Source of the DNA: a virus
DNA: 62,477 nucleotides
Virus record (IMG/VR): IMGVR_UViG_3300025286_000008
Coordinates: 1-62,477 of that record
Direction: 5' to 3' (one strand)
The notes under the pieces were generated by a model. The model had not been told where the DNA came from. It saw nothing but the letters and a program-made list of their open reading frames with translations, and did not search any database. The position numbers were made by a program, and so were the translations under genes. Shown here piece after piece: positions 1-62,477 of this stretch; the first letter of the stretch is position 1; each line of letters begins with the position of its first letter.

Positions 1-43
1 ATCCAATTATTTGCGTCGTACAAAATGACGCAAATAATTGGAT
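1..43. repeat. Perfect 17-bp inverted repeat at window edge
   Basis: Bases 1-17 are the exact reverse complement of bases 27-43, with a 9-base spacer. The start codon of the first gene (25-27) lies in the spacer and the start of the right arm. The repeat could fold the mRNA over the start site, but its position at the very end of the sequence also fits a fold-back artefact of amplification or assembly. There is no Shine-Dalgarno sequence between 1 and 24, which favours the artefact reading. Confidence 0.85.
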
Positions 44-846
44 TTGCTGGTAAAAAGCAAAGTGGCAAAAACACGGCTTGTAACTTCATTATGATGCTTA
101 AACTGAAGCAGTATAATATTTCTAGGAATATTAGAATTAATGAACTTACTGGCGAGCTAGAAGTACAAGATGTACTGGAGCAAACCGTTCCTGGGATGGA
201 CTGGTTTCCGTTTAGACCTCCCTACGTTAATGTTGATGGTCTGTGCCAGTCTATAGGTCCATTCTGTAAGATATACGCCTTGGCCGATGCCCTCAAGCGT
301 ACTGCTATTGATGTCTTGGGACTGGAAGAGGATAAGGTATATGGAACGGATTCAGATAAGCAGGAAGTAACTCACTTGCTTTGGGAGGATATGCCAGGAG
401 TAACTGACGACGGTTCTGTCGATTTGGACACTATGGCTAAACTTGGGATGACCTATCACATACCAGGAAATATGACCATCCGTGAAGTGTTGCAGTACAT
501 GGGAACAGAGGTCTTTCGTAAGATGTATGACACGGTATGGGTTGATACCTTACTTCGTAGGATTAAAAGAGAGCAACCAGAAGTAGCATTGATATGTGAT
601 GTCCGCTTTGAAAATGAAACAAGTATCTTAAAAGAAGCGGGTGCTACCATCCTCGGACTAGACCGAGATATTTTCGAGTCTAAAGACACCCATGCCAGCG
701 AGCAGATTAACTTTGACTTGTGCGATGTGGTCATTAAGAACCACTCAATGAATATAGAGGAGCAATGTGCGTCTATCTACCAAGCCATTTCTCGACTTAG
801 GTGCGAGAACATTCCTCGGTTGATTGTATCACAAGAACCCTCCTAA
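25..846 (+). CDS. Deoxynucleoside monophosphate kinase
   Basis: Likely phosphorylates dNMPs to dNDPs for phage DNA synthesis, as T4 gp1 does. The protein has 273 residues, close to the size of phage dNMP kinases. A P-loop, GKKQSGKNT, lies near residues 9-17. Further features typical of the family are a DALKR segment near residue 90, a REVLQYMGTEVFR helix near 155 and a CDVRFENE segment near 193, which places an Asp-Arg pair near the nucleotide site. It is the first gene of a plus-strand cluster and is followed 12 bases later by a nuclease gene. The ATG at 25 gives the expected short lead before the P-loop, but the upstream sequence is doubtful because it forms an inverted repeat with the start of the gene. 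The true upstream region may be missing. Confidence 0.85.
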   Translation: MTQIIGFAGKKQSGKNTACNFIMMLKLKQYNISRNIRINELTGELEVQDVLEQTVPGMDWFPFRPPYVNVDGLCQSIGPFCKIYALADALKRTAIDVLGLEEDKVYGTDSDKQEVTHLLWEDMPGVTDDGSVDLDTMAKLGMTYHIPGNMTIREVLQYMGTEVFRKMYDTVWVDTLLRRIKREQPEVALICDVRFENETSILKEAGATILGLDRDIFESKDTHASEQINFDLCDVVIKNHSMNIEEQCASIYQAISRLRCENIPRLIVSQEPS

Positions 847-858
847 GAGGATTAATAA

Positions 859-1953
859 ATGAGTATTCCAATTGTATATTTCCGTAGCAGTTCATTTAAT
901 TGCCATCGGTTCTGTGAGATGCAGTATCTATTTGAATATGGTCTAGGCTATAAGGGGCCGTCAAATAAAAAGGCTGACAAGGGTAGCATCGTTCACAAGG
1001 TTTTGGAAATTTGTGCTCTATGTAAGAAGGCTCACCAAGAAGGCGAGTCTATGATTATTGATGGTGATATTGGAGAGGTAGAAACGGCAAACTATGATCC
1101 AGAATATTTGGGCGATGTAGCTGCCAGGGTCTATCAGGACTACATTAAGGGCGTAGCCCATCACAAGTGGACAGACCGAGACTTTAAAGACATCGTAAGC
1201 TGGACATGGAAAACCTTGAAATATAACGACGGCATGCTTGATCCAAGAAAGCTCAATGTCGTGGACGCCGAACCGTTCTTCGATTTTGAACTACCTCATG
1301 AGTGGGCCAAGTACGATTATCCAGAGCAAGGATTGAAAGGTAGTCTGGGGCTCAAGGGAACAATTGACTTAATTTCCGATATGGGCGATGGGGTCTATGA
1401 AGTAATAGATTGGAAAACTGGACGACGCCTGGACTGGGCAACGGGACAAACTAAGGATCAGCACAAGCTTTTCTCGGACGCACAGCTTCGCCTGTATCAC
1501 TATGCTGTCAAGCAGATGTATCCGCACGTTTCAACTTTTTTGGTTACTATCATGTTTGTTAATGATGGAGGTGCGTATACAGTCCACTTCCAAGACTCTG
1601 ACCTAGAAGAAACAGAAAGAATGATTCAGAAAAGGTTTGAGGCTATCCGAGATACAGAAAAGCCGAGTACAATTCGTGAGAAGGATTACTCCCAGGTATG
1701 GAAATGTTCCAAGCTGTGTCATGCGGGCAAAACAACCTTTGAAGATACCCCGCACATAGTACCGCTGATTGAAGAGCGTCCTGGCAAAGTAACCCGTTAC
1801 AAAGAAACGATGACAAAGTGCGAACAAGTTCGCTATATGATTGACAAGAAAGGTCTTGAGTGGGTCATGGAAAACTACGTTCATCCCGACCATGTGCAAG
1901 GTGCGTATGGAGAGGGTGGGGGTAAAGTACACGATCCTAAAGGTGAAAACTGA
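859..1953 (+). CDS. Cas4/RecB-like PD-(D/E)XK nuclease
   Basis: A 364-residue exonuclease-like protein of the PD-(D/E)XK superfamily. The core motifs are in order: a helix with SIVHKV (His46), GTIDL (Asp170), EVIDWKTG (Asp184, Lys186) and the QLRLYHYAV motif typical of RecB/Cas4 enzymes. Cysteines sit at the N-terminus (FNCHRFC) and near the C-terminus (KCSKLC and TKC). This is the arrangement of Cas4/AddB proteins that bind a 4Fe-4S cluster; cluster binding is inferred. The start ATG at 859 has an AGAGGA site seven bases upstream. The gene ends in a one-base TGATG overlap with the polymerase gene, suggesting coupled translation and a role in phage DNA replication or recombination. Confidence 0.8.
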   Translation: MSIPIVYFRSSSFNCHRFCEMQYLFEYGLGYKGPSNKKADKGSIVHKVLEICALCKKAHQEGESMIIDGDIGEVETANYDPEYLGDVAARVYQDYIKGVAHHKWTDRDFKDIVSWTWKTLKYNDGMLDPRKLNVVDAEPFFDFELPHEWAKYDYPEQGLKGSLGLKGTIDLISDMGDGVYEVIDWKTGRRLDWATGQTKDQHKLFSDAQLRLYHYAVKQMYPHVSTFLVTIMFVNDGGAYTVHFQDSDLEETERMIQKRFEAIRDTEKPSTIREKDYSQVWKCSKLCHAGKTTFEDTPHIVPLIEERPGKVTRYKETMTKCEQVRYMIDKKGLEWVMENYVHPDHVQGAYGEGGGKVHDPKGEN

Positions 1954-3848
1954 TGAAGCATTATACCCCTCTCCACGTACATTCGGAATACTCGCTTTTA
2001 GATGGCCTGAGCCAGTGTGAGGATATTGCAGAACGTACTGAGCAGATTGGCTCTAAGGCTTGTGCTATCACGGACCACGGAAGTGTCAGTGCCGCAGTTG
2101 ACTTCTTTGACAAGATGAAGACTAAGGGGTTAAAGCCCATTCTTGGTTGTGAAATGTATGTGTGCAGAGAAGACGTTCTAAATAGAAGCAAGGAAAATAG
2201 AGCATTAGATCATCAGGTGGTGCTAGCTAAAAATGAGCAGGGTTGGAAAGACTTGCTTGGCCTATCGTCAACAGCAAATCGCCCAGAACACTATTATTAT
2301 CGCCCCCGAATCGACCTTGACCTATTGGCAAAGGCCGGTAGTCAGAAGAATTTGGTGTCTTTTAGCGGTCATCTAGGGTCAATGCTAGCCAATGCCATTA
2401 CTGATGGAGACAGGCTAGACCCCGACTGGATGAAGAAGGGCATGTATTGTGCTAAAAATCTAGAAGTCGTATTCGGCAAGGGTAACTTCTTTATCGAGAT
2501 ACAACTTATTGATTCTAAAATAAATACCTTCGCTGGTATGGTGGGTAAGGCACTGAGGTACATCGCTGCGAATACAGGCATCCCCTGTGTAGCCACTCCA
2601 GACGCTCACTATTGCACCCGAGAAGACGCCGAAGATCAAAGGGTCTTGCTATGTACCTCTTTTAAAAAGACCATAGGAGAGGTGCAGCGTGACCTGAGCG
2701 AGGGCAAGGCCAATCGTACCCTCCAAACGTTCTTCCAGTCAGACAACTACCATATCCCATCTCTAGAGGATATGCAAGAGTTTCATACAGACGAAGAACT
2801 AGCCAATACAAACGTTATTGCAGATATGTGTGAGGACTATAATATCTTAGCCCCGCCGAATCCTCCCAAGTTTACATGTCCCGATGGCTCAGACCCCAAC
2901 GACTACCTACGCTTTCTCTGTCGTCAGGGATGGGAAGGTAAGATGGGGCATATTGATACACTGTCTACGGACTTTTCAAAATATGGAGAGCGTGTTAATC
3001 ACGAATTAGATGTATTTACTGGAGTTAACCTGTCTAGCTATTTCCTCATAGTGGACGACATCTTGCAGTTTACCAGAAACCAGGGCTATTTAACGGGTCC
3101 AGGTAGAGGTTCTGCCGCAGGATGTATGGTATCATACCTATTAAACATCACTCAGGTAGACCCAATTCCCTACAACCTAGTCTTTGAACGATTCTATAAC
3201 TTAGGACGTAATGCTCCAGGGCATATTTCGTGGCCTGACATTGACTTTGATGTTCCGAAAGAAGCTAGACCCGAGATCATAGAATATGTTAGAAATAAAT
3301 ATGGTAAAGAGAATGTGGCTCAGATCATTACATTCCAAACCTTGAAAGGTCGAGCCTCGTTAAAGCGAGTTATGGCTGCTCGTGGCAACATCTCGTTTGA
3401 CGAACAGAACTCTATTACCTCTCACATCGTAGACGAGAGTAAAATCTCAGATGAATTGGGAGACATTAAACAAGAGTATGGCATCTCGTCTACTATATTG
3501 TGGGCCTTAGAGAATAAGGCAGATCAATTGAAGCCCTGGGTTCAGTTGGGAAGCAACGGTCACAAGCTAGAGGGGCCGATGGCTCGTATCTTTGAACAGG
3601 CTATTCGTTTAGAAAAAACTAAAATTATTTCAGGTAAGCATGCGGCTGGTATAGTAATCTCTGCTAATCCTATTAGTGATTCCTGCCCTATGGTCTTAGA
3701 CAAGGGCGGAAAGCATATGCTAGCAGGGTTTGAAGGGCCGCACTGTGAACAGGTTAGTTTATTAAAATTGGATTGTCTAGGGTTGTCTACCTTAGATAGA
3801 GTTAGTGACGCCGTTAAAATCATAGCAGGAGAAGATGATGAAGATTGA
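1953..3848 (+). CDS. dnaE: DNA polymerase III alpha, N-terminal half (PHP + palm)
   Basis: The first 631 residues of a family C replicative DNA polymerase. The PHP domain is at the N-terminus with metal-ligand motifs HVH (His8, His10), ITDHG (Asp41-His42), GCEMYV (Glu67) and TPDAHYC. The polymerase core follows, with GPGRGSAAG, PDIDFD (Asp429, Asp431) and QIITFQT, then AGIVIS and LLKLDCLGL, which supplies the third catalytic aspartate (Asp607). The reading frame ends about 24 residues later with an acidic tail. The fingers, beta-binding and OB regions are missing here but are encoded at 5065-6681. Together the two parts total 1,169 residues, the size of a normal DnaE. No intein-like sequence is seen at the end. 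The stop overlaps the next small gene by 14 bases. Confidence 0.93.
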   Translation: MKHYTPLHVHSEYSLLDGLSQCEDIAERTEQIGSKACAITDHGSVSAAVDFFDKMKTKGLKPILGCEMYVCREDVLNRSKENRALDHQVVLAKNEQGWKDLLGLSSTANRPEHYYYRPRIDLDLLAKAGSQKNLVSFSGHLGSMLANAITDGDRLDPDWMKKGMYCAKNLEVVFGKGNFFIEIQLIDSKINTFAGMVGKALRYIAANTGIPCVATPDAHYCTREDAEDQRVLLCTSFKKTIGEVQRDLSEGKANRTLQTFFQSDNYHIPSLEDMQEFHTDEELANTNVIADMCEDYNILAPPNPPKFTCPDGSDPNDYLRFLCRQGWEGKMGHIDTLSTDFSKYGERVNHELDVFTGVNLSSYFLIVDDILQFTRNQGYLTGPGRGSAAGCMVSYLLNITQVDPIPYNLVFERFYNLGRNAPGHISWPDIDFDVPKEARPEIIEYVRNKYGKENVAQIITFQTLKGRASLKRVMAARGNISFDEQNSITSHIVDESKISDELGDIKQEYGISSTILWALENKADQLKPWVQLGSNGHKLEGPMARIFEQAIRLEKTKIISGKHAAGIVISANPISDSCPMVLDKGGKHMLAGFEGPHCEQVSLLKLDCLGLSTLDRVSDAVKIIAGEDDED

Positions 3849-4068
3849 AAATATTAGAAAGTTTCGTATTGATATGTTGAAGCTGTCTCAGGGCTACCCC
3901 TTTCTTAAAAGGATCGTAGTCACTAAGGATGCTTGGGAAGAACTGTGTGGTTCACTTGATCGTGATATCGAAGCACAGCCAGGAACAGTGAGTCTGCACA
4001 TTAAAGATAGAGAAGGGTCTATCCGGTTCCATGAACTGCTGATAGAGTGTGAGGATTGCGAAGACTAG
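3835..4068 (+). CDS. Small unknown protein in polymerase split
   Basis: A 77-residue protein that I do not recognise. It starts inside the 3' end of the DnaE N-half gene, in another frame, with an AGGAGAAG ribosome-binding site just upstream of the ATG at 3835; a second ATG follows at 3838. The C-terminus is acidic and has two cysteines close together (ECEDCED). The overlap with dnaE implies coupled translation, so it may be made in proportion to the polymerase half. A role in holding the two polymerase halves together is possible but is only a guess from position. Confidence 0.6.
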   Translation: MMKIENIRKFRIDMLKLSQGYPFLKRIVVTKDAWEELCGSLDRDIEAQPGTVSLHIKDREGSIRFHELLIECEDCED

Positions 4069-4104
4069 ACGCCACGGACGACTAAGATTCAAGGGAATGT
4101 AAGG

Positions 4105-4368
4105 ATGTTTAAAGAAGTCTCGCAAGAAATAGCTGCTCAGTGTTGGCGTGATTTTAACACTAAGCATCTTCCGATGGACCCAAACCTAGCCGAAGCGTTT
4201 GCATCTAGAATAGATGATCTAATAAAGGGCTTAGAGGAAGCCTGGAGCATTATTGAAAAGGCCGAAGATTGGAAAGACGGCTCTTTTGAATGGAGGGATT
4301 CTGCCCGACACTGGAGAGATTCTGTCTACCGACCTATCTTAAAAAAGGATATCATAAATGAAGAATAG
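4105..4368 (+). CDS. Small unknown protein in polymerase split
   Basis: An 87-residue protein of unknown function, mostly helical in appearance, with several tryptophans. A DWKDGSFEWRDSARHWRDS stretch (about residues 55-73) shows an irregular repeat of W-[RK]-D. A GTAAGGATG context places an AAGG motif close to the ATG at 4105, so the start is plausible but not certain. The gene's end overlaps the following exonuclease gene by 11 bases. It lies between the two polymerase halves, 37 bases after the previous small gene. Confidence 0.55.
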   Translation: MFKEVSQEIAAQCWRDFNTKHLPMDPNLAEAFASRIDDLIKGLEEAWSIIEKAEDWKDGSFEWRDSARHWRDSVYRPILKKDIINEE

Positions 4369-5053
4369 CAGATGGTTTATATGCTTTGACTTTGAAACGG
4401 ATGGGAAAAATCCCCATGAATGTAATCCGGTAGAGCTAGCGGCAGTACCGATTGATCCAGACACTCTTGAAATAAAGAGGGATCATTCTTTCAGTGTGCT
4501 GATGCGGCCCCCAGGAATTGATAGCGAAGAATATTTCGACAATGATCGTAAGAAAACGATCCAGTGGCATGCCGATAATGCGGGCTGCTCGTATGAAGAC
4601 ATTGTCAACCGGTGGAAGGAAGGGGTTGCTCAAAAAACCGCATGGAAGCAGTTCTGTGCCTACTGTGCTAAGTACGATGTGGATAAAAGACCAGGACAAT
4701 GGTTCCCGCAACCTATCCCAGTGGCGTATAATCTTATAGGGTATGACTTGATAATTGCTAACCGCTTGTCGGAAAAGCATAAAGCCAAGCTGCCGTTCTC
4801 ACACGTAACCAAAATTGATTTAATGGATTTAATGTTTTTGTGGTTTGAGAACTTGGATGAGCCTAATGATTTAAAGATGGATACACTACGAGACTTTTTA
4901 AAGATTCCATCTCAGGGTCAGGCTCACCTTGCTCTACCCGATGTATACGAAGAAGCCGAGATGTTTGTTCGATTTATGAAGTTCCATAGAAAGCAAGCAA
5001 GCATTGGCAAGTTTAAGGGTTCGTTTGCAAAACAAAAAAGCCACGCAGTATAG
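4358..5053 (+). CDS. DnaQ-like 3'-5' proofreading exonuclease
   Basis: A 231-residue DEDD-superfamily exonuclease, probably the proofreading subunit of the phage polymerase. Motif Exo I is FDFETDG (Asp11, Glu13), Exo II is in AYNLIGYDLIIANRL, and Exo III is in HLALPDVYEEA. The His five residues before the Asp marks the DEDDh type. The size fits the exonuclease core without a long C-terminal tail. The gene is placed between the two halves of DnaE, 11 bases before the C-half begins. In bacteria epsilon binds the PHP domain of alpha, so co-translation with both alpha halves makes sense. Confidence 0.88.
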   Translation: MKNSRWFICFDFETDGKNPHECNPVELAAVPIDPDTLEIKRDHSFSVLMRPPGIDSEEYFDNDRKKTIQWHADNAGCSYEDIVNRWKEGVAQKTAWKQFCAYCAKYDVDKRPGQWFPQPIPVAYNLIGYDLIIANRLSEKHKAKLPFSHVTKIDLMDLMFLWFENLDEPNDLKMDTLRDFLKIPSQGQAHLALPDVYEEAEMFVRFMKFHRKQASIGKFKGSFAKQKSHAV

Positions 5054-5064
5054 GAAGATAGAAC

Positions 5065-6681
5065 GTGAAAGAGTTTCCCTGCGGTTGTAAATTTGAATTG
5101 AACGATAAGGGCAATCCTATTTTTGAGCCTTATCTAGATAAAATCCGCTTTGACTGTCCCGCTACATGGGATATGATTAGTCAAGGCAATACCAAGGGTA
5201 TTTTTCAGCTTGATTCAAACCTTGGTCAAAGCTACGCCGCAAAAACTCAACCTAATAACATGGAAGAGTTGGCAGACCTGTCAGCCATTATCCGCCCTGG
5301 AACTAAGGATAATGTAGTAGCTGGTAAGTCTCTCACGGATCACTATATCGACCGCAAGCATGGATTAGACCTCGTAGAATACTTGCATCCCGCACTAGAG
5401 CCTCTACTGGAAAGTACCTATGGTATTCTTGTTTATCAAGAAGAAGCCCTAGCTATTGCCAAAGACATCGCTGGATACAATCTGCAAGAGGCAGAGATAT
5501 TGAGGCGAGCTATTGGCAAAAAGAAGGTAGAGCTAATGGCACAGATCAAGAACGAGTTCATTGACAAGGCAGAGGCCAACGGTGTGGTGTCACGAGAAGA
5601 TGCTAAGGAAATCTTTAGCTGGATCGAAAAGTCTCAAAAGTATTCTTTTAATAAATCCCACGCCGTCTGCTATGCTCACAACGGATACCTAACCGCAGTA
5701 ATCAAGGCCCACTTCCCACTCGCTTTCTTTACTTCATGGCTGCGTCATGCCAAGGGTAAGCAAAGGCCGCAGGAGGAAATTCAGGACTTGGTTAATAATG
5801 CTAAGATTATGAACATCGAGATTATGCCGCCCAGCATCTTGAATATGAATAAAACCTTTAAGCTACTTAATGATAAGCCCACTTATGGACTGGCTAATAT
5901 CAAGAGGGTTGGAGACTCAGTATTTTATCAGCTAAGAGATATAGTTAGAGAAAACAACTATGACCTGTCTACCTTCACTTGGGATCAATTCCTAATGAAG
6001 CTAGGAAGACATATTAAATATGACTCTTTCCAGGCCATGATTACAGCAGGAGCACTTGATTGTTATAAAGTATCTAGGATGAAGATGCTCTACGACTTGG
6101 AGCTATATAGAGACTTCAGAGAGTCGGACTATAAGTTTTTAGCTAGCACTGAGCAGGTTACACTTAAGGGTGGCCTAGAAGAGATACTGAGCGAAAAGAT
6201 ACCTAATGAGCGTCGTACCGCACATACCGATAAATTTATTGAGTTGTTTAAAGGGGCCATTACCTCACTTGACAATCCTCCGTATGCTCTAAAAGACTCT
6301 CCTTCGTGGAAAGCTAAGCAAGAGCGTGACCTTCTAGGCATCGAACTCACCTGTACCGAGATCGACGAGTATGATGTCGGAGACGCTAACTGCACCTGCC
6401 TTGAATATGCCGAAGGATTTACCTCGTCGTCAATAGCTATGGCTGTAAAAATAAACGATGTTAGAGAGTGGAAGATTAAGAATGGAAAGAGCAAGGGGCA
6501 AAAAATGGCCTTCCTCAAGGTCAGCGATGGAACCTGTTCTTTAGACAGCGTAACTCTATTCTCAGACTCCTGGGATAAGTATAAAAACGACATTAAAATA
6601 AATAACATTTTACTTTTGCGGGGAGATCGGGATAAGAACAGAGGAAGTTTTCTTGTAAAGCGTGTACAAAAATTAACTTAG
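5065..6681 (+). CDS. dnaE: DNA polymerase III alpha, C-terminal half
   Basis: The remaining 538 residues of the family C polymerase. It begins with a short cysteine-bearing segment (FPCGCKFEL), then DCPATWDMISQGNTKGIFQLDS, which matches the region directly after the third catalytic aspartate in other DnaE proteins. LSAIIRPGT, GILVYQEEAL, EAEILRRAIGKKK and NKSHAVCYA (fingers) follow. Near the end an OB fold carries AFLKVSDGTCSLD. The start is GTG at 5065, with GGAAGATA upstream. An AUG start is not available before the conserved region. No C-terminal intein fragment precedes the sequence, so the two halves must associate without splicing. A phage sigma factor follows 22 bases later. Confidence 0.92.
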   Translation: MKEFPCGCKFELNDKGNPIFEPYLDKIRFDCPATWDMISQGNTKGIFQLDSNLGQSYAAKTQPNNMEELADLSAIIRPGTKDNVVAGKSLTDHYIDRKHGLDLVEYLHPALEPLLESTYGILVYQEEALAIAKDIAGYNLQEAEILRRAIGKKKVELMAQIKNEFIDKAEANGVVSREDAKEIFSWIEKSQKYSFNKSHAVCYAHNGYLTAVIKAHFPLAFFTSWLRHAKGKQRPQEEIQDLVNNAKIMNIEIMPPSILNMNKTFKLLNDKPTYGLANIKRVGDSVFYQLRDIVRENNYDLSTFTWDQFLMKLGRHIKYDSFQAMITAGALDCYKVSRMKMLYDLELYRDFRESDYKFLASTEQVTLKGGLEEILSEKIPNERRTAHTDKFIELFKGAITSLDNPPYALKDSPSWKAKQERDLLGIELTCTEIDEYDVGDANCTCLEYAEGFTSSSIAMAVKINDVREWKIKNGKSKGQKMAFLKVSDGTCSLDSVTLFSDSWDKYKNDIKINNILLLRGDRDKNRGSFLVKRVQKLT

Positions 6682-6703
6682 TCTAGTATAATAAGGATGT
6701 ATA

Positions 6704-7147
6704 ATGGATCAATTAATCGAAGACAACATGCCTCTGGTGGCATCCATTGTAAAGCAGTTTCAGCCAAGGAATGCAACTGAACGACAGGACTTGTTAGATG
6801 CTGGCAGAATTGGACTATGGAAAGCCCTGAAAAAACACAATCCCTCTCAAGGTTGCATTTCTACTTATGCTTGGAGGCCCATTAGGTGGGCAATAATCCG
6901 AGAGATTAAAAATAGTAAGCATCATGTTTCTATCGAGGATATAACACCACCTCAGACGACTCCTATCGAGAACATCTGGGAATATTATCCTAGCGACATG
7001 ACCGACGAGGAAAAGAATCTAGTAGACCTACGGTGTCAAGGATATAAGTTTAGAGAGATTTGTCAGATTGTAGACGAAACTCCTTCGGTAGTCAAGGGCC
7101 GCTTTTATAAAGCATTACGCAAAATTCAGGAAGCCAATGAGTTATAA
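6704..7147 (+). CDS. Phage sigma-70-like factor
   Basis: A 147-residue protein resembling a minimal sigma-70 family factor. Region 2 is seen at residues about 25-70: RQDLLDAGRIGLWKALKK, then STYAWRPIRWAIIREIK, which includes the DNA-melting helix. A short linker leads to a region 4 helix-turn-helix at about 108-140 (YKFREICQIVDETPSVVKGR). It would direct host RNA polymerase to phage promoters. An AAGGATG site lies five bases upstream of the ATG. The gene overlaps the following glycosyltransferase gene by 11 bases. Confidence 0.8.
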   Translation: MDQLIEDNMPLVASIVKQFQPRNATERQDLLDAGRIGLWKALKKHNPSQGCISTYAWRPIRWAIIREIKNSKHHVSIEDITPPQTTPIENIWEYYPSDMTDEEKNLVDLRCQGYKFREICQIVDETPSVVKGRFYKALRKIQEANEL

Positions 7148-8795
7148 TAGAAAAAAAAGAGTTCTAGTGGTTACTGAGTCCTCCATCCTATCGTCAGGGT
7201 TTGGAGTCTATGGTAAAGAGATTTTAAAGCGGTTGCATAAGAGTGACAAGTATGTGCTGGCTGAGCTAGGGTGTTATTGTAGCCCTACTGCCGTCAACAA
7301 TACTGACTGGCTGACCTACGGCGTAGGCCCGATGGCTGGAGAAGATCAATATGCAAAAGAACATGCTGATAGTCGTAATGCTCAATGGGGGGCTTTACGA
7401 TTTGAACGAGCATGTCTTGACTTTCGGCCAGACGTAGTTGTAACCTATCGTGACCCCTGGATGGATGCGTATATCGCAGACAGTATACTCTTGCCGTTTT
7501 TTCATTGGGTTTGGATGCCTACTATTGACTCCGAGCCGCAAAAGCTAGAATGGCTCTACCAACTATTTAATCGTTGCGACGGCCTAATGGCATATTCAGA
7601 ATATGGTATCAGGTGTTTAGAAGAGCAGACACACGGCAGATTAAAGCCGGTAGCCTGTGCATCTCCTGCCACTGATCCTACTGTATTCCAAATGATTCTT
7701 AATAAGGAAAAACACAAAGAGAGCTTTGGCCTACCCCCTGACAGTTTTATCGTAGGGACTGTCATGAGAAACCAAAAGCGAAAAATGTTTCCTGAATTAA
7801 TGAAGGCTTTTAAAGACTTTGTAAATGAAGCACCTAAAGAGATAGCAGAGAAGTCCTTTCTATACCTTCATACTAGCTATCCAGAAAAGCACGGATGGGA
7901 CATTACTTCCCTTATTCACGAATACGGCCTGGGATCAAAGGCTCTTTGCACCTATACGTGTCGTCAGTGTAAGAAGTTCTTTGTAGCACATTATCGAGAC
8001 GCACTTACCATATGCAACCACTGCAAGGTTCCTGGTGCTTTATTGCCTGGAGTGTCTGCTGGCGTATCAACAGAAGAACTAGTACAGATTTATAACCTCT
8101 TTGACCTATACGCCCAGTACGCCATATGCGAAGGGTTTGGCATGCCTCAAGTTGAAGCAGCCGCCTGTGGTGTTCCAGTAGCGGCCATTGATTATAGTGC
8201 TATGGAAGATGTGGTAAGGTACGTAAAGGGATATCCAATTACACCTGTCTTGGCTAGAGAAATGGAGACTAATGCGGAACGCTCTGGCCCCAATAACCAA
8301 GCATTAAAAGAAATATTTCTAAGGTGTGCCTCGGCAGACAAGAACACCGTTAAAAAGCGTCGTCTGGAAACTAGAAGGGGCTGTGTTGACCGATATACTT
8401 GGGATGGTGCTGCTAAAGCCTGGGAAGATTATATCGACGGCATTGAGCCTAAGAATCTAGAGGGGAAATGGGACCACCCTCCCTTAATGACTCCCCCTCC
8501 AGCCGAGATTCCGCCTAAAATGACACATGCTCAATTTGCGGAGTGGGCTTTTGTAGCCCTCGTACAAGATCAGTACTCAGCCTTTAATTATAAAATGCTT
8601 ACAGTATTACGCGATCTTAATTTTGGTGCTAACTTTGGCCTGGGGTTTGTTAAAAAGTGTACTCAGCAATCAACGTTTGAAGAATTGAACAGGCTAGCTC
8701 AACATAGATTTTTCTTCGACTCCCTCCGCACTGGGCTACATAAAGAGAATGTCCCTGCGTTTGTTGTTGAAGCTCATAAAAGGATTAAAAAATAA
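7137..8795 (+). CDS. GT4-like glycosyltransferase with zinc-ribbon insert
   Basis: A 552-residue GT-B-fold glycosyltransferase. The N-terminus has a Rossmann start (KRVLVVTESSILSSGFG). The C-terminal nucleotide-sugar site shows the family's EGFGMPQVEAAACGVPV with the E-x7-E spacing, near residues 333-349. Inserted just before it, residues about 274-300, is a zinc-ribbon-like CRQC...CNHC pair not usual in this family. A further 100 residues follow the catalytic region, of unknown role. CAGGA lies five bases before the ATG. It starts a run of glycosyltransferase-related genes. The acceptor (phage DNA, host surface or virion) cannot be told from the sequence. Confidence 0.8.
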   Translation: MSYNRKKRVLVVTESSILSSGFGVYGKEILKRLHKSDKYVLAELGCYCSPTAVNNTDWLTYGVGPMAGEDQYAKEHADSRNAQWGALRFERACLDFRPDVVVTYRDPWMDAYIADSILLPFFHWVWMPTIDSEPQKLEWLYQLFNRCDGLMAYSEYGIRCLEEQTHGRLKPVACASPATDPTVFQMILNKEKHKESFGLPPDSFIVGTVMRNQKRKMFPELMKAFKDFVNEAPKEIAEKSFLYLHTSYPEKHGWDITSLIHEYGLGSKALCTYTCRQCKKFFVAHYRDALTICNHCKVPGALLPGVSAGVSTEELVQIYNLFDLYAQYAICEGFGMPQVEAAACGVPVAAIDYSAMEDVVRYVKGYPITPVLAREMETNAERSGPNNQALKEIFLRCASADKNTVKKRRLETRRGCVDRYTWDGAAKAWEDYIDGIEPKNLEGKWDHPPLMTPPPAEIPPKMTHAQFAEWAFVALVQDQYSAFNYKMLTVLRDLNFGANFGLGFVKKCTQQSTFEELNRLAQHRFFFDSLRTGLHKENVPAFVVEAHKRIKK

Positions 8796-9868
8796 TGTTA
8801 GACGTTCTCTATGTTGGTCCGTATAGACAAAATGACGAGTGGGGATATACCAGCAAAGCCCTTGCCACGCTTCTATCCTCACAAGAGGATGTTAATCTAG
8901 TCCTGCGTCCTGTCTGGTTTGCATCTCAGGGCGAAGCACAGGACATAGAAAATATAGAGCAGTATGAAAACGGCGAGTTGTCAACTAAAGACATTCTCAT
9001 TCAGCATGGGCTACCCTCCTTCATTAATTATAACGGAGATTTTAAAAAGAACATAGCCGTATTAGCAGTAGACGGTCGTATTGATAATACCGGATGGTTG
9101 TATAATCTAAACCAGATGGATCAAATTGTTGTTTGTTCAGAGAGTGAAAAAAAACTACTAGAAGAATCGGGGGTGGAGTCGTCTAAAATAGCAGCCTTCC
9201 CATTCCCTCCGTTTTTCCTAACCGCTTCATGCCACATTTTAGATTTAAATTTGTCGGGAACTTCTTTTTATACAGTAGGTTCGTTGGATACCAAGTCAGG
9301 ACTGTTAGAGACACTCACTGCATTTTTATCAACCTTTAATATTGGCCAAGCTGTTAACCTGATTGTTGCCTGTCCTAATGCAGAGCAGGTTCAGGCGAAG
9401 GTAAAGGAGTTGAAAGACTCACTAGGTATTTATAAGCAGGGTTCATACTATCCAAATATTATGGTGATTAATAGTGACAAGCTAGAAGTTGTAAACTATC
9501 TGCATCATGCGGCAGACTTTTTTATAGACGTATCTTATAATGCTATTCCTAGCCAAAACCTGTTAAGGTCAATTGCTAGAGGTAGTATTCCAATAGTTCC
9601 TGACACTGTTAACTTATTTGATGACAATCCTTTTGCTGTTGGTACATATGAAGAGGTTTGTGTTTATCCTGATAGGCCGGTTGCTAACCTGTGGTGCGGA
9701 GAGTCTACATGGAGTAAGCCGATTATGAACAGCTTAAGGGAAAAAATGATAGAGGCCACCCTTCAAGGTGAAAGCGTCGAGATAGCAATGCAAAGACTAT
9801 TAAGTTTCAAGAGTAGGCTTTTTACAGGGCATAACGCCGCCGTTAAGGAAATACTATGTTTGCGATAG
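8795..9868 (+). CDS. Probable GT-B glycosyltransferase-like protein
   Basis: A 357-residue protein with a GT-B-like layout: an N-terminal MLDVLYVGPYR strand, QIVVCSESEKKLLEESGV (a common pattern in GT4 linker regions), FYTVGSLDTKSGLLETL opening the second domain, and a C-terminal stretch (FIDVSYNAIPSQNLLRSIARGSIPIV) that corresponds to the nucleotide-sugar site of GT4. The strict E-x7-E motif is missing, so it may be degenerate or a non-catalytic partner. It overlaps the previous gene by one base (TAATG) and the next by 13. Confidence 0.6.
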   Translation: MLDVLYVGPYRQNDEWGYTSKALATLLSSQEDVNLVLRPVWFASQGEAQDIENIEQYENGELSTKDILIQHGLPSFINYNGDFKKNIAVLAVDGRIDNTGWLYNLNQMDQIVVCSESEKKLLEESGVESSKIAAFPFPPFFLTASCHILDLNLSGTSFYTVGSLDTKSGLLETLTAFLSTFNIGQAVNLIVACPNAEQVQAKVKELKDSLGIYKQGSYYPNIMVINSDKLEVVNYLHHAADFFIDVSYNAIPSQNLLRSIARGSIPIVPDTVNLFDDNPFAVGTYEEVCVYPDRPVANLWCGESTWSKPIMNSLREKMIEATLQGESVEIAMQRLLSFKSRLFTGHNAAVKEILCLR

Positions 9869-10803
9869 AAAATGCTATAAGATCAGTCACTCGGACAGCT
9901 AGCGACAAGCTCAACATTGTTGTTATGTGTGACAACGAAGAAGACTATATATCTACACTGTGTCAAACGGGGCATAATTTTTATATATTACAAGACATAC
10001 ATGAATCCCAATGGAAAAGAAGCCTAGAGGCTACTCCTTCCAACTTAACTATCTGCCCCAGCTTTGTAACTGCTTGTAATCGCCACTACGATTTAATCAT
10101 TGTTTTTAATCGCCTCACTCAATGGGATAAGGCTAATAAGCTTTCCGCCGCTTGGCATGTACCCATTATAGTAGTTGACATAGCAACATTTAACACTAAG
10201 CTGCAACATCCGTTTTTCGTCGATGTCTCCGTCGAGACTCCCGAGAAAATGCACACTCACGGTGGAGAGATAACGGTAGGCAGTTCCGAAATAGTAACGG
10301 GTAGCTGGACTTCTCCCCACTCCAAGTTTGCTACTACTATACACTCCCCCTACAATCCCCCTCAGAGAGAGTTGAATCCAAGAGAGAATAATAGGATTGC
10401 TATAGACAGTGATATAGAACAAAACTATCTGCGATCATTGCCGATAACTCTTACCAACGGAGTCTTTTCTCAGGGGCTATCCGATGCAGCCTTTTATTTG
10501 CATCTATGGAAATGCGTTACTCCAAAAATGTTAGAGGCTATGATGTTTCGTATTCCTGTGATTACCTTTGAGTCTCTAGACTTTAAAGAGTTTATTGATA
10601 AAGAGGCCGTGATCTTAATACAAGAACTTCAGGTGTTAAACCAGCCCAATATCATGAGAGAATTAAAAGCCTTTCCAAAACAATATAGCGTAGTGGAAAA
10701 CGCCTTCAACATAGTCTCTGAGAGACATTCCCCTGAGAAGTTTCTAGCTGACTGGAACCATATTTTTAACCATAGCATAAGTCTATTCTATACAAGAGGG
10801 TAA
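9856..10803 (+). CDS. Possible glycosyltransferase-like protein
   Basis: A 315-residue protein of the same run. The C-terminal part (KCVTPKMLEAMMFRIPVITF) resembles the E-A-x3-G-x-P-V-[IV] segment of GT4 enzymes, with Arg instead of the usual Gly. The N-terminal half has alternating strands and helices but no motif I can name. AAGGAAA upstream of the ATG at 9856 supports the start. The family assignment rests on this segment and on the neighbours, so it is tentative. Confidence 0.5.
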   Translation: MFAIENAIRSVTRTASDKLNIVVMCDNEEDYISTLCQTGHNFYILQDIHESQWKRSLEATPSNLTICPSFVTACNRHYDLIIVFNRLTQWDKANKLSAAWHVPIIVVDIATFNTKLQHPFFVDVSVETPEKMHTHGGEITVGSSEIVTGSWTSPHSKFATTIHSPYNPPQRELNPRENNRIAIDSDIEQNYLRSLPITLTNGVFSQGLSDAAFYLHLWKCVTPKMLEAMMFRIPVITFESLDFKEFIDKEAVILIQELQVLNQPNIMRELKAFPKQYSVVENAFNIVSERHSPEKFLADWNHIFNHSISLFYTRG

Positions 10804-10804
10804 T

Positions 10805-11200
10805 ATGAATAAGGAAATTAAATTAGTTGTGAAGGTGAATGACCCGCAAAAGGAGGCGTCTGAAAAAGACTTCTTGGCGGCTCCCGATTCTTTTTTTACT
10901 AGGATTGTTGTACAGGACGTTTTAGAGCTTTCCACCAACGTGGATATCTTGACGACCGTATCTAACAAGCTTAGAAAGGGTGGCACTCTAGTTGTAGAGG
11001 GAGTTGACGCTCTGGACTTATGCCGCAGGATTTATAACGGTTCCGTTTCATTAGAGGAAGCTTCCCGCAATTTCTTAACACGTAGCCACAACCTTAATGC
11101 GGTGGCAACTCTGAGAACATTTTTTGCAAAAAGGGAATGGCCTATAAAGTTTGCTGGTCTTCTTGAAGGTCGTTATTTTGTGGAAGTGGTGAGGCCATGA
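10805..11200 (+). CDS. Methyltransferase-like fragment, lacks SAM motif
   Basis: A 131-residue protein. The middle (VQDVLELSTNVDILTTVSNKL, then RKGGTLVVEG) looks like the later strands of a class I SAM-dependent methyltransferase, where a 'K-G-G-x-L' loop follows the helix after motif III. The glycine-rich motif I that binds SAM is absent, so it is either a remnant or has a non-enzymatic role. A GAGGG site lies five bases upstream. It overlaps the next gene by four bases (ATGA). Confidence 0.5.
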   Translation: MNKEIKLVVKVNDPQKEASEKDFLAAPDSFFTRIVVQDVLELSTNVDILTTVSNKLRKGGTLVVEGVDALDLCRRIYNGSVSLEEASRNFLTRSHNLNAVATLRTFFAKREWPIKFAGLLEGRYFVEVVRP

Positions 11201-12042
11201 CAGACACACCCCCACAACAAGAAGTTAGCTCTATCCACACCGCTTGTCGCAACTGCGTGTTTGCCGAGTTTAAGAACAAGGTGCAAACGGGATGCTCGCT
11301 GAATAAGCTAGACGACTACCGCAACGCCGGTATAGACCTAGTCGAAGTATATGATAAGGATGGAACAGAGTTCTTTCTGGTTGATGGTAGATTCTGCTTG
11401 TTCTATAGAAACAAAGAGATCATGGAACGATACCCGAGAGACTCTTGGGAGCGAATTGCACTCATGACTACGAAGTGTCCTTATCATGCTATGGTATTGT
11501 TTGAGGAAGAGCATACCTTTGCACAGCTTAAGCGTACACTAAAGAATCTAAGGCACGATCAAGAAATTGCCCCTAACTTTGTAACGGTACTCAACAAGCA
11601 GTATTTGCACTACGCTGAAAAACCAGAGAAGTATACTAAGCCTAGTGTATTACTTGACCTGTTGAACGATCTAGAATTTCATCAGTTTAGTTTTAAAAAT
11701 GTTTATGATCCAACGTTGGGCAATAGGGAATTGATAGACCTCTCATTTGACAGTAGTTCTACCCTACCCTATCCTTTTTATGCAGTGTTTCACGCCGACT
11801 TCGATATTCCTCATGCCTTTAGCAAAGAGCTAAACGATGCCATCTTAATTAAAATGATGCAGATTGGAATTGGTACTCCCGAGGACAAGCTAAACGGCAT
11901 GATCGTAAGTAGAACCGCCCACAAAAAACACGGCGGCAACGCTTTTAATATTAATCTAGAAGATAAAATAGAAAAGTATGAAGAAAACGCTCACAACTTC
12001 ATCCACAAAGCGAGTGATATATGTCCCAGCCTAATCAAATAA
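11197..12042 (+). CDS. Cys-cluster protein, possibly GT2-like
   Basis: A 281-residue protein that I cannot place firmly. The N-terminus has a cysteine cluster (CRNCVFA, TGCSLNKLDDY, RFCLFYR) likely to bind zinc or an Fe-S cluster. After it, residues about 130-260 contain features often seen in GT-A family 2 enzymes: FVTVLNKQYL, a helix with LLDLLNDLEFHQFSFKNVYD, and a later stretch PYPFYAVFHADFDIPHAFS. The next gene looks like a second GT-A piece. The two overlap by 22 bases. Confidence 0.45.
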   Translation: MTDTPPQQEVSSIHTACRNCVFAEFKNKVQTGCSLNKLDDYRNAGIDLVEVYDKDGTEFFLVDGRFCLFYRNKEIMERYPRDSWERIALMTTKCPYHAMVLFEEEHTFAQLKRTLKNLRHDQEIAPNFVTVLNKQYLHYAEKPEKYTKPSVLLDLLNDLEFHQFSFKNVYDPTLGNRELIDLSFDSSSTLPYPFYAVFHADFDIPHAFSKELNDAILIKMMQIGIGTPEDKLNGMIVSRTAHKKHGGNAFNINLEDKIEKYEENAHNFIHKASDICPSLIK

Positions 12043-12482
12043 CTTATCTGGTAAACAACAGCCACCCGTTTCCAGACGGATACAACGTGATCCGCAATGA
12101 CAAGGGGCTGCCAGAACATGATTTTTATAATCAGCAGATTGCCACTTACGATACTACTAAAAACAATATCGTGGCATTCATAGATAGTAACTGCTGGATT
12201 ACCAATCCTGATGTTACAGACATTGTTGTTTCGGCTTTTGAAGAGAATCCCGAGGCGACCTTTATTTATACCGATCTATTGATGCTGTATCAAGAGCAGG
12301 AAATGATTGACCATTTCAGCGGTATGGAAATTCCCGACGCTGCCTTTTTTATGAACCTAAACTTTCCTATTCTATTTCCAGCACACCCTCAATGTAAACT
12401 ACAGACAATGCAGCAGCTAACCAGTCAGGGTAAGCTATTTGTACACATACCAGACCCGCTACTGACTGCGTTTAAGCAATGA
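12021..12482 (+). CDS. GT2-like glycosyltransferase, short
   Basis: A 153-residue protein resembling the catalytic strand region of a GT-A family 2 glycosyltransferase. NNIVAFIDSNCWITNPDV corresponds to the segment in which most GT2 enzymes have a D-x-D near a hydrophobic strand; here it reads D-S-N. The next helix and strand (VVSAFEENPEATFIYTDLLM) fit the same fold. It is about half the usual size, so it is either reduced or works with the preceding protein. Confidence 0.5.
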   Translation: MSQPNQITYLVNNSHPFPDGYNVIRNDKGLPEHDFYNQQIATYDTTKNNIVAFIDSNCWITNPDVTDIVVSAFEENPEATFIYTDLLMLYQEQEMIDHFSGMEIPDAAFFMNLNFPILFPAHPQCKLQTMQQLTSQGKLFVHIPDPLLTAFKQ

Positions 12483-13183
12483 GTGTTAGACACATAAAAA
12501 AAATAGCCGACGCGACCGCACTGGATGTGATTATACCTGCGGCTGGCCTGGGCAGACGGATGAAATCTTATGGGCCTAAACCTCTCATTAAGATTAAACC
12601 TAATTTAACTATTATAGAAAATCAACTGAAAGTTCTCAAGAGGGTAATTCCGCAAGCTAACATCATTCTAGTGGGCGGCTTTGATGCAGATAAATTAATG
12701 AATCAAACTCCTGACAACTTAATTAAAATAGAAAATGAAAAATACGCCACCACTAACGTAGTACGCTCTATCGGCATGGGCCTACGAGCTTGTCAAAACG
12801 ACGTATTAATTATATATGGTGATTTAATTTTTAACATCCAAGCAATCTCCGCTATGGACTTTAACCACTCATCTATCCTGGTAGGACAAGATATCATGGC
12901 CGATAAGGAAGTAGGCTGTGTTGTAAATGCAAGAGGTGCAGTAGAAAACATGATGTATGATTTGCCGACCAAGTGGGGGCAGATTTCTTTTGTCAAAGGC
13001 CGAGAGCTAAGGCTGTTAAAGCAGATATGCTGGAATCCTAACAATTATAATATGTTTGGCTTTGAGGCAATTAACCATATTATCTCCAATGGGGGAAAGT
13101 TAAAAGGTTGTCACGATCCAAAAGCAAGAGTTATTGATGTAGACACTAATAAGGACTTGGAAAAGGTGAGAAGCATTATATGA
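12479..13183 (+). CDS. NTP-sugar nucleotidyltransferase
   Basis: A 234-residue nucleotidyltransferase that would join NTP and a sugar 1-phosphate (or a similar phosphate ester) to give an activated donor. The signature is IIPAAGLGRRMKSYGPKPL near residues 19-37, with the G-x-G-x-R loop and the Lys of the 'KP' motif. IIYGDLIF near 110-117 supplies the metal-binding aspartate. VIDVDTNKDLEKV at the end is typical of the family's final segment. It overlaps both neighbours by four bases. It could feed the neighbouring glycosyltransferases. Confidence 0.83.
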   Translation: MSVRHIKKIADATALDVIIPAAGLGRRMKSYGPKPLIKIKPNLTIIENQLKVLKRVIPQANIILVGGFDADKLMNQTPDNLIKIENEKYATTNVVRSIGMGLRACQNDVLIIYGDLIFNIQAISAMDFNHSSILVGQDIMADKEVGCVVNARGAVENMMYDLPTKWGQISFVKGRELRLLKQICWNPNNYNMFGFEAINHIISNGGKLKGCHDPKARVIDVDTNKDLEKVRSII

Positions 13184-14022
13184 GAATTTTTATTTCCCCA
13201 CATCAAGATATAAGAGTACAGGGTCTAGCAAAGGCCGTCAAGAGTGTTGTGTCAGATACTTACTTTTGGGACCATACCCGCAAGCCTCTTTTTGACTTAC
13301 TGGTATCCGATAAGCCCGACGTTATCTTTTATCATGATGCAACCGACACTAACGGTTCGATAGCATTGGCCAAACAAGAGTATCCAAATATCAAGTTTGT
13401 GTTCATGCAGTTTCTACCTACTATATCTCCCTTTCAACCTGACCTGACTATTGTTATGGATGAGAGGCTGAAAAAGGATGAATCATTATTTCTCGACTAC
13501 CAAACCAGCGTTATAGATATGGTGAGTGGCGAAAAAAACAATAGGTATAGTGCAGAGGTATTGGTTCTAACGGACAGTGTCGATGTGCAAGATGAATTTC
13601 AGATGCTGGTTTTGCGAGCACTGAGTAATAAGTTTCAAACTAAAATTTATGGAAATATTACTATTCCAATCCCCAATTATCTAGGTCGATTAAAAGTAGA
13701 GGATTACCGACATGCCTTTGCTTCAACTAAAGTCTTTGTAGGCTTTAATAAAGATCGCCTTAACGATGCCTCTTATCATAATTGCTGCCCCCTGACCTTC
13801 AATGCTAACTCTCCAGGTAAGTATGAATTTAGAGGGGCCAATCAATTGATGGAAAAGTGTCAGTATTTTATAGACAACGGCAAACAGGAAGACCTGAGCA
13901 GCCTAGCTATTAACTCCACATACAACCATAGTGTCGTAGACATATTTAACAAATTAAACTATTCCGAAGCTGCTACAGAAGCACAGCAGATTTGCGAAGC
14001 TCAAAAGGAGAGCTTGAAATGA
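13180..14022 (+). CDS. Possible GT-B-like glycosyltransferase protein
   Basis: A 280-residue protein in the same translationally coupled run. The N-terminal domain starts with RIFISPHQDIRVQGLAKAV and includes a FYHDATDTNGSIALAKQ region. The second half contains YRHAFASTKVFVGFNKDR and FNANSPGKYEFRGANQLMEKCQYFIDNG, the layout of the last GT-B segment in which a poorly conserved donor loop is followed by a helix. No E-x7-E motif is present. The function is inferred from this layout and from the operon. Confidence 0.45.
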   Translation: MRIFISPHQDIRVQGLAKAVKSVVSDTYFWDHTRKPLFDLLVSDKPDVIFYHDATDTNGSIALAKQEYPNIKFVFMQFLPTISPFQPDLTIVMDERLKKDESLFLDYQTSVIDMVSGEKNNRYSAEVLVLTDSVDVQDEFQMLVLRALSNKFQTKIYGNITIPIPNYLGRLKVEDYRHAFASTKVFVGFNKDRLNDASYHNCCPLTFNANSPGKYEFRGANQLMEKCQYFIDNGKQEDLSSLAINSTYNHSVVDIFNKLNYSEAATEAQQICEAQKESLK

Positions 14023-14465
14023 TAGGAGTTATTGCGGACGATATTGTTTATTCTCCACAAAGCTATTTTCTGTTTAAAGCTTTAAATGAATTGTCGGTCA
14101 GTAATGACTGCTATTTGTTTGCTAGCTCTGTACAGCATCTACCAATGAACAACAACTTTGCTATCATGCAGCAGTTAGAAGCATTGCATCATCCAGGTAT
14201 ATTGATTAGCACTTCTATGATGAATACTCAGATATTGGCACACAGCTTAACTGCTAGTAAAAAATATTATTATATGTGGTCTTTTGAGTGGTGTGCATTA
14301 AAACAATTTGGAGCGAACCAGCTAGACCATATCTTTCATAATGATGAGATAAACATTATAGCTCGCAGCAACACACATGCCGATAAAGTGGCACAGTTGT
14401 TTAAGCCAACAGTTGGAGTAGCGTATAATTGGAATGCTAAACAGATACAAAAGGTACTGTCATGA
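14019..14465 (+). CDS. Small Rossmann-like protein of glycan cluster
   Basis: A 148-residue protein. I chose the ATG at 14019 (MIGVIADD), which gives an ATGA overlap with the previous gene and has AGGAGAG eight bases upstream; an in-frame ATG 27 bases earlier lacks such a site. It resembles the N-terminal half of a GT-B protein (MIGVIADDIVYSPQS; later NIIARSNTHADKVAQLF), without a donor-binding half. It may be a remnant or a partner protein. Confidence 0.45.
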   Translation: MIGVIADDIVYSPQSYFLFKALNELSVSNDCYLFASSVQHLPMNNNFAIMQQLEALHHPGILISTSMMNTQILAHSLTASKKYYYMWSFEWCALKQFGANQLDHIFHNDEINIIARSNTHADKVAQLFKPTVGVAYNWNAKQIQKVLS

Positions 14466-15250
14466 GTCAGTTTTTTGCCAAGTCAAATAAGATACGCTTT
14501 GAAAGATACAATAAGTTGTATCATGATGAGAATATGAGTTGGGGTGAAATCGCCAAACTCTTTGATACGTATCCAAACAGGGTGCGTCGGGATGCCCATA
14601 AGCTTGGCGTAAAATCTAGAGACAAGTCTGAGGCTCAAAAAGTGGCCTTATCAGAAGGTCGTCAATCCCACCCTACAGAGGGGAAGAAGCAGTCACAGGC
14701 TACCAAAAACAAGATAAGTGAGAGCCAGGGGCAGGTGTGGGACACCCTCACAGCAGAAGACCGCGAGAGACGCTCAAAAATAGGCGTAGAAGCGTGGAAT
14801 AAAAAAACAGATAGTGAGAGAGCGGATTTTTTTAAAAGGTCACAGGAGGCCATACAGAGAGCCTCACAGCATGGCTCTAAAGTAGAGCTATTCCTATTCG
14901 ATAATCTCGTCCAGAACGGATATAGGGTAGATAAGCACAAAGAGCACCTTTTACAGAACGAGAGATTCCATATTGACCTGTATGTACCTAGCTGTCGTGT
15001 GGCTATAGAGGTAGACGGGCCTATTCATTTTGAGCCTTTATTTGGGCAGGAAAAGCTGGAGAAAAGGCAAGCCCTAGATCAAGCAAAAAATGGCCTTATT
15101 CTTTCTGCTGGAATGGCACTTATTAGAGTACGATTAAATAAGAGGGAATCTCAAAGATACCTTCGGACTATCTGGTCTAATGTTTCAGATATATTAAATA
15201 AGGTAGAGGACAAGTTTCCACCAAAACACGAGAGGTATTTTGAAATATGA
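14462..15250 (+). CDS. Putative homing endonuclease, Vsr/DUF559-like
   Basis: A 262-residue protein with an N-terminal helix-turn-helix (WGEIAKLFDTYPNRVRRDA). A run of NUMOD3-like segments rich in S/K/E follows, residues about 55-130 (for example KNKISESQGQVW). The nuclease domain has a conserved Glu in SKVELFLFDNL, then FHIDLYVP and AIEVDGPIHFEP. This E...D...D-x-x-H pattern is that of Vsr-fold nucleases of the DUF559/EDxHD type, which include free-standing phage homing endonucleases. It overlaps both neighbours by ATGA, so it has been fitted neatly into the operon between the glycan genes and recombination genes. Confidence 0.72.
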   Translation: MSQFFAKSNKIRFERYNKLYHDENMSWGEIAKLFDTYPNRVRRDAHKLGVKSRDKSEAQKVALSEGRQSHPTEGKKQSQATKNKISESQGQVWDTLTAEDRERRSKIGVEAWNKKTDSERADFFKRSQEAIQRASQHGSKVELFLFDNLVQNGYRVDKHKEHLLQNERFHIDLYVPSCRVAIEVDGPIHFEPLFGQEKLEKRQALDQAKNGLILSAGMALIRVRLNKRESQRYLRTIWSNVSDILNKVEDKFPPKHERYFEI

Positions 15251-15972
15251 GCACTATCAACGATATGGTCGAAGAAGTAGTGGAAGATGAACTGAGAGAC
15301 GTTCAAGAACCTAATGCTAAGCAGTGTACCGATCCCGATTGGGCGGAATACGTGCTAGACCAACTGGCTGACCATGAGCTTATTAACGGAGCCCCTACCA
15401 CAGACGGTCTGCGAAGAGTGGCAGAAAAGATTTTCGGGCAGATTCTAGTGTCTGATACAGACGTTATTGAAGTTCCGAAAGAGGCACTCAAGGGTAAGGC
15501 TACGGTTAAGCACACTATGGTCTTTGATCGGATTGACGGTCGCGGCCAACTGCGGGTCAGTGCATGCGTCGATGCCTTGGGAAGTAGTCTCCCTGCACCG
15601 TTTAATAAGCATATCGTAGCTACTGCATGTACTAGAGCAGAAGGTAAGGCTTTGAGAAGGGCTTTAAAAATTAGAGTAACCACAGCGGAAGAGTTGGTTG
15701 CCACAGATGATCCCGATGAAGATAATAGCGGTGAGCCGATTAACGATCAGCAAGTGCTGGCTATTAATCAAATGTGTAAGAGGAACAACCTGAACGTGGT
15801 TGGAGTTGTAAAAGACACAGCCAAGTCAGCTAAGACTATCAAGGATGTGAAGAATGTGGAAGGTCGGTTTATTTTAACTAAACTGTCCGAGTATCAACGT
15901 AGCAAGTCTACTCTTGATAAGTCCTTGGTAGGCTATAATGAGCAATGGCAAGAAGAGTTTGGAGGCAAATAA
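15247..15972 (+). CDS. Candidate single-strand annealing protein
   Basis: A 241-residue protein with an acidic N-terminus and two parts. In the first, residues about 75-140, a strand-rich region (VKHTMVFDR, LRVSACVDALG) leads to VATACTRAEGKALRRALKI. A T-R-A-x2-[RK]-A-L-R-x-A-L helix is common in phage Rad52/ERF-like annealing proteins. In the second, residues about 157-215, INDQQVLAINQMCKRNNL and a RFILTKLSEYQ end resemble the small C-terminal domain that follows the core in many ERF- and Sak-type proteins. This assignment is tentative. It precedes a zinc-ribbon protein with a one-base overlap. Confidence 0.5.
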   Translation: MSTINDMVEEVVEDELRDVQEPNAKQCTDPDWAEYVLDQLADHELINGAPTTDGLRRVAEKIFGQILVSDTDVIEVPKEALKGKATVKHTMVFDRIDGRGQLRVSACVDALGSSLPAPFNKHIVATACTRAEGKALRRALKIRVTTAEELVATDDPDEDNSGEPINDQQVLAINQMCKRNNLNVVGVVKDTAKSAKTIKDVKNVEGRFILTKLSEYQRSKSTLDKSLVGYNEQWQEEFGGK

Positions 15973-16364
15973 TGTTAGCGAGAATTAGAATTACAGATTC
16001 CATTTGGATCGACGTAGACTCGGAGCGAGAGGTCGATCTCTTTAAGGGCATGGCCCGAGTACAGGAAATCTTTCAGCACGACCGATGTGGTAAGTGCAAA
16101 AATTCAGATGTAAAGTTTGTATGTCGGCAAGACTCCGACGACAATGACTGGTTAGAAATTGTCTGCCAGAGCTTGCAATGTCGGGCTAAGCTGATCTTCG
16201 GTCAGACTAAGGGCAAGGGCGGGGAAATCTATCCCAAGCACCGATGGAACCTGTTGTCCGAAACGCAGCAAAAGCAACGCAGCGACGAAGAGGAATACGC
16301 TGAGCAACACTCAGGTTTTCTTCCTAATGGCGGCTGGTTTATTTATAAACGCAAAGAGGGCTAA
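15972..16364 (+). CDS. Zinc-ribbon protein
   Basis: A 130-residue protein. I chose the ATG at 15972, which overlaps the previous stop (TAATG) and has GGAGG upstream, over an in-frame ATG 27 bases earlier. A four-cysteine ribbon is visible: CGKCKNSDVKFVCRQ and, after an acidic strand, CQSLQCRAKLIFGQ. An IYPKHRW segment follows. Small ribbon proteins with this C-x2-C...C-x4-C layout and a 'lfG..k.G..yPk' tail are common in phage genomes next to recombination genes, but their role is not known. It is the last gene of the plus-strand block. Confidence 0.6.
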   Translation: MLARIRITDSIWIDVDSEREVDLFKGMARVQEIFQHDRCGKCKNSDVKFVCRQDSDDNDWLEIVCQSLQCRAKLIFGQTKGKGGEIYPKHRWNLLSETQQKQRSDEEEYAEQHSGFLPNGGWFIYKRKEG

Positions 16365-16377
16365 TTGTGGCCCCTCT
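16355..16377. terminator. Weak hairpin at convergent gene junction
   Basis: AGAGGG (16355-16360) and CCCTCT (16372-16377) can pair with an 11-base loop, right where the plus-strand and minus-strand gene blocks meet and overlap by four bases. No T-run follows on either strand, so its action as a terminator is doubtful. Confidence 0.3.
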
Positions 16378-17008
16378 CAATGAGAAAGTCAACATAAGCA
16401 TCAGTTTGCTTAAAGGCTTTCCAGCTTTCATAGCGGACACCGTTCCAAGCAAAGTATGATGTCTTAGGAGGCAAAGCTCCGGTCGCACGAAGGTCTTTCT
16501 CGAATGCGTCTAGGGCTTGTCTCTGCAAGGCATTTTGCAATGCTCTAGCCCTATCTTCAAGATAAGTGCTTCGGTTGCGTTCTTTATATTCATCTTGAAT
16601 TTCCCAACGCACTCGAATTCTAGTGGCGTCGTTCATAATCTTCATGCTACGGGCAGTCTCTCGATCAATAAAGAATCGGCCAAGATGACTCAGATAGATA
16701 CCTCTGGACTGAATATATCTGCCCACTCCAGTATACAATCCCTCGGCTGCCGTTGATGCGTGGCGATACGCTCCGTGATGACCGTAGCCGCCACCCCAGC
16801 GATTACCCCACCCTCCGTAGCCATGTCCATAACCATGTCTATTGTGGTGGACACCACGATGACCATTATGATGCTTACAGGTATGGGGATGATTAATACA
16901 AGCTACCGTCTTGGTGCATGCAATAGGATTCTTTGCGACTACCTTGTCGTCTGATACTGCAACTCCGTTTACGAGCAAAAGGCTAATAGTAATTAAAATA
17001 GCTTTCAT
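16361..17008 (-). CDS. Exported His/Gly-rich protein
   Basis: A 215-residue protein with a clear signal peptide (residues 1-18: positive start, hydrophobic core, A-V-S before DD). After two cysteines comes a metal-binding-looking stretch rich in His, Gly, Tyr and Trp, residues about 42-80, for example HHNGHRGVHHNRHGYGHGYG. The remainder is a soluble, charged and largely helical region with a W-N-G-V-R-Y-E-S-W motif near the end. It is the last gene of the late block and overlaps the preceding one by four bases. The product should leave the cytoplasm. It may bind metal or envelope sugars; the function is unknown. Confidence 0.65.
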   Translation of the reverse strand: MKAILITISLLLVNGVAVSDDKVVAKNPIACTKTVACINHPHTCKHHNGHRGVHHNRHGYGHGYGGWGNRWGGGYGHHGAYRHASTAAEGLYTGVGRYIQSRGIYLSHLGRFFIDRETARSMKIMNDATRIRVRWEIQDEYKERNRSTYLEDRARALQNALQRQALDAFEKDLRATGALPPKTSYFAWNGVRYESWKAFKQTDAYVDFLIERGHN

Positions 17009-17280
17009 TGTTCGTCCTTTCTTTCTTCTTCTTTTTGTGGATCGCTGTTCTTCCTATAAGGGAAAATACGATTTAGGAATTGTCGTCGCTTATTACAACC
17101 GCACCAACGCATGCCGGTTGCCTCTTTAATGCCCTCTTCGGTTAGTCCAAACCTAGCAAACACCTTCTGTAAAGTATCCCCCAAGCCTTCGGAATCTTTT
17201 AAGTGGAAGTTGTCTAGTCTAACATCCTCTTCTTTTTCTAGGTGTTCTACTACCTCATCTATTTTAGCCTTGACATCCAT
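17005..17280 (-). CDS. Small phage protein with CGC-KR motif
   Basis: A 91-residue protein: an acidic helical N-terminus, a middle helix (GLGDTLQKVFARFGLTEEGI) and a WCGCNKRRQFLNRIFPY motif near residues 59-75. This short motif (C-x-C-x-x-R-x-x-x-L-N-x-x-F-P) recurs at the ends of various phage proteins; I know of no firm function. It lies between the tail tip gene and the exported His-rich protein. Confidence 0.55.
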   Translation of the reverse strand: MDVKAKIDEVVEHLEKEEDVRLDNFHLKDSEGLGDTLQKVFARFGLTEEGIKEATGMRWCGCNKRRQFLNRIFPYRKNSDPQKEEERKDEQ

Positions 17281-17295
17281 TTTTAGTTTCCAAAA

Positions 17296-20200
17296 TTACG
17301 GAGGAGTAAGCTCAATAGTAACAGTATTATTACAGTCTTCATCAGCAAAGCTTAGTTGAAAACCTGATCCAAAGACTAATAATTTAACATCTCTAAATAT
17401 GGGCGGGGATGGATTACTAGAGGGGTCTTCTATACCACTTGAGACATCTAGTCTATTAACAGGAAAGGCATACCAGGAGCAGTCTACGTTGTCAAAATAA
17501 GCGGGAATCTTGCCCATGCCGGTCGGTGGCTCAATAGCCCACGGCCAAGCAAGATATTGAGTAGCAAGTGTCCCTTCAGGATCGGCTACTGTTGAACCGC
17601 TAGCATCATATGTGACTTTGGTGTTTGTAAGCTGGACGCCAGAATCAACTAAGAAACAATCGCCGGTTGGCAGGGCATGCATGATACGTGGTGGTTGAGG
17701 TGGAACCCAAACTCCTCTTTCACGATCCAGACGCAAATCCAGTGGGGCCATTGGCCACGATTTTGGTTTTTGCAACCACCCATCCATGAACCTATCTAGC
17801 AAAAGCGTTTCTACAAATTTGCCAGACTCTGCATCTGATTCAATATCAATTTTGTTCGGCACTGGCTTACCGCACAAGTCATATCCCCATTGCTGTATCA
17901 TTATAGGTCCACGATGAACCATAAACCTATAGTCACTCTGATAACCATCATCGGACTCTTCAATAGTCCACCCACTAGCAGGAGGCGTAGCTCCTCTACC
18001 CAGTATTTCAATGTCGTGGCCCGATGCGGCTAAATGAGAACGCTCTAACAGGACAGGCTGTTGAGGATTAGCTAGAGCATCTAAAAATGTTCGGGTTACT
18101 GACAGCCTATCATATTCCAAAATCGGACCATCTGCTTGCTTAGAATGATCGGCTAAGCCTGTACACATACCAGTGTTAAAGACAAAATAAGGAGTCAAGC
18201 CGCCATCTCCAGATTTAGAGACTGGTCTAAATAGACCGTCTAAACTCATCATGGCAGTAACGCCATAGGTTCCACTGTCTTGGAAGCCTGCTTGAGCCTG
18301 ACGAATAGCTGAAGTATTAACAGAGGGGCGATAAGAAGAGTTCTCTGTTCCGGTGTTGGTATATCGGCCCACCATAACGTGATGAGAGCTTTTAGGTGCT
18401 TTGTCTACACCAATATTAGCATGATGCTCGCGTCCTCTGGCATTACCAGCAGCTACTTGACGGCGTAGTAATTGCTGAGCCCTAATGTTTCTGGCGGTGC
18501 TTACGCGAGACTGTCCAATAATCTTTAAGCGTTCAGCATTATCTTTGGCGAACCTACCAAATGCAGGAGTATAAGTGCTGAATTGATATTCGGTAGTAAA
18601 ACCATTTGGCCCTACGGTGGAAGATACGCTGGTTATATTAGGCCCAAACTCTCCGGTCCATTCGTTCATAGCAACGCGAACAGTGGGCAAAGTACCAACA
18701 CAAACATTGGTGCTATACGATCTGGTTCCTAGATACTTTTGATTACCCTGAGATACAGGAGGGCTGGCCGTGTCCACCGAGAACAGTTCTGCTCCAATGG
18801 GGATGTTTGGAAATCCCGCTACTGCAACGCTCCCTCGCTCCCCTTTTCTCATTTGAGTTACAGAGCTATTGACCTTATTTAGAGCCGCCTGCGTCATGAT
18901 GTTGTCGCTACCATATTCCCAAGGCACAAGACCATCATCTGTTTCTAGACGCACCTGTCCTGGTAGTCCAGCTATACCCCAAGGGCCATAAGTTTGAACA
19001 TGGCTAACTTGCGGGGCTAAGGCTCCTACGGGTGCAATGGCTCGACCGACCATGCCCAGCACCACAGCACTCTTGTCTACTATCCTGATCGGTGCATCTA
19101 CTCCAGGCTGACCTTCCAGCAATTTATCTAAAGCTGCGAAAGCCTCCCCAAATTTATTACCTTGAGTATGAGAGTCTATAACAGCCCCAGCACCCTTTAG
19201 GAGAAAGGAAACTGTATTACCGGCAGGAGCCAACGGAGTGCCAGCTACCCATCTCTCGTCTACTTCTGCCTTCATCCATATATTGGCTGTTCCGTCTGTG
19301 ATATAGGTATCGTCTCCAAGTCTTGTAGGGTCAGCGTTTAAACCTGCGTTGCCACCTAGACCGCTAGCGGTAACAGGAAAGCGTATAATAGGTTGATATT
19401 TTCCAGCGTCGTCACGAAAGAAGTCTGTAGCGGAGGTATCGTGGGTCAATCCTAATACGGTTGAGGTGCTGTCGTCTATCCAGCAACCCTCAGTAGAAGC
19501 ATTGTGAGAATATTTCTTTTTATCAGACTCTTGATCTGTAACAACGCACACCGATCCAGCATTGACTAGCCACTGCTTGCCATAATATTCATTTGCAAAA
19601 TTACGCACATACTCATATATCATCTCAAAGTCTTTATCGTCATCGGCATCCATAGCGTCCGGTGCGAGCTTGTTAGCAATTGCAATGGCGTGTTCTGGAA
19701 CCTTCCCCTCAATAATCCTTTTAAGAACAACTTTATTAATACGTCCTTCATGACCAATAGCAAGGAGGTGGGCGGCAAAGTCATTATCTACGAATAGGCA
19801 AACTTCTCTCCATGAGTCTATATCAATTAGAGCGGCCCGTAGTTCACTTTCAGTAATCCAATTGTACTGCATAGCAAACGCGGTGTTTAGAGTCTGACTT
19901 AAACGAAAAGTGTCTAAGCGAATCTGATACTCTTCATCTACAATCTGAGCTTGTACTAAATCACCTGCGGTGTCTACCCCAAAGAATGGAACTATGTCTC
20001 CAGCGTCTACTATTTCCGCATCTCTAACCGCACCACCTATTAAATAGATAGAATTATCTTCGTTGCGTACTTCTTCGCCCCTGGTATAAGTTAGAATCCC
20101 TCCGCTAGATGCTGCTTCGTCTGCTCGCCGTGTAGCTATAAAGGTGTCTAGCACTCCTAACGCAGGCTGTTGTGATCTAACTGCTGCCCGCACCTTAATT

Positions 20201-21171
20201 ATCTTTAGTACCTTACCACCGCTAATAACAGGAAGCAATTCTATATAGTAGTCAAAGCCAGCATCACCTGCAACCTCACTAATGATCTCCATAAGGCTAA
20301 TATTTGGCCCTGAAATACGATAGTATAAAGGAGCAAACGGAATCTCGCTTAGATCAATTAAATATTCTGACTTATTAAGATTGGCATTGGGAAGTGTTTG
20401 AAATGCAGAGTCGGTAATGAGGCCGTCTCTTTCAATAATTCCATATCCATCATCTGCGGGTGCTGGCCCTACGTAAATAATTCTAGCTTCTCTGCAATAG
20501 CTTCCGTGGAGAGTAGATACTAACGCTTGGTCAAGGCCAGCGGTTAAAGTGTTAATAGCACACCGAACATCGTTCCAGACCATGCCTCGATCATTGGCGT
20601 GATTACCAATAGTGTTATCAAGGGTTACTCCTCCGATTCCTCCAGCGGGAGATATATTACAGGTTGTGCCTAAACTCTCAACGAAGCCATAGGCATTAAT
20701 TAAGTTCCATACTCCAGAAGTGCCGCCAGGATAGTCATTAACAATAACTTGAGTATTCTCTAAGACAACACGAGGATCAGTTAGCTTGACCGTATAAACT
20801 GGGAATCCGTTAGGATCATTTCTCTCTGTCCAACCTTCAACTAGCCCAGCATATTCAAAGCCACCTCTAGCAGCCTCAGTAAGCCCATCAGGATTTTCTT
20901 CTACTCTAAAGTACGCTGCAACTCCAGGCTCAGGAAAGGTGAATCCTGGGTCAGTCATGCTCTCGGATGTTTGACGAGTTAATGTTTCGTCCCACCAAGT
21001 TCTTGGGCCTGCACAAGTATCTTGTACTAGCTCAATAGTCATACTGGAAGACTGTTCGTTCCAGCCAGCTTGAACACTAAAACTTATAACGCTACAACCG
21101 CAAAAGAGATTCTGCGGGAGCGGCCCGTAGATACGAGCGGGATCACATAGATTTTGACCTAATACTGCCAT
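17296..21171 (-). CDS. Large tail tip / hub-like protein
   Basis: A 1,291-residue protein located two genes downstream of the tape measure, a position usually held by tail hub or tip proteins. It starts MAVLGQNLCDPARIYG with an AGGAGTT site upstream. The N-terminal third has strand-rich domains of the kind seen in hub proteins (TVKLTDPRVVLEN, LYYRISGPNISLMEIISEVAGDAG, GGILTYTRGEEVRNEDNS). The C-terminal third is Trp- and Pro-rich. No lytic or peptidase motif was found. The role is inferred from position, size and composition. Confidence 0.6.
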   Translation of the reverse strand: MAVLGQNLCDPARIYGPLPQNLFCGCSVISFSVQAGWNEQSSSMTIELVQDTCAGPRTWWDETLTRQTSESMTDPGFTFPEPGVAAYFRVEENPDGLTEAARGGFEYAGLVEGWTERNDPNGFPVYTVKLTDPRVVLENTQVIVNDYPGGTSGVWNLINAYGFVESLGTTCNISPAGGIGGVTLDNTIGNHANDRGMVWNDVRCAINTLTAGLDQALVSTLHGSYCREARIIYVGPAPADDGYGIIERDGLITDSAFQTLPNANLNKSEYLIDLSEIPFAPLYYRISGPNISLMEIISEVAGDAGFDYYIELLPVISGGKVLKIIKVRAAVRSQQPALGVLDTFIATRRADEAASSGGILTYTRGEEVRNEDNSIYLIGGAVRDAEIVDAGDIVPFFGVDTAGDLVQAQIVDEEYQIRLDTFRLSQTLNTAFAMQYNWITESELRAALIDIDSWREVCLFVDNDFAAHLLAIGHEGRINKVVLKRIIEGKVPEHAIAIANKLAPDAMDADDDKDFEMIYEYVRNFANEYYGKQWLVNAGSVCVVTDQESDKKKYSHNASTEGCWIDDSTSTVLGLTHDTSATDFFRDDAGKYQPIIRFPVTASGLGGNAGLNADPTRLGDDTYITDGTANIWMKAEVDERWVAGTPLAPAGNTVSFLLKGAGAVIDSHTQGNKFGEAFAALDKLLEGQPGVDAPIRIVDKSAVVLGMVGRAIAPVGALAPQVSHVQTYGPWGIAGLPGQVRLETDDGLVPWEYGSDNIMTQAALNKVNSSVTQMRKGERGSVAVAGFPNIPIGAELFSVDTASPPVSQGNQKYLGTRSYSTNVCVGTLPTVRVAMNEWTGEFGPNITSVSSTVGPNGFTTEYQFSTYTPAFGRFAKDNAERLKIIGQSRVSTARNIRAQQLLRRQVAAGNARGREHHANIGVDKAPKSSHHVMVGRYTNTGTENSSYRPSVNTSAIRQAQAGFQDSGTYGVTAMMSLDGLFRPVSKSGDGGLTPYFVFNTGMCTGLADHSKQADGPILEYDRLSVTRTFLDALANPQQPVLLERSHLAASGHDIEILGRGATPPASGWTIEESDDGYQSDYRFMVHRGPIMIQQWGYDLCGKPVPNKIDIESDAESGKFVETLLLDRFMDGWLQKPKSWPMAPLDLRLDRERGVWVPPQPPRIMHALPTGDCFLVDSGVQLTNTKVTYDASGSTVADPEGTLATQYLAWPWAIEPPTGMGKIPAYFDNVDCSWYAFPVNRLDVSSGIEDPSSNPSPPIFRDVKLLVFGSGFQLSFADEDCNNTVTIELTPP

Positions 21172-21189
21172 CCTAACTCCTATTCCTTC

Positions 21190-22716
21190 TTATGAACTAC
21201 AATTAGTATAAGTGAATCCCATCGTTTTTGTGTACCTACCAATACTAAAATTCCAGTTCTGGCTTTGAGAAGATATAAATACCTGACTATAATTAGCCAT
21301 TAAGTCTCCAGAAATAACTCCAATAAAGTCGTGTACTAGGCCAGTTGGTACGGGCTTATACATCTCAGTAACAGAGTTACATGCTGTGGGAGGCAAGGTT
21401 ACTAGCTCTACACTAACAGTTCTAGTATTGGCTGTGATTGTTCCTATATCCTGTAAGATAGGCCCAGCCGCCCTACCTAATACTGTTTGAGAGGCGAATA
21501 CATCTTGAGCTAGTGTGTCATCAATGGAAATATTTTGAGATAGTAGGCAGTCTCCTGTAATACAACCACTAGTAGTAGTATCATATCCATATGCGTATGA
21601 AATAGTTCCCTCAATCGGATTTATTCCAACACTTCTACTTTTTACTACAGGATTAAGCGACCTGTCAAAGCACTCTCCGGTAACTGCCAAATATGCTGTT
21701 CTAGCCCTATCAAATAGTCTACTCTTGATTTGGTCATAATAACCAGAAGCAGCAGCAAATTTACCGGCGTTGACGTAAAAGCCTTCTTGACTACCACCAT
21801 CTCCGGTATAGGTGATCTCTGCCAACCCCTGAATACTTCCCACAATACTAACAGAGGCCAGCCCTTCAGATTGCTCTACTGATATCTCAAAGTCCTCCAG
21901 GGCATTGTTGGGCAGACTGTCGGCCCCGCTAGGAGTAACTACAAAGGTTTCTACTATACTAATAGAGCCATCAGTTTTATTTGTAGATACTTGACGAAAA
22001 TGATTAAAGACATCGTATCGGCTAAAGTAGTCAACACCTGGGAGGCCAAGAACACCAGTAAGGGTGACAAGCTCTCCATCGAAGCCGAGGCGGTCTATGG
22101 CATAGTCGCGGGCATCTTTCCAGGGGGTGTTGGAAACTTCACTACCCGTATACGCTATTCTTGCTTGTACGTCAATGCTGTGAGTCACGGCTAGCTTATA
22201 GCCAAACTTTTCCTGAGTGCCGTCCGCCAACGTCCAGTCAAACGGTGTTTGTTCGTCAGCAAACTCTACATCCCAGGTTTCCGATGCCGATTCTACAAAT
22301 GGGGGGAAGGGTGCGGAGTCATTAAACTTATCATTACCAGACCCCAAGATAGTGGTAGGCATGTTAAAATCAATTGAATAGCCAGCCCGAAAGGTCATGT
22401 TGTCGCCTTCGGGACTAACCGAGTATCCAGCAACCGTGGGATAGCCACTCAGAATGGGACTGTCGTTACAAGAAATAACCAATAGTCGCCCGTCATGATC
22501 CAGAGCATCCTTTAGTATTTCTATTTTGTCTGACACTCCCAGGATACCGCTGTCTAGCTGAGTACCCGTCAATATGATATCGCCGTTCAAAGTTATAGAA
22601 TGATTCATCCCATAACCTGAACCGTCAGGAGTTTTTAAAGGTTCTGATGACAAATTAAATAACGGTCGGGGCCGAAAATTATAACTGCCATATTTAAATT
22701 CTAATCCACTAGACAT
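21190..22716 (-). CDS. Distal tail protein candidate
   Basis: A 508-residue, strand-rich protein directly after the tape measure gene. It has AAGGAGC upstream of its ATG. The N-terminus (LEFKYGSYNFRPRPLF, then LNGDIILTG) is like that of phage tail proteins with a galectin-like or baseplate-hub N-terminal domain. Gene order (tape measure, this protein, large tip protein) supports a distal tail or adaptor role. There are no enzymatic motifs that I can see. Confidence 0.55.
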   Translation of the reverse strand: MSSGLEFKYGSYNFRPRPLFNLSSEPLKTPDGSGYGMNHSITLNGDIILTGTQLDSGILGVSDKIEILKDALDHDGRLLVISCNDSPILSGYPTVAGYSVSPEGDNMTFRAGYSIDFNMPTTILGSGNDKFNDSAPFPPFVESASETWDVEFADEQTPFDWTLADGTQEKFGYKLAVTHSIDVQARIAYTGSEVSNTPWKDARDYAIDRLGFDGELVTLTGVLGLPGVDYFSRYDVFNHFRQVSTNKTDGSISIVETFVVTPSGADSLPNNALEDFEISVEQSEGLASVSIVGSIQGLAEITYTGDGGSQEGFYVNAGKFAAASGYYDQIKSRLFDRARTAYLAVTGECFDRSLNPVVKSRSVGINPIEGTISYAYGYDTTTSGCITGDCLLSQNISIDDTLAQDVFASQTVLGRAAGPILQDIGTITANTRTVSVELVTLPPTACNSVTEMYKPVPTGLVHDFIGVISGDLMANYSQVFISSQSQNWNFSIGRYTKTMGFTYTNCSS

Positions 22717-22728
22717 TATATTGCTCCT

Positions 22729-25700
22729 TTATTTCCCCTGCTGTAGCGAAGGATCACCATTTTGAGCCATCGCCTTCAGACGAACGCTCACTTGTTCCAG
22801 CACTTGGGCTGTAATCTTAGGCGAGATTTCATTTAATAGCTGACCACCGTTAAGAATAACCTCAACAGGTTGGACGCTGCCGTCTAAGTTAATAGTTAGA
22901 GCAGGAAGATTTTTCAGAGTCTCTGCCGCCTGATTAAGCTTTTCGGCTACCGGAGCAGCAGCATTTCTAAGACCATCCCCCATTCGTTTAGCAGCCACTT
23001 CTGCCGCTGCTATTGGCGATCCCGCCGCACCCGCTGCTCCTGGTTTTGAGGCTGCTAGAGGGGCACTGATATCGGAGTTAAGCGGTAAGCTTTGCAGTTC
23101 ACGGAATCGACCGATATTGGTGACGGGAGAAAATAAGTCACTTGCTGCACCCGCTGCACCCGCTGCTCCTGGTTTTGGAATAGTGACACCGGAAGTGCTT
23201 GCATTGGTTGCTAGGGCAGCAAAGTTGAATCCTGGCAAGCCTGTAGCGTTATTGATGGAGGCTCCTACGCCCCCACGCAAGTTTGCCGCACCTAAACCTG
23301 CTGCTTTAAGAGCCTCTCCAGTTTGCAAAATTGCGGCTCTCATCTGAGCTTGTTGATTAACCATCAATGCTGTATTTTGATCTACAAGACCTTGGATAAT
23401 AGCATTTTGCCCACCAGCAATAGTCTTAATATCGGCTCGACCTTGTTTCTCTGCGTCAGTACTTCCTTGCTTGGTTGCACCTAAGCCGAACAAGTTTCCA
23501 GCTAGCTGTGCCCCTGCACCGTCCGTAGTTATGCCAAGCCCTTTCAGCTTACCGCCGACAAAGTTCTGGATACCCCCAGTAACATTAGCCTGAAGCTGAT
23601 CGCTCTGTGCAGGATTCAACTTTGCTGCCCTAGCAACCAATTCTGGATTTTGTGCTATAGCTGCTGCATCGCCTATACCAATCTGCTCACCACGAGCTAC
23701 TGCCTGCTGTGCTAATACGGGCCTTAGCCTTTTTCGTAAAATCTCTTCCTGTTTTTTCGGATCGCCTTCAGCCGCAGCAAGGTCAGCCGCAAAGAGAGCC
23801 GCCGACTGTCGTTCGTTCAGTCTAGATTCCTGTATACGAGACAACTGAGATTCTATTTCTGAGAGTCGAGTAACATCGCCCGATAGAGTGTCTAGAGCAG
23901 CTTGGTTTCCATCAAGAGCGGCAGTATTGTTCGCTAGCTCTCCTGCAAGTCTAGTTAATTCAGAGGTAGCATCTTCACCACCAGCCTGTCTGTCCTGAGC
24001 AGTAGTAATGTCGTTTTGAATTTGGCCTCTTCTAGCCTGAAGAGTACTTCTACGATCTAATATAGCGTTTGCATTAAACACATTTCCAGGTGCTTGTTCG
24101 CCGCCCCGACTAAGCTGTGCCGTTAGGATTTGCTGTAAGTTTCTTTCGGCAGTAGTGTCTCTCGCTAGAGGGTCACGAGTACTTGGTCTAAACCTATCGA
24201 GTCTTCCTCTAATAGATTGATTATTCTTTATAATACTCTCGTCAGCCTTAGCCTGTTCTCTGGCTATAGTAAGCTGAAGGTTGGCAGACTCAATTATTGC
24301 GGCGTCGAACTTATTAAGAGACTCGATTACAGTTGCCGCTGCTGCTGCTTGATCTTCACCAGCCTTTGTGAGTGTTTTCCCAAGGCTTTCAAAGTCTCCC
24401 AACTGCAATATATTTTTTAGCTGAACCGAACCTTGACCGTCTGCACCCTCACCCTGCCTCTTCGCAAAGGTTGCTTGAAGGTTTGAGACTATATCCTGCT
24501 GAACCACTTCGGGAAGTCTGGCGAACGCTGGACCGGCCTGTTTCTTAAACTCATCAATAATGGCGTTTGGCCCGATATTTACTGCGTCTTCTCCGAGTGA
24601 GTCCAGGGTGGATTTTAAAATCTGAGGTAGATCGCGGCCTATCTGAATCGTTTCTGGTATTCCTCTGAAAGCTCCAGGTTGTCCAGTGGCGTTTCCAATT
24701 CGATTGACTCCAGCCTGTATGTCTGCGTTACTACTTGCAGCTACGTTGGAGAAGGGGTTAATTCTGCCCTGGGCACTAATTTTTCCACCAGCCCCTCCCA
24801 AGATTCTGGCAGTTTCAGCGTCTGCATTTCCAATCCTAGTCTGAAGGTTGGATGTAGCACCGCTTGCCGCTCTAGATAAAAAGTCTGCGGCTTGCCCAAG
24901 AGCGTCTATACTCTTAGTAAGGTTTTCTAATGATTCTTGTACCAATCTAATTTTAGCAAGATTGTCGTCTGCCTTCGGGTCTAGAGCAGTTTCTAGTTCA
25001 CTATTAAAACGAGATAGACTTTGAAGTGCCAACTGCAAGCTATGAGGCGTGTCAAAACCAAGCCCCTTGGCAAGCTCATTAAGCTGTGCAGTGTCTAAGC
25101 CTTGAACACCATTTACAAAATTTTCAATGCTGCTGAACGCACCTTCGGGTAGGGCGTTCAGTAACTTACCGACCTTCTGGTCATCGTTAATGCTACTGTC
25201 AATACTATTAAACAAATTTGAAGCAAAATCCTCAGAAGCACTCTTAAAATCTCCACCTCTCCCTAGTTCCCGCCTTGCTGCTAACTCTGCGGTAGAGAAA
25301 ATGCTAGCTAATACTTTCCCCAACTCTTCGTTATCGCCAGCTATACCTTTAAGATTTTCCGTTAATCTCTTACCAGCCTGTAAAGCCGCAATGTTCTGTA
25401 GATTGCTATGTAAGTCCGCAAGCTCCTTGTTGGCTACTTCACCACCATTGGCAACTGCGAGCAATTCTTCAGAAGATAAGTTATCAACAATATGTTGCAA
25501 TAGTCTTCCGCTAGTGTCTTGAGCCCTTTTTAAATCTTCGTCTCTAATAAGCTCTAGAGACTTAGCTCCCGCCTGACCCGCCTGTACTTGTCTTCCGAAG
25601 CTAACCCTTTGGCTAAAATCTTTCTCTTCACCACCAAAACCTAAGAATTTACCAATCCCTTTTATGTCGTCTAGGAGTGCCAATCCAGGAGTAAAGGTGT

Positions 25701-28700
25701 TTTTTATTTGTCTAGCAACAAGCCCACCGATAGCAGAATCTCCGGTGCTCGCGTCGATTGCGGAAGAGACTGTGCCAACCTTATCCAAAAAGCCTACGTC
25801 ACCTGCAAATGCAGTGCTAAGGTCGTTGGCAAAGCTTTTAAAGCCATCGCCAGCAAACGTTGCACCCAACGCCCCTAGAGGGGAGGCAGAGGCTATCCCG
25901 CTCAATGCGGCGGCGGCTAATGAGCTTGATTCATTTAACTGGATTAAAGAATTGGCGGTTGCCAGGGTTTGGTCAAACAGAAGCTTAGATGCCTTAGTTG
26001 CCTCTCTAACTTTTCCAGCATCATCAAAGTCATCACCCAAAGCATCTAAAGCACCACCTAGTAGTTGAGAAGACTTAACTAGCTTATCGAAAGAGTCAAA
26101 TTTAATTTGATTTATCTTTGCTTCGAATGCCCCCTTAAGACCTCCGATAAGCCCGCCCAATGCCCCTCCAGCAGCAACTCCTACTGGACCAAGAAAAGAA
26201 CCAATACCAGCACCCAGTGCCGCTCCGCTTAATGCTCCGGTCGCACCGCCTATAAGTCCTGCGTTCGCACGGCCAGCACCACTTGCAAACCCTTTGACTC
26301 CACCAACTTCTGTTTGGCCAAATGAATCTTTGATACTATCTGCAATAGGCCCAATGGCTAATGCTGCAACAGCACCCAAGCCAAGACCTTTAACGCCGCC
26401 GAAACCTTTCAAAGGATTGCGAATACCTCTCCTGCCACCTCTGGCACTGGCTCGTTCAGCCTTTCTACCAGCACGGTCTGCTCTATCTACTCTATCCAAT
26501 CCTACAAGATCACTCTCTACCACACCACCCGTTCGACGCTGTGCTCTGATTCTTCGTAGTTGGGAAGCACGACGATCACGAGCGTTTTGACGACCAACTT
26601 GCCCCGAGTCAAGTGCTCCTACCCCACCACGAGATTCTCTAATTCTAGATTCGCGTAAGCTTCTACCCGTTGCATCATTTCTTGCAGCCCCTCTACTACC
26701 CAACTGTCTTGAGGCTCGTACCAACTCGGCCATTACCACTTTTTCTTGTTTGGCTCGATTCAGAAATCCTGCCGTAACCTGTGGTAAGATGAATGCTGCC
26801 CCTGCCAAGGCATTAACAAAGCCTCCAAAGGAACTGAAATCAAGATTACCTAAAACTAATAGTCCCGTAGCCGCCTTACCCGCACTCTCAGCAAGGTTGC
26901 TAACCCTACCACCGCCTTGGAATCTTTGCTTTCGACCGCCGCCTACTGAGCCACCGCCCCTAAAACGAGGAAGGTCTAGCCCTGAACCCTCTGAGGAAGA
27001 TTTGCGAATTACAAAAGACCCTGGCTCTAATGCTCTAGATACGGTATCCGAGTTTCCGCTACCTGGAATCCTGGTAACATCACTAGAATTAAATCTACCT
27101 AGTCCAGAAGCATCCCCTGTTCTATTGAACATGTCCAAATTCTGCTCACCTAGTCGGTCAACAGCATTAGGATGAAAGACTAATTCTCCAGGCGTTAACA
27201 GAGCGTCAACACTATTAGATACGCCGCCTCGTCCTTTAGCCTGGGTTGCTGCGGTAGCCGAAAGTTTGAGCGAGCTAGGACTACTAGAAATTGCTTTTCC
27301 TAAAATGCTGCCTCGTGAGTCCGAATTATTTCTAACTTTGAATTCATTAGGATCAACAAAAACCCCGCCGAATAATTTTTTCAAATCATCTTTATTTGAA
27401 ACATTGGCAAAGTCAAAGCCTGGGTCTGAGGTGGGATCGGTAACAAGGTTTTGACTAACTCTCCTAACAAACCCCTCAAAGAACTGACCCTTGACGTTTT
27501 GAACAGCACTATTAGACATTAACTCATTTAGGCGTACACTGCCAGGATTTAGTACCCCGCTAAAACGCTTCGTAGCCTTATTAAACAGCGGGACTATACC
27601 GCCTTCAATTTCTTCTGTGAAAATATCCCTACCGCTTTGAGATAAAAATCCAGGTTTAGCATTGGGTGCTTTTAGTACTGCTCCAGGCTTAATATTTCTA
27701 TTGCCTATGGCGGCCATTAGGTTCTGACGCCCTATAGCAGGGCCGTTCGCCAATACCGACTTAATGGTAGATGACAAAGGAGTGGGAGCACCCTCTAAGA
27801 AGGAAGCTCCAAACGTAGACCCAATTGATCCCGACGTAATAGTAGCGTTAGACCTACTCTTTTGTAGCAAGGCTCTGTATCTAGCATCTTTAGCTCCACG
27901 AAGCTTGCCCTGTCTGCCTTGAGGTCTTAATGTTTTTAGTTCGGCTTGCTCTTCTGTTGTTAATCCACCGTCATTAAATCTAACACGACCACCCGAACGA
28001 AATGGTTTTCTACCAACTCCACCGCCGCTACCAAAGCGACGAGCCCCGCCGCCAACACTTCTACGATTTAATGCCGCAATAAGAGCAGTGATCCTACCGC
28101 TGAGAGCGGTAAGCTGAGTTGTATTAGAGGTCTGTGCCGCAGTATTGGCCGCTATAGCAGCTTGCTTAGCTTGGGTTGATGCCCCGCTTACTGCTCCCCC
28201 TACCGCACCTCCGACGCCTCCTGCTCCACCGCCTTTGCCCAAGCCTCCGACAAATCCTCTACCAAAACTAAAAGCCGCTCCGGTTAATTTAACGGCGGCA
28301 AAAGCAGTCAACAGAGGAAGTGCTGGACGCAAAGCATCTGCAAGTGTGATAAATGCGTTGGCGGCAGTTAAGGCAAACTTAGCGAGATTTTGAAAAGTGT
28401 CAGACTTTGAAACATTACGCAGCAATTCCTGAAAGCGAGTTCCAACGTTTTCAAACTGTACCGCCAAGGTTTGTTGTGCTAAGGCTACATCTTTAGAAAT
28501 ACTCGCAGTACCCTGCAAGGCAACCGTTCTTGCCTTTTCCGCTTTCTCAAACTGAACGATGGCAGGAATTAAGTTTTTAAGTTGGCGGATACCACCCAAC
28601 TCTTCGACAATAGCACCGAAGGTAATCACATCTCCTGAAGCCTGTAAGGAGCTTAATTTTTCCGACAACACCTTAAAGGTATCAAAGAAGCCGATGAACT

Positions 28701-29754
28701 TGCCTTCTGTATCTGTTATTTGAATCCCAAGATCGTCTAAGAACTTAACTGTTCCTGGTCGTTGGAGTCGAGCAAAGATAGTTCTTAAACCAGTACCAAT
28801 AGAGTCGGCACTTTCACGAGTTGTTGATCTAACGGCAGTAAAGATAGCGATGAGATCATTAAGGGCAGCTTGTGGCTTTTGAAACTGACTACTAGACGCT
28901 GCAAATACACCACCAGCCTTTCGGATAACAGAAACAATATCTTCGGACTCAACGGCGAACTGCTTAGATACCGCATTGATAGAGCCTAAAACCTCTTCTG
29001 TCTTGCTAGCCTGAATATTAAACTGGTTCAGAGCAGCAATAACACCTTCCGTGGTGGACTTCATACTACCAAAGGTTGGAGACAATGAAGCTCGTGCAAC
29101 GGCTTTCAATGAAGACTCTACTTGGTCTAAAGTCTGTCCCGTCTGGGCAAACGTTCTAGCAACATCTACTAGGTCTAGGGCTGAAACGCCTAAAGTAGTA
29201 GAAAGCCTGTCTATCTGGCTAGTTAGCCCGTCAAGCTGTGAACCGACCTTGCCTGTGACCTGAGATATTTTAACTAGTTCTCTCTCGAACTTAATACCTT
29301 CTCCGATACCGTCTTTAAGAGCCCGTGCAAAACCAAAGATAGCACCAGTGGCAATCGTAAAGGCGGAAAATCTACGGATAGCTAAGGCGGCATCTTTACC
29401 GAAGGCTTGCATCTGAGTGCCAGCCGCTCCCACCTCTTGACCTACTCTACGAACACTCTTACTGGCAGAGGCGGCAGAACTGGAAAGAGCAGTAGTGGAC
29501 TGAGCAGCATTAGCAGAAGCCTTAGAATATGTGCTGACCGAAGCCACGCTTTTTTTGGAGGCGACATTCAAAGCCTTGAGATTAGCATTTGTAGCGGTAA
29601 TGCTTGCGTTAAGTTTGGTTAAGCCACCCCCTCCAGCTACAGTAACGTTAACCGGAGTATTGATACCTTGCAGTCCGGTTGAAATAGCCTTACGAACTTT
29701 CGCTAGGTTCTTTGGACCGCTAAGTACAACTTCTGCATTGATATTAAACGCCAT
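22729..29754 (-). CDS. Tail tape measure protein
   Basis: A 2,341-residue tape measure protein. I chose the ATG at 29754 (MAFNINAEVVLSGPKN), with AGG seven bases upstream; an in-frame ATG ten codons earlier lacks a site. The TP901-like core is at residues about 150-450, including SADSIGTGLRTIFARL. Long coiled segments, Gly/Arg-rich linkers and a LTPGELVFHPNAVDRLG segment follow. A hydrophobic Gly/Ala zipper lies at about 1130-1215 (GLIGGATGALSGAALGAG). At about 1.5 angstrom per residue the tail would be near 350 nm long. Ala/Pro/Gly repeats (KPGAAGAAG) occur twice near the C-terminus. Confidence 0.9.
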   Translation of the reverse strand: MAFNINAEVVLSGPKNLAKVRKAISTGLQGINTPVNVTVAGGGGLTKLNASITATNANLKALNVASKKSVASVSTYSKASANAAQSTTALSSSAASASKSVRRVGQEVGAAGTQMQAFGKDAALAIRRFSAFTIATGAIFGFARALKDGIGEGIKFERELVKISQVTGKVGSQLDGLTSQIDRLSTTLGVSALDLVDVARTFAQTGQTLDQVESSLKAVARASLSPTFGSMKSTTEGVIAALNQFNIQASKTEEVLGSINAVSKQFAVESEDIVSVIRKAGGVFAASSSQFQKPQAALNDLIAIFTAVRSTTRESADSIGTGLRTIFARLQRPGTVKFLDDLGIQITDTEGKFIGFFDTFKVLSEKLSSLQASGDVITFGAIVEELGGIRQLKNLIPAIVQFEKAEKARTVALQGTASISKDVALAQQTLAVQFENVGTRFQELLRNVSKSDTFQNLAKFALTAANAFITLADALRPALPLLTAFAAVKLTGAAFSFGRGFVGGLGKGGGAGGVGGAVGGAVSGASTQAKQAAIAANTAAQTSNTTQLTALSGRITALIAALNRRSVGGGARRFGSGGGVGRKPFRSGGRVRFNDGGLTTEEQAELKTLRPQGRQGKLRGAKDARYRALLQKSRSNATITSGSIGSTFGASFLEGAPTPLSSTIKSVLANGPAIGRQNLMAAIGNRNIKPGAVLKAPNAKPGFLSQSGRDIFTEEIEGGIVPLFNKATKRFSGVLNPGSVRLNELMSNSAVQNVKGQFFEGFVRRVSQNLVTDPTSDPGFDFANVSNKDDLKKLFGGVFVDPNEFKVRNNSDSRGSILGKAISSSPSSLKLSATAATQAKGRGGVSNSVDALLTPGELVFHPNAVDRLGEQNLDMFNRTGDASGLGRFNSSDVTRIPGSGNSDTVSRALEPGSFVIRKSSSEGSGLDLPRFRGGGSVGGGRKQRFQGGGRVSNLAESAGKAATGLLVLGNLDFSSFGGFVNALAGAAFILPQVTAGFLNRAKQEKVVMAELVRASRQLGSRGAARNDATGRSLRESRIRESRGGVGALDSGQVGRQNARDRRASQLRRIRAQRRTGGVVESDLVGLDRVDRADRAGRKAERASARGGRRGIRNPLKGFGGVKGLGLGAVAALAIGPIADSIKDSFGQTEVGGVKGFASGAGRANAGLIGGATGALSGAALGAGIGSFLGPVGVAAGGALGGLIGGLKGAFEAKINQIKFDSFDKLVKSSQLLGGALDALGDDFDDAGKVREATKASKLLFDQTLATANSLIQLNESSSLAAAALSGIASASPLGALGATFAGDGFKSFANDLSTAFAGDVGFLDKVGTVSSAIDASTGDSAIGGLVARQIKNTFTPGLALLDDIKGIGKFLGFGGEEKDFSQRVSFGRQVQAGQAGAKSLELIRDEDLKRAQDTSGRLLQHIVDNLSSEELLAVANGGEVANKELADLHSNLQNIAALQAGKRLTENLKGIAGDNEELGKVLASIFSTAELAARRELGRGGDFKSASEDFASNLFNSIDSSINDDQKVGKLLNALPEGAFSSIENFVNGVQGLDTAQLNELAKGLGFDTPHSLQLALQSLSRFNSELETALDPKADDNLAKIRLVQESLENLTKSIDALGQAADFLSRAASGATSNLQTRIGNADAETARILGGAGGKISAQGRINPFSNVAASSNADIQAGVNRIGNATGQPGAFRGIPETIQIGRDLPQILKSTLDSLGEDAVNIGPNAIIDEFKKQAGPAFARLPEVVQQDIVSNLQATFAKRQGEGADGQGSVQLKNILQLGDFESLGKTLTKAGEDQAAAAATVIESLNKFDAAIIESANLQLTIAREQAKADESIIKNNQSIRGRLDRFRPSTRDPLARDTTAERNLQQILTAQLSRGGEQAPGNVFNANAILDRRSTLQARRGQIQNDITTAQDRQAGGEDATSELTRLAGELANNTAALDGNQAALDTLSGDVTRLSEIESQLSRIQESRLNERQSAALFAADLAAAEGDPKKQEEILRKRLRPVLAQQAVARGEQIGIGDAAAIAQNPELVARAAKLNPAQSDQLQANVTGGIQNFVGGKLKGLGITTDGAGAQLAGNLFGLGATKQGSTDAEKQGRADIKTIAGGQNAIIQGLVDQNTALMVNQQAQMRAAILQTGEALKAAGLGAANLRGGVGASINNATGLPGFNFAALATNASTSGVTIPKPGAAGAAGAASDLFSPVTNIGRFRELQSLPLNSDISAPLAASKPGAAGAAGSPIAAAEVAAKRMGDGLRNAAAPVAEKLNQAAETLKNLPALTINLDGSVQPVEVILNGGQLLNEISPKITAQVLEQVSVRLKAMAQNGDPSLQQGK

Positions 29755-29770
29755 ATATTTACCTATAAAC

Positions 29771-29815
29771 AAAAAGCGATCCACCTTGAAATTAAAAAAT
29801 CAAAATAGATCGCTT
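29771..29815 (-). terminator. Hairpin with T-run before tape measure
   Basis: On the minus strand, AAGCGATC (29815-29808) pairs perfectly with GATCGCTT (29781-29774) across a 26-base loop and runs into five Ts (29775-29771). It lies in the 72-base gap after the tail assembly gene and upstream of the tape measure start. It would partly end transcription and lower tape measure expression relative to upstream genes. Confidence 0.6.
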
Positions 29816-29826
29816 ATCCGAGATTA

Positions 29827-30732
29827 TTACGTAGTTTCAGAAACTGAAGGTTTCTTGCTTGTCCGTCTTTTTCTTTTCTGCTTAGGCTTGGGCTCTTCTT
29901 TTACTTCGGTAGCAAAGGAAGCTTCATCGACAGGGTTGCCGTCGTCGTCTAAGAACGGAGAGGCTTCAACATTAAACTCGCCGCTATCCGTTAATTCCCG
30001 ACCTTCCGAATCTACAAAAACCGATTCAGTGTCAGACACCCACTTAATAAAGTTGCCATACTCATCAATATGCCGCCCCTTGTCATCCGTCAGGCGACCA
30101 CTTTTGTCCACAAGTTGATAGCTGTCATTGACAAAATTAAACTTGCGGAGGAACTGGTTCTCAGGAAGCCTGGAGTCTACATCTTCGGTATCAGATATCA
30201 GATGAAAAAACTCGCTTGCTCCCACCAGAGATACCTCGCTGTCCTGGTTCAGCAAATAGTCGTTCATACCACCAGGAAAATAAGGTTCTCCTGTCTCATC
30301 ATACACCAAACAACTAGCAAAAAGATAGTTAAAGCGGGCAGCATCGGCCTTGCCCTCACAGGAGTTGCTATCTAGCTCAGTTCTAGAGGAAAGCAGTTCT
30401 ACCATCTCATTCCTAGATTTAATCATTTTAAGGGCAATGTCCTTGCCTTGCGACAACTTAATGCCACCCTTAGCCAGGGAGTATTCCATGTCAATAATAT
30501 CCCTACGAAGCTCTTGATATCTAGCTTCTCGGTCATCGCTCCATAGTTTTCTCTTGCGTAGCTCTCCTTCAAGCTGATCTCGCAATAATGATCCAGCCTC
30601 TAATTCTTCGTTGAACGTCTTGCGACGAATCTCGTTAGCCTTAACCAGTTCGCCCATATTGGGACGACGTACAGCGTAAAGATCGCCACCTACTTCAAAA
30701 GTTCTCTTATCAGCTACCTTCTTCTTAGACAT
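29827..30732 (-). CDS. Tail assembly protein (pre-tape-measure)
   Basis: A 301-residue charged, helical protein with an AAGGAGAT site four bases before its ATG. The start KKVADKRTFEVGGDLYAVRRPNMGELVKANEIRRKTF is in the style of tail assembly chaperones, in which a short strand-turn-strand is followed by helices. The middle is acidic and includes KDIALKMIKSRNEMVELLSSR, and the C-terminus is a Lys/Pro-rich tail (KQKRKRRTSKK). Position directly upstream of the tape measure supports a chaperone role. I found no slippery site joining it to the previous frame. Confidence 0.5.
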   Translation of the reverse strand: MSKKKVADKRTFEVGGDLYAVRRPNMGELVKANEIRRKTFNEELEAGSLLRDQLEGELRKRKLWSDDREARYQELRRDIIDMEYSLAKGGIKLSQGKDIALKMIKSRNEMVELLSSRTELDSNSCEGKADAARFNYLFASCLVYDETGEPYFPGGMNDYLLNQDSEVSLVGASEFFHLISDTEDVDSRLPENQFLRKFNFVNDSYQLVDKSGRLTDDKGRHIDEYGNFIKWVSDTESVFVDSEGRELTDSGEFNVEASPFLDDDGNPVDEASFATEVKEEPKPKQKRKRRTSKKPSVSETT

Positions 30733-31051
30733 TACTATCTCCTTCTTCGTCCTTATTGACAGGTTTAAAGTTCATTACGTAACGGTTCCATGATAGCGTA
30801 TATTGAGCTATCTCACTCTGTGCAGCCCTTAAATTAGAATTTCCTGCATCTAAAATTCGCGTTCTTGCCTCTTGCCAGAGATTGCGAAATTCTTTTTGAG
30901 AGTCTGTAAGCTCCCTAAAAGGCAACCCATGACCCCACAGATAACCGAACTCGCCTTCAAATACTGCTAGCGATCCGATTATAGTTGTGTCAAACTTCTT
31001 CTTAATATTGTTTAATAGTCTCTTCTTGGATATGTCATTATAATTAGACAT
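30725..31051 (-). CDS. Small tail assembly region protein
   Basis: A 108-residue protein between the tail tube and tape measure genes, where tail assembly chaperones normally lie. It reads MSNYNDISKKRLLNNIKKKFD at the start and has an acidic end (KDEEGDSNV). Its 3' end overlaps the next gene by eight bases. No recognised domain. Confidence 0.5.
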   Translation of the reverse strand: MSNYNDISKKRLLNNIKKKFDTTIIGSLAVFEGEFGYLWGHGLPFRELTDSQKEFRNLWQEARTRILDAGNSNLRAAQSEIAQYTLSWNRYVMNFKPVNKDEEGDSNV

Positions 31052-31052
31052 C

Positions 31053-32120
31053 TTACTTCTTTCCTTTCATATTGTCAGCCATTTGCCGCATAGCCTGACG
31101 TTGTAAGTCCAACTTAACATCGGGAAGCTGATGCTCTTCTAGCTTGCCCTGCTCTAGTATAGCCTTTCTCCTTCTATCCATAGTCATTCGTCCGTTAATA
31201 TCATTTAGCTCTTTAATCTTGTCGGCCTCTTCTGGACTGTTGGCGACTACAAACATTTCCCCTCCCTGTCCTGCCCCAACACCCTTAGTGCCCAGTAGGT
31301 CTTCAGCCTCTTTTTGCGACCTTGCCTTGTCAGACTCTCTACGGCATTTAGCTATCCACCCGTCTAACATTAGGTCGTCTTCAATAACCTCTTCAGAGGG
31401 CCGTTCTGGATGCTCATAAGCAGAGTCATACATTCTAGAGTAAAGAATAGCGGTTTTTTGTTCCTCGTTAAAATCTTTAGCGGGTATGCCCAGCATATTC
31501 TCTTTACCTAAGCCCCAGTATGATCTAAATGGTTCGGTGCGAACTATCTCCCTCATATCTTCTGTGCTAACATTTGTTTTATTAATATGTTTACTGAAAG
31601 CCCTCATAACTATGCCATCCGATTCCCAAAAATTATCATAGGTATAAATCGGCTTATCGTCAACTCCCGTAATCCTCAAAGCTATCAAAAAGTCTCTCTT
31701 TAGGTTTTCAGCATGATATTCAAAGGTCATAAACTCCATAGAGTATTGTTTTTCCAACGACCTTAGTATTGCAGCATCAAGCTCTTTGATCCTACGTCGT
31801 ATCTTCTTCTGCTCTTTTTTATTATATAGGGCTTTATACAATAGTATTTTCTGATCTTCTAGATATTTTTGTAGATTCTCAAGCTGTTTCTCATGTTGAG
31901 GAGTCCATGTATTAGACTTAGCTAGGATAACCTTAGCCTGAGAGCGGCTAATAAAATCAGAGTACTTAACCTCTTCTAAAGCCTCGTGATAGAATAAGTC
32001 AGCTAAAGCTCGCTGACTTGAGGTCGGAGGATTAAGCTTATAGAGATGTTTACCTACCTTTAAATAAACAATTCCTGTAAGCAGCCTATCTACAATACTT
32101 TGCTTTTTACCAGCGTCCAT
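31053..32120 (-). CDS. Unknown coiled protein, tail region
   Basis: A 355-residue protein starting MDAGKKQSIVDRLLTG; an upstream in-frame ATG at 32174 lies within a terminator hairpin and is unlikely. The sequence is rich in long charged helices (for example KALYNKKEQKKIRRRIKEL) with two conserved-looking aromatic segments (YTYDNFWESDG, RSYWGLGKENMLG). It lies just after the tail tube gene, in the tail assembly region. Its function may be in tail assembly, but no family is recognised. Confidence 0.5.
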   Translation of the reverse strand: MDAGKKQSIVDRLLTGIVYLKVGKHLYKLNPPTSSQRALADLFYHEALEEVKYSDFISRSQAKVILAKSNTWTPQHEKQLENLQKYLEDQKILLYKALYNKKEQKKIRRRIKELDAAILRSLEKQYSMEFMTFEYHAENLKRDFLIALRITGVDDKPIYTYDNFWESDGIVMRAFSKHINKTNVSTEDMREIVRTEPFRSYWGLGKENMLGIPAKDFNEEQKTAILYSRMYDSAYEHPERPSEEVIEDDLMLDGWIAKCRRESDKARSQKEAEDLLGTKGVGAGQGGEMFVVANSPEEADKIKELNDINGRMTMDRRRKAILEQGKLEEHQLPDVKLDLQRQAMRQMADNMKGKK

Positions 32121-32140
32121 TATTTTCTCGTTCCTTAGAG

Positions 32141-32172
32141 AAAAAGGGGGGAAGGGATAAACCCCGCCCCCC
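32141..32172 (-). terminator. Terminator after tail tube gene
   Basis: On the minus strand a G-rich arm (six Gs, 32172-32167, then GGG) pairs with CCC and six Cs (32151-32146) with a small internal loop. The stem is followed by TTTTT (32145-32141). It lies 31 bases after the tail tube gene stop and separates that gene from the tail assembly genes. Confidence 0.72.
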
Positions 32173-32203
32173 ATTATTTAATCATGATCTTAACTACTAG
32201 GGT

Positions 32204-33352
32204 TTACGTGCCTTGCGTGGCCGCACCCATGTAACCAGATCGAATGCTCCACCACTGTTGACCGCTATCATTGAACGTGTCTCCAGAGTGCAGTACTGTA
32301 AAGTCATTAAACGTGGTATACGAGTGCGTGGTCGTAACGTTTCCACCACCAGCATCTCCACCACCGTAAGTCACTGAAGCCAGCTTGTTTTTCAATCCAA
32401 GATTGATCCGCAAACCTTCGCAGGTCGTGAGCCGAATCGGACGATCCGTGAGGTTGGCAGTCTCGCTACAAGGAGCCACTGCACCACCGCAATCGTCAAT
32501 CGCTGAAATCTGATCACCTGAAATCGAAGTGACTTCAATGTCAGTTGTAACTTCAACGGGGAACGTAACCGTCTTCGCATACGGGCTTCGAGTTCCCAAC
32601 TCAAACAAGTCTTCACGAGCCAAGTCGGTCGAAACTGAAATCGACACAACGTGACACTGACCGGATTTAACTCCACTGTCCGTTACGCCAAAGATGTCTC
32701 CAGGCAGACGAGTGTAGTCGGCGTCGTTGGCCTCGGCCAAGCTAGTCGCAAACTGAATGTTTTGGCGACGAGCAATTCCACCAGAACCGGCGGGGCCGTC
32801 ATCATTATCTGCAAAACTGGGAGAACCAGTCGCTTCGGCCAATGTCCAGGGTGCTGCACAACTTCCAGTGTACTTGTCCCAAACTCTAGTATTACCGGCC
32901 AGGGTAATATCTTCGCTGAAATTGTCTTCCAGGAGGAAATTGTAAGTAACTGAGGAAATCGTCAGTCCCGACATTTCGACATACGTGTCGGGGCTAGCAG
33001 ATACCGCATTATTGGTTTCGGGCCAGATGCCCAACTGCATAATGGTTTCTGCGGGAGCCCGCTCGGACAGCGTCGGACCCGTAAGGATTGCACCGTCTGC
33101 ATCGGAGGCCGCTGCCAGAGTGAATAGTGTTTGGTAGCCATCAAGCAGTTTGCTCAGGCTGACTTCTACATCGGGAATACCTTCGATATTCTCAAAAATA
33201 GCCAACTGACCTAATTCAAAAGCTTGCTCTAGATTAAAAGTAGTCGTCATCGAAACATTTTGCACACCGTGAGCTTCTCTGAACACGGTTGTTCCTGGCT
33301 TACGGAACGCAACCTGCTGGACGGGATAAAAAATTCGATTATTAGCAGCCAT
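32204..33352 (-). CDS. Major tail tube protein candidate
   Basis: A 382-residue protein with an AGGAGAA site upstream and a strong terminator downstream, which suggests an abundant, separately dosed product. It is upstream of the tail assembly genes and the tape measure, the usual tail tube position. MAANNRIFYPVQQVAFRKPG opens the sequence, and AFELGQLAIFENIEGIPDVEVSLSKLLDG resembles tail tube proteins in which a strand-rich barrel is followed by added Ig-like domains. Codons are biased toward C/G-ending forms as in the capsid gene. Confidence 0.65.
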   Translation of the reverse strand: MAANNRIFYPVQQVAFRKPGTTVFREAHGVQNVSMTTTFNLEQAFELGQLAIFENIEGIPDVEVSLSKLLDGYQTLFTLAAASDADGAILTGPTLSERAPAETIMQLGIWPETNNAVSASPDTYVEMSGLTISSVTYNFLLEDNFSEDITLAGNTRVWDKYTGSCAAPWTLAEATGSPSFADNDDGPAGSGGIARRQNIQFATSLAEANDADYTRLPGDIFGVTDSGVKSGQCHVVSISVSTDLAREDLFELGTRSPYAKTVTFPVEVTTDIEVTSISGDQISAIDDCGGAVAPCSETANLTDRPIRLTTCEGLRINLGLKNKLASVTYGGGDAGGGNVTTTHSYTTFNDFTVLHSGDTFNDSGQQWWSIRSGYMGAATQGT

Positions 33353-33388
33353 TTAGTCTTCTCCTACATTGAAAATGTATAACGTCAG

Positions 33389-33401
33389 TGTTAAATACAC
33401 C
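33389..33401 (-). repeat. 13-base element shared with 43240-43252
   Basis: The minus-strand sequence GGTGTATTTAACA lies about 37 bases upstream of the tail tube start. An identical copy lies at the start of the small cysteine-rich gene at 43240-43252. The two could be related promoter or operator sites, but a 13-base match is expected by chance several times in a window of this size. Confidence 0.25.
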
Positions 33402-33413
33402 ATTTATTGTAAA

Positions 33414-34370
33414 TTAAGCAATTATGATCTCAAAAGTAGCTCTTACAATACCCTCGTGTAAACGGCTATTATAAGAGTGCATCTCAGTAACGACCATATT
33501 AAAAAAGCGGGCCTTATTATATTGATAATCTCTTACCAAGTCTGGATACATCGTGGGGGAAGAAACCCTCATGCCCCGATGATCTAGGCTAAATACCCCA
33601 CTATCTAACATAGTATTATTATCGTAAAGTAAAATAGTTCTATCTTTTTGGAGAGAAATGATGTCGATTAGCTGATTTCTCCACCATCTAGATTCAGCTA
33701 GAATATGGAACAGTACGTCTTGATAAACAAACTGTCCAACACTGCCCATCTGGTAGGGCTTAAACTGTCTACGTGGAACCGCCTCAACCACCACTGCTGG
33801 CATTTGCACCCTATGATTAGACAGGATTTGCCAGTTGCCAGAACCAATATCGTGAAAAGTAGAGTCGTCTACACGATAAGAATTATATTGAAGCTCATCC
33901 CACCAGGGGGCTTGATCCGCAACATAGGTCTGCACATTACGAAAGCTATGCTCCATCTGTACCGTGCTCGTTGTCGCAATGCCAGTGGCAAAAATAACTC
34001 GCCCTAAAGGATAGTTATAATGATGCCCGTATGTAACATCGCCAGTTCCGTATAAAGTACCGCCAACATAGACCCCAGAAATATCAATGGGCTGAGAACC
34101 TGTGTTCTCTATGCCGGTTTCCCACACGAGGTCTTTTCGTGCGGTTTCCCATACCTGACCATCGCTATAAGAGGGGTCATCCACGGCCCTTAGCCGATCA
34201 AATGTTCCACCAAACGCTCCTGAAGTTGGAATCTCAATATTGCTAAAGCCACCAACTCCTAGCAAGCTCCAGTCAAGATAGGTCTTTAGATTGGATTCTA
34301 ACTGAGAAGTTAATAGGGTTTCGCCTATATTGTCAACGTTGTTCAAGGATGTGTAGTCTTGTCCAGCCAT
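33414..34370 (-). CDS. Neck/tail connector candidate
   Basis: A 318-residue strand-rich protein one gene upstream of the tail tube. Its N-terminus (QDYTSLNNVDNIGETLLTSQ) and its C-terminal NKARFFNMVVTEMHSYN are in keeping with tail completion or neck proteins, though I cannot name a family. It overlaps the preceding gene by one base (TAATG). Assignment is by order only. Confidence 0.45.
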   Translation of the reverse strand: MAGQDYTSLNNVDNIGETLLTSQLESNLKTYLDWSLLGVGGFSNIEIPTSGAFGGTFDRLRAVDDPSYSDGQVWETARKDLVWETGIENTGSQPIDISGVYVGGTLYGTGDVTYGHHYNYPLGRVIFATGIATTSTVQMEHSFRNVQTYVADQAPWWDELQYNSYRVDDSTFHDIGSGNWQILSNHRVQMPAVVVEAVPRRQFKPYQMGSVGQFVYQDVLFHILAESRWWRNQLIDIISLQKDRTILLYDNNTMLDSGVFSLDHRGMRVSSPTMYPDLVRDYQYNKARFFNMVVTEMHSYNSRLHEGIVRATFEIIIA

Positions 34371-35014
34371 TATTTCAATCCCACTGTTATCTCTTGCCTT
34401 ACTATATTATTTATTTCTTCATCAATGCTTTGCAAAGAACGAAGAACAAAATTGTCTCCTGCGGTTCCTGAGAACTCGGAAGGGACTGTCCAAGCGTTGC
34501 CTTGCCGTGAAACCATAATACCCAGTCCGGTTCTGCTTCCCCTCGTAGTCGTAGATGTAAAATCATAATCTCTTACAATGGCGTTAGTGCCTTCTAGTAA
34601 AAGCCATCGAAGCCAATCAAGTACCCCTGAACCTCTTCTAGAAGAATAGGAGAATGAAGCTTCTGGCAACGTTAGTACATCACTATAGTCTGAATCAATT
34701 ATGCCAATGGTCAGGTTTCCAAACTGACCGCCACTACTATTGTACGCAACTGCAATATTTTCAATCCACTCGTTAATCACCGCATCTATTGCTGACGGGT
34801 CTGGCAATCCAAACTCGGCTCTTAAAGTTCCAGCCAGCAAAGACTCATATTCTCTCGACTCTCTTATTGCTGCCCCAACTACAAGTCCTAGCCTCCTTGT
34901 TATATTGGTTACAACCGTACCAATACCTCTTTTAACTATCTGGCGTACTTCAGCTTGTACGTTCTTATTAAAAGAGGCGGAAAACCCAGGAAGTTCAATT
35001 GAAACTTCTGCCAT
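34370..35014 (-). CDS. Tail completion-like protein
   Basis: A 214-residue protein. I chose the ATG at 35014 (MAEVSIELPGF), which overlaps the previous stop by one base. The N-terminal helix region with alternating hydrophobic and basic residues (VRQIVKRGIGTVVTNITRRLG) and position between connector and tail genes fit a tail completion protein such as HK97 gp10. Near residue 179 it carries GNAWTVPSE, similar to Trp motifs in two other virion proteins of this phage. Confidence 0.45.
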   Translation of the reverse strand: MAEVSIELPGFSASFNKNVQAEVRQIVKRGIGTVVTNITRRLGLVVGAAIRESREYESLLAGTLRAEFGLPDPSAIDAVINEWIENIAVAYNSSGGQFGNLTIGIIDSDYSDVLTLPEASFSYSSRRGSGVLDWLRWLLLEGTNAIVRDYDFTSTTTRGSRTGLGIMVSRQGNAWTVPSEFSGTAGDNFVLRSLQSIDEEINNIVRQEITVGLK

Positions 35015-35541
35015 TAGGCCGACCTCTTCCACATACATACAATGAACTGATCCGCCGACAAACCACATGGCTGTGGTTCACTCATACGCTCATATCTATG
35101 AGTACCAAATCCAGCAATGTCTGTTGCCACTATTAATTCTTTAGCCCTTTTCAACTGTGGGGTACGATCTGCAAATGTTAAAGTTTGAATATCTCCGTCT
35201 GGAGTGTTGACCGTACCAACATTAAAAAATTCTTTTTGCTCCCAAATAACCATCAAGTTCATATCCTCAGTGGACTCAACGGGTTTCTTGCCCGCACCAT
35301 TACACATGGGACATATACTCCCAAAGGGAAATGGAATGTGGCCTCCGTCCTGAAAACGATTGGCCGACTTCCTCCCTATGGGATCATAAACGCAGTTAAC
35401 GCAATCGTCATATTTGGTAACGCCATAATACAGTGTGCATGGGATGGTGCAACCATCATCATACATCATAGCTGAGATAGCGTTCTCAAAGACGTTCTTT
35501 ATCTGCGGCGATATAATACCTGAGAATATATTATCGGGCAT
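35014..35541 (-). CDS. Zinc-finger head-tail connector protein
   Basis: A 175-residue protein with two C-x-x-C pairs: DCVNCVYD near residue 47 and ICPMCNGAGKK near residue 77, the second in the C-x-x-C-x-G-x-G form of DnaJ-type zinc modules. The last part has strands and ends CMWKRS. It lies in the connector region between head and tail genes. Zinc binding is likely; the role in the head-tail joint is from position. Confidence 0.5.
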   Translation of the reverse strand: MPDNIFSGIISPQIKNVFENAISAMMYDDGCTIPCTLYYGVTKYDDCVNCVYDPIGRKSANRFQDGGHIPFPFGSICPMCNGAGKKPVESTEDMNLMVIWEQKEFFNVGTVNTPDGDIQTLTFADRTPQLKRAKELIVATDIAGFGTHRYERMSEPQPCGLSADQFIVCMWKRSA

Positions 35542-35553
35542 TGGTAAACCTTA

Positions 35554-35763
35554 TTACGTCGTATAGTAATTGATATCATCAAAGCGACCGCTGATACTAT
35601 CGTTCAGTGCTCCCGAACCGATACCACCAGAACCAGCAACAGAATAGGTATCTATCTTGTAGTTGGCCGTACCCCAAGCACCAGCTAGCGGAGCTTGTAC
35701 ATTTACTGTCCCATGACGATTATCGTTTGAGCCTGGGCCTTTTGGTTGAAAAAAAACATCCAT
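35554..35763 (-). CDS. Small virion region protein
   Basis: A 69-residue protein with GGAG six bases before its ATG. It is Gly/Ser/Asn-rich in the second half (SVAGSGGIGSGALNDSISG). It has no recognised family. The good ribosome site and compact context support it as a real gene. Confidence 0.5.
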   Translation of the reverse strand: MDVFFQPKGPGSNDNRHGTVNVQAPLAGAWGTANYKIDTYSVAGSGGIGSGALNDSISGRFDDINYYTT

Positions 35764-35790
35764 TATATTATCTCCGATTTAAAAAACTGA

Positions 35791-36333
35791 TTAACGCCCA
35801 CGGTGTGGATTGTTGCCATCTATAAACCCGTTGCCGCCGTTATTACGACTGGGATCAAAGTCATTAGAGGCAAAGGGAGACATTACCGCACGGATAATGC
35901 GTGACCCCTCATAACTAAAGTTGTATTCTTGCTTCAAGTCTTCATAAGATTTACACGGTCCAGCAGTTAATAATTCTTTTAAGAACTCCCCATACTTATT
36001 TGTCTCAATCACAGCAGGACCACATCGGGCCTTAACACCCTGCATCAATGCGGTAGTACGGAAGTTGCCTTCGTCTGCTAAACATGCCGCACGTAAAACC
36101 ATAAAGTTAATAAATTCCACTCCGTCGGTCTGGCTAATAGGGTCGGGGGAAATAGTGTTTAGTTCTACATCAACAGTATAAGTAGTGTCAAAGTTCAAAT
36201 CAATGGGCAAGAAATATGCTGCGGTAATCAAAAGGTCTTGCAGCCTTCTGGTCGTGTAAGTCGGAGTAGCACACCCTGCATCATTTAGCATGGTGCGTAA
36301 CATCGTTAAACTGGTTTGTTGCCAAGTTGCCAT
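35791..36333 (-). CDS. Head-tail adaptor-like protein
   Basis: A 180-residue, mostly helical protein. The start MATWQQTSLTMLRTMLNDAG, followed by TTRRLQDLLITAAYFLPIDL, resembles head-completion adaptors of the gp6/gp15 type, which are small helical bundles just below the portal. The location in the connector gene run agrees. The C-terminus is Asn/Gly-rich and probably disordered. Confidence 0.5.
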   Translation of the reverse strand: MATWQQTSLTMLRTMLNDAGCATPTYTTRRLQDLLITAAYFLPIDLNFDTTYTVDVELNTISPDPISQTDGVEFINFMVLRAACLADEGNFRTTALMQGVKARCGPAVIETNKYGEFLKELLTAGPCKSYEDLKQEYNFSYEGSRIIRAVMSPFASNDFDPSRNNGGNGFIDGNNPHRGR

Positions 36334-36336
36334 AAT

Positions 36337-36663
36337 TTACCTATCCGATACAAAGAGTAAACCGTCGCCTTCTAAAATTTGACCATCGGTGGTAGTGACT
36401 TGCACTTCCATGCGATACTTATTTCCAGTAGTACCACCCTCTATCCAGAAGGTTGCCTTACTATTAGTCTTAGTCCCATCTTCTAAGCCGGTCATAGTAA
36501 TAGTCAGGTCGGAAGTTGACCCGTCTATTTTTTCTGATGTAATAGAATCTAAAACGCTAATTTCTTCTGTAGCACTAACCGTCAAGAGGTTGGCAAACTC
36601 CATGCCAAACTTTCTCTTCTCTGCCGGTTGCTTACACAGTTCTTCATTTGCTGTAACAGCCAT
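36337..36663 (-). CDS. Small Ig-like/strand-rich protein
   Basis: A 108-residue protein made mainly of strands, with a T-[IV]-T-M-T-G-L pattern and WIEGGTTGNKYRMEVQVTTTDG near the end. Proteins with a 'W-x-x-G-x-x-G-x-x-Y-x-[VI]-x-x-x-[VI]-x-T-x-D-G-x' segment are common in phage connector regions and have an Ig-like fold. The function is unknown. It lies three bases before the adaptor gene. Confidence 0.5.
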   Translation of the reverse strand: MAVTANEELCKQPAEKRKFGMEFANLLTVSATEEISVLDSITSEKIDGSTSDLTITMTGLEDGTKTNSKATFWIEGGTTGNKYRMEVQVTTTDGQILEGDGLLFVSDR

Positions 36664-36683
36664 ATTTATTCCCTACTCTAGTA

Positions 36684-37358
36684 TTATTTTCTAGCGAATA
36701 TGTAATCGCCTCGCCAGTGCTTCTTGCCTACCGGCCTACCTAGTCCGCAAGCCTCTTTTTCCTCAAAGCCCATTTCGTCAAGAAGTTCTCTACACTTCTC
36801 CATATAGCCAGTGGGATTTTTAGGATCATCACACAACTCTATGTTCATGCACGACACACGCTTCATAAACTCAGTAGCCCCTAGTAACATATCGTACTCT
36901 GCAAACTCTATATCTGCCCAAAGCACAACATTATCTATCTCTGGATGATCTTCCAAAAATGAATCCAAAGTTATTGCATCTACTTCATAACCAGCCGTTG
37001 GATCATGCGGGCAATCATGCCAGCAGTCTCTCAAAAACATATGATTGATTTCACTAGCCACCGTAGTTAATTCTAACTTACAGTTTTTGGAATAAATCGC
37101 CTGGGGATAAAGCTCGCCAGGAAATCCATTCTGCCTCTGAAAATTAAACGCAACAGTAGAAGGTTCAAATCCAATAATTTTTACATCAGGAAATTCTTTA
37201 TGGAAATGTTGACCTTCTCCACCATTCGCAGGGCCAAGAACAAAAAAATACTCCGTAGTCTTAGGAACATATTTAAATATTCTTTCCGCTTGCTTAGGCA
37301 TGTACCAGCCAAATTTACCACCAGCCATTAGCATTCTTTCTTTTCTTTTACTAACCAT
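36684..37358 (-). CDS. FkbM-like SAM methyltransferase
   Basis: A 224-residue class I methyltransferase of FkbM type. FFVLGPANGGEGQHFHKEFP (about residues 38-57) fills the motif I role, IIGFEPS matches the conserved acidic strand end, and AITLDSFLEDHPEIDNVVLW then ADIEFAEYDMLLGA is the family's pattern of L-D-x-[FL] followed by D-x-E-x-x-E. FkbM enzymes methylate hydroxyls, often on sugars. It is set among fibre and connector genes, so a virion glycan or fibre target is possible. The start may be at 37358 or an ATG eight codons later. Confidence 0.75.
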   Translation of the reverse strand: MVSKRKERMLMAGGKFGWYMPKQAERIFKYVPKTTEYFFVLGPANGGEGQHFHKEFPDVKIIGFEPSTVAFNFQRQNGFPGELYPQAIYSKNCKLELTTVASEINHMFLRDCWHDCPHDPTAGYEVDAITLDSFLEDHPEIDNVVLWADIEFAEYDMLLGATEFMKRVSCMNIELCDDPKNPTGYMEKCRELLDEMGFEEKEACGLGRPVGKKHWRGDYIFARK

Positions 37359-37361
37359 TGT

Positions 37362-38051
37362 TTAACGCTCAGGCAAAGTCCAAGCGTTACCTCTTGACTC
37401 TAACGTCCAACCATCACTACCCCTCGCCTCTACTAGCCACGATACTTCCCTTCGGTCCATAACCCAAAGGACTTCATCGCACTCCATCACCCACAACACT
37501 CCGCGACCGTCAAGCTCCCAAACTTCTTCAAGCCTGATAATCTCAATCGGAATATTTTTACTTCCGAAGGTTCCACCAGCCCCGCCGTGACTTTCAATCG
37601 GAATATCTTTCCGAAGGGCCGCCAAAGCAAGCAAAGCTTCAACGGAAATATTCTTATTTAAACTACCTAAAATAAGTGAGTGGTCAACAGGCAGATTATT
37701 GTTTACTGAGGCATCTCTTAAATGCTCAACATTAATATCATCCTGGCCTCTTAACCCCTCTAGTATTTCAATAGCCGTTTGTTCTGTAAAGCCGTCCAAC
37801 TGAAGATACTGATCAATAGGAATGTTGTTCCCTATGCTCGCTACCTTCAAATGCTCCATTCCGATATTTCTTTGAAGATTTAACGTAGCTAAATTTTCAA
37901 CCGGAATATTATGTACAATACTTAAAAAGGTTAGTCCTGCATCCGTGTAGTACCAACCGTAAGTCGAAACTGGCGTTAAATTATCAGTTAAAGTTGGATC
38001 GGTAAACCAACCATGAGTCGAAACTGAGGTTAGGTCTGTACCGATTGCCAT
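37362..38051 (-). CDS. Virion protein with 14-residue IPIE repeats
   Basis: A 229-residue protein. The N-terminal 45 residues contain a two-fold repeat (SVSTHGWFTD, PVSTYGWYYTD). Residues about 47-175 are about nine imperfect 14-residue repeats of the form N-[IL]-x-[IV]-E-x-L-x-x-L, for example NIPVENLATLNLQR. The C-terminal 55 residues are repeats of about ten residues centred on W-x-[LV]-[EMP]-x-R (VLWVMECDE, VLWVMDRRE, AWTLPER). The same repeat and a similar Trp-rich end are found in the much longer protein at 45722-48529. Likely a fibre or appendage component; I know of no assigned family. Confidence 0.7.
   Translation of the reverse strand: MAIGTDLTSVSTHGWFTDPTLTDNLTPVSTYGWYYTDAGLTFLSIVHNIPVENLATLNLQRNIGMEHLKVASIGNNIPIDQYLQLDGFTEQTAIEILEGLRGQDDINVEHLRDASVNNNLPVDHSLILGSLNKNISVEALLALAALRKDIPIESHGGAGGTFGSKNIPIEIIRLEEVWELDGRGVLWVMECDEVLWVMDRREVSWLVEARGSDGWTLESRGNAWTLPER
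37520..37913 (-). repeat. Shorter coding array of the same 14-residue repeat
   Basis: About nine units inside the 229-residue protein, such as NIPVENLATLNLQR, NIGMEHLKVASIGN and NISVEALLALAALRK. They match the consensus of the long array at 45850-47310, so the two genes share a module. Confidence 0.65.
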
Positions 38052-38725
38052 TACGATCTATTTCTCTCATTGCCAGCTTTGGTTAAAGTATAAAGTATGT
38101 CTGTGTTGTTTTGTTCGTAGAAGTCAAATACACCCGTTGCAGATTCAACAATTCTACCGTTTGCCATCGCCAGTAGTATCTCCATGATTCCACTAAAGGC
38201 AACTCCGTCGTAAGTTGTACTGTTTAGCTGATTAACCACACCTGTAGGTAAAGTAGTCTGAAGCGTAACTGTTTGATTGTCAATGTCTCCGGTGGTCGCA
38301 ATGCCCGCAGTAATTAAGTCGTTAATGTTAACTGATACTTTATCCACTAGGTTAGAAAATTTCGACTGAGCTAATTTAGTTCCTTCTCTAGTAGAGAATG
38401 GTGTGGCAAAATCGTCGGAAAAAATATTTCCGTCAAACACCACATTGTCTGAAATTTCTATCTGCCAACTATTAATTGTAAAAAACGTAGAACCCAGGAA
38501 GTCTCCACCTTGCGTTGGATCACCACCCACTGTCCTCATGCATGCATCAAACTTTAAATGATCTCTTTCCTTTACCCACTCTTTCCAATCTGAGTAAACA
38601 TTCTGTTCAATATCAATGCCAGACTCTCCAGCATTAACGATAACTAGCTTATTAATGCCATCAAATGTAACCTTGTGGAATAAAACCCATAGGTCTTGAT
38701 TCATAGGCCAGCTATGATGAAACAT
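38051..38725 (-). CDS. Fibre/baseplate-associated virion protein
   Basis: A 224-residue protein resembling a family frequent near phage fibre genes: an N-terminal strand pair (KVTFDGINKLVIVNAGE), then IDIEQNVYSDWKEWVKERD, then RTVGGDPTQGGDFLGSTFFTINSW. It ends in a helix pair. The conserved Y-S-x-W-K-E-W and V-G-G-D-P motifs are what I recognise. Its exact place in the virion is unknown. An alternative start lies seven codons later. Confidence 0.6.
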   Translation of the reverse strand: MFHHSWPMNQDLWVLFHKVTFDGINKLVIVNAGESGIDIEQNVYSDWKEWVKERDHLKFDACMRTVGGDPTQGGDFLGSTFFTINSWQIEISDNVVFDGNIFSDDFATPFSTREGTKLAQSKFSNLVDKVSVNINDLITAGIATTGDIDNQTVTLQTTLPTGVVNQLNSTTYDGVAFSGIMEILLAMANGRIVESATGVFDFYEQNNTDILYTLTKAGNERNRS

Positions 38726-38726
38726 T

Positions 38727-40364
38727 CTAAACCCACATCTCTTTCCAGGTGGCAGTCATTACTAACTGACCCGTATGGGAAGCATCCACGGACTCTGCTG
38801 TAATAGAAATCGGTGCTTGTGTAACACCGTCTGCTAAAAGCACCACTCCGATAGTGTCTTGAAAAATTTCCTTATCTTGAACAAAGCTATGCTTCAAGGT
38901 TTCTGTATTGCCTGCTAAATCAGACCATCTCAGCAGCCCAAAATTACTACCGACCGTAATTCCGCTAGCGGCTTCGTCCCATTCAGACGATGATCTATCA
39001 GCAACGCTTGTAAAAGATGCACCATCAAGCACTCCAGCGTATCTAACTCTTAGAATTACTGGGCCTGTACCAACATTAGCCGCCGATATCTCGGAGAGTA
39101 CAGTAGTCGTTCTATTGGTGAGGCCAAGGACACCCGTAGCTGCCTGAAAAGACATAATGGGTATTTCGCCAGAAGCTTGCGTCACGGTTTTAACCTGTGA
39201 GCTTTGAACGCTCTGAGTAACAGCCTGTCGCTTAGGCGTTCCAATGTGTTGTATAATAGCTCCGTTGCTAATCAACTCGCTAGAAGATGCCGCAGTGCTA
39301 GTATTTTCACATTCAAAGCGTAGTGGCAGTGTGGCCTTTTGGGTTGCTACAGCGGAAAGAGTGTTAGAATTTTCAAAACAGTGTGCCAGGGTACGCAGAC
39401 CATCTTCTTCGTGAACTCCAAACCTGACAACGCCAGCACCCAAATCTGCATAATCAATAAAGTACATATTGTTCTTTGTAAGGTCTAAGTTCATTCGCTC
39501 GGAGCCGTCGAGATCATCGTGACTCCACGAGCCCTGTACCACCCTAGTATCTAGACCTCCAGAACCAGCCGCACTACTTCTCTGCACAACATACAGAGTA
39601 GTATCGTCTAGCTCCCAAAACCATCCGTCGTTTGCATCAAATACTCCCCATCGTCGTCTTACATTTGATTTACCCGCATCTCCTACTCTAACGCCAAGAG
39701 TAGCACGATTCATAGTTCCTGGCTGTTGAGGATGATAATAATGAGAGGTTCTACGTATAAACGAACCAGCATCGGTAGCTGATGTGTCAAGTGTAACCGA
39801 CCTTGAGTCGCTACCGTAAGATACTACGCCGCTAACGCCGCTTTCAGTCCAAAACTCCCCTGCGGTTTCATCGTATGGGTAGACATATTGGCGTATAGAA
39901 TGTACTTCTTCTGAAACCTGACCACCAAAAGAACTGATCGCTGGTGGGCCATCAGGGAATTCTACCGTGCCAGCACCATCAGAGTTGATACACCAGCTTC
40001 TACTAGGATAGTCTCTATCAACGACAGTGTGTTTTTGATAATACAGAGACTCTGTGGTCGTGCCCGCCTTGAAAACACCAAAAGTAACAGCACTTACATT
40101 TAGATTTTCACTTACTTGAAATGTACCGACTAGACTTTCTAGCTCTAGAAATAATTGACCTTCGCCAGCAGCAAAGCCTTCAGTGAATTTACCAACCACT
40201 AATGCGGTAGCAGAGCTTGTACCCCCCACTACTGTTTGCCCAGGCTCAAAAAGATTGGGGGCTGTTTCGCCCGTAAACTCTATAATAAGCCGAGAAGCAG
40301 AACCAGATTTCTTACCTGTACTGTCGGGTGGTAGTTGAACGTATCCGCGTTCTAAATTAGACAT
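38727..40364 (-). CDS. Fibre-like structural protein
   Basis: A 545-residue, strand-rich protein with repeated Gly, Ser and Thr. A VRRRWGVFDANDGWFWEL segment near residue 241 is like the core of lectin-like or fibre-knob domains in phage structural proteins. No catalytic motif seen. It lies between a terminator and the fibre-associated 224-residue gene. The role as fibre or decoration protein is inferred. Confidence 0.55.
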   Translation of the reverse strand: MSNLERGYVQLPPDSTGKKSGSASRLIIEFTGETAPNLFEPGQTVVGGTSSATALVVGKFTEGFAAGEGQLFLELESLVGTFQVSENLNVSAVTFGVFKAGTTTESLYYQKHTVVDRDYPSRSWCINSDGAGTVEFPDGPPAISSFGGQVSEEVHSIRQYVYPYDETAGEFWTESGVSGVVSYGSDSRSVTLDTSATDAGSFIRRTSHYYHPQQPGTMNRATLGVRVGDAGKSNVRRRWGVFDANDGWFWELDDTTLYVVQRSSAAGSGGLDTRVVQGSWSHDDLDGSERMNLDLTKNNMYFIDYADLGAGVVRFGVHEEDGLRTLAHCFENSNTLSAVATQKATLPLRFECENTSTAASSSELISNGAIIQHIGTPKRQAVTQSVQSSQVKTVTQASGEIPIMSFQAATGVLGLTNRTTTVLSEISAANVGTGPVILRVRYAGVLDGASFTSVADRSSSEWDEAASGITVGSNFGLLRWSDLAGNTETLKHSFVQDKEIFQDTIGVVLLADGVTQAPISITAESVDASHTGQLVMTATWKEMWV

Positions 40365-40387
40365 ATTCTCTTCCTTCTGTTGCGTTA

Positions 40388-40429
40388 AAACCCCGCCCCC
40401 ACCAAAGTAGGTAGATGAAGGCGGGGTTT
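40388..40429 (-). terminator. Hairpin terminator after 847-residue fibre gene
   Basis: A perfect 10-bp stem (minus strand AAACCCCGCC 40429-40420, GGCGGGGTTT 40397-40388) with a 22-base loop lies 23 bases after the fibre-like gene's stop. A four-T run ends the stem. Because the arms are symmetrical in A and T, it could act on both strands. Confidence 0.6.
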
Positions 40430-40451
40430 AGATTGTCAGTCAAGTTACGGT

Positions 40452-42995
40452 TTAGGGATTACTATAGTTCCTTTCCAGAGCACTCGTCAGTGAGAACACA
40501 TTAGTAGATGTTCTGGTAATAGTACCCGCAGTTAATACATACTGAGCAGTATTCAGTCCAATAGCCACAATGGTTACGGGAGCATCAGTAGCAGCCGAGG
40601 CAGTTCCTCGTTGAGTATTACCGTCATAATCAAATTCATAAGTAACGGGAGAAGCCGACGGATTTAATGTAGTCATATCGACATCTGAAGTATCTTGCAC
40701 AATAATCGCATCGTCCGTACCGAAGTCTCGGTTAGTATCATCTCCAGAGTCATCATTAGTAAAGAACACTACAATCTTTACATCGGCATCATCAATCAGG
40801 TTTGAATTGATGGATATAGAGATCGAGGAGATAAACGCAAAGTTTCGGCCAATACCGAGAACGTCGTTGAGCGTAATATTATTCTTCTCGCTCGCATTCA
40901 ACTCATCAATATACATATTGAAAGTCGTCGCATTCGGAGAAGCAAAGCTCATTAACAGGTCCGTAACGTCGCCACGGAATACACCGCTTGCGAAGTCGAT
41001 ATCGGCAATTCCACGGAAGTCGCTGTCATCGAGATTTGTTGCAAAGCCTCGACGTAGCTGCTTCTGAACCCACTGGAAGGTTTGTGCCAGTGTTCCATCA
41101 TTTCCGAACATTCTCCAGTTCCAGTTATAGCTGATACCTTGCAAGGCTCTAACGAATCCGTTTTCACCACTCATAGTGGCAGTCGTATCCGCAGCATTGG
41201 TGGTAATGGTATTAGCCAACACCACTCGTACCGTATCATCAGGCGTGGTAGTGGTTGTAAATCCAGAGATAACGTAGGAAGCATCATTTGCAGAGTCTTC
41301 CGCATTGGCCACGTACAGGATTCCGCCAGTTACGTAGTTATCAGTGTAGAAGCTGCCGCCATCACGACGCTGAATCTGGTCAGGAGCACCCTGAGTAAAC
41401 ACTAGGCCAGAAGTCGCATCTGCACCAACATTGGTTGCAACCTCTCGCTTATACTGAGCATGCATACCTGGACGGTAAACTTCAAAGTTAACCGAGCCAG
41501 AAGGAGCCGCATCTGCGGGCCAAGGCTGATCGGTCGTATTAACCGTAATACCAGTTTCATTCAGCAGTGCCGTAACGTCGTACACTCCAACAAAGTCGTT
41601 AAGAGTATCAGTACCAGTAGCCAAGAGGCCAAGCTTATCGCCAACCGCAACGCCAGAGGTGCTAAACAGGGCCGTCGCACTCAACAGATTACCGGAGGTT
41701 GACCATGCCAAGCCGCCGAAGTTCTGAATCGTTCCGTCGGACAGTTCGTTATGACGACGACGCGACTCAACACCGAAGGTGATACTAACGCCAGTTTCGA
41801 CATTAATATTCGGCTCTTGAAGTAGGGTCAGGGAGTTGGCATTTACATCAACAATCTCAAAGTGATCATTGTTAACACCACTATGCAGACCGCTCAGAAT
41901 GATAACGTCTTTTACTTCGGCAATGCCTGTCATGGCAATAGAAGCAGAGGTGAAGACGAAAGTATTTTCCTGGGCCGTTCCAGTAGATGCCGCCGCAATC
42001 ACGCCGTCTGTTCCGGTCGCATTGCTAAGCTGCGTTACATTTTGGTAAATCGCCGTTCCACCAGCCAACTGTCCGTCGGTAGCAGTAATAGCGGGATCGT
42101 CAATATGGGATACGGGGAATCTATTTACGATAGTTTCCAGGCTTGTAACACCAATATCGGAAATCTCGGATTCGGCGTAGGACTTGGTCTTTTTGCGAGC
42201 AAAAATCTTCAAGAAGGCACGGAAGTCTTCCGAAGCACCTACGTCACGAGTTTTAATAGCTTGGTTTACCGGACCAGTCAAAACAAAGTTCTGAGGGTCA
42301 GTGGCCGTACCAGAAGTCGAGTCTACCTGTTGGTAGTATACCTGTGTGTCTGCGTCCAAGCTACCCAGAGTAATAATACCTGCGTACTCTGTGATGGTAG
42401 CACCAGCACTATCCAGTGCGGCCCATCCACCAGTACGAATCAGGTTTCGTGTGTCATCATCACGCCAATCCCAGTCATTATGGCTCGCACCACCGATTTC
42501 AAACTGCTCTCGCGTAATAGACTCTAGCGGGAATACAAATTGAATCAGGTCTACGTGGCCAGCCCCTTGGGTTTTCCACTCTTCTTTAAGGAAAGAGTAT
42601 ACGGCCTGAAGGGTTGCTCCATCAACTACCGTTCCACCAACCGCAGCACTTACTGCATAGCCAACAGTACCTTCACCACTATTAAAAGCACTAGAAACCA
42701 GCAAGCCAGTCTCTGCAACTACTCCAGTGATGGTGTGATGGTTAATATCTTCGCCATTAACAATAGTTAGAATGTCGCCCGATGCAACACCTGAAGTAGC
42801 GAACAGGGCAGAGGTGTCTTGGAACTGTACGGGATATGCGAACAATCCCTGAGTTACCCCATTCTGCTCCCCGATTATCTCAAGAGATACTTTGGGAGAA
42901 GTGGAGTTAATGGGCTTAATACCGATAGTTTCATTGACATAATCAACCAATACTTGCAGTCGATCAAGATTGTCAGGGTCTGTAATAATTGCCAT
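40452..42995 (-). CDS. Large fibre-like structural protein
   Basis: An 847-residue protein with a GGAGAATA site upstream. Its composition (Ser, Thr, Asp, Gly, few Cys or Lys) and repeated DTSALFATSGVASGD / SATALFSTSGVAVGD segments (residues about 60 and 438) point to tandem strand-rich domains of a fibre or adaptor. It ends in LERNYSNP, and the next structural protein upstream ends in FDRNYDNP, so the two share a C-terminal tag. Probably virion surface. Confidence 0.6.
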   Translation of the reverse strand: MAIITDPDNLDRLQVLVDYVNETIGIKPINSTSPKVSLEIIGEQNGVTQGLFAYPVQFQDTSALFATSGVASGDILTIVNGEDINHHTITGVVAETGLLVSSAFNSGEGTVGYAVSAAVGGTVVDGATLQAVYSFLKEEWKTQGAGHVDLIQFVFPLESITREQFEIGGASHNDWDWRDDDTRNLIRTGGWAALDSAGATITEYAGIITLGSLDADTQVYYQQVDSTSGTATDPQNFVLTGPVNQAIKTRDVGASEDFRAFLKIFARKKTKSYAESEISDIGVTSLETIVNRFPVSHIDDPAITATDGQLAGGTAIYQNVTQLSNATGTDGVIAAASTGTAQENTFVFTSASIAMTGIAEVKDVIILSGLHSGVNNDHFEIVDVNANSLTLLQEPNINVETGVSITFGVESRRRHNELSDGTIQNFGGLAWSTSGNLLSATALFSTSGVAVGDKLGLLATGTDTLNDFVGVYDVTALLNETGITVNTTDQPWPADAAPSGSVNFEVYRPGMHAQYKREVATNVGADATSGLVFTQGAPDQIQRRDGGSFYTDNYVTGGILYVANAEDSANDASYVISGFTTTTTPDDTVRVVLANTITTNAADTTATMSGENGFVRALQGISYNWNWRMFGNDGTLAQTFQWVQKQLRRGFATNLDDSDFRGIADIDFASGVFRGDVTDLLMSFASPNATTFNMYIDELNASEKNNITLNDVLGIGRNFAFISSISISINSNLIDDADVKIVVFFTNDDSGDDTNRDFGTDDAIIVQDTSDVDMTTLNPSASPVTYEFDYDGNTQRGTASAATDAPVTIVAIGLNTAQYVLTAGTITRTSTNVFSLTSALERNYSNP

Positions 42996-42999
42996 CTAT

Positions 43000-43251
43000 T
43001 TATTCTCCGATTATTTTTCTGTGGGACACTCCCAATTCTTCTCGACGAGCTTCCATCTTCCGCTCATATCTAATGCAAACACCACAAGCTGAGCAAAAGA
43101 TATCTCCCCTCGTAGTATCTATAAAGCATTTGTCCATAAAAGACACCGGACGGCCACATTTATCGTCTGAGCAGTCTTGAGTGTCTGGGTGGGGGCTAAA
43201 GGTTTCGATTAGCCCATATTCTACGTTATGTTTACTCACTGTTAAATACAC
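43000..43251 (-). CDS. Small cysteine-rich (zinc-binding?) protein
   Basis: An 83-residue protein (79 if the GTG at 43239 is used). Seven cysteines are arranged as DCSDDKC, DKCFID and FCSACGVC, which suggests a treble-clef or rubredoxin-like site binding one or two zinc ions. The C-terminus is basic and helical. Both possible starts are GTG, and the AAGG at 43253-43256 would serve the downstream one. It lies between two fibre-like genes; function unknown. Confidence 0.5.
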   Translation of the reverse strand: MYLTVSKHNVEYGLIETFSPHPDTQDCSDDKCGRPVSFMDKCFIDTTRGDIFCSACGVCIRYERKMEARREELGVSHRKIIGE

Positions 43252-43252
43252 C
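43240..43252 (-). repeat. 13-base element shared with 33389-33401
   Basis: The second copy of GGTGTATTTAACA, overlapping the 5' end of the small cysteine-rich gene. The flanks differ from the first copy beyond a few bases (AGTGA here, CTGAC there). Confidence 0.25.
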
Positions 43253-43257
43253 TTTTC

Positions 43258-44976
43258 TTACGGATTATCATAATTCCTGTCAAATATCTGGTCAATGCGT
43301 ATTGACGCAGCCGCACTGGTTAATAAGTTCTCTTCTGATCTGAAATACTTGTAGTCAAGATGATGCACCACAATATCTATATTCTGATTGCCCGTAAAGT
43401 TGTAAGTATGCTCAAATGTACCGTCGCCCTCTGATTCAACCCCCGCAACCTGATTAGTGGTATTGCTATTAAACAACCTTACTTCTGACCCTACTACAAT
43501 ATCAGTTAGTGTAAGAGTAACACTATTTTCAATGGTTACTGTACTGTCCACATTTCCGCTATGTGCCGTAGCTGGATTAGAAAGATTAGTAGCCTGAATA
43601 ACCAGATCGCCAGATGTCGCCAAACTAAAGTTGATATCAAAATCATTATTGGAGAACTGGAGGTTGTCGTAAGTGAAGGTTCCAGAAAACGGGTGTTCGA
43701 TACCAGCACCACTGCCGTCCACATTAGTATTAGCCACAAAGTTAGAGTTCTTAATATCTATTCCGGTATGGTTCCATATAAATGAACCCTCTATACCCGT
43801 AGCATTCTGAAAGGTTGAATTCCTAATTACAATTCCAGTATCGCCCACAAATTGAGCCGAGCCATCAATGGTAGACCCGATAAATTCATGACCACTTTCG
43901 GCTGGCCAAGTAATAGCTTCATTAAAGCTACGAATAGAAGTACCGTACAATTGCAACTGCACATTTGGCTCGTCTTCAACAATAAGGGAAATCTTATAAT
44001 CATCGTTCCCCAAAAAGGTCAAACCATTACGACCACGAGCAGTATCGCCATCGCCTACTTTAATTCCTAATTCGACTTCTGTTCCAGATGTAGTATTTCC
44101 AACAATATTAATCTGCTGAAAAGTATCTGGAATAGCATTGACATATTGTGTTACGCCAAACGTATCAATATATTGGGGGTTGTTAAAGCTAATAACCTTG
44201 TTAATATCGTCAAATACAGTACCACCAAGATTGCCTGTGCCAATTTCTAGATAGCCCTGCAACTGCAAAATTGTATCAGTTGCTTCAAGAGATTTGACTA
44301 CACCGTATTGATTGGCGTCTGTACCTGCGTCTGCCGCAAGGAGATCGCCAAAGCCGTCTTCTTGAGTACCGCTTCCATAAATTCTTAGGCCAGAGCCAAT
44401 ATCAATAGCGTCAATAAGTGCGGCATCTGCACCACCCTTAGCGTTATTATCAGCAACAAAGAAAACTCCTATACCTCGAATAGAGGCTAAGCTAGACAGT
44501 GCAAATGTTCCACCAGAGGCAGTTGGGCGTAAACTAGGATCAACGACCATCTTCTGCCAACCACCAGGATAGTTCTCACCACCATAGAACGTCCAAATAG
44601 CCCATGAACTATCTATAGAGGCTGGAGCATTATCGGTCATAACAATGCCAAACCCTCCAAGTGCCCCTCCAGCAGCTGTACCTGTAGAGGTAGGAGCTAA
44701 AAGAGCATTTCCCCACACCCAAACAAGTTGATCCTCTTCAGCACCGCCAGAAGAAAAATCCCAACTTTGCACAGTATCGTCAAAATGCAAGGTGACAAAA
44801 CGTGAGGCTGTGGGATAGTCTGTAGCAATAGCAGCAGACCCTTGCTTAAACAATGTGGCTACAGCTACACTGGGAGACTGTCCACCACCCGCGATCTTGG
44901 TTGCGGTATAGTCCGTAACTGCGTCGGCAACATCGGCTCGGGAGCCAATGAATTCTGTAGTCAGCGGAGTCGGCAT
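43258..44976 (-). CDS. Fibre-like protein, probable beta-helix
   Basis: A 572-residue protein with MPTPLTTEFIGSRADVADAV at the start. Residues about 330-480 carry short strands with regularly spaced Asn, Ser and Thr (GTSIRSFNEAI, GSTIDGSAQFVG, GIVIRNSTFQNAT, GIDIKNSNFVANT), the pattern of a right-handed beta-helix. The C-terminus (RIDQIFDRNYDNP) matches that of the 847-residue protein downstream. Likely a tail fibre or spike part. No enzyme active site is recognised. The start overlaps the previous stop (TAATG). Confidence 0.6.
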   Translation of the reverse strand: MPTPLTTEFIGSRADVADAVTDYTATKIAGGGQSPSVAVATLFKQGSAAIATDYPTASRFVTLHFDDTVQSWDFSSGGAEEDQLVWVWGNALLAPTSTGTAAGGALGGFGIVMTDNAPASIDSSWAIWTFYGGENYPGGWQKMVVDPSLRPTASGGTFALSSLASIRGIGVFFVADNNAKGGADAALIDAIDIGSGLRIYGSGTQEDGFGDLLAADAGTDANQYGVVKSLEATDTILQLQGYLEIGTGNLGGTVFDDINKVISFNNPQYIDTFGVTQYVNAIPDTFQQINIVGNTTSGTEVELGIKVGDGDTARGRNGLTFLGNDDYKISLIVEDEPNVQLQLYGTSIRSFNEAITWPAESGHEFIGSTIDGSAQFVGDTGIVIRNSTFQNATGIEGSFIWNHTGIDIKNSNFVANTNVDGSGAGIEHPFSGTFTYDNLQFSNNDFDINFSLATSGDLVIQATNLSNPATAHSGNVDSTVTIENSVTLTLTDIVVGSEVRLFNSNTTNQVAGVESEGDGTFEHTYNFTGNQNIDIVVHHLDYKYFRSEENLLTSAAASIRIDQIFDRNYDNP

Positions 44977-45719
44977 TATGTAGTTGATCCATCAATTTGT
45001 AGTTGATAAAAACTATTCTGTGCAGCATCTCCAGCATTCAAGTCAAGCTGAAGCCATACGCCCAAGTAACCCAAGGGTTGCAAGTCTGTACCTGGAACTC
45101 CACTAGCACCACTTCCGTAAGGGCCAGTACCGGTCGGCACTGCAACTCTATTCGCAACGGACTGCGTTGAGGCCAGAGTATCCTCGGTAGCAAATGCCAC
45201 CTTAGTATAAACACCAGTAACTACTTCAGTAATGGTAGCTCCCAGCAAGGCATTAACAGTATTGAGATTCATTAAGTAAATTTTTTCGTACAGTTCTTTA
45301 TCACTGCCACCAGGAGCAGCCGCCGTAGCATCGTAAAACGGCCTTCTAAAGCCCGATTCATTAGCATAGATACTTCCGATGCCCGAATTGGTTAGATGAT
45401 CTCTAAGGACGATTTCGCCGCTTGCGGCCTCATCATTTTGTACAATCAAGATACGCTCAAACGCCTGTGTACCAGAAACCAGGGTGGTTCCAAGCAGAGT
45501 AATATTATCGGTTACAACACTACCAGCGGTATTTCTACCCGTAATAGTCAGCGTACCCGAGTCACTCTCAGTGCCTGAGCCTTCCACTACGTCGGTAGCA
45601 ATTATATCTGTAAATACTACACGGATACCACTATTGATAGCTCCACCGCTAGTATCTGTATCATTAACCGGCATGTCTTGGCTGGCATAGAGGACAATGT
45701 CACTATCTACAACACTCAT
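44976..45719 (-). CDS. Virion structural protein
   Basis: A 247-residue protein with SxVVDSDIVLYASQDMP at the start and strand-rich composition. I chose the ATG at 45719: GGGAG lies eight bases upstream, while the two earlier in-frame ATGs are badly spaced. Related proteins with a 'IVxYxSxxMPxxDxxxxGGAI' start occur near fibre genes in other phages; the role is thought structural. It follows the 935-residue repeat protein. Confidence 0.6.
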   Translation of the reverse strand: MSVVDSDIVLYASQDMPVNDTDTSGGAINSGIRVVFTDIIATDVVEGSGTESDSGTLTITGRNTAGSVVTDNITLLGTTLVSGTQAFERILIVQNDEAASGEIVLRDHLTNSGIGSIYANESGFRRPFYDATAAAPGGSDKELYEKIYLMNLNTVNALLGATITEVVTGVYTKVAFATEDTLASTQSVANRVAVPTGTGPYGSGASGVPGTDLQPLGYLGVWLQLDLNAGDAAQNSFYQLQIDGSTT

Positions 45720-45721
45720 AT

Positions 45722-48529
45722 TCATATCTCCCAAGTATTATTATTTTCTATTATCCAGTTGGTTCTATAGTCGTTGGCAATCCAATCCGAAGCTCTAGGG
45801 ATAAGTACCCAATTTAGTCTACTTATGAACTGGCCAAAAAGTCTGCGGGTAGCTAAGGGAATTTCCTCGCTCTCAGATAAATACACTAAAGCCTCTATAG
45901 GTATAGACTTTATAGTGGAAATAGCTACAGATGAACGAACCTCCACCGGAAGATCGTTGAAAACACTAACCGAGCCTAAACCCTCTGTAGGCAGATTATG
46001 GTCAATAGAGGCAAGTACCTGTAAAGTACTTAAAGGTAGGTTATTTTGACTTGCAATCCCCGCTAAAACCTCAATTGGCAATTGCTGGAGAGCTATAGAA
46101 GTAACAGACTCTAAAAGCTCTATTGGCAACGAATGATCAATGAAAACGCTACTTATATTATCAATATATGTCTGTAACGCATTGGTGAAGAGCCCCATAT
46201 TATCTAAGGCAGACTTATGACCTAAAGAAAGCTGTGATAAATACTCTATAGGAATATTACTCAATACTCCTACCGATGTAGAGCCGTCGCTTTCAACTGG
46301 GATATCATGACTGGAAGATAACCCTTGCAGAAACTCTATTGCAGAATTTCTATTAAGTGAGGAAAGAGTTAATAGCTGCTCTATAGGAGGACCGATATTA
46401 GGAGCCAAGCTCTTCAAGTCCTCTACTGGCATATTCGTAGAAGGAGCTAGTCCCTGTAAAGATTCCAAGGGAAGATTACGTATCACCCCGACTATTAAAG
46501 CCCCTCTAATCTCAACCGGTATACTCTCATCTTGAGACAAAGACCCAAGGTTCTCAATTGGGCTTCCATTGTTATCGGCAATTGAAGTTAACAGTTCTAC
46601 AGGCATCTGATCTAAAAGACTAATATCTAATAGATTTTCAACTGTCATATTATCCGACAATAGAAGCGAAGCTAGGTTTTCTATCGGGAGGTTAGTTGAA
46701 GGAGACAGCCCCTGCAAGTGTTCTAGGGCAGCAGTTTTATTTAAAGTAGATAGATCAGCTAAGTTTTCTATGGGAACACAACAATCTCGGATAACGTTGA
46801 AAAATTCCTCTGAGCCTATCACTTCAGTTGGTATGACGCCATTTTTAGATAGAGAAGCTAGAATTTCTTCGGGGGTGCTACCCAAAGCTTGTAGCCCCTG
46901 AAGGAACTCTATAGCCAACTGTTGTTTAATGCCAGCTAACGTTAGTAGGCTTTCAATATTAATATTATTACTGTTTGATAAAGAAGCTAAAATTTCCTCT
47001 GGAGTTGATCCCAATGCAGCAATACCCTGAAGCCCCTCTACAGACAACTCTCTAACAATCCCCGAAACGGCTAGCAGGTTTTCCTCTACCATATTCCTAA
47101 TAAAGGCCAGCCGCAATAGTGTTTCAATAGGAATATTATGAATGGGTGATTGCTGACCCAGGCTCTCTACAGGATTATCATTATTGCCAGATAAGCCTAG
47201 AGTATTTTCTATTAATATATTTCGACTACCCGCAAAGGTTAGTAGCGTTTCTGTAGGTATATTGCTGTCTACACTTAGACTTAGTAAAGTCTCTACGGAC
47301 ATATTTCTAATGCTTTGTACAGCAGTTTCACCACCCGCTGCAACGTTCCCCGATTCAATAGCCAAATAAATAAATGGATAACTAATAGCAAAGTCATTTT
47401 CCTGAACCCTATGCGAAAACGATCCGCTAGTAAACTCGCTTAGCTGGCTACGGATAATGGAGCCGTCTGTCCATTCGGTATAGATAAAGTGATCTTCTTT
47501 ATGGTGTCTATGCGTATCGGTGGTTCCAAGGTTATGTTGATTAGTATAGGCACAAGACTGTTCATTAACCCCACTAATGCCGCTGGCTCCAGCACCTATA
47601 CAATTCAATACGCTACTAGCGTCTCTACCCGTAAGACCCATAACAGCACCAGGAGTCCAGGTAGAAGTAGTAACCGTGGTTAGTGTTCCTACGGTGGCAT
47701 TTTCAGCGGAATGTCCGACCTGAACCTGATTGCCGAGCTTTAATGCTAATGCAAAATAACAAACCTCAAACGAAGGGCTTACTGTAGTCCAGTTAAGCTC
47801 ATAACCACTAGAGCTAACGGCATGAACATTGGCAACTTCAAAGCTGGTATTAGTCCACAATACAGAATCAATTATTGTTGAACTCCAGTCAGCTTCTACG
47901 TCGCTAGTACCCACTGCGTCATTGGATGACATAGAGGTACATCTATCATTATTGCCATCAGAAAATCCAATAGAGAGAGGTACGGCGGCTCTTAACTGAG
48001 GATCACTAACGGTTGTAGCGGTAATTATATATATAAGGTCTGGTTCAAATCCCGCATTATAGTGTACCGTTTGAGTGCTTAAAGGTGATTGAATCAGCCT
48101 TACTTCTGCACCGCTTATAGCACCCGAATCTAAAGCTAAGACATTAACTAAGACTCCTGAACTCGGGGCGTTTTCCACGTTTAGGGTAAATCCATCCGAA
48201 TCTACACTAACAATGGAAGCTTGGTAGCCTGTATCATCTACTAGCTCTTCTAGACCTAGAATGCAGTAGCGGCTGTCAGATGCAGCGTTTTCGATAGTGG
48301 CAACAACATTGTCTGTACCACGCCAAGCAATAGAACCTGCTCCGCTCGTTCCCGAGGCGACGGCAAATCCTATTCCTCCTTGCCAAGTAGATTGAGTAGT
48401 ATTGCCGGTTGTTGCACCACAATGCCATAGAATACTAGCTCCAGGTGTAAAGCCGAAGCCGTCAACAACCTGAGTGCCAGTGCTATTGTTAAGAAGAAAG
48501 CTATCAAAATGTATTCCACCAGCGGGCAT
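45722..48529 (-). CDS. Fibre-like protein with about 33 IPIE repeats
   Basis: A 935-residue protein. I chose the ATG at 48529 (MPAGGIHFDSF), with AGGAA six bases upstream; the longer frame would start with TTG inside a terminator hairpin. Residues 1-390 form two strand-rich, fibre-like domains; FGFTPGASILWHCGA and AGFEPDLIYIITA look like two versions of the same motif. Residues about 407-893 are roughly 33 imperfect 14-residue repeats, consensus N-x-P-[IV]-E-x-L-x-x-L-[AS]-x-x-x (NLPIENLASLLLSD). The end is Trp-rich (NWVLIPRASDW, NWIIENN). The repeat region probably forms an elongated rod. Located next to the capsid gene, so a fibre or head appendage. Confidence 0.72.
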   Translation of the reverse strand: MPAGGIHFDSFLLNNSTGTQVVDGFGFTPGASILWHCGATTGNTTQSTWQGGIGFAVASGTSGAGSIAWRGTDNVVATIENAASDSRYCILGLEELVDDTGYQASIVSVDSDGFTLNVENAPSSGVLVNVLALDSGAISGAEVRLIQSPLSTQTVHYNAGFEPDLIYIITATTVSDPQLRAAVPLSIGFSDGNNDRCTSMSSNDAVGTSDVEADWSSTIIDSVLWTNTSFEVANVHAVSSSGYELNWTTVSPSFEVCYFALALKLGNQVQVGHSAENATVGTLTTVTTSTWTPGAVMGLTGRDASSVLNCIGAGASGISGVNEQSCAYTNQHNLGTTDTHRHHKEDHFIYTEWTDGSIIRSQLSEFTSGSFSHRVQENDFAISYPFIYLAIESGNVAAGGETAVQSIRNMSVETLLSLSVDSNIPTETLLTFAGSRNILIENTLGLSGNNDNPVESLGQQSPIHNIPIETLLRLAFIRNMVEENLLAVSGIVRELSVEGLQGIAALGSTPEEILASLSNSNNINIESLLTLAGIKQQLAIEFLQGLQALGSTPEEILASLSKNGVIPTEVIGSEEFFNVIRDCCVPIENLADLSTLNKTAALEHLQGLSPSTNLPIENLASLLLSDNMTVENLLDISLLDQMPVELLTSIADNNGSPIENLGSLSQDESIPVEIRGALIVGVIRNLPLESLQGLAPSTNMPVEDLKSLAPNIGPPIEQLLTLSSLNRNSAIEFLQGLSSSHDIPVESDGSTSVGVLSNIPIEYLSQLSLGHKSALDNMGLFTNALQTYIDNISSVFIDHSLPIELLESVTSIALQQLPIEVLAGIASQNNLPLSTLQVLASIDHNLPTEGLGSVSVFNDLPVEVRSSVAISTIKSIPIEALVYLSESEEIPLATRRLFGQFISRLNWVLIPRASDWIANDYRTNWIIENNNTWEI
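45850..47310 (-). repeat. Coding array of 14-residue (42-base) repeats
   Basis: The part of the fibre-like gene that codes for the IPIE repeats. Units are diverged at DNA level. Some are close pairs, for example LQG[IL]xALGSTPEEILASLS occurs twice about 40 residues apart, and HLQGLSPSTNLPIENL and SLQGLAPSTNMPVEDL are near-copies. The pattern suggests growth by duplication of one or more units, followed by drift. Confidence 0.75.
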
Positions 48530-48542
48530 AGCGTTCCTATAC

Positions 48543-48579
48543 AAAAAAAGCCGATGGCGACAATTGCCACCACCGGCTT
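48543..48579 (-). terminator. Strong terminator after major capsid gene
   Basis: On the minus strand a 14-bp stem (AAGCCG paired with CGGCTT, continued inward by GTGGTGGC and GTCGCCAT with G-T pairs) closes an AATT loop (48579-48548) and runs directly into seven Ts (48549-48543). It lies 22 bases after the capsid gene stop and would isolate the capsid message from the fibre genes. Confidence 0.87.
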
Positions 48580-48601
48580 AATGAATATATAAACTTCTGG
48601 C

Positions 48602-49603
48602 TTAGAAGGAGCCTAGAAGCACTCGGCGGTTATCCAGAGCCGCAAAGCCATGCTCTGCCCAACCGTACAAACCAGCCCGACGTTGACGATGAAGCGTGTC
48701 ATCCTCAAAAATCTGGAGGCTGTTACGAACCGGCATTACAAAGCTGTCGTTCGAGCTAAGATCAAGACCCACTACGATCTGTTGATCGCCAGCAGGCAAC
48801 GTGCCGCTAAGATCACTCTCGTAGAAAATCTGGTACTCTTGGTCTTCGCCAAGCTCATCAAGGTCATGAAGATTGACCTGGAAGATACGCACGAGCATTC
48901 CGCCATCCTGGGTGATAAGCTCACGACGAGTAACCTCGTCAACTTCATCAACACCCCAGTTACGGATATCTTCGATACCTTCAGGGCTCATGTAAAGGTC
49001 AGTCATCTGACCACGATTTACCGAGCTACCCGTGTTGCCACCGCCATTACGACGCATGGTAACTTTCATCAGCGACACAAGTCGCTTCGAGAACTGATCT
49101 GCTGCCGCATCGGGATCGTAAACCAAAATGTTACGATCAACGCCAGCCGAAACCAGTGTATGCCAACCGTCATCGTTCATCTTCTTGGTGAACTGGGCTC
49201 GCATTACGTCCATCGCACGACCAACAACGTCCCAACGGGCATCGCGGGCATACTTCAGGAGCCAATCAATCGAAGCACCAACGTCATACGTCGGAACCAA
49301 GACGTAGTCACCTTCAACGTGCCGCTCTGGAATACGACCATGAGCAGGAATCGTGTAGGCAACGTAATCTTTTTCATTACCGGGGGCAACGAAATCAAGC
49401 GGGAATTCGCTCGTAGCACCAGGAGCCAGAGGAATCGGCTCGAAGATACCGCCAAGGATATCTCCACTCATAACGCCCTTACGCAGGGGAGCTTCAAGGG
49501 CTTTCGCCAATTCCGCTACACCGGCCAAGGACTCTTCCTTCTTTTGGCTACCCGATTGACGAAGCAATTCCGTCATTTCAGGGGTATTTTTCAAAAAACT
49601 CAT
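48602..49603 (-). CDS. Major capsid protein (HK97-like)
   Basis: A 333-residue protein placed after the scaffold and decoration genes. An AGGAGAA site precedes the ATG and a strong terminator follows. It begins with a helical N-arm (TPEMTELLRQSGSQKKEESLAGVAELAKAL), then a strand-rich E-loop-like region and a spine helix (LLKYARDARWDVVGRAMDVMRAQFTKKMNDDG). The C-terminal part (QIVVGLDLSSNDSFVMPVRN, LHRQRRAGLYGWAEHG) is like that of HK97-fold capsid proteins of large phages. C-ending codon preference agrees with high expression. Confidence 0.85.
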   Translation of the reverse strand: MSFLKNTPEMTELLRQSGSQKKEESLAGVAELAKALEAPLRKGVMSGDILGGIFEPIPLAPGATSEFPLDFVAPGNEKDYVAYTIPAHGRIPERHVEGDYVLVPTYDVGASIDWLLKYARDARWDVVGRAMDVMRAQFTKKMNDDGWHTLVSAGVDRNILVYDPDAAADQFSKRLVSLMKVTMRRNGGGNTGSSVNRGQMTDLYMSPEGIEDIRNWGVDEVDEVTRRELITQDGGMLVRIFQVNLHDLDELGEDQEYQIFYESDLSGTLPAGDQQIVVGLDLSSNDSFVMPVRNSLQIFEDDTLHRQRRAGLYGWAEHGFAALDNRRVLLGSF

Positions 49604-49630
49604 CTTGTATTCTCCTAACGAATATTAAGA

Positions 49631-50086
49631 TTAAACTATGTTAATTTCTACCTTTGCGAAGCCATCGGCATCAAGAGTAGACAACCAACGACCAACTTTA
49701 GCACTGCCAGCTTGCTCGTTGCCACAGGTAAGTGTGCCATCGAGAGCAAAGTGAGCACCACTACCAATAACCGGCGTACCGGAAATTTGGTCGGTAACAA
49801 CCGTGCCATGACGCAGCAGGGTGACTTTGCCACCGAGTTGCACTTCGTCTTTGTGTGCGTTGTACTGTTGACGGGTAAGGTCAATGTTTACAACGTCATT
49901 CAACAACAGACCAGCCGGTTCGTCTTCGTAAGCCGCAGCATCACGGACCAAAGCCGCCGAGTCATCCATAGCCGCACCCGAACCGCCGGTTCCGTGAACT
50001 AACATGATGCCACGCTCTGCTACTGCATCGCTCTTGAAATAGCTAATATCTGTCAGATGTTCTACGCGATCACCTTTTAAAGCCAT
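49631..50086 (-). CDS. Head decoration protein candidate
   Basis: A 151-residue protein between the scaffold and capsid genes, the usual place of lambda gpD-like decoration proteins. An AGGAGAA site lies six bases before the ATG. The sequence is mainly strands (VQLGGKVTLLRHGTVVTD, GRWLSTLDADGFAKVEINI) and Gly/Ala-rich, without enzyme motifs. The 'G-x-x-x-x-L-D-A-D-G-F-A-K-V-x-[IV]' end appears in other phage head proteins near the capsid gene. Confidence 0.6.
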   Translation of the reverse strand: MALKGDRVEHLTDISYFKSDAVAERGIMLVHGTGGSGAAMDDSAALVRDAAAYEDEPAGLLLNDVVNIDLTRQQYNAHKDEVQLGGKVTLLRHGTVVTDQISGTPVIGSGAHFALDGTLTCGNEQAGSAKVGRWLSTLDADGFAKVEINIV

Positions 50087-50107
50087 TATAATTTCTCCTA
50101 GAAAGAC

Positions 50108-50779
50108 TTATTTAGATTTAAGGACTACGTCTTCAACCCATTGGGACAGACCAGCACGAGCCGTCGATAGTTCGTCTTCTTCACTATCGTCGGTGCTAGC
50201 CATTGAAGTATCAGCATCAACGCTGTCCGACTCTACTACTTCAGACGAATCAGCCTCTTCCGAAGCCTCCGCATCTTCAACAACTTCGTCAGTATCAGCA
50301 GCAGCTTCATCAGCATGCTCTTCGTCGGCAACATCATCGGATGCAACAACGGGTTTCAGTTCCGAGACAGTCTGCACAATCGCATCGAACTGCTCGTCGT
50401 TAAGAGACTCAAAAGCTTCAAGCTTCGCGTCAGCTTCATCAGCAGACAATCCAGCCTCAACAAGAGAAGCGTGTCGCTTCTTCTTTTTCTCTTCTTTTCT
50501 CATCTTCTCAAAGTTGGCCTGAATCTCATTGAGTTCAGTGGCCGTGGTGGACAGGTCCGACTTCAGACCCTCTACCGTTGTATTAGCTTCAGTCAGTTTA
50601 CCTTCGAGATCAGTCTTAGCTTCAGTTAGCTCGACAACGTCGGCTTCCAAGGCTACGATTTTATCTTCAAATTGGGAAACGTTTGCCGCCGCCAGCTTAT
50701 TATTCAACTCTTTGTTTTCCTCTGTGAGGGTGGCAAGAGTTTCTTTAAGCTCTTTGATTTGATCATTTTGATCGCTCAT
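50108..50779 (-). CDS. Nested scaffold protein (internal start)
   Basis: In-frame internal translation start inside the protease-scaffold gene would give a 223-residue scaffold without protease. The codons MMSDQNDQ lie exactly at the end of the protease part and the start of the coiled coil. AAGGAG (50791-50786 on the minus strand) is six bases from the second ATG (50779) and three from the first (50782). This parallels the lambda C/Nu3 arrangement, where protease and scaffold share a C-terminus. Confidence 0.7.
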   Translation of the reverse strand: MSDQNDQIKELKETLATLTEENKELNNKLAAANVSQFEDKIVALEADVVELTEAKTDLEGKLTEANTTVEGLKSDLSTTATELNEIQANFEKMRKEEKKKKRHASLVEAGLSADEADAKLEAFESLNDEQFDAIVQTVSELKPVVASDDVADEEHADEAAADTDEVVEDAEASEEADSSEVVESDSVDADTSMASTDDSEEDELSTARAGLSQWVEDVVLKSK

Positions 50780-51679
50780 CATAGACTCCTTATTGGTATT
50801 ACACTCAAAAGAATTATCTTCTGTATCTGTATTTACACCATTTTCGTTTAAAAAGAGAGATTCGTCCTTCGAAACGTTGGCGAATGAAAAAATATGGTTC
50901 CTATCAAAGATAATACTATCTGGATTGGCTGGCTTGTCAACAAAGCCCTTGCCGCTAAAGGTAATATTTCTTAATACTCGCCCTATTTTGTGGCCTTGAA
51001 AAGTTCCCGTTCCACCATATGCACGTAGATGCTGTGAAAGGAACGCTGTATCTTCTGAACGAGCCAAAATATGGTTCTGTCCGTCAGGGGCTACTACTCC
51101 AAAGTCGAAACCATGAAAAATACATTCCATCGAAACAAACTTATTCCCATCGTCTATCGCCTGAATAAGCTCTGTGGCCCTAGCCTGAAGCTCGGGGTCT
51201 TGCCACTGCTTGTAAATTACTGAGGCGACCAAAAGATGGTACAGGTCAGGCAACTCTACCGGCTCGTCGTTTGCAGCAGCCTCAGTCTCTTCAGTCATAA
51301 GACTTAGGTCTGCGTTGATGGGCCAGCTAGAAGTGATACCACCAACAATTTGTTTTTCGTCATGCTCGATGTTTGTAGGCTTAAATCTAGGAGTGTTGCG
51401 AGCAGCCCACACTTCGTCTTTATCAAATACATCATCGTTTTTATTCCACACTGTAGAAACAAGGATGGAAAATACATGGTGAACGTCAGGATCGTCTACA
51501 TTAGCCTCTGTCAATTCATCTATCAATGCCTGTGATGCAGTTGCCTTAGCTTCGTCACTCCACATTGGATCGTGACTGGCTACTGGGGCTGTAAAGGCGA
51601 TAGAGGACTGGGATCGAATCTTGTGTTCAAGTCCCGCCTCTTTTTCTGCCGCATATACAGTTATGGGTTTAATGCTCAT
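50108..51679 (-). CDS. Prohead protease-scaffold fusion
   Basis: A 523-residue protein between portal and capsid genes. Residues about 1-270 look like a prohead serine protease: a conserved His in NIEHDEKQIVGGIT near residue 104, a Ser in VSMECIFHGFDFG near residue 188, and GFVDKPANPDSIIF at the end of the domain. Residues about 300-420 form a coiled coil (KELKETLATLTEENKELNNK). The rest is strongly acidic (Asp/Glu/Ala/Ser) with a short basic end, as in scaffolds. It overlaps the portal gene by one base, with GGAG upstream. Residue roles are inferred by family similarity. Confidence 0.8.
   Translation of the reverse strand: MSIKPITVYAAEKEAGLEHKIRSQSSIAFTAPVASHDPMWSDEAKATASQALIDELTEANVDDPDVHHVFSILVSTVWNKNDDVFDKDEVWAARNTPRFKPTNIEHDEKQIVGGITSSWPINADLSLMTEETEAAANDEPVELPDLYHLLVASVIYKQWQDPELQARATELIQAIDDGNKFVSMECIFHGFDFGVVAPDGQNHILARSEDTAFLSQHLRAYGGTGTFQGHKIGRVLRNITFSGKGFVDKPANPDSIIFDRNHIFSFANVSKDESLFLNENGVNTDTEDNSFECNTNKESMMSDQNDQIKELKETLATLTEENKELNNKLAAANVSQFEDKIVALEADVVELTEAKTDLEGKLTEANTTVEGLKSDLSTTATELNEIQANFEKMRKEEKKKKRHASLVEAGLSADEADAKLEAFESLNDEQFDAIVQTVSELKPVVASDDVADEEHADEAAADTDEVVEDAEASEEADSSEVVESDSVDADTSMASTDDSEEDELSTARAGLSQWVEDVVLKSK
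50786..50791 (-). promoter_or_regulatory. Internal ribosome-binding site for scaffold
   Basis: A consensus AAGGAG inside the protease-scaffold frame, correctly spaced before two consecutive in-frame ATG codons. It is as strong as sites in front of the main structural genes. Confidence 0.72.
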
Positions 51680-53814
51680 TAGTTACTCCGACTATTAACA
51701 TAAAAAGATACTTTTAAGTCTCTTAGTTCATCCACACTGAACGAACGCTTATTTAGTAATGTTAGAGCTTCGTTAGTCCACCTCTCGAATTCACGATGAA
51801 TTCCTGGGTTGGGCCTTTGTGAAGCTTCTGCTATATTAGCCTCTGTTATCTCGTCGTCTATATCTAAATTACACAAAATCTCAAATTTAAGCTTCTCTAA
51901 CTGGTCAAACTGATCTCCGGTCAGGCTTCTAGCATCGCTTTTACCGAATGATGCAATAACTTGAGGATTGATAATAGACGTTATACTCTTCTGTGCTTCC
52001 TTGGCCCAAATCTCTACAGCGGCCTTGTTTTTAGGCGTAAATTGCCTTTCTTTACGAGGCTTAGAGTCTTGGCTATTCTTGGGTCTTCCTGGCTGGCCAG
52101 TATTGTCTTGCTCTGGCGGCTGACCAGTATTCACCTTTGTCTCCTTCATGTCCTGGCCCGACTTCTCACCCTTCTTCTTAGGCTGTAGTTCTAAGCCAAC
52201 TTCAGAAGGGGCTACTACCTGTGTCTGCAAGGCGATCTTTTCCAAGGCATGATTTTGATCTACTTGATGATACGGGCTAACCTTCTCCATGTCCGACCTT
52301 TCTCTTTTCTTGTCCTCTCCAATAACTCGACGCTTCTCGATGGCAGGATTAGCCTTAACGTTTCTTTGTACAAACTCGTCGCTAATAATATTACGATCTG
52401 CCAGATTCATTAGTAAAGTAGTTACAGCAGTTGGATCGTCGAGATGCATGAAATCAAATTCAATCTGTGCGGGCAATCTGAAGCCCATAGCTTTTTGCAC
52501 TAGCTTTAACTGTGTTGTCCAATGCTCAATAAGAATACCTCTGACGTAGTTTAGACGCTCTGTCAAGGTTTTCAAAGAAATGAAATTATTGGTGGTTCCA
52601 GAAGCCCCAAAGGTTCCAGTCAGTGTCGGGGGGATTCCTAAAGTAGCATAGATAGCCATTAAAGTTGGGCGATATTTCTCTTCACCTAGAAACTGTTGTA
52701 CATCACTACTGGTTTCAATAAGTTCAATATCTGGCCCCCATATGACATCAATAGTCCCGCCACCAACATTTGCACCTAGCATATTGGCAAGGGTGGAGGA
52801 GGCTGTGGGCGTAGGTGCTAACTTGTGTTCTAGTGAACCGATCTTCCATACTCTAATCTTGGAGATCGCACCATCAAGAGCGGCCTTGTCTGCCAACTGC
52901 AATCTTTGGTAGAGATTGAGGGATTCAAAAGCAGAATAGGTCATGGGGTCAGCCCAACTCTGCCAATCGTCTTTTTTATAATGATACAAATAAGTCTTGT
53001 CGGGGGGAAGCATCAAGTCTTGCTGACTTTGTACAGCACGAATAATATCGGGCGAAACATCTTCCAGGGCTCTGCGGCTAGCTTCGTCATGGGCATTGAG
53101 TAGTCGCTGAACCTCTTTCTGAATATGAAAGGGGATACGCAGCAAGAGAGATTTGTTTTTAGACAGGGTATTAAGCGTTCCACCTATCGGCTCTATCAAT
53201 AGGGGGTCTAGAAATGTATATTTCCAAGGCAGTTCATTCTTTTGGAAAGTAGAGGAAGTGTCTAACCGAATGTCTGCGGCCCCGGCGGATTTTTGCATTT
53301 CCAAGCGTTTTTGCTTATTGATCTTAGCCGTGAACATGCGGATAGGGACGTTCGCTTCTCTGAAGAGAAGATGCGATAGTCGTTCCGATACACGCTTACC
53401 TTCTACTTGAAAGAACCAGTCATTTAGAAAGCTTTCAATTCGAGGGCTAGGATGTGCAATCCTGATACCCTGACATGCAAAATCTCCCATTAGGTCGATT
53501 GCATTATGAATGATACCAATGCGACGATAAACAAATCGAGCATAAGCAATAATATCTTTAGGCTTTACCGGAGCCTCTTGACCAGGACGGAACCAGTCAA
53601 AATCCCTACCCCTTAGTCCAGGCCGTCCATCTGCATAGGAGGTTACGCCTGAAAAGTCCCTACGTGTATTAGCAACGCTGTGGCTAGCCTCTTCCATCGC
53701 TTCAGCATATGTTCTAAATGCTTGGTCTGGATTATCTTCCCAAGTGATATATGCTGGGCCGCTAAGTTCTAGTTTCCTATCGTTTTCACTTTTAGGATAT
53801 CTTTGCTTACTCAT
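51679..53814 (-). CDS. Portal protein
   Basis: A 711-residue protein directly after the large terminase, the size and place of phage portals. VYRRIGIIHNAIDLMGDFACQG (near residue 91) resembles the portal start of the wing domain, and LMAIYATLGIPPTLTGTFG (about 394-412) matches the common portal stretch where an I-x-x-x-x-G-[VI]-P helix precedes the stem. The last 200 residues are charged and partly Gln/Pro-rich. It makes the dodecameric channel at the capsid vertex. Confidence 0.83.
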   Translation of the reverse strand: MSKQRYPKSENDRKLELSGPAYITWEDNPDQAFRTYAEAMEEASHSVANTRRDFSGVTSYADGRPGLRGRDFDWFRPGQEAPVKPKDIIAYARFVYRRIGIIHNAIDLMGDFACQGIRIAHPSPRIESFLNDWFFQVEGKRVSERLSHLLFREANVPIRMFTAKINKQKRLEMQKSAGAADIRLDTSSTFQKNELPWKYTFLDPLLIEPIGGTLNTLSKNKSLLLRIPFHIQKEVQRLLNAHDEASRRALEDVSPDIIRAVQSQQDLMLPPDKTYLYHYKKDDWQSWADPMTYSAFESLNLYQRLQLADKAALDGAISKIRVWKIGSLEHKLAPTPTASSTLANMLGANVGGGTIDVIWGPDIELIETSSDVQQFLGEEKYRPTLMAIYATLGIPPTLTGTFGASGTTNNFISLKTLTERLNYVRGILIEHWTTQLKLVQKAMGFRLPAQIEFDFMHLDDPTAVTTLLMNLADRNIISDEFVQRNVKANPAIEKRRVIGEDKKRERSDMEKVSPYHQVDQNHALEKIALQTQVVAPSEVGLELQPKKKGEKSGQDMKETKVNTGQPPEQDNTGQPGRPKNSQDSKPRKERQFTPKNKAAVEIWAKEAQKSITSIINPQVIASFGKSDARSLTGDQFDQLEKLKFEILCNLDIDDEITEANIAEASQRPNPGIHREFERWTNEALTLLNKRSFSVDELRDLKVSFYVNSRSN

Positions 53815-53842
53815 TTATAAAAGTCCAGTAAGAGGAGTAGGG

Positions 53843-53871
53843 ATTGTAATACCTATTGATTGTTACACCAA
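53843..53871 (-). promoter_or_regulatory. Possible sigma-70-like promoter before portal
   Basis: On the minus strand TTGGTG (53871-53866) and TACAAT (53848-53843) are separated by 17 bases, in the 63-base gap between terminase and portal genes. The -10 box matches the consensus at five of six positions and the -35 at three or four. Phage sigma factors may use other sequences, so this is only a candidate. Confidence 0.33.
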
Positions 53872-53877
53872 TGCCTA

Positions 53878-55944
53878 TTATTTTCGCTTGATAACTCGGA
53901 CAGCAGAAGGGGAGTAGCCTTGCCACCCCTGGCCCGAATACATACCCTTATTTGGATCATGCCCCTTGCCGCCAGGAACAGTAGCGATACGCCCCACGCT
54001 TCTATAGGCTGGAGGGGTAATTTCTCTCTCCATAGACCTAGCTATCATATTGGCAATGATTAGGGCACTATATCTATCTTTCCGCATACGCCCTTTCTTG
54101 CCGGTCTTGAGCTTAATCTCTGGAGTGTCGAAGCGTTCTCTGCCTGTAGCTGTTCTGCTGACCGTAATAGTGGATAGCTCTGTTTTTAGCTCTTCTATCT
54201 CTAATACAGCATCTTCCAGAGTGTCATATAGTTTTAATGCTGCGTTGTCGCCCAGCTTGTCTTTCATGTCTGCAAACTGCCGCTTGTCATGTTCCGAAAC
54301 TAAGGATAGCGTGATATTGTCGAACTGCGGGAATAGGGCCACCCTATCTTCCATGTCTTTTCTTAGACCATGATTAGATTGTGAAGTCCAGACAGCATTA
54401 GCAAACTGAATAAACTCTAAGATATGATCTCCGTCTAGCATGTCCGTATCCTTCTCTTTCTTCTCATCAATCGTAGGAAGGATCGGTCTTTCCCCAGGCA
54501 TCATTTTATCTTTGTCTCGTAAGCCTTCAGCAATGGCGTAACCACCACCCTGAGAGTCTATGCCTATCGACACGCAGGGAAACAGTCTATATAGATCACG
54601 TATTTTTCTGACACAGAAACTATAATAATCGTCTATCTCTGTCAAGCCTAATTTCTTACGCTGCTGGAAGTCTTTCTTGCTAGTAGTCCAAGAGTAGACT
54701 ATCCTGTGATGCTCTGCTCTGAGTTCAATTACTATGATGGCAAAATTATCGTTCTCGGAAGCAGGATCAATACCAAAAACATACCTGCCGTTGGCAGTCC
54801 CTCTAGTCATAACATTGAACGGGGTTTCACACCATGCTGGCCATCCAGGTTTTGCGATCTGTTTTTCGTTGGCTGTACAGCCTTCGATAAGAGTTCTTTT
54901 ATAGAACCCCTGAGAGTCTTTAGCAAAGACCGCCCCATACTCCATCATATAGATGCCGCTATGCATAGTCGCACGAGAACGTGATACCTGCTGGTCGTCC
55001 ATGAAGCCTTCGGGGATTAGCTCATAGGGCATCCTGATTATACTAAACTGCCCTCGGTCTAGCTTCTGCATATACTCTGGAACATTACCCTCTTCCTCTT
55101 CACCCTCTTCTACAGTCTTATACTTAATCATCTTCTTATATATTTTCCAGTAGTCAGCAAAAGGTTCAAAGTCATAACCCGCCGTACCAGAAAGAATAGA
55201 TTGGTTCTGATGCCGCTCTTTATATACTTCTTCGTGACCCTCTGTCCACTCATCGTCCTCTTGCATCGCTTTACGCTTAGCTGCTTCCTTTACATTATCC
55301 ACTGGCTCTTTAGCAACCGCCGCAAAACCGGCCACAACAGTCTCGTAGATTTCAACGGGGATGGAGTTAAATTCGTCAGCGATAATGGTATGGGCACGTA
55401 AACCTCTAATCTTGCTACCATCACCAAGCGGAACCGCAATTGTCCAGCTATCATTAACCTTCAATGTGCAACGGTCAACGTCTCTGCGAGGGCCGCTGTT
55501 ATCACTGCACAGGCTTCTAAACAGGGGGGCATTTTTCCATAGCACATCCATGTACTCAAAGATAACCTTAGACTGTCTAAAAGCCGCACCAACAACAACG
55601 ATCTTAGAACCTGGAACTAACAGGCATCGCAGCATCGCGTATACGGCTAACAGATAAGACTTACCAAAACCACGAGATGCGATATACATAGGAAAAGCCT
55701 TAGTCCATAATTCTTGTAGAATTACACACTGTTCTGGCAATAGGTCTACGCCTAAGATATGCTTGACCGTCCAATGGATATACTTAGGGTTACGCATAAT
55801 GCGTAGAATGTGAAGATGATAATTCTCTTTTTCCCAGTCACCGAGATCGTGCAATGGGTTTTGTATCTTTGCTGCTTTTAAGTCTTCACCAGATACTCTT
55901 AAATAAGCATGCTCGTAATCATCAACGTTGTACATATATTTCAT
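53878..55944 (-). CDS. terL: Terminase large subunit
   Basis: A 688-residue DNA packaging motor. The ATPase domain has Walker A ASRGFGKS (residues 89-96) and Walker B TIIADEF (Asp190, Glu191), with KIRGLRAH just ahead of it. The nuclease domain has YVFGIDPASENDNFAIIVIE (first acidic residue), VSIGIDSQGGG (second) and RKDRYSALIIA (third). It is somewhat longer than the 450-600 residues typical of terminases. The start overlaps the ERCC4 nuclease gene by 23 bases; an ATG three codons later is an alternative. Confidence 0.93.
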   Translation of the reverse strand: MKYMYNVDDYEHAYLRVSGEDLKAAKIQNPLHDLGDWEKENYHLHILRIMRNPKYIHWTVKHILGVDLLPEQCVILQELWTKAFPMYIASRGFGKSYLLAVYAMLRCLLVPGSKIVVVGAAFRQSKVIFEYMDVLWKNAPLFRSLCSDNSGPRRDVDRCTLKVNDSWTIAVPLGDGSKIRGLRAHTIIADEFNSIPVEIYETVVAGFAAVAKEPVDNVKEAAKRKAMQEDDEWTEGHEEVYKERHQNQSILSGTAGYDFEPFADYWKIYKKMIKYKTVEEGEEEEGNVPEYMQKLDRGQFSIIRMPYELIPEGFMDDQQVSRSRATMHSGIYMMEYGAVFAKDSQGFYKRTLIEGCTANEKQIAKPGWPAWCETPFNVMTRGTANGRYVFGIDPASENDNFAIIVIELRAEHHRIVYSWTTSKKDFQQRKKLGLTEIDDYYSFCVRKIRDLYRLFPCVSIGIDSQGGGYAIAEGLRDKDKMMPGERPILPTIDEKKEKDTDMLDGDHILEFIQFANAVWTSQSNHGLRKDMEDRVALFPQFDNITLSLVSEHDKRQFADMKDKLGDNAALKLYDTLEDAVLEIEELKTELSTITVSRTATGRERFDTPEIKLKTGKKGRMRKDRYSALIIANMIARSMEREITPPAYRSVGRIATVPGGKGHDPNKGMYSGQGWQGYSPSAVRVIKRK

Positions 55945-56422
55945 ATGCTTCTCTCATGATCTTATAAGCTTCTTGCTCGGCCTTTAATTTGTCGCCACAA
56001 AAGATAATCTTGATACCGTAGTCTTCAGCCGTGTGCAAAACCTTCCTGATATACTTAACAGCAATGCGAGGCTTACCGTTGGCCCAGCACATTCTTTTGC
56101 GTACAGCAGGAGGGACTTTGGCAGAATGAGGATATCGTTCTATATCTTCCTCGTTAAACTCAAAGATAATATAGGAGTGAGGTATTTCTGACAGCCTCTT
56201 CATGCAATCGCCCCAGCGTTTCTCTACGCAGTTGCGAGCAAACTCCTGTATCGTTTCTTTTCGCTCTATAGCTAAAAAATCCTCCAAACCTTGGAGGCTA
56301 TAGTCGCCGGTGTCTAGTTTCTCAATAAGAGTACCAGCACAATGGCTATCCTCGTCAAAGGACCAGCCATGTGCCAGTTGCTCTCTTGAGTCTCTAATAA
56401 CAGTGAACTTACTTGGTTCCAT
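55922..56422 (-). CDS. ERCC4-type (XPF/Mus81-like) nuclease
   Basis: A 166-residue nuclease. I chose the ATG at 56422 (MEPSKFTVIRDSRE), because the upstream extension lies wholly inside the protease gene. The ERCC4 core is visible: VIRDSREQ near residue 8, KLDTGDYSL near residue 36, and FLAIERKETIQEF, giving the GDx(n)ERK motif. Such nucleases cut branched DNA. It is coupled to the terminase gene by a 23-base overlap, which suggests it may resolve branches in replicating DNA before packaging. It overlaps the protease gene by 14 bases. Confidence 0.83.
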   Translation of the reverse strand: MEPSKFTVIRDSREQLAHGWSFDEDSHCAGTLIEKLDTGDYSLQGLEDFLAIERKETIQEFARNCVEKRWGDCMKRLSEIPHSYIIFEFNEEDIERYPHSAKVPPAVRKRMCWANGKPRIAVKYIRKVLHTAEDYGIKIIFCGDKLKAEQEAYKIMREAYEIYVQR

Positions 56423-57347
56423 TTGGATAAAAATCCAAGGTTGCCTTATCTGAGTCCAGCTTGTGTTCAAGCGTGGGATAAGCCTTGGCATCCTTAGTGA
56501 AGGCACGAATAGTCGAGGGGGTATTCTCCAGATTGATATCGTAGATTTCTTCCAACGACGGTACTTTGGCACTAGGGTCTAGCAACCACTGAACCTCGAA
56601 GCGTTCGGCCCAGTTGTAGATACGACGAGCGGGAACGATAAAGTTAAAAGTCTCGCCAGCACCACGAACCAACATACCCATATACTTGCCATCTTTGGTG
56701 AAGACACCACCACCCGACGAGCCAGGAAAAGCTGGGCATGAGGTCTGGTCAAACAGCGTACCAGCCCCATTACCCAACTGAAGGAGACGGCCCGTTTGAG
56801 AAACGTTGCCGGTTGTCATCGAGTTAGAACCAGCCTGACCCAAAAGCGATCCAACATGGATAAGCTCAGTGCCGACATTGCATACTGCATCATTGTAAAA
56901 GGTGGCGTTCGCCGTGGTGAATCCAGGCTTACGAACCAAGAGAAGTGCGAGGTCGTGTCCGTGAGTAGCATCCGAATACAGAATGACTTTGCAGTCCATA
57001 ACGTGTTCGCCAACCTTGCGACCATTGACTTGATCTTCCTTCAAGATTTGTACATCTCGGAATTCGACCAAAATCTTCGGAGTTCCGTTCGGACCAATAA
57101 TGGTACGAGTAGAGCGAAGGTCTTCAATAACATGGGCGGCAGTAAGGACAAAGTTCATAGAAACTGTCTTGCCGTCCGTGTCAACAACATCTCGGGTAAT
57201 GAGAACGCCAGAGCCTTGCGAACCGCCCGCACGAATGGTGACACTAACATCCTGCAACAGTTTCGCTACGTCGTTTGCAATGGCAACATTCGCCAGCATA
57301 GCAACGGTAGTCATGGCCAGGAACGCATGTGTAGAAAAACGCTTCAT
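56409..57347 (-). CDS. Exported trypsin-like serine protease
   Basis: A 312-residue secreted protease with a signal peptide (residues 1-24, cleavage likely after A-I-A). All three catalytic residues are present: His72 in VLTAAHV, Asp132 in HDLALLLV and Ser211 in PGSSGGGVF. GSGVLI near residue 45 is typical of the S1/HtrA-like fold. No PDZ domain follows; the last 90 residues are unknown. AAGGAG lies upstream of the ATG. The protein should act in the periplasm or outside. Its place between the ERCC4 nuclease, terminase and a glycan gene pair is unusual, and its target is unknown. Confidence 0.85.
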   Translation of the reverse strand: MKRFSTHAFLAMTTVAMLANVAIANDVAKLLQDVSVTIRAGGSQGSGVLITRDVVDTDGKTVSMNFVLTAAHVIEDLRSTRTIIGPNGTPKILVEFRDVQILKEDQVNGRKVGEHVMDCKVILYSDATHGHDLALLLVRKPGFTTANATFYNDAVCNVGTELIHVGSLLGQAGSNSMTTGNVSQTGRLLQLGNGAGTLFDQTSCPAFPGSSGGGVFTKDGKYMGMLVRGAGETFNFIVPARRIYNWAERFEVQWLLDPSAKVPSLEEIYDINLENTPSTIRAFTKDAKAYPTLEHKLDSDKATLDFYPNGTK

Positions 57348-57374
57348 TATCTTTTCTCCTTCTTTTTTTTAAGC

Positions 57375-57731
57375 TCACTTCTTCCGATTTTTTTTGAGCT
57401 TTCTAATCATTTGACACTCTAATAATTTTAAGAAGAAAACCTCGTAGTCAACTTCCTTCCCCTTAACAAAAGCATGGTGACGCTTACAAAGCGTGATCCC
57501 ATTTGCCAGCACAAAACGTAAGGCGGGGTATTTTGCCCAGGTTTTAATATGATGGACTTCCAAGCTGTTCTTATTGCGGCAGCCACAATTGGGCCACTGA
57601 CACCTCTTTCCATCTCTTTTTTTAACGTCCTCCCTCCATTTAATGTAGATTGGACTCCGATGTCCTCTGCTGTCGTACTTTGGTTTGTTACTAAAACGTT
57701 TAGGTCTTGGATATCTCTTTTTTCGTGGCAT
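57375..57731 (-). CDS. HNH endonuclease
   Basis: A 118-residue protein. I chose the ATG at 57731 (MPRKKRYPRPKRF), which overlaps the end of the gmd gene by 32 bases; the longer frame runs antisense to nothing but lies inside gmd in another frame and lacks a motif. The HNH core is clear: RCQWPNCGCRNKNSLEVHHI, then NGITLCKRHHAF, with paired cysteines for a structural zinc. Small HNH proteins near terminase genes often take part in packaging in cos phages; it could also be a mobile nuclease. The basic N- and C-termini fit DNA binding. Confidence 0.8.
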   Translation of the reverse strand: MPRKKRYPRPKRFSNKPKYDSRGHRSPIYIKWREDVKKRDGKRCQWPNCGCRNKNSLEVHHIKTWAKYPALRFVLANGITLCKRHHAFVKGKEVDYEVFFLKLLECQMIRKLKKNRKK

Positions 57732-58797
57732 CAATGTCGCTCCGAACCATCCGATGAACCAATTGGTCAAATGAAATCTCAGGTGTCCAGTGTAATTTGT
57801 TTTCTGCCTTAGTAGGACGACCACACAAGTATTCCACCTCTGCCGGTCTATAGTATTTAGGATCAATAACAACATACGGCTCAAAGTCATCAATACCGAT
57901 CTCCTTAAACGCCCTCTCCAAAAACTGGCGAACGTTGTAGGTGTGTCCGGTAGCAATTACATAGTCATCTGCCTCTTCCTGCTGCAACATGAGCCACATT
58001 GCTTTTACATAGTCCTCCGCATGCCCCCAATCTCGATATGCCTCAAGATTGCCCAAGCGTAACTTGGGGAAAGAAATAGGCTTATCATAGTTTGTGGTAA
58101 CAACATTGTCTCCATCAAACTTTAGCCCACAGAAGTTATATCGTTTCTTCCAGTGGTGGAAATTAGCGATCCACTTCGTAATCTTCCTCGTGACAAACTT
58201 CTCTCCACGACGCTCGCTCTCATGGTTAAAGAGAATGCCGCAAGATGCATGCAGACCGTAACCATCTCTATAAATCCTAACCAAGTCGTGTGCCGCCAGC
58301 TTAGCACAGGCATAAGGCGACTGTGGCATGAAAGGCGTATTCTCGTCTTGATACTTTTCAGATGTCCTGCCGTCATACAGGTCAGGTAGCTCTGTAAAAT
58401 TCTTCCCAAACAGTTCGCTAGTGGAAGCCTGATAGAACTTAATTGATTTGTCGTACCGATTAATAGCCTCTAGGAAATTAAGTGGCCCCTTGGCATTCAC
58501 ATCGAAAGTATATAGCGGCTGTTCAAAGGAGGTAGCTACATGCGACTGTGCCGCAAGATTATAGACCTCGTCGAAGTTACCCTTTTCAATGATCGAGTAT
58601 ACCGAAAGAGTGTCACACACCTCGCCCTCAACCAAGGTCACGCGAGGATTATCAATCAAGTGATTCAGTCTTGTCAGATTAGAAACACTACTCCTACGAA
58701 CCAATCCGACTACCTCATAGCCCTTTTCCAACAAAAGCTCTGCTAGATAAGACCCGTCTTGACCAGTCACGCCCGTAATCAACGCCCTCTTAGCCAT
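57700..58797 (-). CDS. gmd: GDP-mannose 4,6-dehydratase
   Basis: A 365-residue short-chain dehydrogenase that makes GDP-4-keto-6-deoxymannose, the precursor of GDP-fucose, GDP-rhamnose and related sugars. TGVTGQDGSYLAELLLEKGY near residue 8 is the NADP-binding loop and is typical of Gmd. STSELFG (about 125-131) holds the catalytic Thr/Ser and Glu, and YACAK (about 161-165) the Tyr and Lys. Conserved Gmd segments NHESERRGEKFVTRKI and DWGHAEDYVKAMW follow. AAGGAAA precedes the ATG. It is next to a GT90 glycosyltransferase that may use the product. Confidence 0.95.
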   Translation of the reverse strand: MAKRALITGVTGQDGSYLAELLLEKGYEVVGLVRRSSVSNLTRLNHLIDNPRVTLVEGEVCDTLSVYSIIEKGNFDEVYNLAAQSHVATSFEQPLYTFDVNAKGPLNFLEAINRYDKSIKFYQASTSELFGKNFTELPDLYDGRTSEKYQDENTPFMPQSPYACAKLAAHDLVRIYRDGYGLHASCGILFNHESERRGEKFVTRKITKWIANFHHWKKRYNFCGLKFDGDNVVTTNYDKPISFPKLRLGNLEAYRDWGHAEDYVKAMWLMLQQEEADDYVIATGHTYNVRQFLERAFKEIGIDDFEPYVVIDPKYYRPAEVEYLCGRPTKAENKLHWTPEISFDQLVHRMVRSDIDATKKEISKT

Positions 58798-58822
58798 CTA
58801 TTGTTTCCTTATTGTATTCGAT

Positions 58823-59953
58823 CTATTCAGACGGTACTGGCGTCTGATCGGGTAGTTCGGGTAAGAACAACTGTTGCTGTTCACTCAATAGTAGTATAGT
58901 CCATAAAAGTATCCTTTGTCCCAGATCGGGGGTAATATATTCCTCCACAAAGGTCTTGCCCCTGCCCGCAATAGCCAATTGCTCGTCTGGACTATGCACA
59001 AGGTACTCAAATACCTCGTCTAAGTCCTCTAAATTGATCTCTAAGCAATGTTTATTAAAATCAAGAAGAGGATAGTACCATTCTTTGAACGCGAAGTCTG
59101 GGTTACGTATTTTGATCGGTACGGAGTTAGAGCCAAGCTGCCACGGGAGCCTCGCCCACGCACAAACATGGCCGTCCACACAAATCTGGTACTTGCGGTG
59201 CAACTGATCCTTGATCTCTACATTATCATACTGAGTAGTAAATATCTCTGGGTCAGCAAGTGCGGGGAACAACTCTATGGCCTTTGCATGCACTTCCTTA
59301 AAGCTCTCTCCAAAATCCTTCGGTGCAATTAGTTTGGAATACAACTGCGGGTGTTCAGCAGCTAAGGCAGCAATTTGCAAACGCTGATTATGTTCCATAC
59401 CCTTACCATTCCACTCAACATTTGTAAACGATCCCACAAAGCACATCTCGTCCCTCTTCTCAAGCAAGGGATAGTCATACATCGCCACATGCTCTAGCTC
59501 GGCGTATCCCACCAGATTATTAACAGAAGGAATCAAGATATTATTAGAATTAGGTGACTTGCAGAAAGTCAGGGAAGGAATCCGCTGCCGAGGGGCAGTG
59601 GACATATCTGAGAAGCTAAAAGGCACGATCACATCCATATCTTCCATGATAGCCGAGTACTTATTGTACAACTCAGCCATGAAGTGGGCGATGGCCGTGC
59701 AACGCACATTAATAAGCTTGCTCTTCTGAAAGCCTTCCAGGTTCGTTAGGTTCGCCATCTTATTGCCCTGGAATCGGCAAATGATTTCCGATGGCCCACT
59801 CTTGAAGTTGTCTTGGATATAGTAGGGTGATAGGCCATGAAATGACTCAACCTCGCGGCGGACCAATTGATCTACCATAGGAGGAATCTCTAGGATTTCC
59901 CGTTTCTTCTCAAGGGGTATCCTGTCAAAGATTTTAAATGTCTCATTCTTCAT
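58823..59953 (-). CDS. GT90/CAP10-like glycosyltransferase
   Basis: A 376-residue protein of the GT90 (CAP10/POGLUT) type. EKRDEMCFVGSFTN (about 165-178) corresponds to the F-x-G-S/R segment, and KYQICVDGHVCAWARLPW (about 254-271), the SNSVPIKI segment just after it, and EWYYPLL with LEINLEDLDEV form the usual second half. GT90 enzymes move glucose or xylose onto proteins or lipopolysaccharide-like glycans. It has AGGATG upstream and lies between gmd and a helix-turn-helix protein. I am not aware of GT90 being common in phages. Confidence 0.8.
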   Translation of the reverse strand: MKNETFKIFDRIPLEKKREILEIPPMVDQLVRREVESFHGLSPYYIQDNFKSGPSEIICRFQGNKMANLTNLEGFQKSKLINVRCTAIAHFMAELYNKYSAIMEDMDVIVPFSFSDMSTAPRQRIPSLTFCKSPNSNNILIPSVNNLVGYAELEHVAMYDYPLLEKRDEMCFVGSFTNVEWNGKGMEHNQRLQIAALAAEHPQLYSKLIAPKDFGESFKEVHAKAIELFPALADPEIFTTQYDNVEIKDQLHRKYQICVDGHVCAWARLPWQLGSNSVPIKIRNPDFAFKEWYYPLLDFNKHCLEINLEDLDEVFEYLVHSPDEQLAIAGRGKTFVEEYITPDLGQRILLWTILLLSEQQQLFLPELPDQTPVPSE

Positions 59954-60752
59954 CCTTTAGTGTCTCCTGATTTAATACCGGCTGGTCTACTATGCCATCT
60001 TCGTATTCATGATACTCTGCGAGGCGTTCGCGGGCCTTATCGGTTGCTACCCTGTGGACTTCCATATCAAAGCCTTCTTTGTCCTTGACATGCATTTCAT
60101 CTAGCTGACGCATCCATAAAAGAAAATTAGTATTGGCATCCTCGGAGATACGCTTGCGTTGCTCACGAGTACCTTTCAAGTCTTTCAACAGACGCTCTTT
60201 CTTCGTAAGAAGCTTTTCGTGCTCATTTATATAGGAGGACTTGCTGCCAATCATAGCACCCAGTTGCCCCTGGAACATGGCTAGAGCCTGAGTGTCTTGC
60301 ATGTCGGGGTGCTTTTCCATTTCGGCATCAATCATCTTCTCAATCTGCTGGATATTGCCGATGATCTCCTGGCGGTCTTTCATCGAGCGATTAATGAGAA
60401 TCTCTGTACGTGCTACCTCTACTATCTGCATCTCTTCGGTATGGACTACATCTTCATTGAATTGCTTGAAATAGTCGATCCACATATGTTCAAAGAAGGT
60501 AATCTCTCCATCATCAAACTGTTTGAGAAGTTCTTGAAAATAGTAACGGTTTCGTAAAGTAGATAAAAGGTGTTCCTGATCGGTGAGGTCGCGAGCCTTT
60601 AGGTTTTTTTGATCTATGTACCTCTTGATGGGCTCTACATTGCGATTTAGATGGCGGGCAATGGACGAAAGGGGAGAATCGAAGCAGTTCTGCTCGATGT
60701 AGGCCATTTCACCTTTAGATAGCTTGCCGCGTTTTTTAGGGCTCGATGCCAT
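59943..60752 (-). CDS. HTH/coiled-coil protein, possible small terminase
   Basis: A 269-residue protein with an N-terminal helix-turn-helix (YIEQNCFDSPLSSIARHLNR, VEPIKRYIDQ) and long charged coiled coils from residue about 100 on. The order DNA-binding, then helical oligomer part, is that of small terminase subunits. It lies upstream of the large terminase, but several genes away. Another DNA-binding role is possible. The gene overlaps the sigma-like gene by 17 bases. Confidence 0.45.
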   Translation of the reverse strand: MASSPKKRGKLSKGEMAYIEQNCFDSPLSSIARHLNRNVEPIKRYIDQKNLKARDLTDQEHLLSTLRNRYYFQELLKQFDDGEITFFEHMWIDYFKQFNEDVVHTEEMQIVEVARTEILINRSMKDRQEIIGNIQQIEKMIDAEMEKHPDMQDTQALAMFQGQLGAMIGSKSSYINEHEKLLTKKERLLKDLKGTREQRKRISEDANTNFLLWMRQLDEMHVKDKEGFDMEVHRVATDKARERLAEYHEYEDGIVDQPVLNQETLKDEE

Positions 60753-61326
60753 AGTCTGCTAATATTTCTATAATTTTGGCGAGGATGTTCTCGCGTTTTT
60801 GTTTCGGTAACTTTAACTTGTTAGAGAAGCGTATCCAGTCCTCTCTCATAGTAATGGGAATGTTATTATCAATTAAATTAAATAACTCTTTGGAGAGGAC
60901 TTCATCTTCTATCGAGTGTTCCTTCTGGACTGCATCGCTGAGCATCTTTGTAGACATAAGGTTTCGCTTCGTCTCGTTACGACGCTCTGCTTTAGCGTAG
61001 AGTTCACAATCCAGCATATTGTCATATTTAGTACACTCGAAATTAACCCAAGCATTAAAAGGGCAGTGATCGCAGGGTTTATCAGGTCGAGCATAGTTGT
61101 TCCTTTTAAAGTTATATAGACGATTGCGTACATGCACCCAGAGGAAATTTTCTAGGGGGCGTATCCCATCGTAGTTTTCCAGACCTTGCCATGCGAAGAG
61201 TGCGGCCTCTTGCTTCATATCCTCCAGTTCGTGGTATCCAAATTTGAATGTGGATGCTAGCTTGTTGGAGATACGCGAGATTATCTGGAGAACTTCTTCT
61301 TCAGTATAACCTTTAGGAATCTTCAT
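60736..61326 (-). CDS. Sigma-70-like protein with Cys cluster
   Basis: A 196-residue protein. LEDMKQEAALFAWQGLENYD (about residues 36-55) followed by FLWVHVRNRLYNFKR is a sigma region 2 core, as in phage late sigma factors. Region 2 is then interrupted by a cysteine cluster (KPCDHCP, FECTKYDNMLDCELY), giving four cysteines that could bind zinc. A distinct region 4 is not obvious, although the C-terminus (LPKQKRENILAKIIEILADYG) may stand in. Placed at the head of the late block, it might drive late transcription. Confidence 0.68.
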   Translation of the reverse strand: MKIPKGYTEEEVLQIISRISNKLASTFKFGYHELEDMKQEAALFAWQGLENYDGIRPLENFLWVHVRNRLYNFKRNNYARPDKPCDHCPFNAWVNFECTKYDNMLDCELYAKAERRNETKRNLMSTKMLSDAVQKEHSIEDEVLSKELFNLIDNNIPITMREDWIRFSNKLKLPKQKRENILAKIIEILADYGIEP

Positions 61327-61489
61327 CTGTGAGCTTGGCCTTATTGATAGTTTTCAGCAAGTCTGCAATAATATGATCCTTCTCTTCAACCTCTGCCTTG
61401 GCACGAGCTAGTTCGGCTGTAACTTCGGCATGAAGTTCGTCAGACTCTTTTACAATCAGGTTTGAGCCGGTAATCTTATGATTAGACAT
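61313..61489 (-). CDS. Small coiled-coil protein
   Basis: A 58-residue protein. I chose the ATG at 61489 (MSNHKITG), which has a strong GGAGGAC site four bases upstream; the longer frame has none. The rest is a charged helix (VTAELARAKAEVEEKDHIIADLLKTI is split here by its heptads). It overlaps the sigma-like gene by 14 bases and is the first gene of the late block. Function unknown; it may bind the sigma-like protein. Confidence 0.6.
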   Translation of the reverse strand: MSNHKITGSNLIVKESDELHAEVTAELARAKAEVEEKDHIIADLLKTINKAKLTDEDS

Positions 61490-61567
61490 TTTTGTCCTCC
61501 AAATGTTGTGTCTGCTACTATAATAGTATATACTTAGGAGCACAACTTTTTCTAGGAGAGTCAAAAA
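61490..61567. promoter_or_regulatory. Divergent control region
   Basis: A 78-base region between divergent genes. It contains ribosome-binding sites for both sides (GGAGGAC on the minus strand and AGGAGAG at 61553-61559 on the plus) and, in the middle, the symmetrical 13-base TACTATAATAGTA (61516-61528). This reads TATAAT on the plus strand (61519-61524) and TATTAT on the minus, so it could be a shared -10 box or an operator. No well-placed -35 box is seen on either side. Confidence 0.5.
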
Positions 61568-61831
61568 GTGAATATTAAATGGTCAGACGCAGAAAAGAAC
61601 TTTGTAAGAACCAACGCTCATACTATGAAGGATGGTGACATTGCTTCTCAATTGAGCGAATCTAGTGGGCGAACGATTACTCTACAAAGTGTCCGTAAGA
61701 TGCGACAAAAATTAGGCATCAAAAAGCTTGCTGGTCGCGGCATCTGTGGTGTAGTATCTCCATGTACGAGTACAGTTGATATCGGAGATTCTAACAGTGA
61801 CAGCTGCATCCATCAGTTGGCAAATACGTAA
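61568..61831 (+). CDS. Homeodomain-like DNA-binding protein
   Basis: An 87-residue protein starting with GTG; AGGAGAG is eight bases upstream. IKWSDAEKNFVRTNAHTMKDGDIASQLSE and TLQSVRKMRQKLGI form a three-helix Myb/SANT- or homeodomain-like fold (residues about 3-52) of the W-[ST]-x-x-E type. The tail is short and Cys/Ser-rich. It is the first plus-strand gene after the divergent control region, so it may regulate it. It overlaps the next gene by 35 bases. Confidence 0.65.
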   Translation: MNIKWSDAEKNFVRTNAHTMKDGDIASQLSESSGRTITLQSVRKMRQKLGIKKLAGRGICGVVSPCTSTVDIGDSNSDSCIHQLANT

Positions 61832-62006
61832 AATACAGCGTGGCTTACGAGTAGTCTACCACTTCAATAAGCTTTACGCCCACATTGAAGAAGAGGAAAT
61901 GGAGGGGTGGCGTTGTAGACAAATCTACAAAATCAAGGAACTGAAGGATGAGCTAGAACATCTTACAGGCTCTCGCATGCCTGAAGGCCCAATGTGGCCC
62001 CTCTAG
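61797..62006 (+). CDS. Small helical protein
   Basis: A 69-residue protein. I chose the GTG at 61797, which has GGAG nine bases upstream. The sequence is basic, then helical and acidic (HIEEEEMEGWRCRQIYKIKELKDELEHL). Function unknown. It is coupled to the previous gene by overlap. Confidence 0.45.
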   Translation: MTAASISWQIRKIQRGLRVVYHFNKLYAHIEEEEMEGWRCRQIYKIKELKDELEHLTGSRMPEGPMWPL

Positions 62007-62060
62007 CGAGCATAAAATCTTGGGCGGGGAAGAGGATAAAGTAGAAGGAAGGCTAATACT

Positions 62061-62477
62061 ATGAGTCGTACCTATTCTCGTCGGAACTCATTAGACGAAG
62101 CTCAAGTTCGGATTTTAATCTCGGAGTATTCTACGACGAGTAATAAGGCACTCTGCCACAAGTTCCGAATTTCAAAGACTCAGCTTACCCGAATTGTCAG
62201 GCAGTATGGCCTGAAATCTAAGAATATCGTGCCGATTCTTGGCACTAAGAGGGAAATTGAAGAGTTTGATGGAGTTTGTGGAGTTTATGCAGTGGTAATT
62301 GTTAATGAGGGACGCTGCCTCCTTGGCGGGGCCAAGGATATAGGTGTTGCCTTGCGGAAAGGTGGTTGGCTGGAACCGGAAGTATGGTATTCACTCGTAG
62401 AGAGAGTGGATGATGAGAAGGAATTAAAAGAAAGAGTAAACGATTACCTACTGCGGTTTGATTCAAGTGTCATGTCT
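62061..62477 (+). CDS. HTH protein with GIY-YIG-like domain (partial)
   Basis: An open frame of 139 codons reading to the end of the window, with AAGGAAGG eight bases before the ATG. The N-terminus has a helix-turn-helix (NKALCHKFRISKTQLTRIVR). Residues about 73-100 (CGVYAVVIVNEGRCLLGGAKDIGVALR) follow the GIY-YIG pattern, with G-V-Y in the first motif, L-L-G in place of Y-I-G, and the conserved Arg. It may be a degenerate or inactive homing-type nuclease or a DNA-binding relative. The C-terminus is missing. Confidence 0.55.
   Translation, partial: MSRTYSRRNSLDEAQVRILISEYSTTSNKALCHKFRISKTQLTRIVRQYGLKSKNIVPILGTKREIEEFDGVCGVYAVVIVNEGRCLLGGAKDIGVALRKGGWLEPEVWYSLVERVDDEKELKERVNDYLLRFDSSVMS

Follow-up and report, generated by a model that had tools for sequence, protein, structure and literature searches.

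A tandem array of 14-residue units, which apparently represents a new repeat family with a familiar kind of role, outside every named family, was identified in a long-tailed metagenomic phage. The array is judged, at slightly better than even probability, to serve a virion appendage as a shaft or spacer of adjustable length, flanked by a swappable N-terminal domain and by a C-terminus with a tryptophan repeat. This reading is based on a unit count that varies while the ends of the proteins stay constant, on a gp77-like adaptor gene nearby, on the exchangeability of the region between the capsid and gp77-like genes, and on the constraint seen on the protein. The DNA analysed here (the window) is a virus record in IMG/VR; it comprises 62,477 bases and encodes a terminase, a likely cement protein, a major capsid protein and a tape measure protein of 2351 amino acids, the last of which identifies the phage as a long-tailed one.

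The repeat protein is encoded on the minus strand. The frame 45722-48544(-) is open with a TTG at 48544 as the listed start; the ATG at 48529 is the likelier start, because it is preceded by the ribosome-binding-site-like sequence AGGAACG, and gives a protein of 935 amino acids (45725-48529(-)). About 400 N-terminal residues (47315-48529(-)) are followed by the array at residues 413-892 (45869-47308(-)) and by a short C-terminus with tryptophans at positions 912, 921, 930 and 938 (45725-45811(-)). A sequence-only reading of the window had placed a 14-residue repeat at 45850-47310, and this was borne out by a scan with a 14-position matrix, in which 31 units were scored, compared to a mean of 1.5 and a maximum of 4 in shuffled proteins. 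Since this matrix was partly trained on the long protein itself, the array was retested with a matrix from the relatives L009 and L010 alone; 22 units were found, with a mean of 0.3 and a maximum of 3 in shuffles. The spacing between units is 14 residues in 19 of the 30 steps, 15 in five and 16 in four, with one step of 19 and one of 42. The 42-residue step contains about two decayed units (residues 776-803, 46136-46219(-)), so that the 31 scored units agree with the earlier estimate of about 33. Identity autocorrelation shows maxima at lags 14 (z 10.3) and 43 (z 5.5), with a depletion at lag 7 (z -3.4). From 150 units, the consensus [ND]-[NSK]-[IL]-P-[IV]-[ED]-x-L-[GA]-[SG]-[LI]-[SLA]-x-x was derived, with Glu or Asp at position 6 in 98% and Pro at position 4 in 75%; for the window array it is N-N-I-P-[IV]-E-x-L-[GA]-S-L-[SL]-x-x. 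A coiled-coil fibre shaft was ruled out by the depletion at lag 7 together with the prolines at position 4.

When the window was scanned in six frames with the matrix from L009 and L010 alone, one further multi-unit protein was identified, with four strict units. This protein of 229 amino acids (37362-38051(-)), which the earlier reading had not mentioned, is matched by the long protein in tblastn (E 4e-8) and was further characterised by matrix scans and an alignment. LTSxSTxGW is duplicated at its N-terminus; about eight units follow when scored with the full matrix, and then six C-terminal tryptophans spaced 9-10 residues apart. Twelve array proteins of related phages in IMG/VR follow one layout: the N-terminus, which may be variable or conserved, leads into between 2 and 39 14-mers, and these into a tryptophan C-terminus. 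The long protein is known from three phages, with 31 units in the window, 33 in the array of L010 and 39 in L009. For the short protein, two units were counted by eye in L044, three in L013, five in L029, six in L018 and L019, seven in L012, eight in the window and L014, 12 in L027 and 14 in L016. The relatives of the short protein keep both ends with the exception of L029, where the LTSxSTxGW-type N-terminus is lost. The 135-residue short repeat protein of L029 (3443-3850) begins with MPTPLTVE, as does the 572-residue protein encoded at 43258-44976, which suggests that these two genes were fused by a deletion. In L021 and L022, the N-terminus of the short protein is present, and the units and the tryptophan tail are both missing.

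All 12 aligned array proteins end in a motif of roughly W-x-[LIV]-x-x-R-G-x-x, with four to six tryptophans, so that array and tail travel as one module. This motif, likewise absent from the earlier description, was searched as a consensus in the phage collection without significant matches. It constitutes a second uncatalogued repeat, with a tryptophan at every ninth residue and always located behind the 14-mer array, at 45725-45811(-) and 37365-37520(-) in the window and in 10 relatives. In an AlphaFold2 model of the short protein obtained with nine sequences, the pLDDT was 38 overall; the tryptophan tail alone reached 63-75 and was modelled as strands. The three long proteins share an identical C-terminal tryptophan spacing, and each has a different N-terminus, which is beta-helix-like in L010, nearly missing in L009 and probably beta-rich in the window. 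On the basis of weak internal similarity (E 0.015-0.024), the N-terminal region of the window protein perhaps consists of three related sub-domains; it gave no match among phages in tblastn.

The near-copies in the array had been taken to show unit duplication. This can be seen directly in L009, where units 24 and 27 are 100% identical in DNA and make duplication-driven expansion visible. In the window, the pair named at the time, STPEEILASLS (residues 513-523, 46976-47008(-), and 556-566, 46847-46879(-)), was located by matrix scan and does exist, but its codons indicate that it is old: the two copies of GSTPEEILASLS (residues 512-523 and 555-566) differ in 8 of 12 codons, all synonymously. 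Over the whole window array, the codon difference between units at common residues is 0.641 versus 0.637 expected from random draws, which likewise points to old copies. Between L018 and L019, the short proteins gave a dN of 0.038 and a dS of 0.278. Retention of residues under randomised synonymous codon choice, and a low dN relative to dS, would be expected if the protein sequence is under constraint.

The repeat had been suspected to be undescribed, and profile searches of protein and structure databases gave no convincing match. The array, its consensus and the short protein reached no family above cutoff in Pfam, PHROGs or NCBIfam, with best scores remaining sub-threshold, and a three-unit profile searched against the PDB retrieved only the de novo toroid dTor (E 0.03-0.04), with no single stretch being significant. 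No convincing match to the repeat proteins was found in 50,697 phage records or in GTDB genome contigs, and tblastn searches of phages with the whole long protein, its N-terminus and the short protein did not link them to any annotated fibre or receptor-binding protein. In pattern-based scans, which find mainly near relatives, the array-bearing IMG/VR contigs all came from one clade of related phages; of the scans with the consensus array, two retrieved a single viral relative each, a W-rich unit variant gave none, and GTDB genomes gave none. In tblastn, the consensus weakly matched a Thermus phage tape measure (E 9e-4). Further weak tblastn matches, namely the Oceanospirillum GJ44 'discoidin' protein, whose proline-rich repeat differs, and ICP2 and a faecal contig, were rejected as unrelated.

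For the fold, the earlier reading had proposed a strand-like P-[IV]-E core. This found no support in the pattern P-x-E-x-L-x-x-L, which is that of a helix start, or in an AlphaFold2 model of seven window units, built with 19 non-overlapping array segments, in which each unit forms a short helix in register and strands are absent, though at a pLDDT of 58 and a pTM of 0.37. A 79-row alignment of overlapping windows was dropped, since its rows were aligned by overlap and not by register. The hydrophobic moment of unit positions 4-12 is highest near 110 degrees, and by its composition (17% L, 9% I, 6% V, few charges) the array falls on the folded side in a charge-hydropathy plot, unlike a disordered chain. 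The helices in register, the composition and the moment argue for a shaft with helical units; the low AlphaFold2 confidence, a Foldseek search of the array model with nothing at E <= 0.001 in PDB or BFVD, and a periodicity that is not cleanly helical weaken it. Among the top, non-significant Foldseek matches of this low-confidence model (E 0.6 or worse) were some helical solenoids of the LRV, TPR and ankyrin type, families to which the array has no Pfam match. The strongest hydrophobic periodicity of the whole array is about 2.8 residues, accompanied by a 2.0-residue component in the window; the 2.8-residue peak is not diagnostic, and possibly compatible with a beta-solenoid. Such a fold, with one 14-residue coil per unit and the same appendage role, would account for the dominance of this period, for hydrophobic residues at positions 3, 5, 8, 11 and 13, for an I/V-rich position 5 and for the strict conservation of the acidic position 6. 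It is considered unlikely, given the helix-start pattern of Pro 4 and Glu 6 followed by L-x-x-L, the strongly helical propensity of GSTPEEILASLS, and the strand-free model. The low confidence of the model and its unresolved packing between units would also suit a flexible multivalent tether, in which the units are short linear motifs that each dock a partner and no rigid rod exists; Asn/Ser-rich loops and a length free to vary point in the same direction. The very hydrophobic, charge-poor array on the folded side of the plot argues against it, and the tether is regarded as slightly less probable than the beta-solenoid.

The long protein is encoded in the head/neck cluster of structural genes. 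The major capsid protein is encoded at 48602-49603(-), identified by its similarity to the major head protein of Bacillus phage G (20% identity over 94%, E 2e-6) and by a weak NCBIfam match to an HK97-fold capsid, and a likely capsid cement protein at 49631-50086(-) matches PF22758 (E 4.5e-4) and PF23982 (E 1.7e-4) with scores that do not reach the Pfam cutoffs. The long repeat gene lies directly downstream of the capsid gene, and both repeat genes are located between it and a gene for a Gp77-like protein (36337-36663(-)), a homologue of gp77, the podophage GP4 protein that Pfam calls a fiber-tail adaptor (PF23148, E 8e-12, 46 bits versus a cutoff of 27; PDB 8jou_D, E 4.8e-5), which had also been overlooked. 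A repeat gene is present upstream of the gp77-like gene in L009, L010, L012-L014, L016, L018, L019, L027, L029 and L044. In each of the three phages with a long repeat gene, this gene is adjoined by a conserved neighbour of 252 amino acids (44976-45734(-) in the window; 66% identical in L005). Other large proteins occupy the stretch between the capsid and gp77-like genes in L011, L013, L036, L038, L040 and L041, and judging from these gene orders it looks like an exchangeable appendage slot. In L031, L032 and L033, the gp77-like gene directly follows the capsid gene, and the entire region between them is absent. Pfam and PHROGs searches of the relatives' slot proteins identified none as a fibre, with one sub-threshold cement match, so that their being recognised tail fibres was not confirmed; this further weakens the shaft reading.

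The closeness of the long repeat gene to the cement and capsid genes may instead indicate head decoration, with the long protein as a capsid-bound fibre whose array lies on or projects from the capsid, the tail adaptor being irrelevant. The same-slot protein of L013 weakly matches Phage_cement_2 (E 0.0012), but with 19.7 bits against a cutoff of 24, and the gene at 38727-40364, between the long and short repeat genes, matches a head-and-packaging PHROG (E 4e-46). The short protein shares the repeat and the tryptophan tail but is encoded beside the gp77-like adaptor and away from the capsid gene, and head decoration is considered improbable, on a level with the beta-solenoid. That the repeat proteins are secreted or intracellular and are merely located in a structural cluster is very improbable: the cluster does contain an FkbM-type methyltransferase gene, and a virion location is deduced from gene position, but the place between the capsid and the connector and tail genes is kept in all relatives carrying the repeat. 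The methyltransferase gene (36684-37358(-), PF05050, E 9e-8) separates the short repeat gene from the gp77-like one, and none was seen at that position in relatives with listed gene order.

For the virion shaft, we infer a helical solenoid, its elongation, its virion location and its attachment partner as follows. Each 14-residue unit would most likely form one short amphipathic helix and a turn, and the units would stack into an elongated solenoid, the length of which is set by the copy number. In the long protein, the N-terminal domain would serve as an exchangeable functional head, and the tryptophan repeat, which all carriers share, is the best candidate for an attachment or oligomerisation element, perhaps towards the neck or tail via the gp77-like adaptor encoded downstream. 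The constant end of the repeat proteins is thus the C-terminal one; many phage fibres attach via their N-terminus, and this counts against the appendage reading. A more specific version is doubtful, namely that the repeat has a new fold and forms a solenoid in which every 14 residues contribute one short helix or beta coil, that copy number sets the reach of the appendage, and that the tryptophan nonapeptide, a second new repeat, forms a cap docking on a gp77-type adaptor.

Compared to the podophage system of the GP4 fibre and gp77 adaptor (PF23148; PDB 8jou, which we take to be a structure showing both fibre and adaptor), the window shares a clear gp77 homologue near its repeat proteins, which makes an adaptor-plus-appendage arrangement plausible. 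In contrast to that system, the repeat proteins match no PDB chain, and the window phage, judged by its tape measure, is not short-tailed. A 14-residue helical solenoid unit, if real, would be well below the size of about 24-34 residues that is usual for helical repeats of the LRV, TPR and ankyrin type, and might be of use as an element in protein design. Tandem repeats in a phage protein are also known from the BACON domains of crAss-like phages, the evolution of which has been followed across lineages (PMC6949934); there, the unit is a whole folded domain, unlike the 14-residue unit described here, and no sequence relation was found in Pfam. If the array is a shaft, the clade would represent a natural series of lengths (2 to 39 units, the ends being constant) in which the evolution of appendage length and its effect on adsorption could be studied. 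The repeat profile now covers so-far unannotated proteins of environmental phages.

Several further features were observed in the window. Two different large proteins, encoded at 43258-44976(-) and 40452-42995(-), end in an R-N-Y-x-N-P-like motif. Virus Rctr197k and Maribacter phage Panino share a portion of one neighbouring gene only. An HNH/homing endonuclease is encoded at 14462-15250(+), and a gene near the terminase (56409-57347(-), PF13365, E 5e-15) codes for a trypsin-like protease, perhaps one for head maturation.
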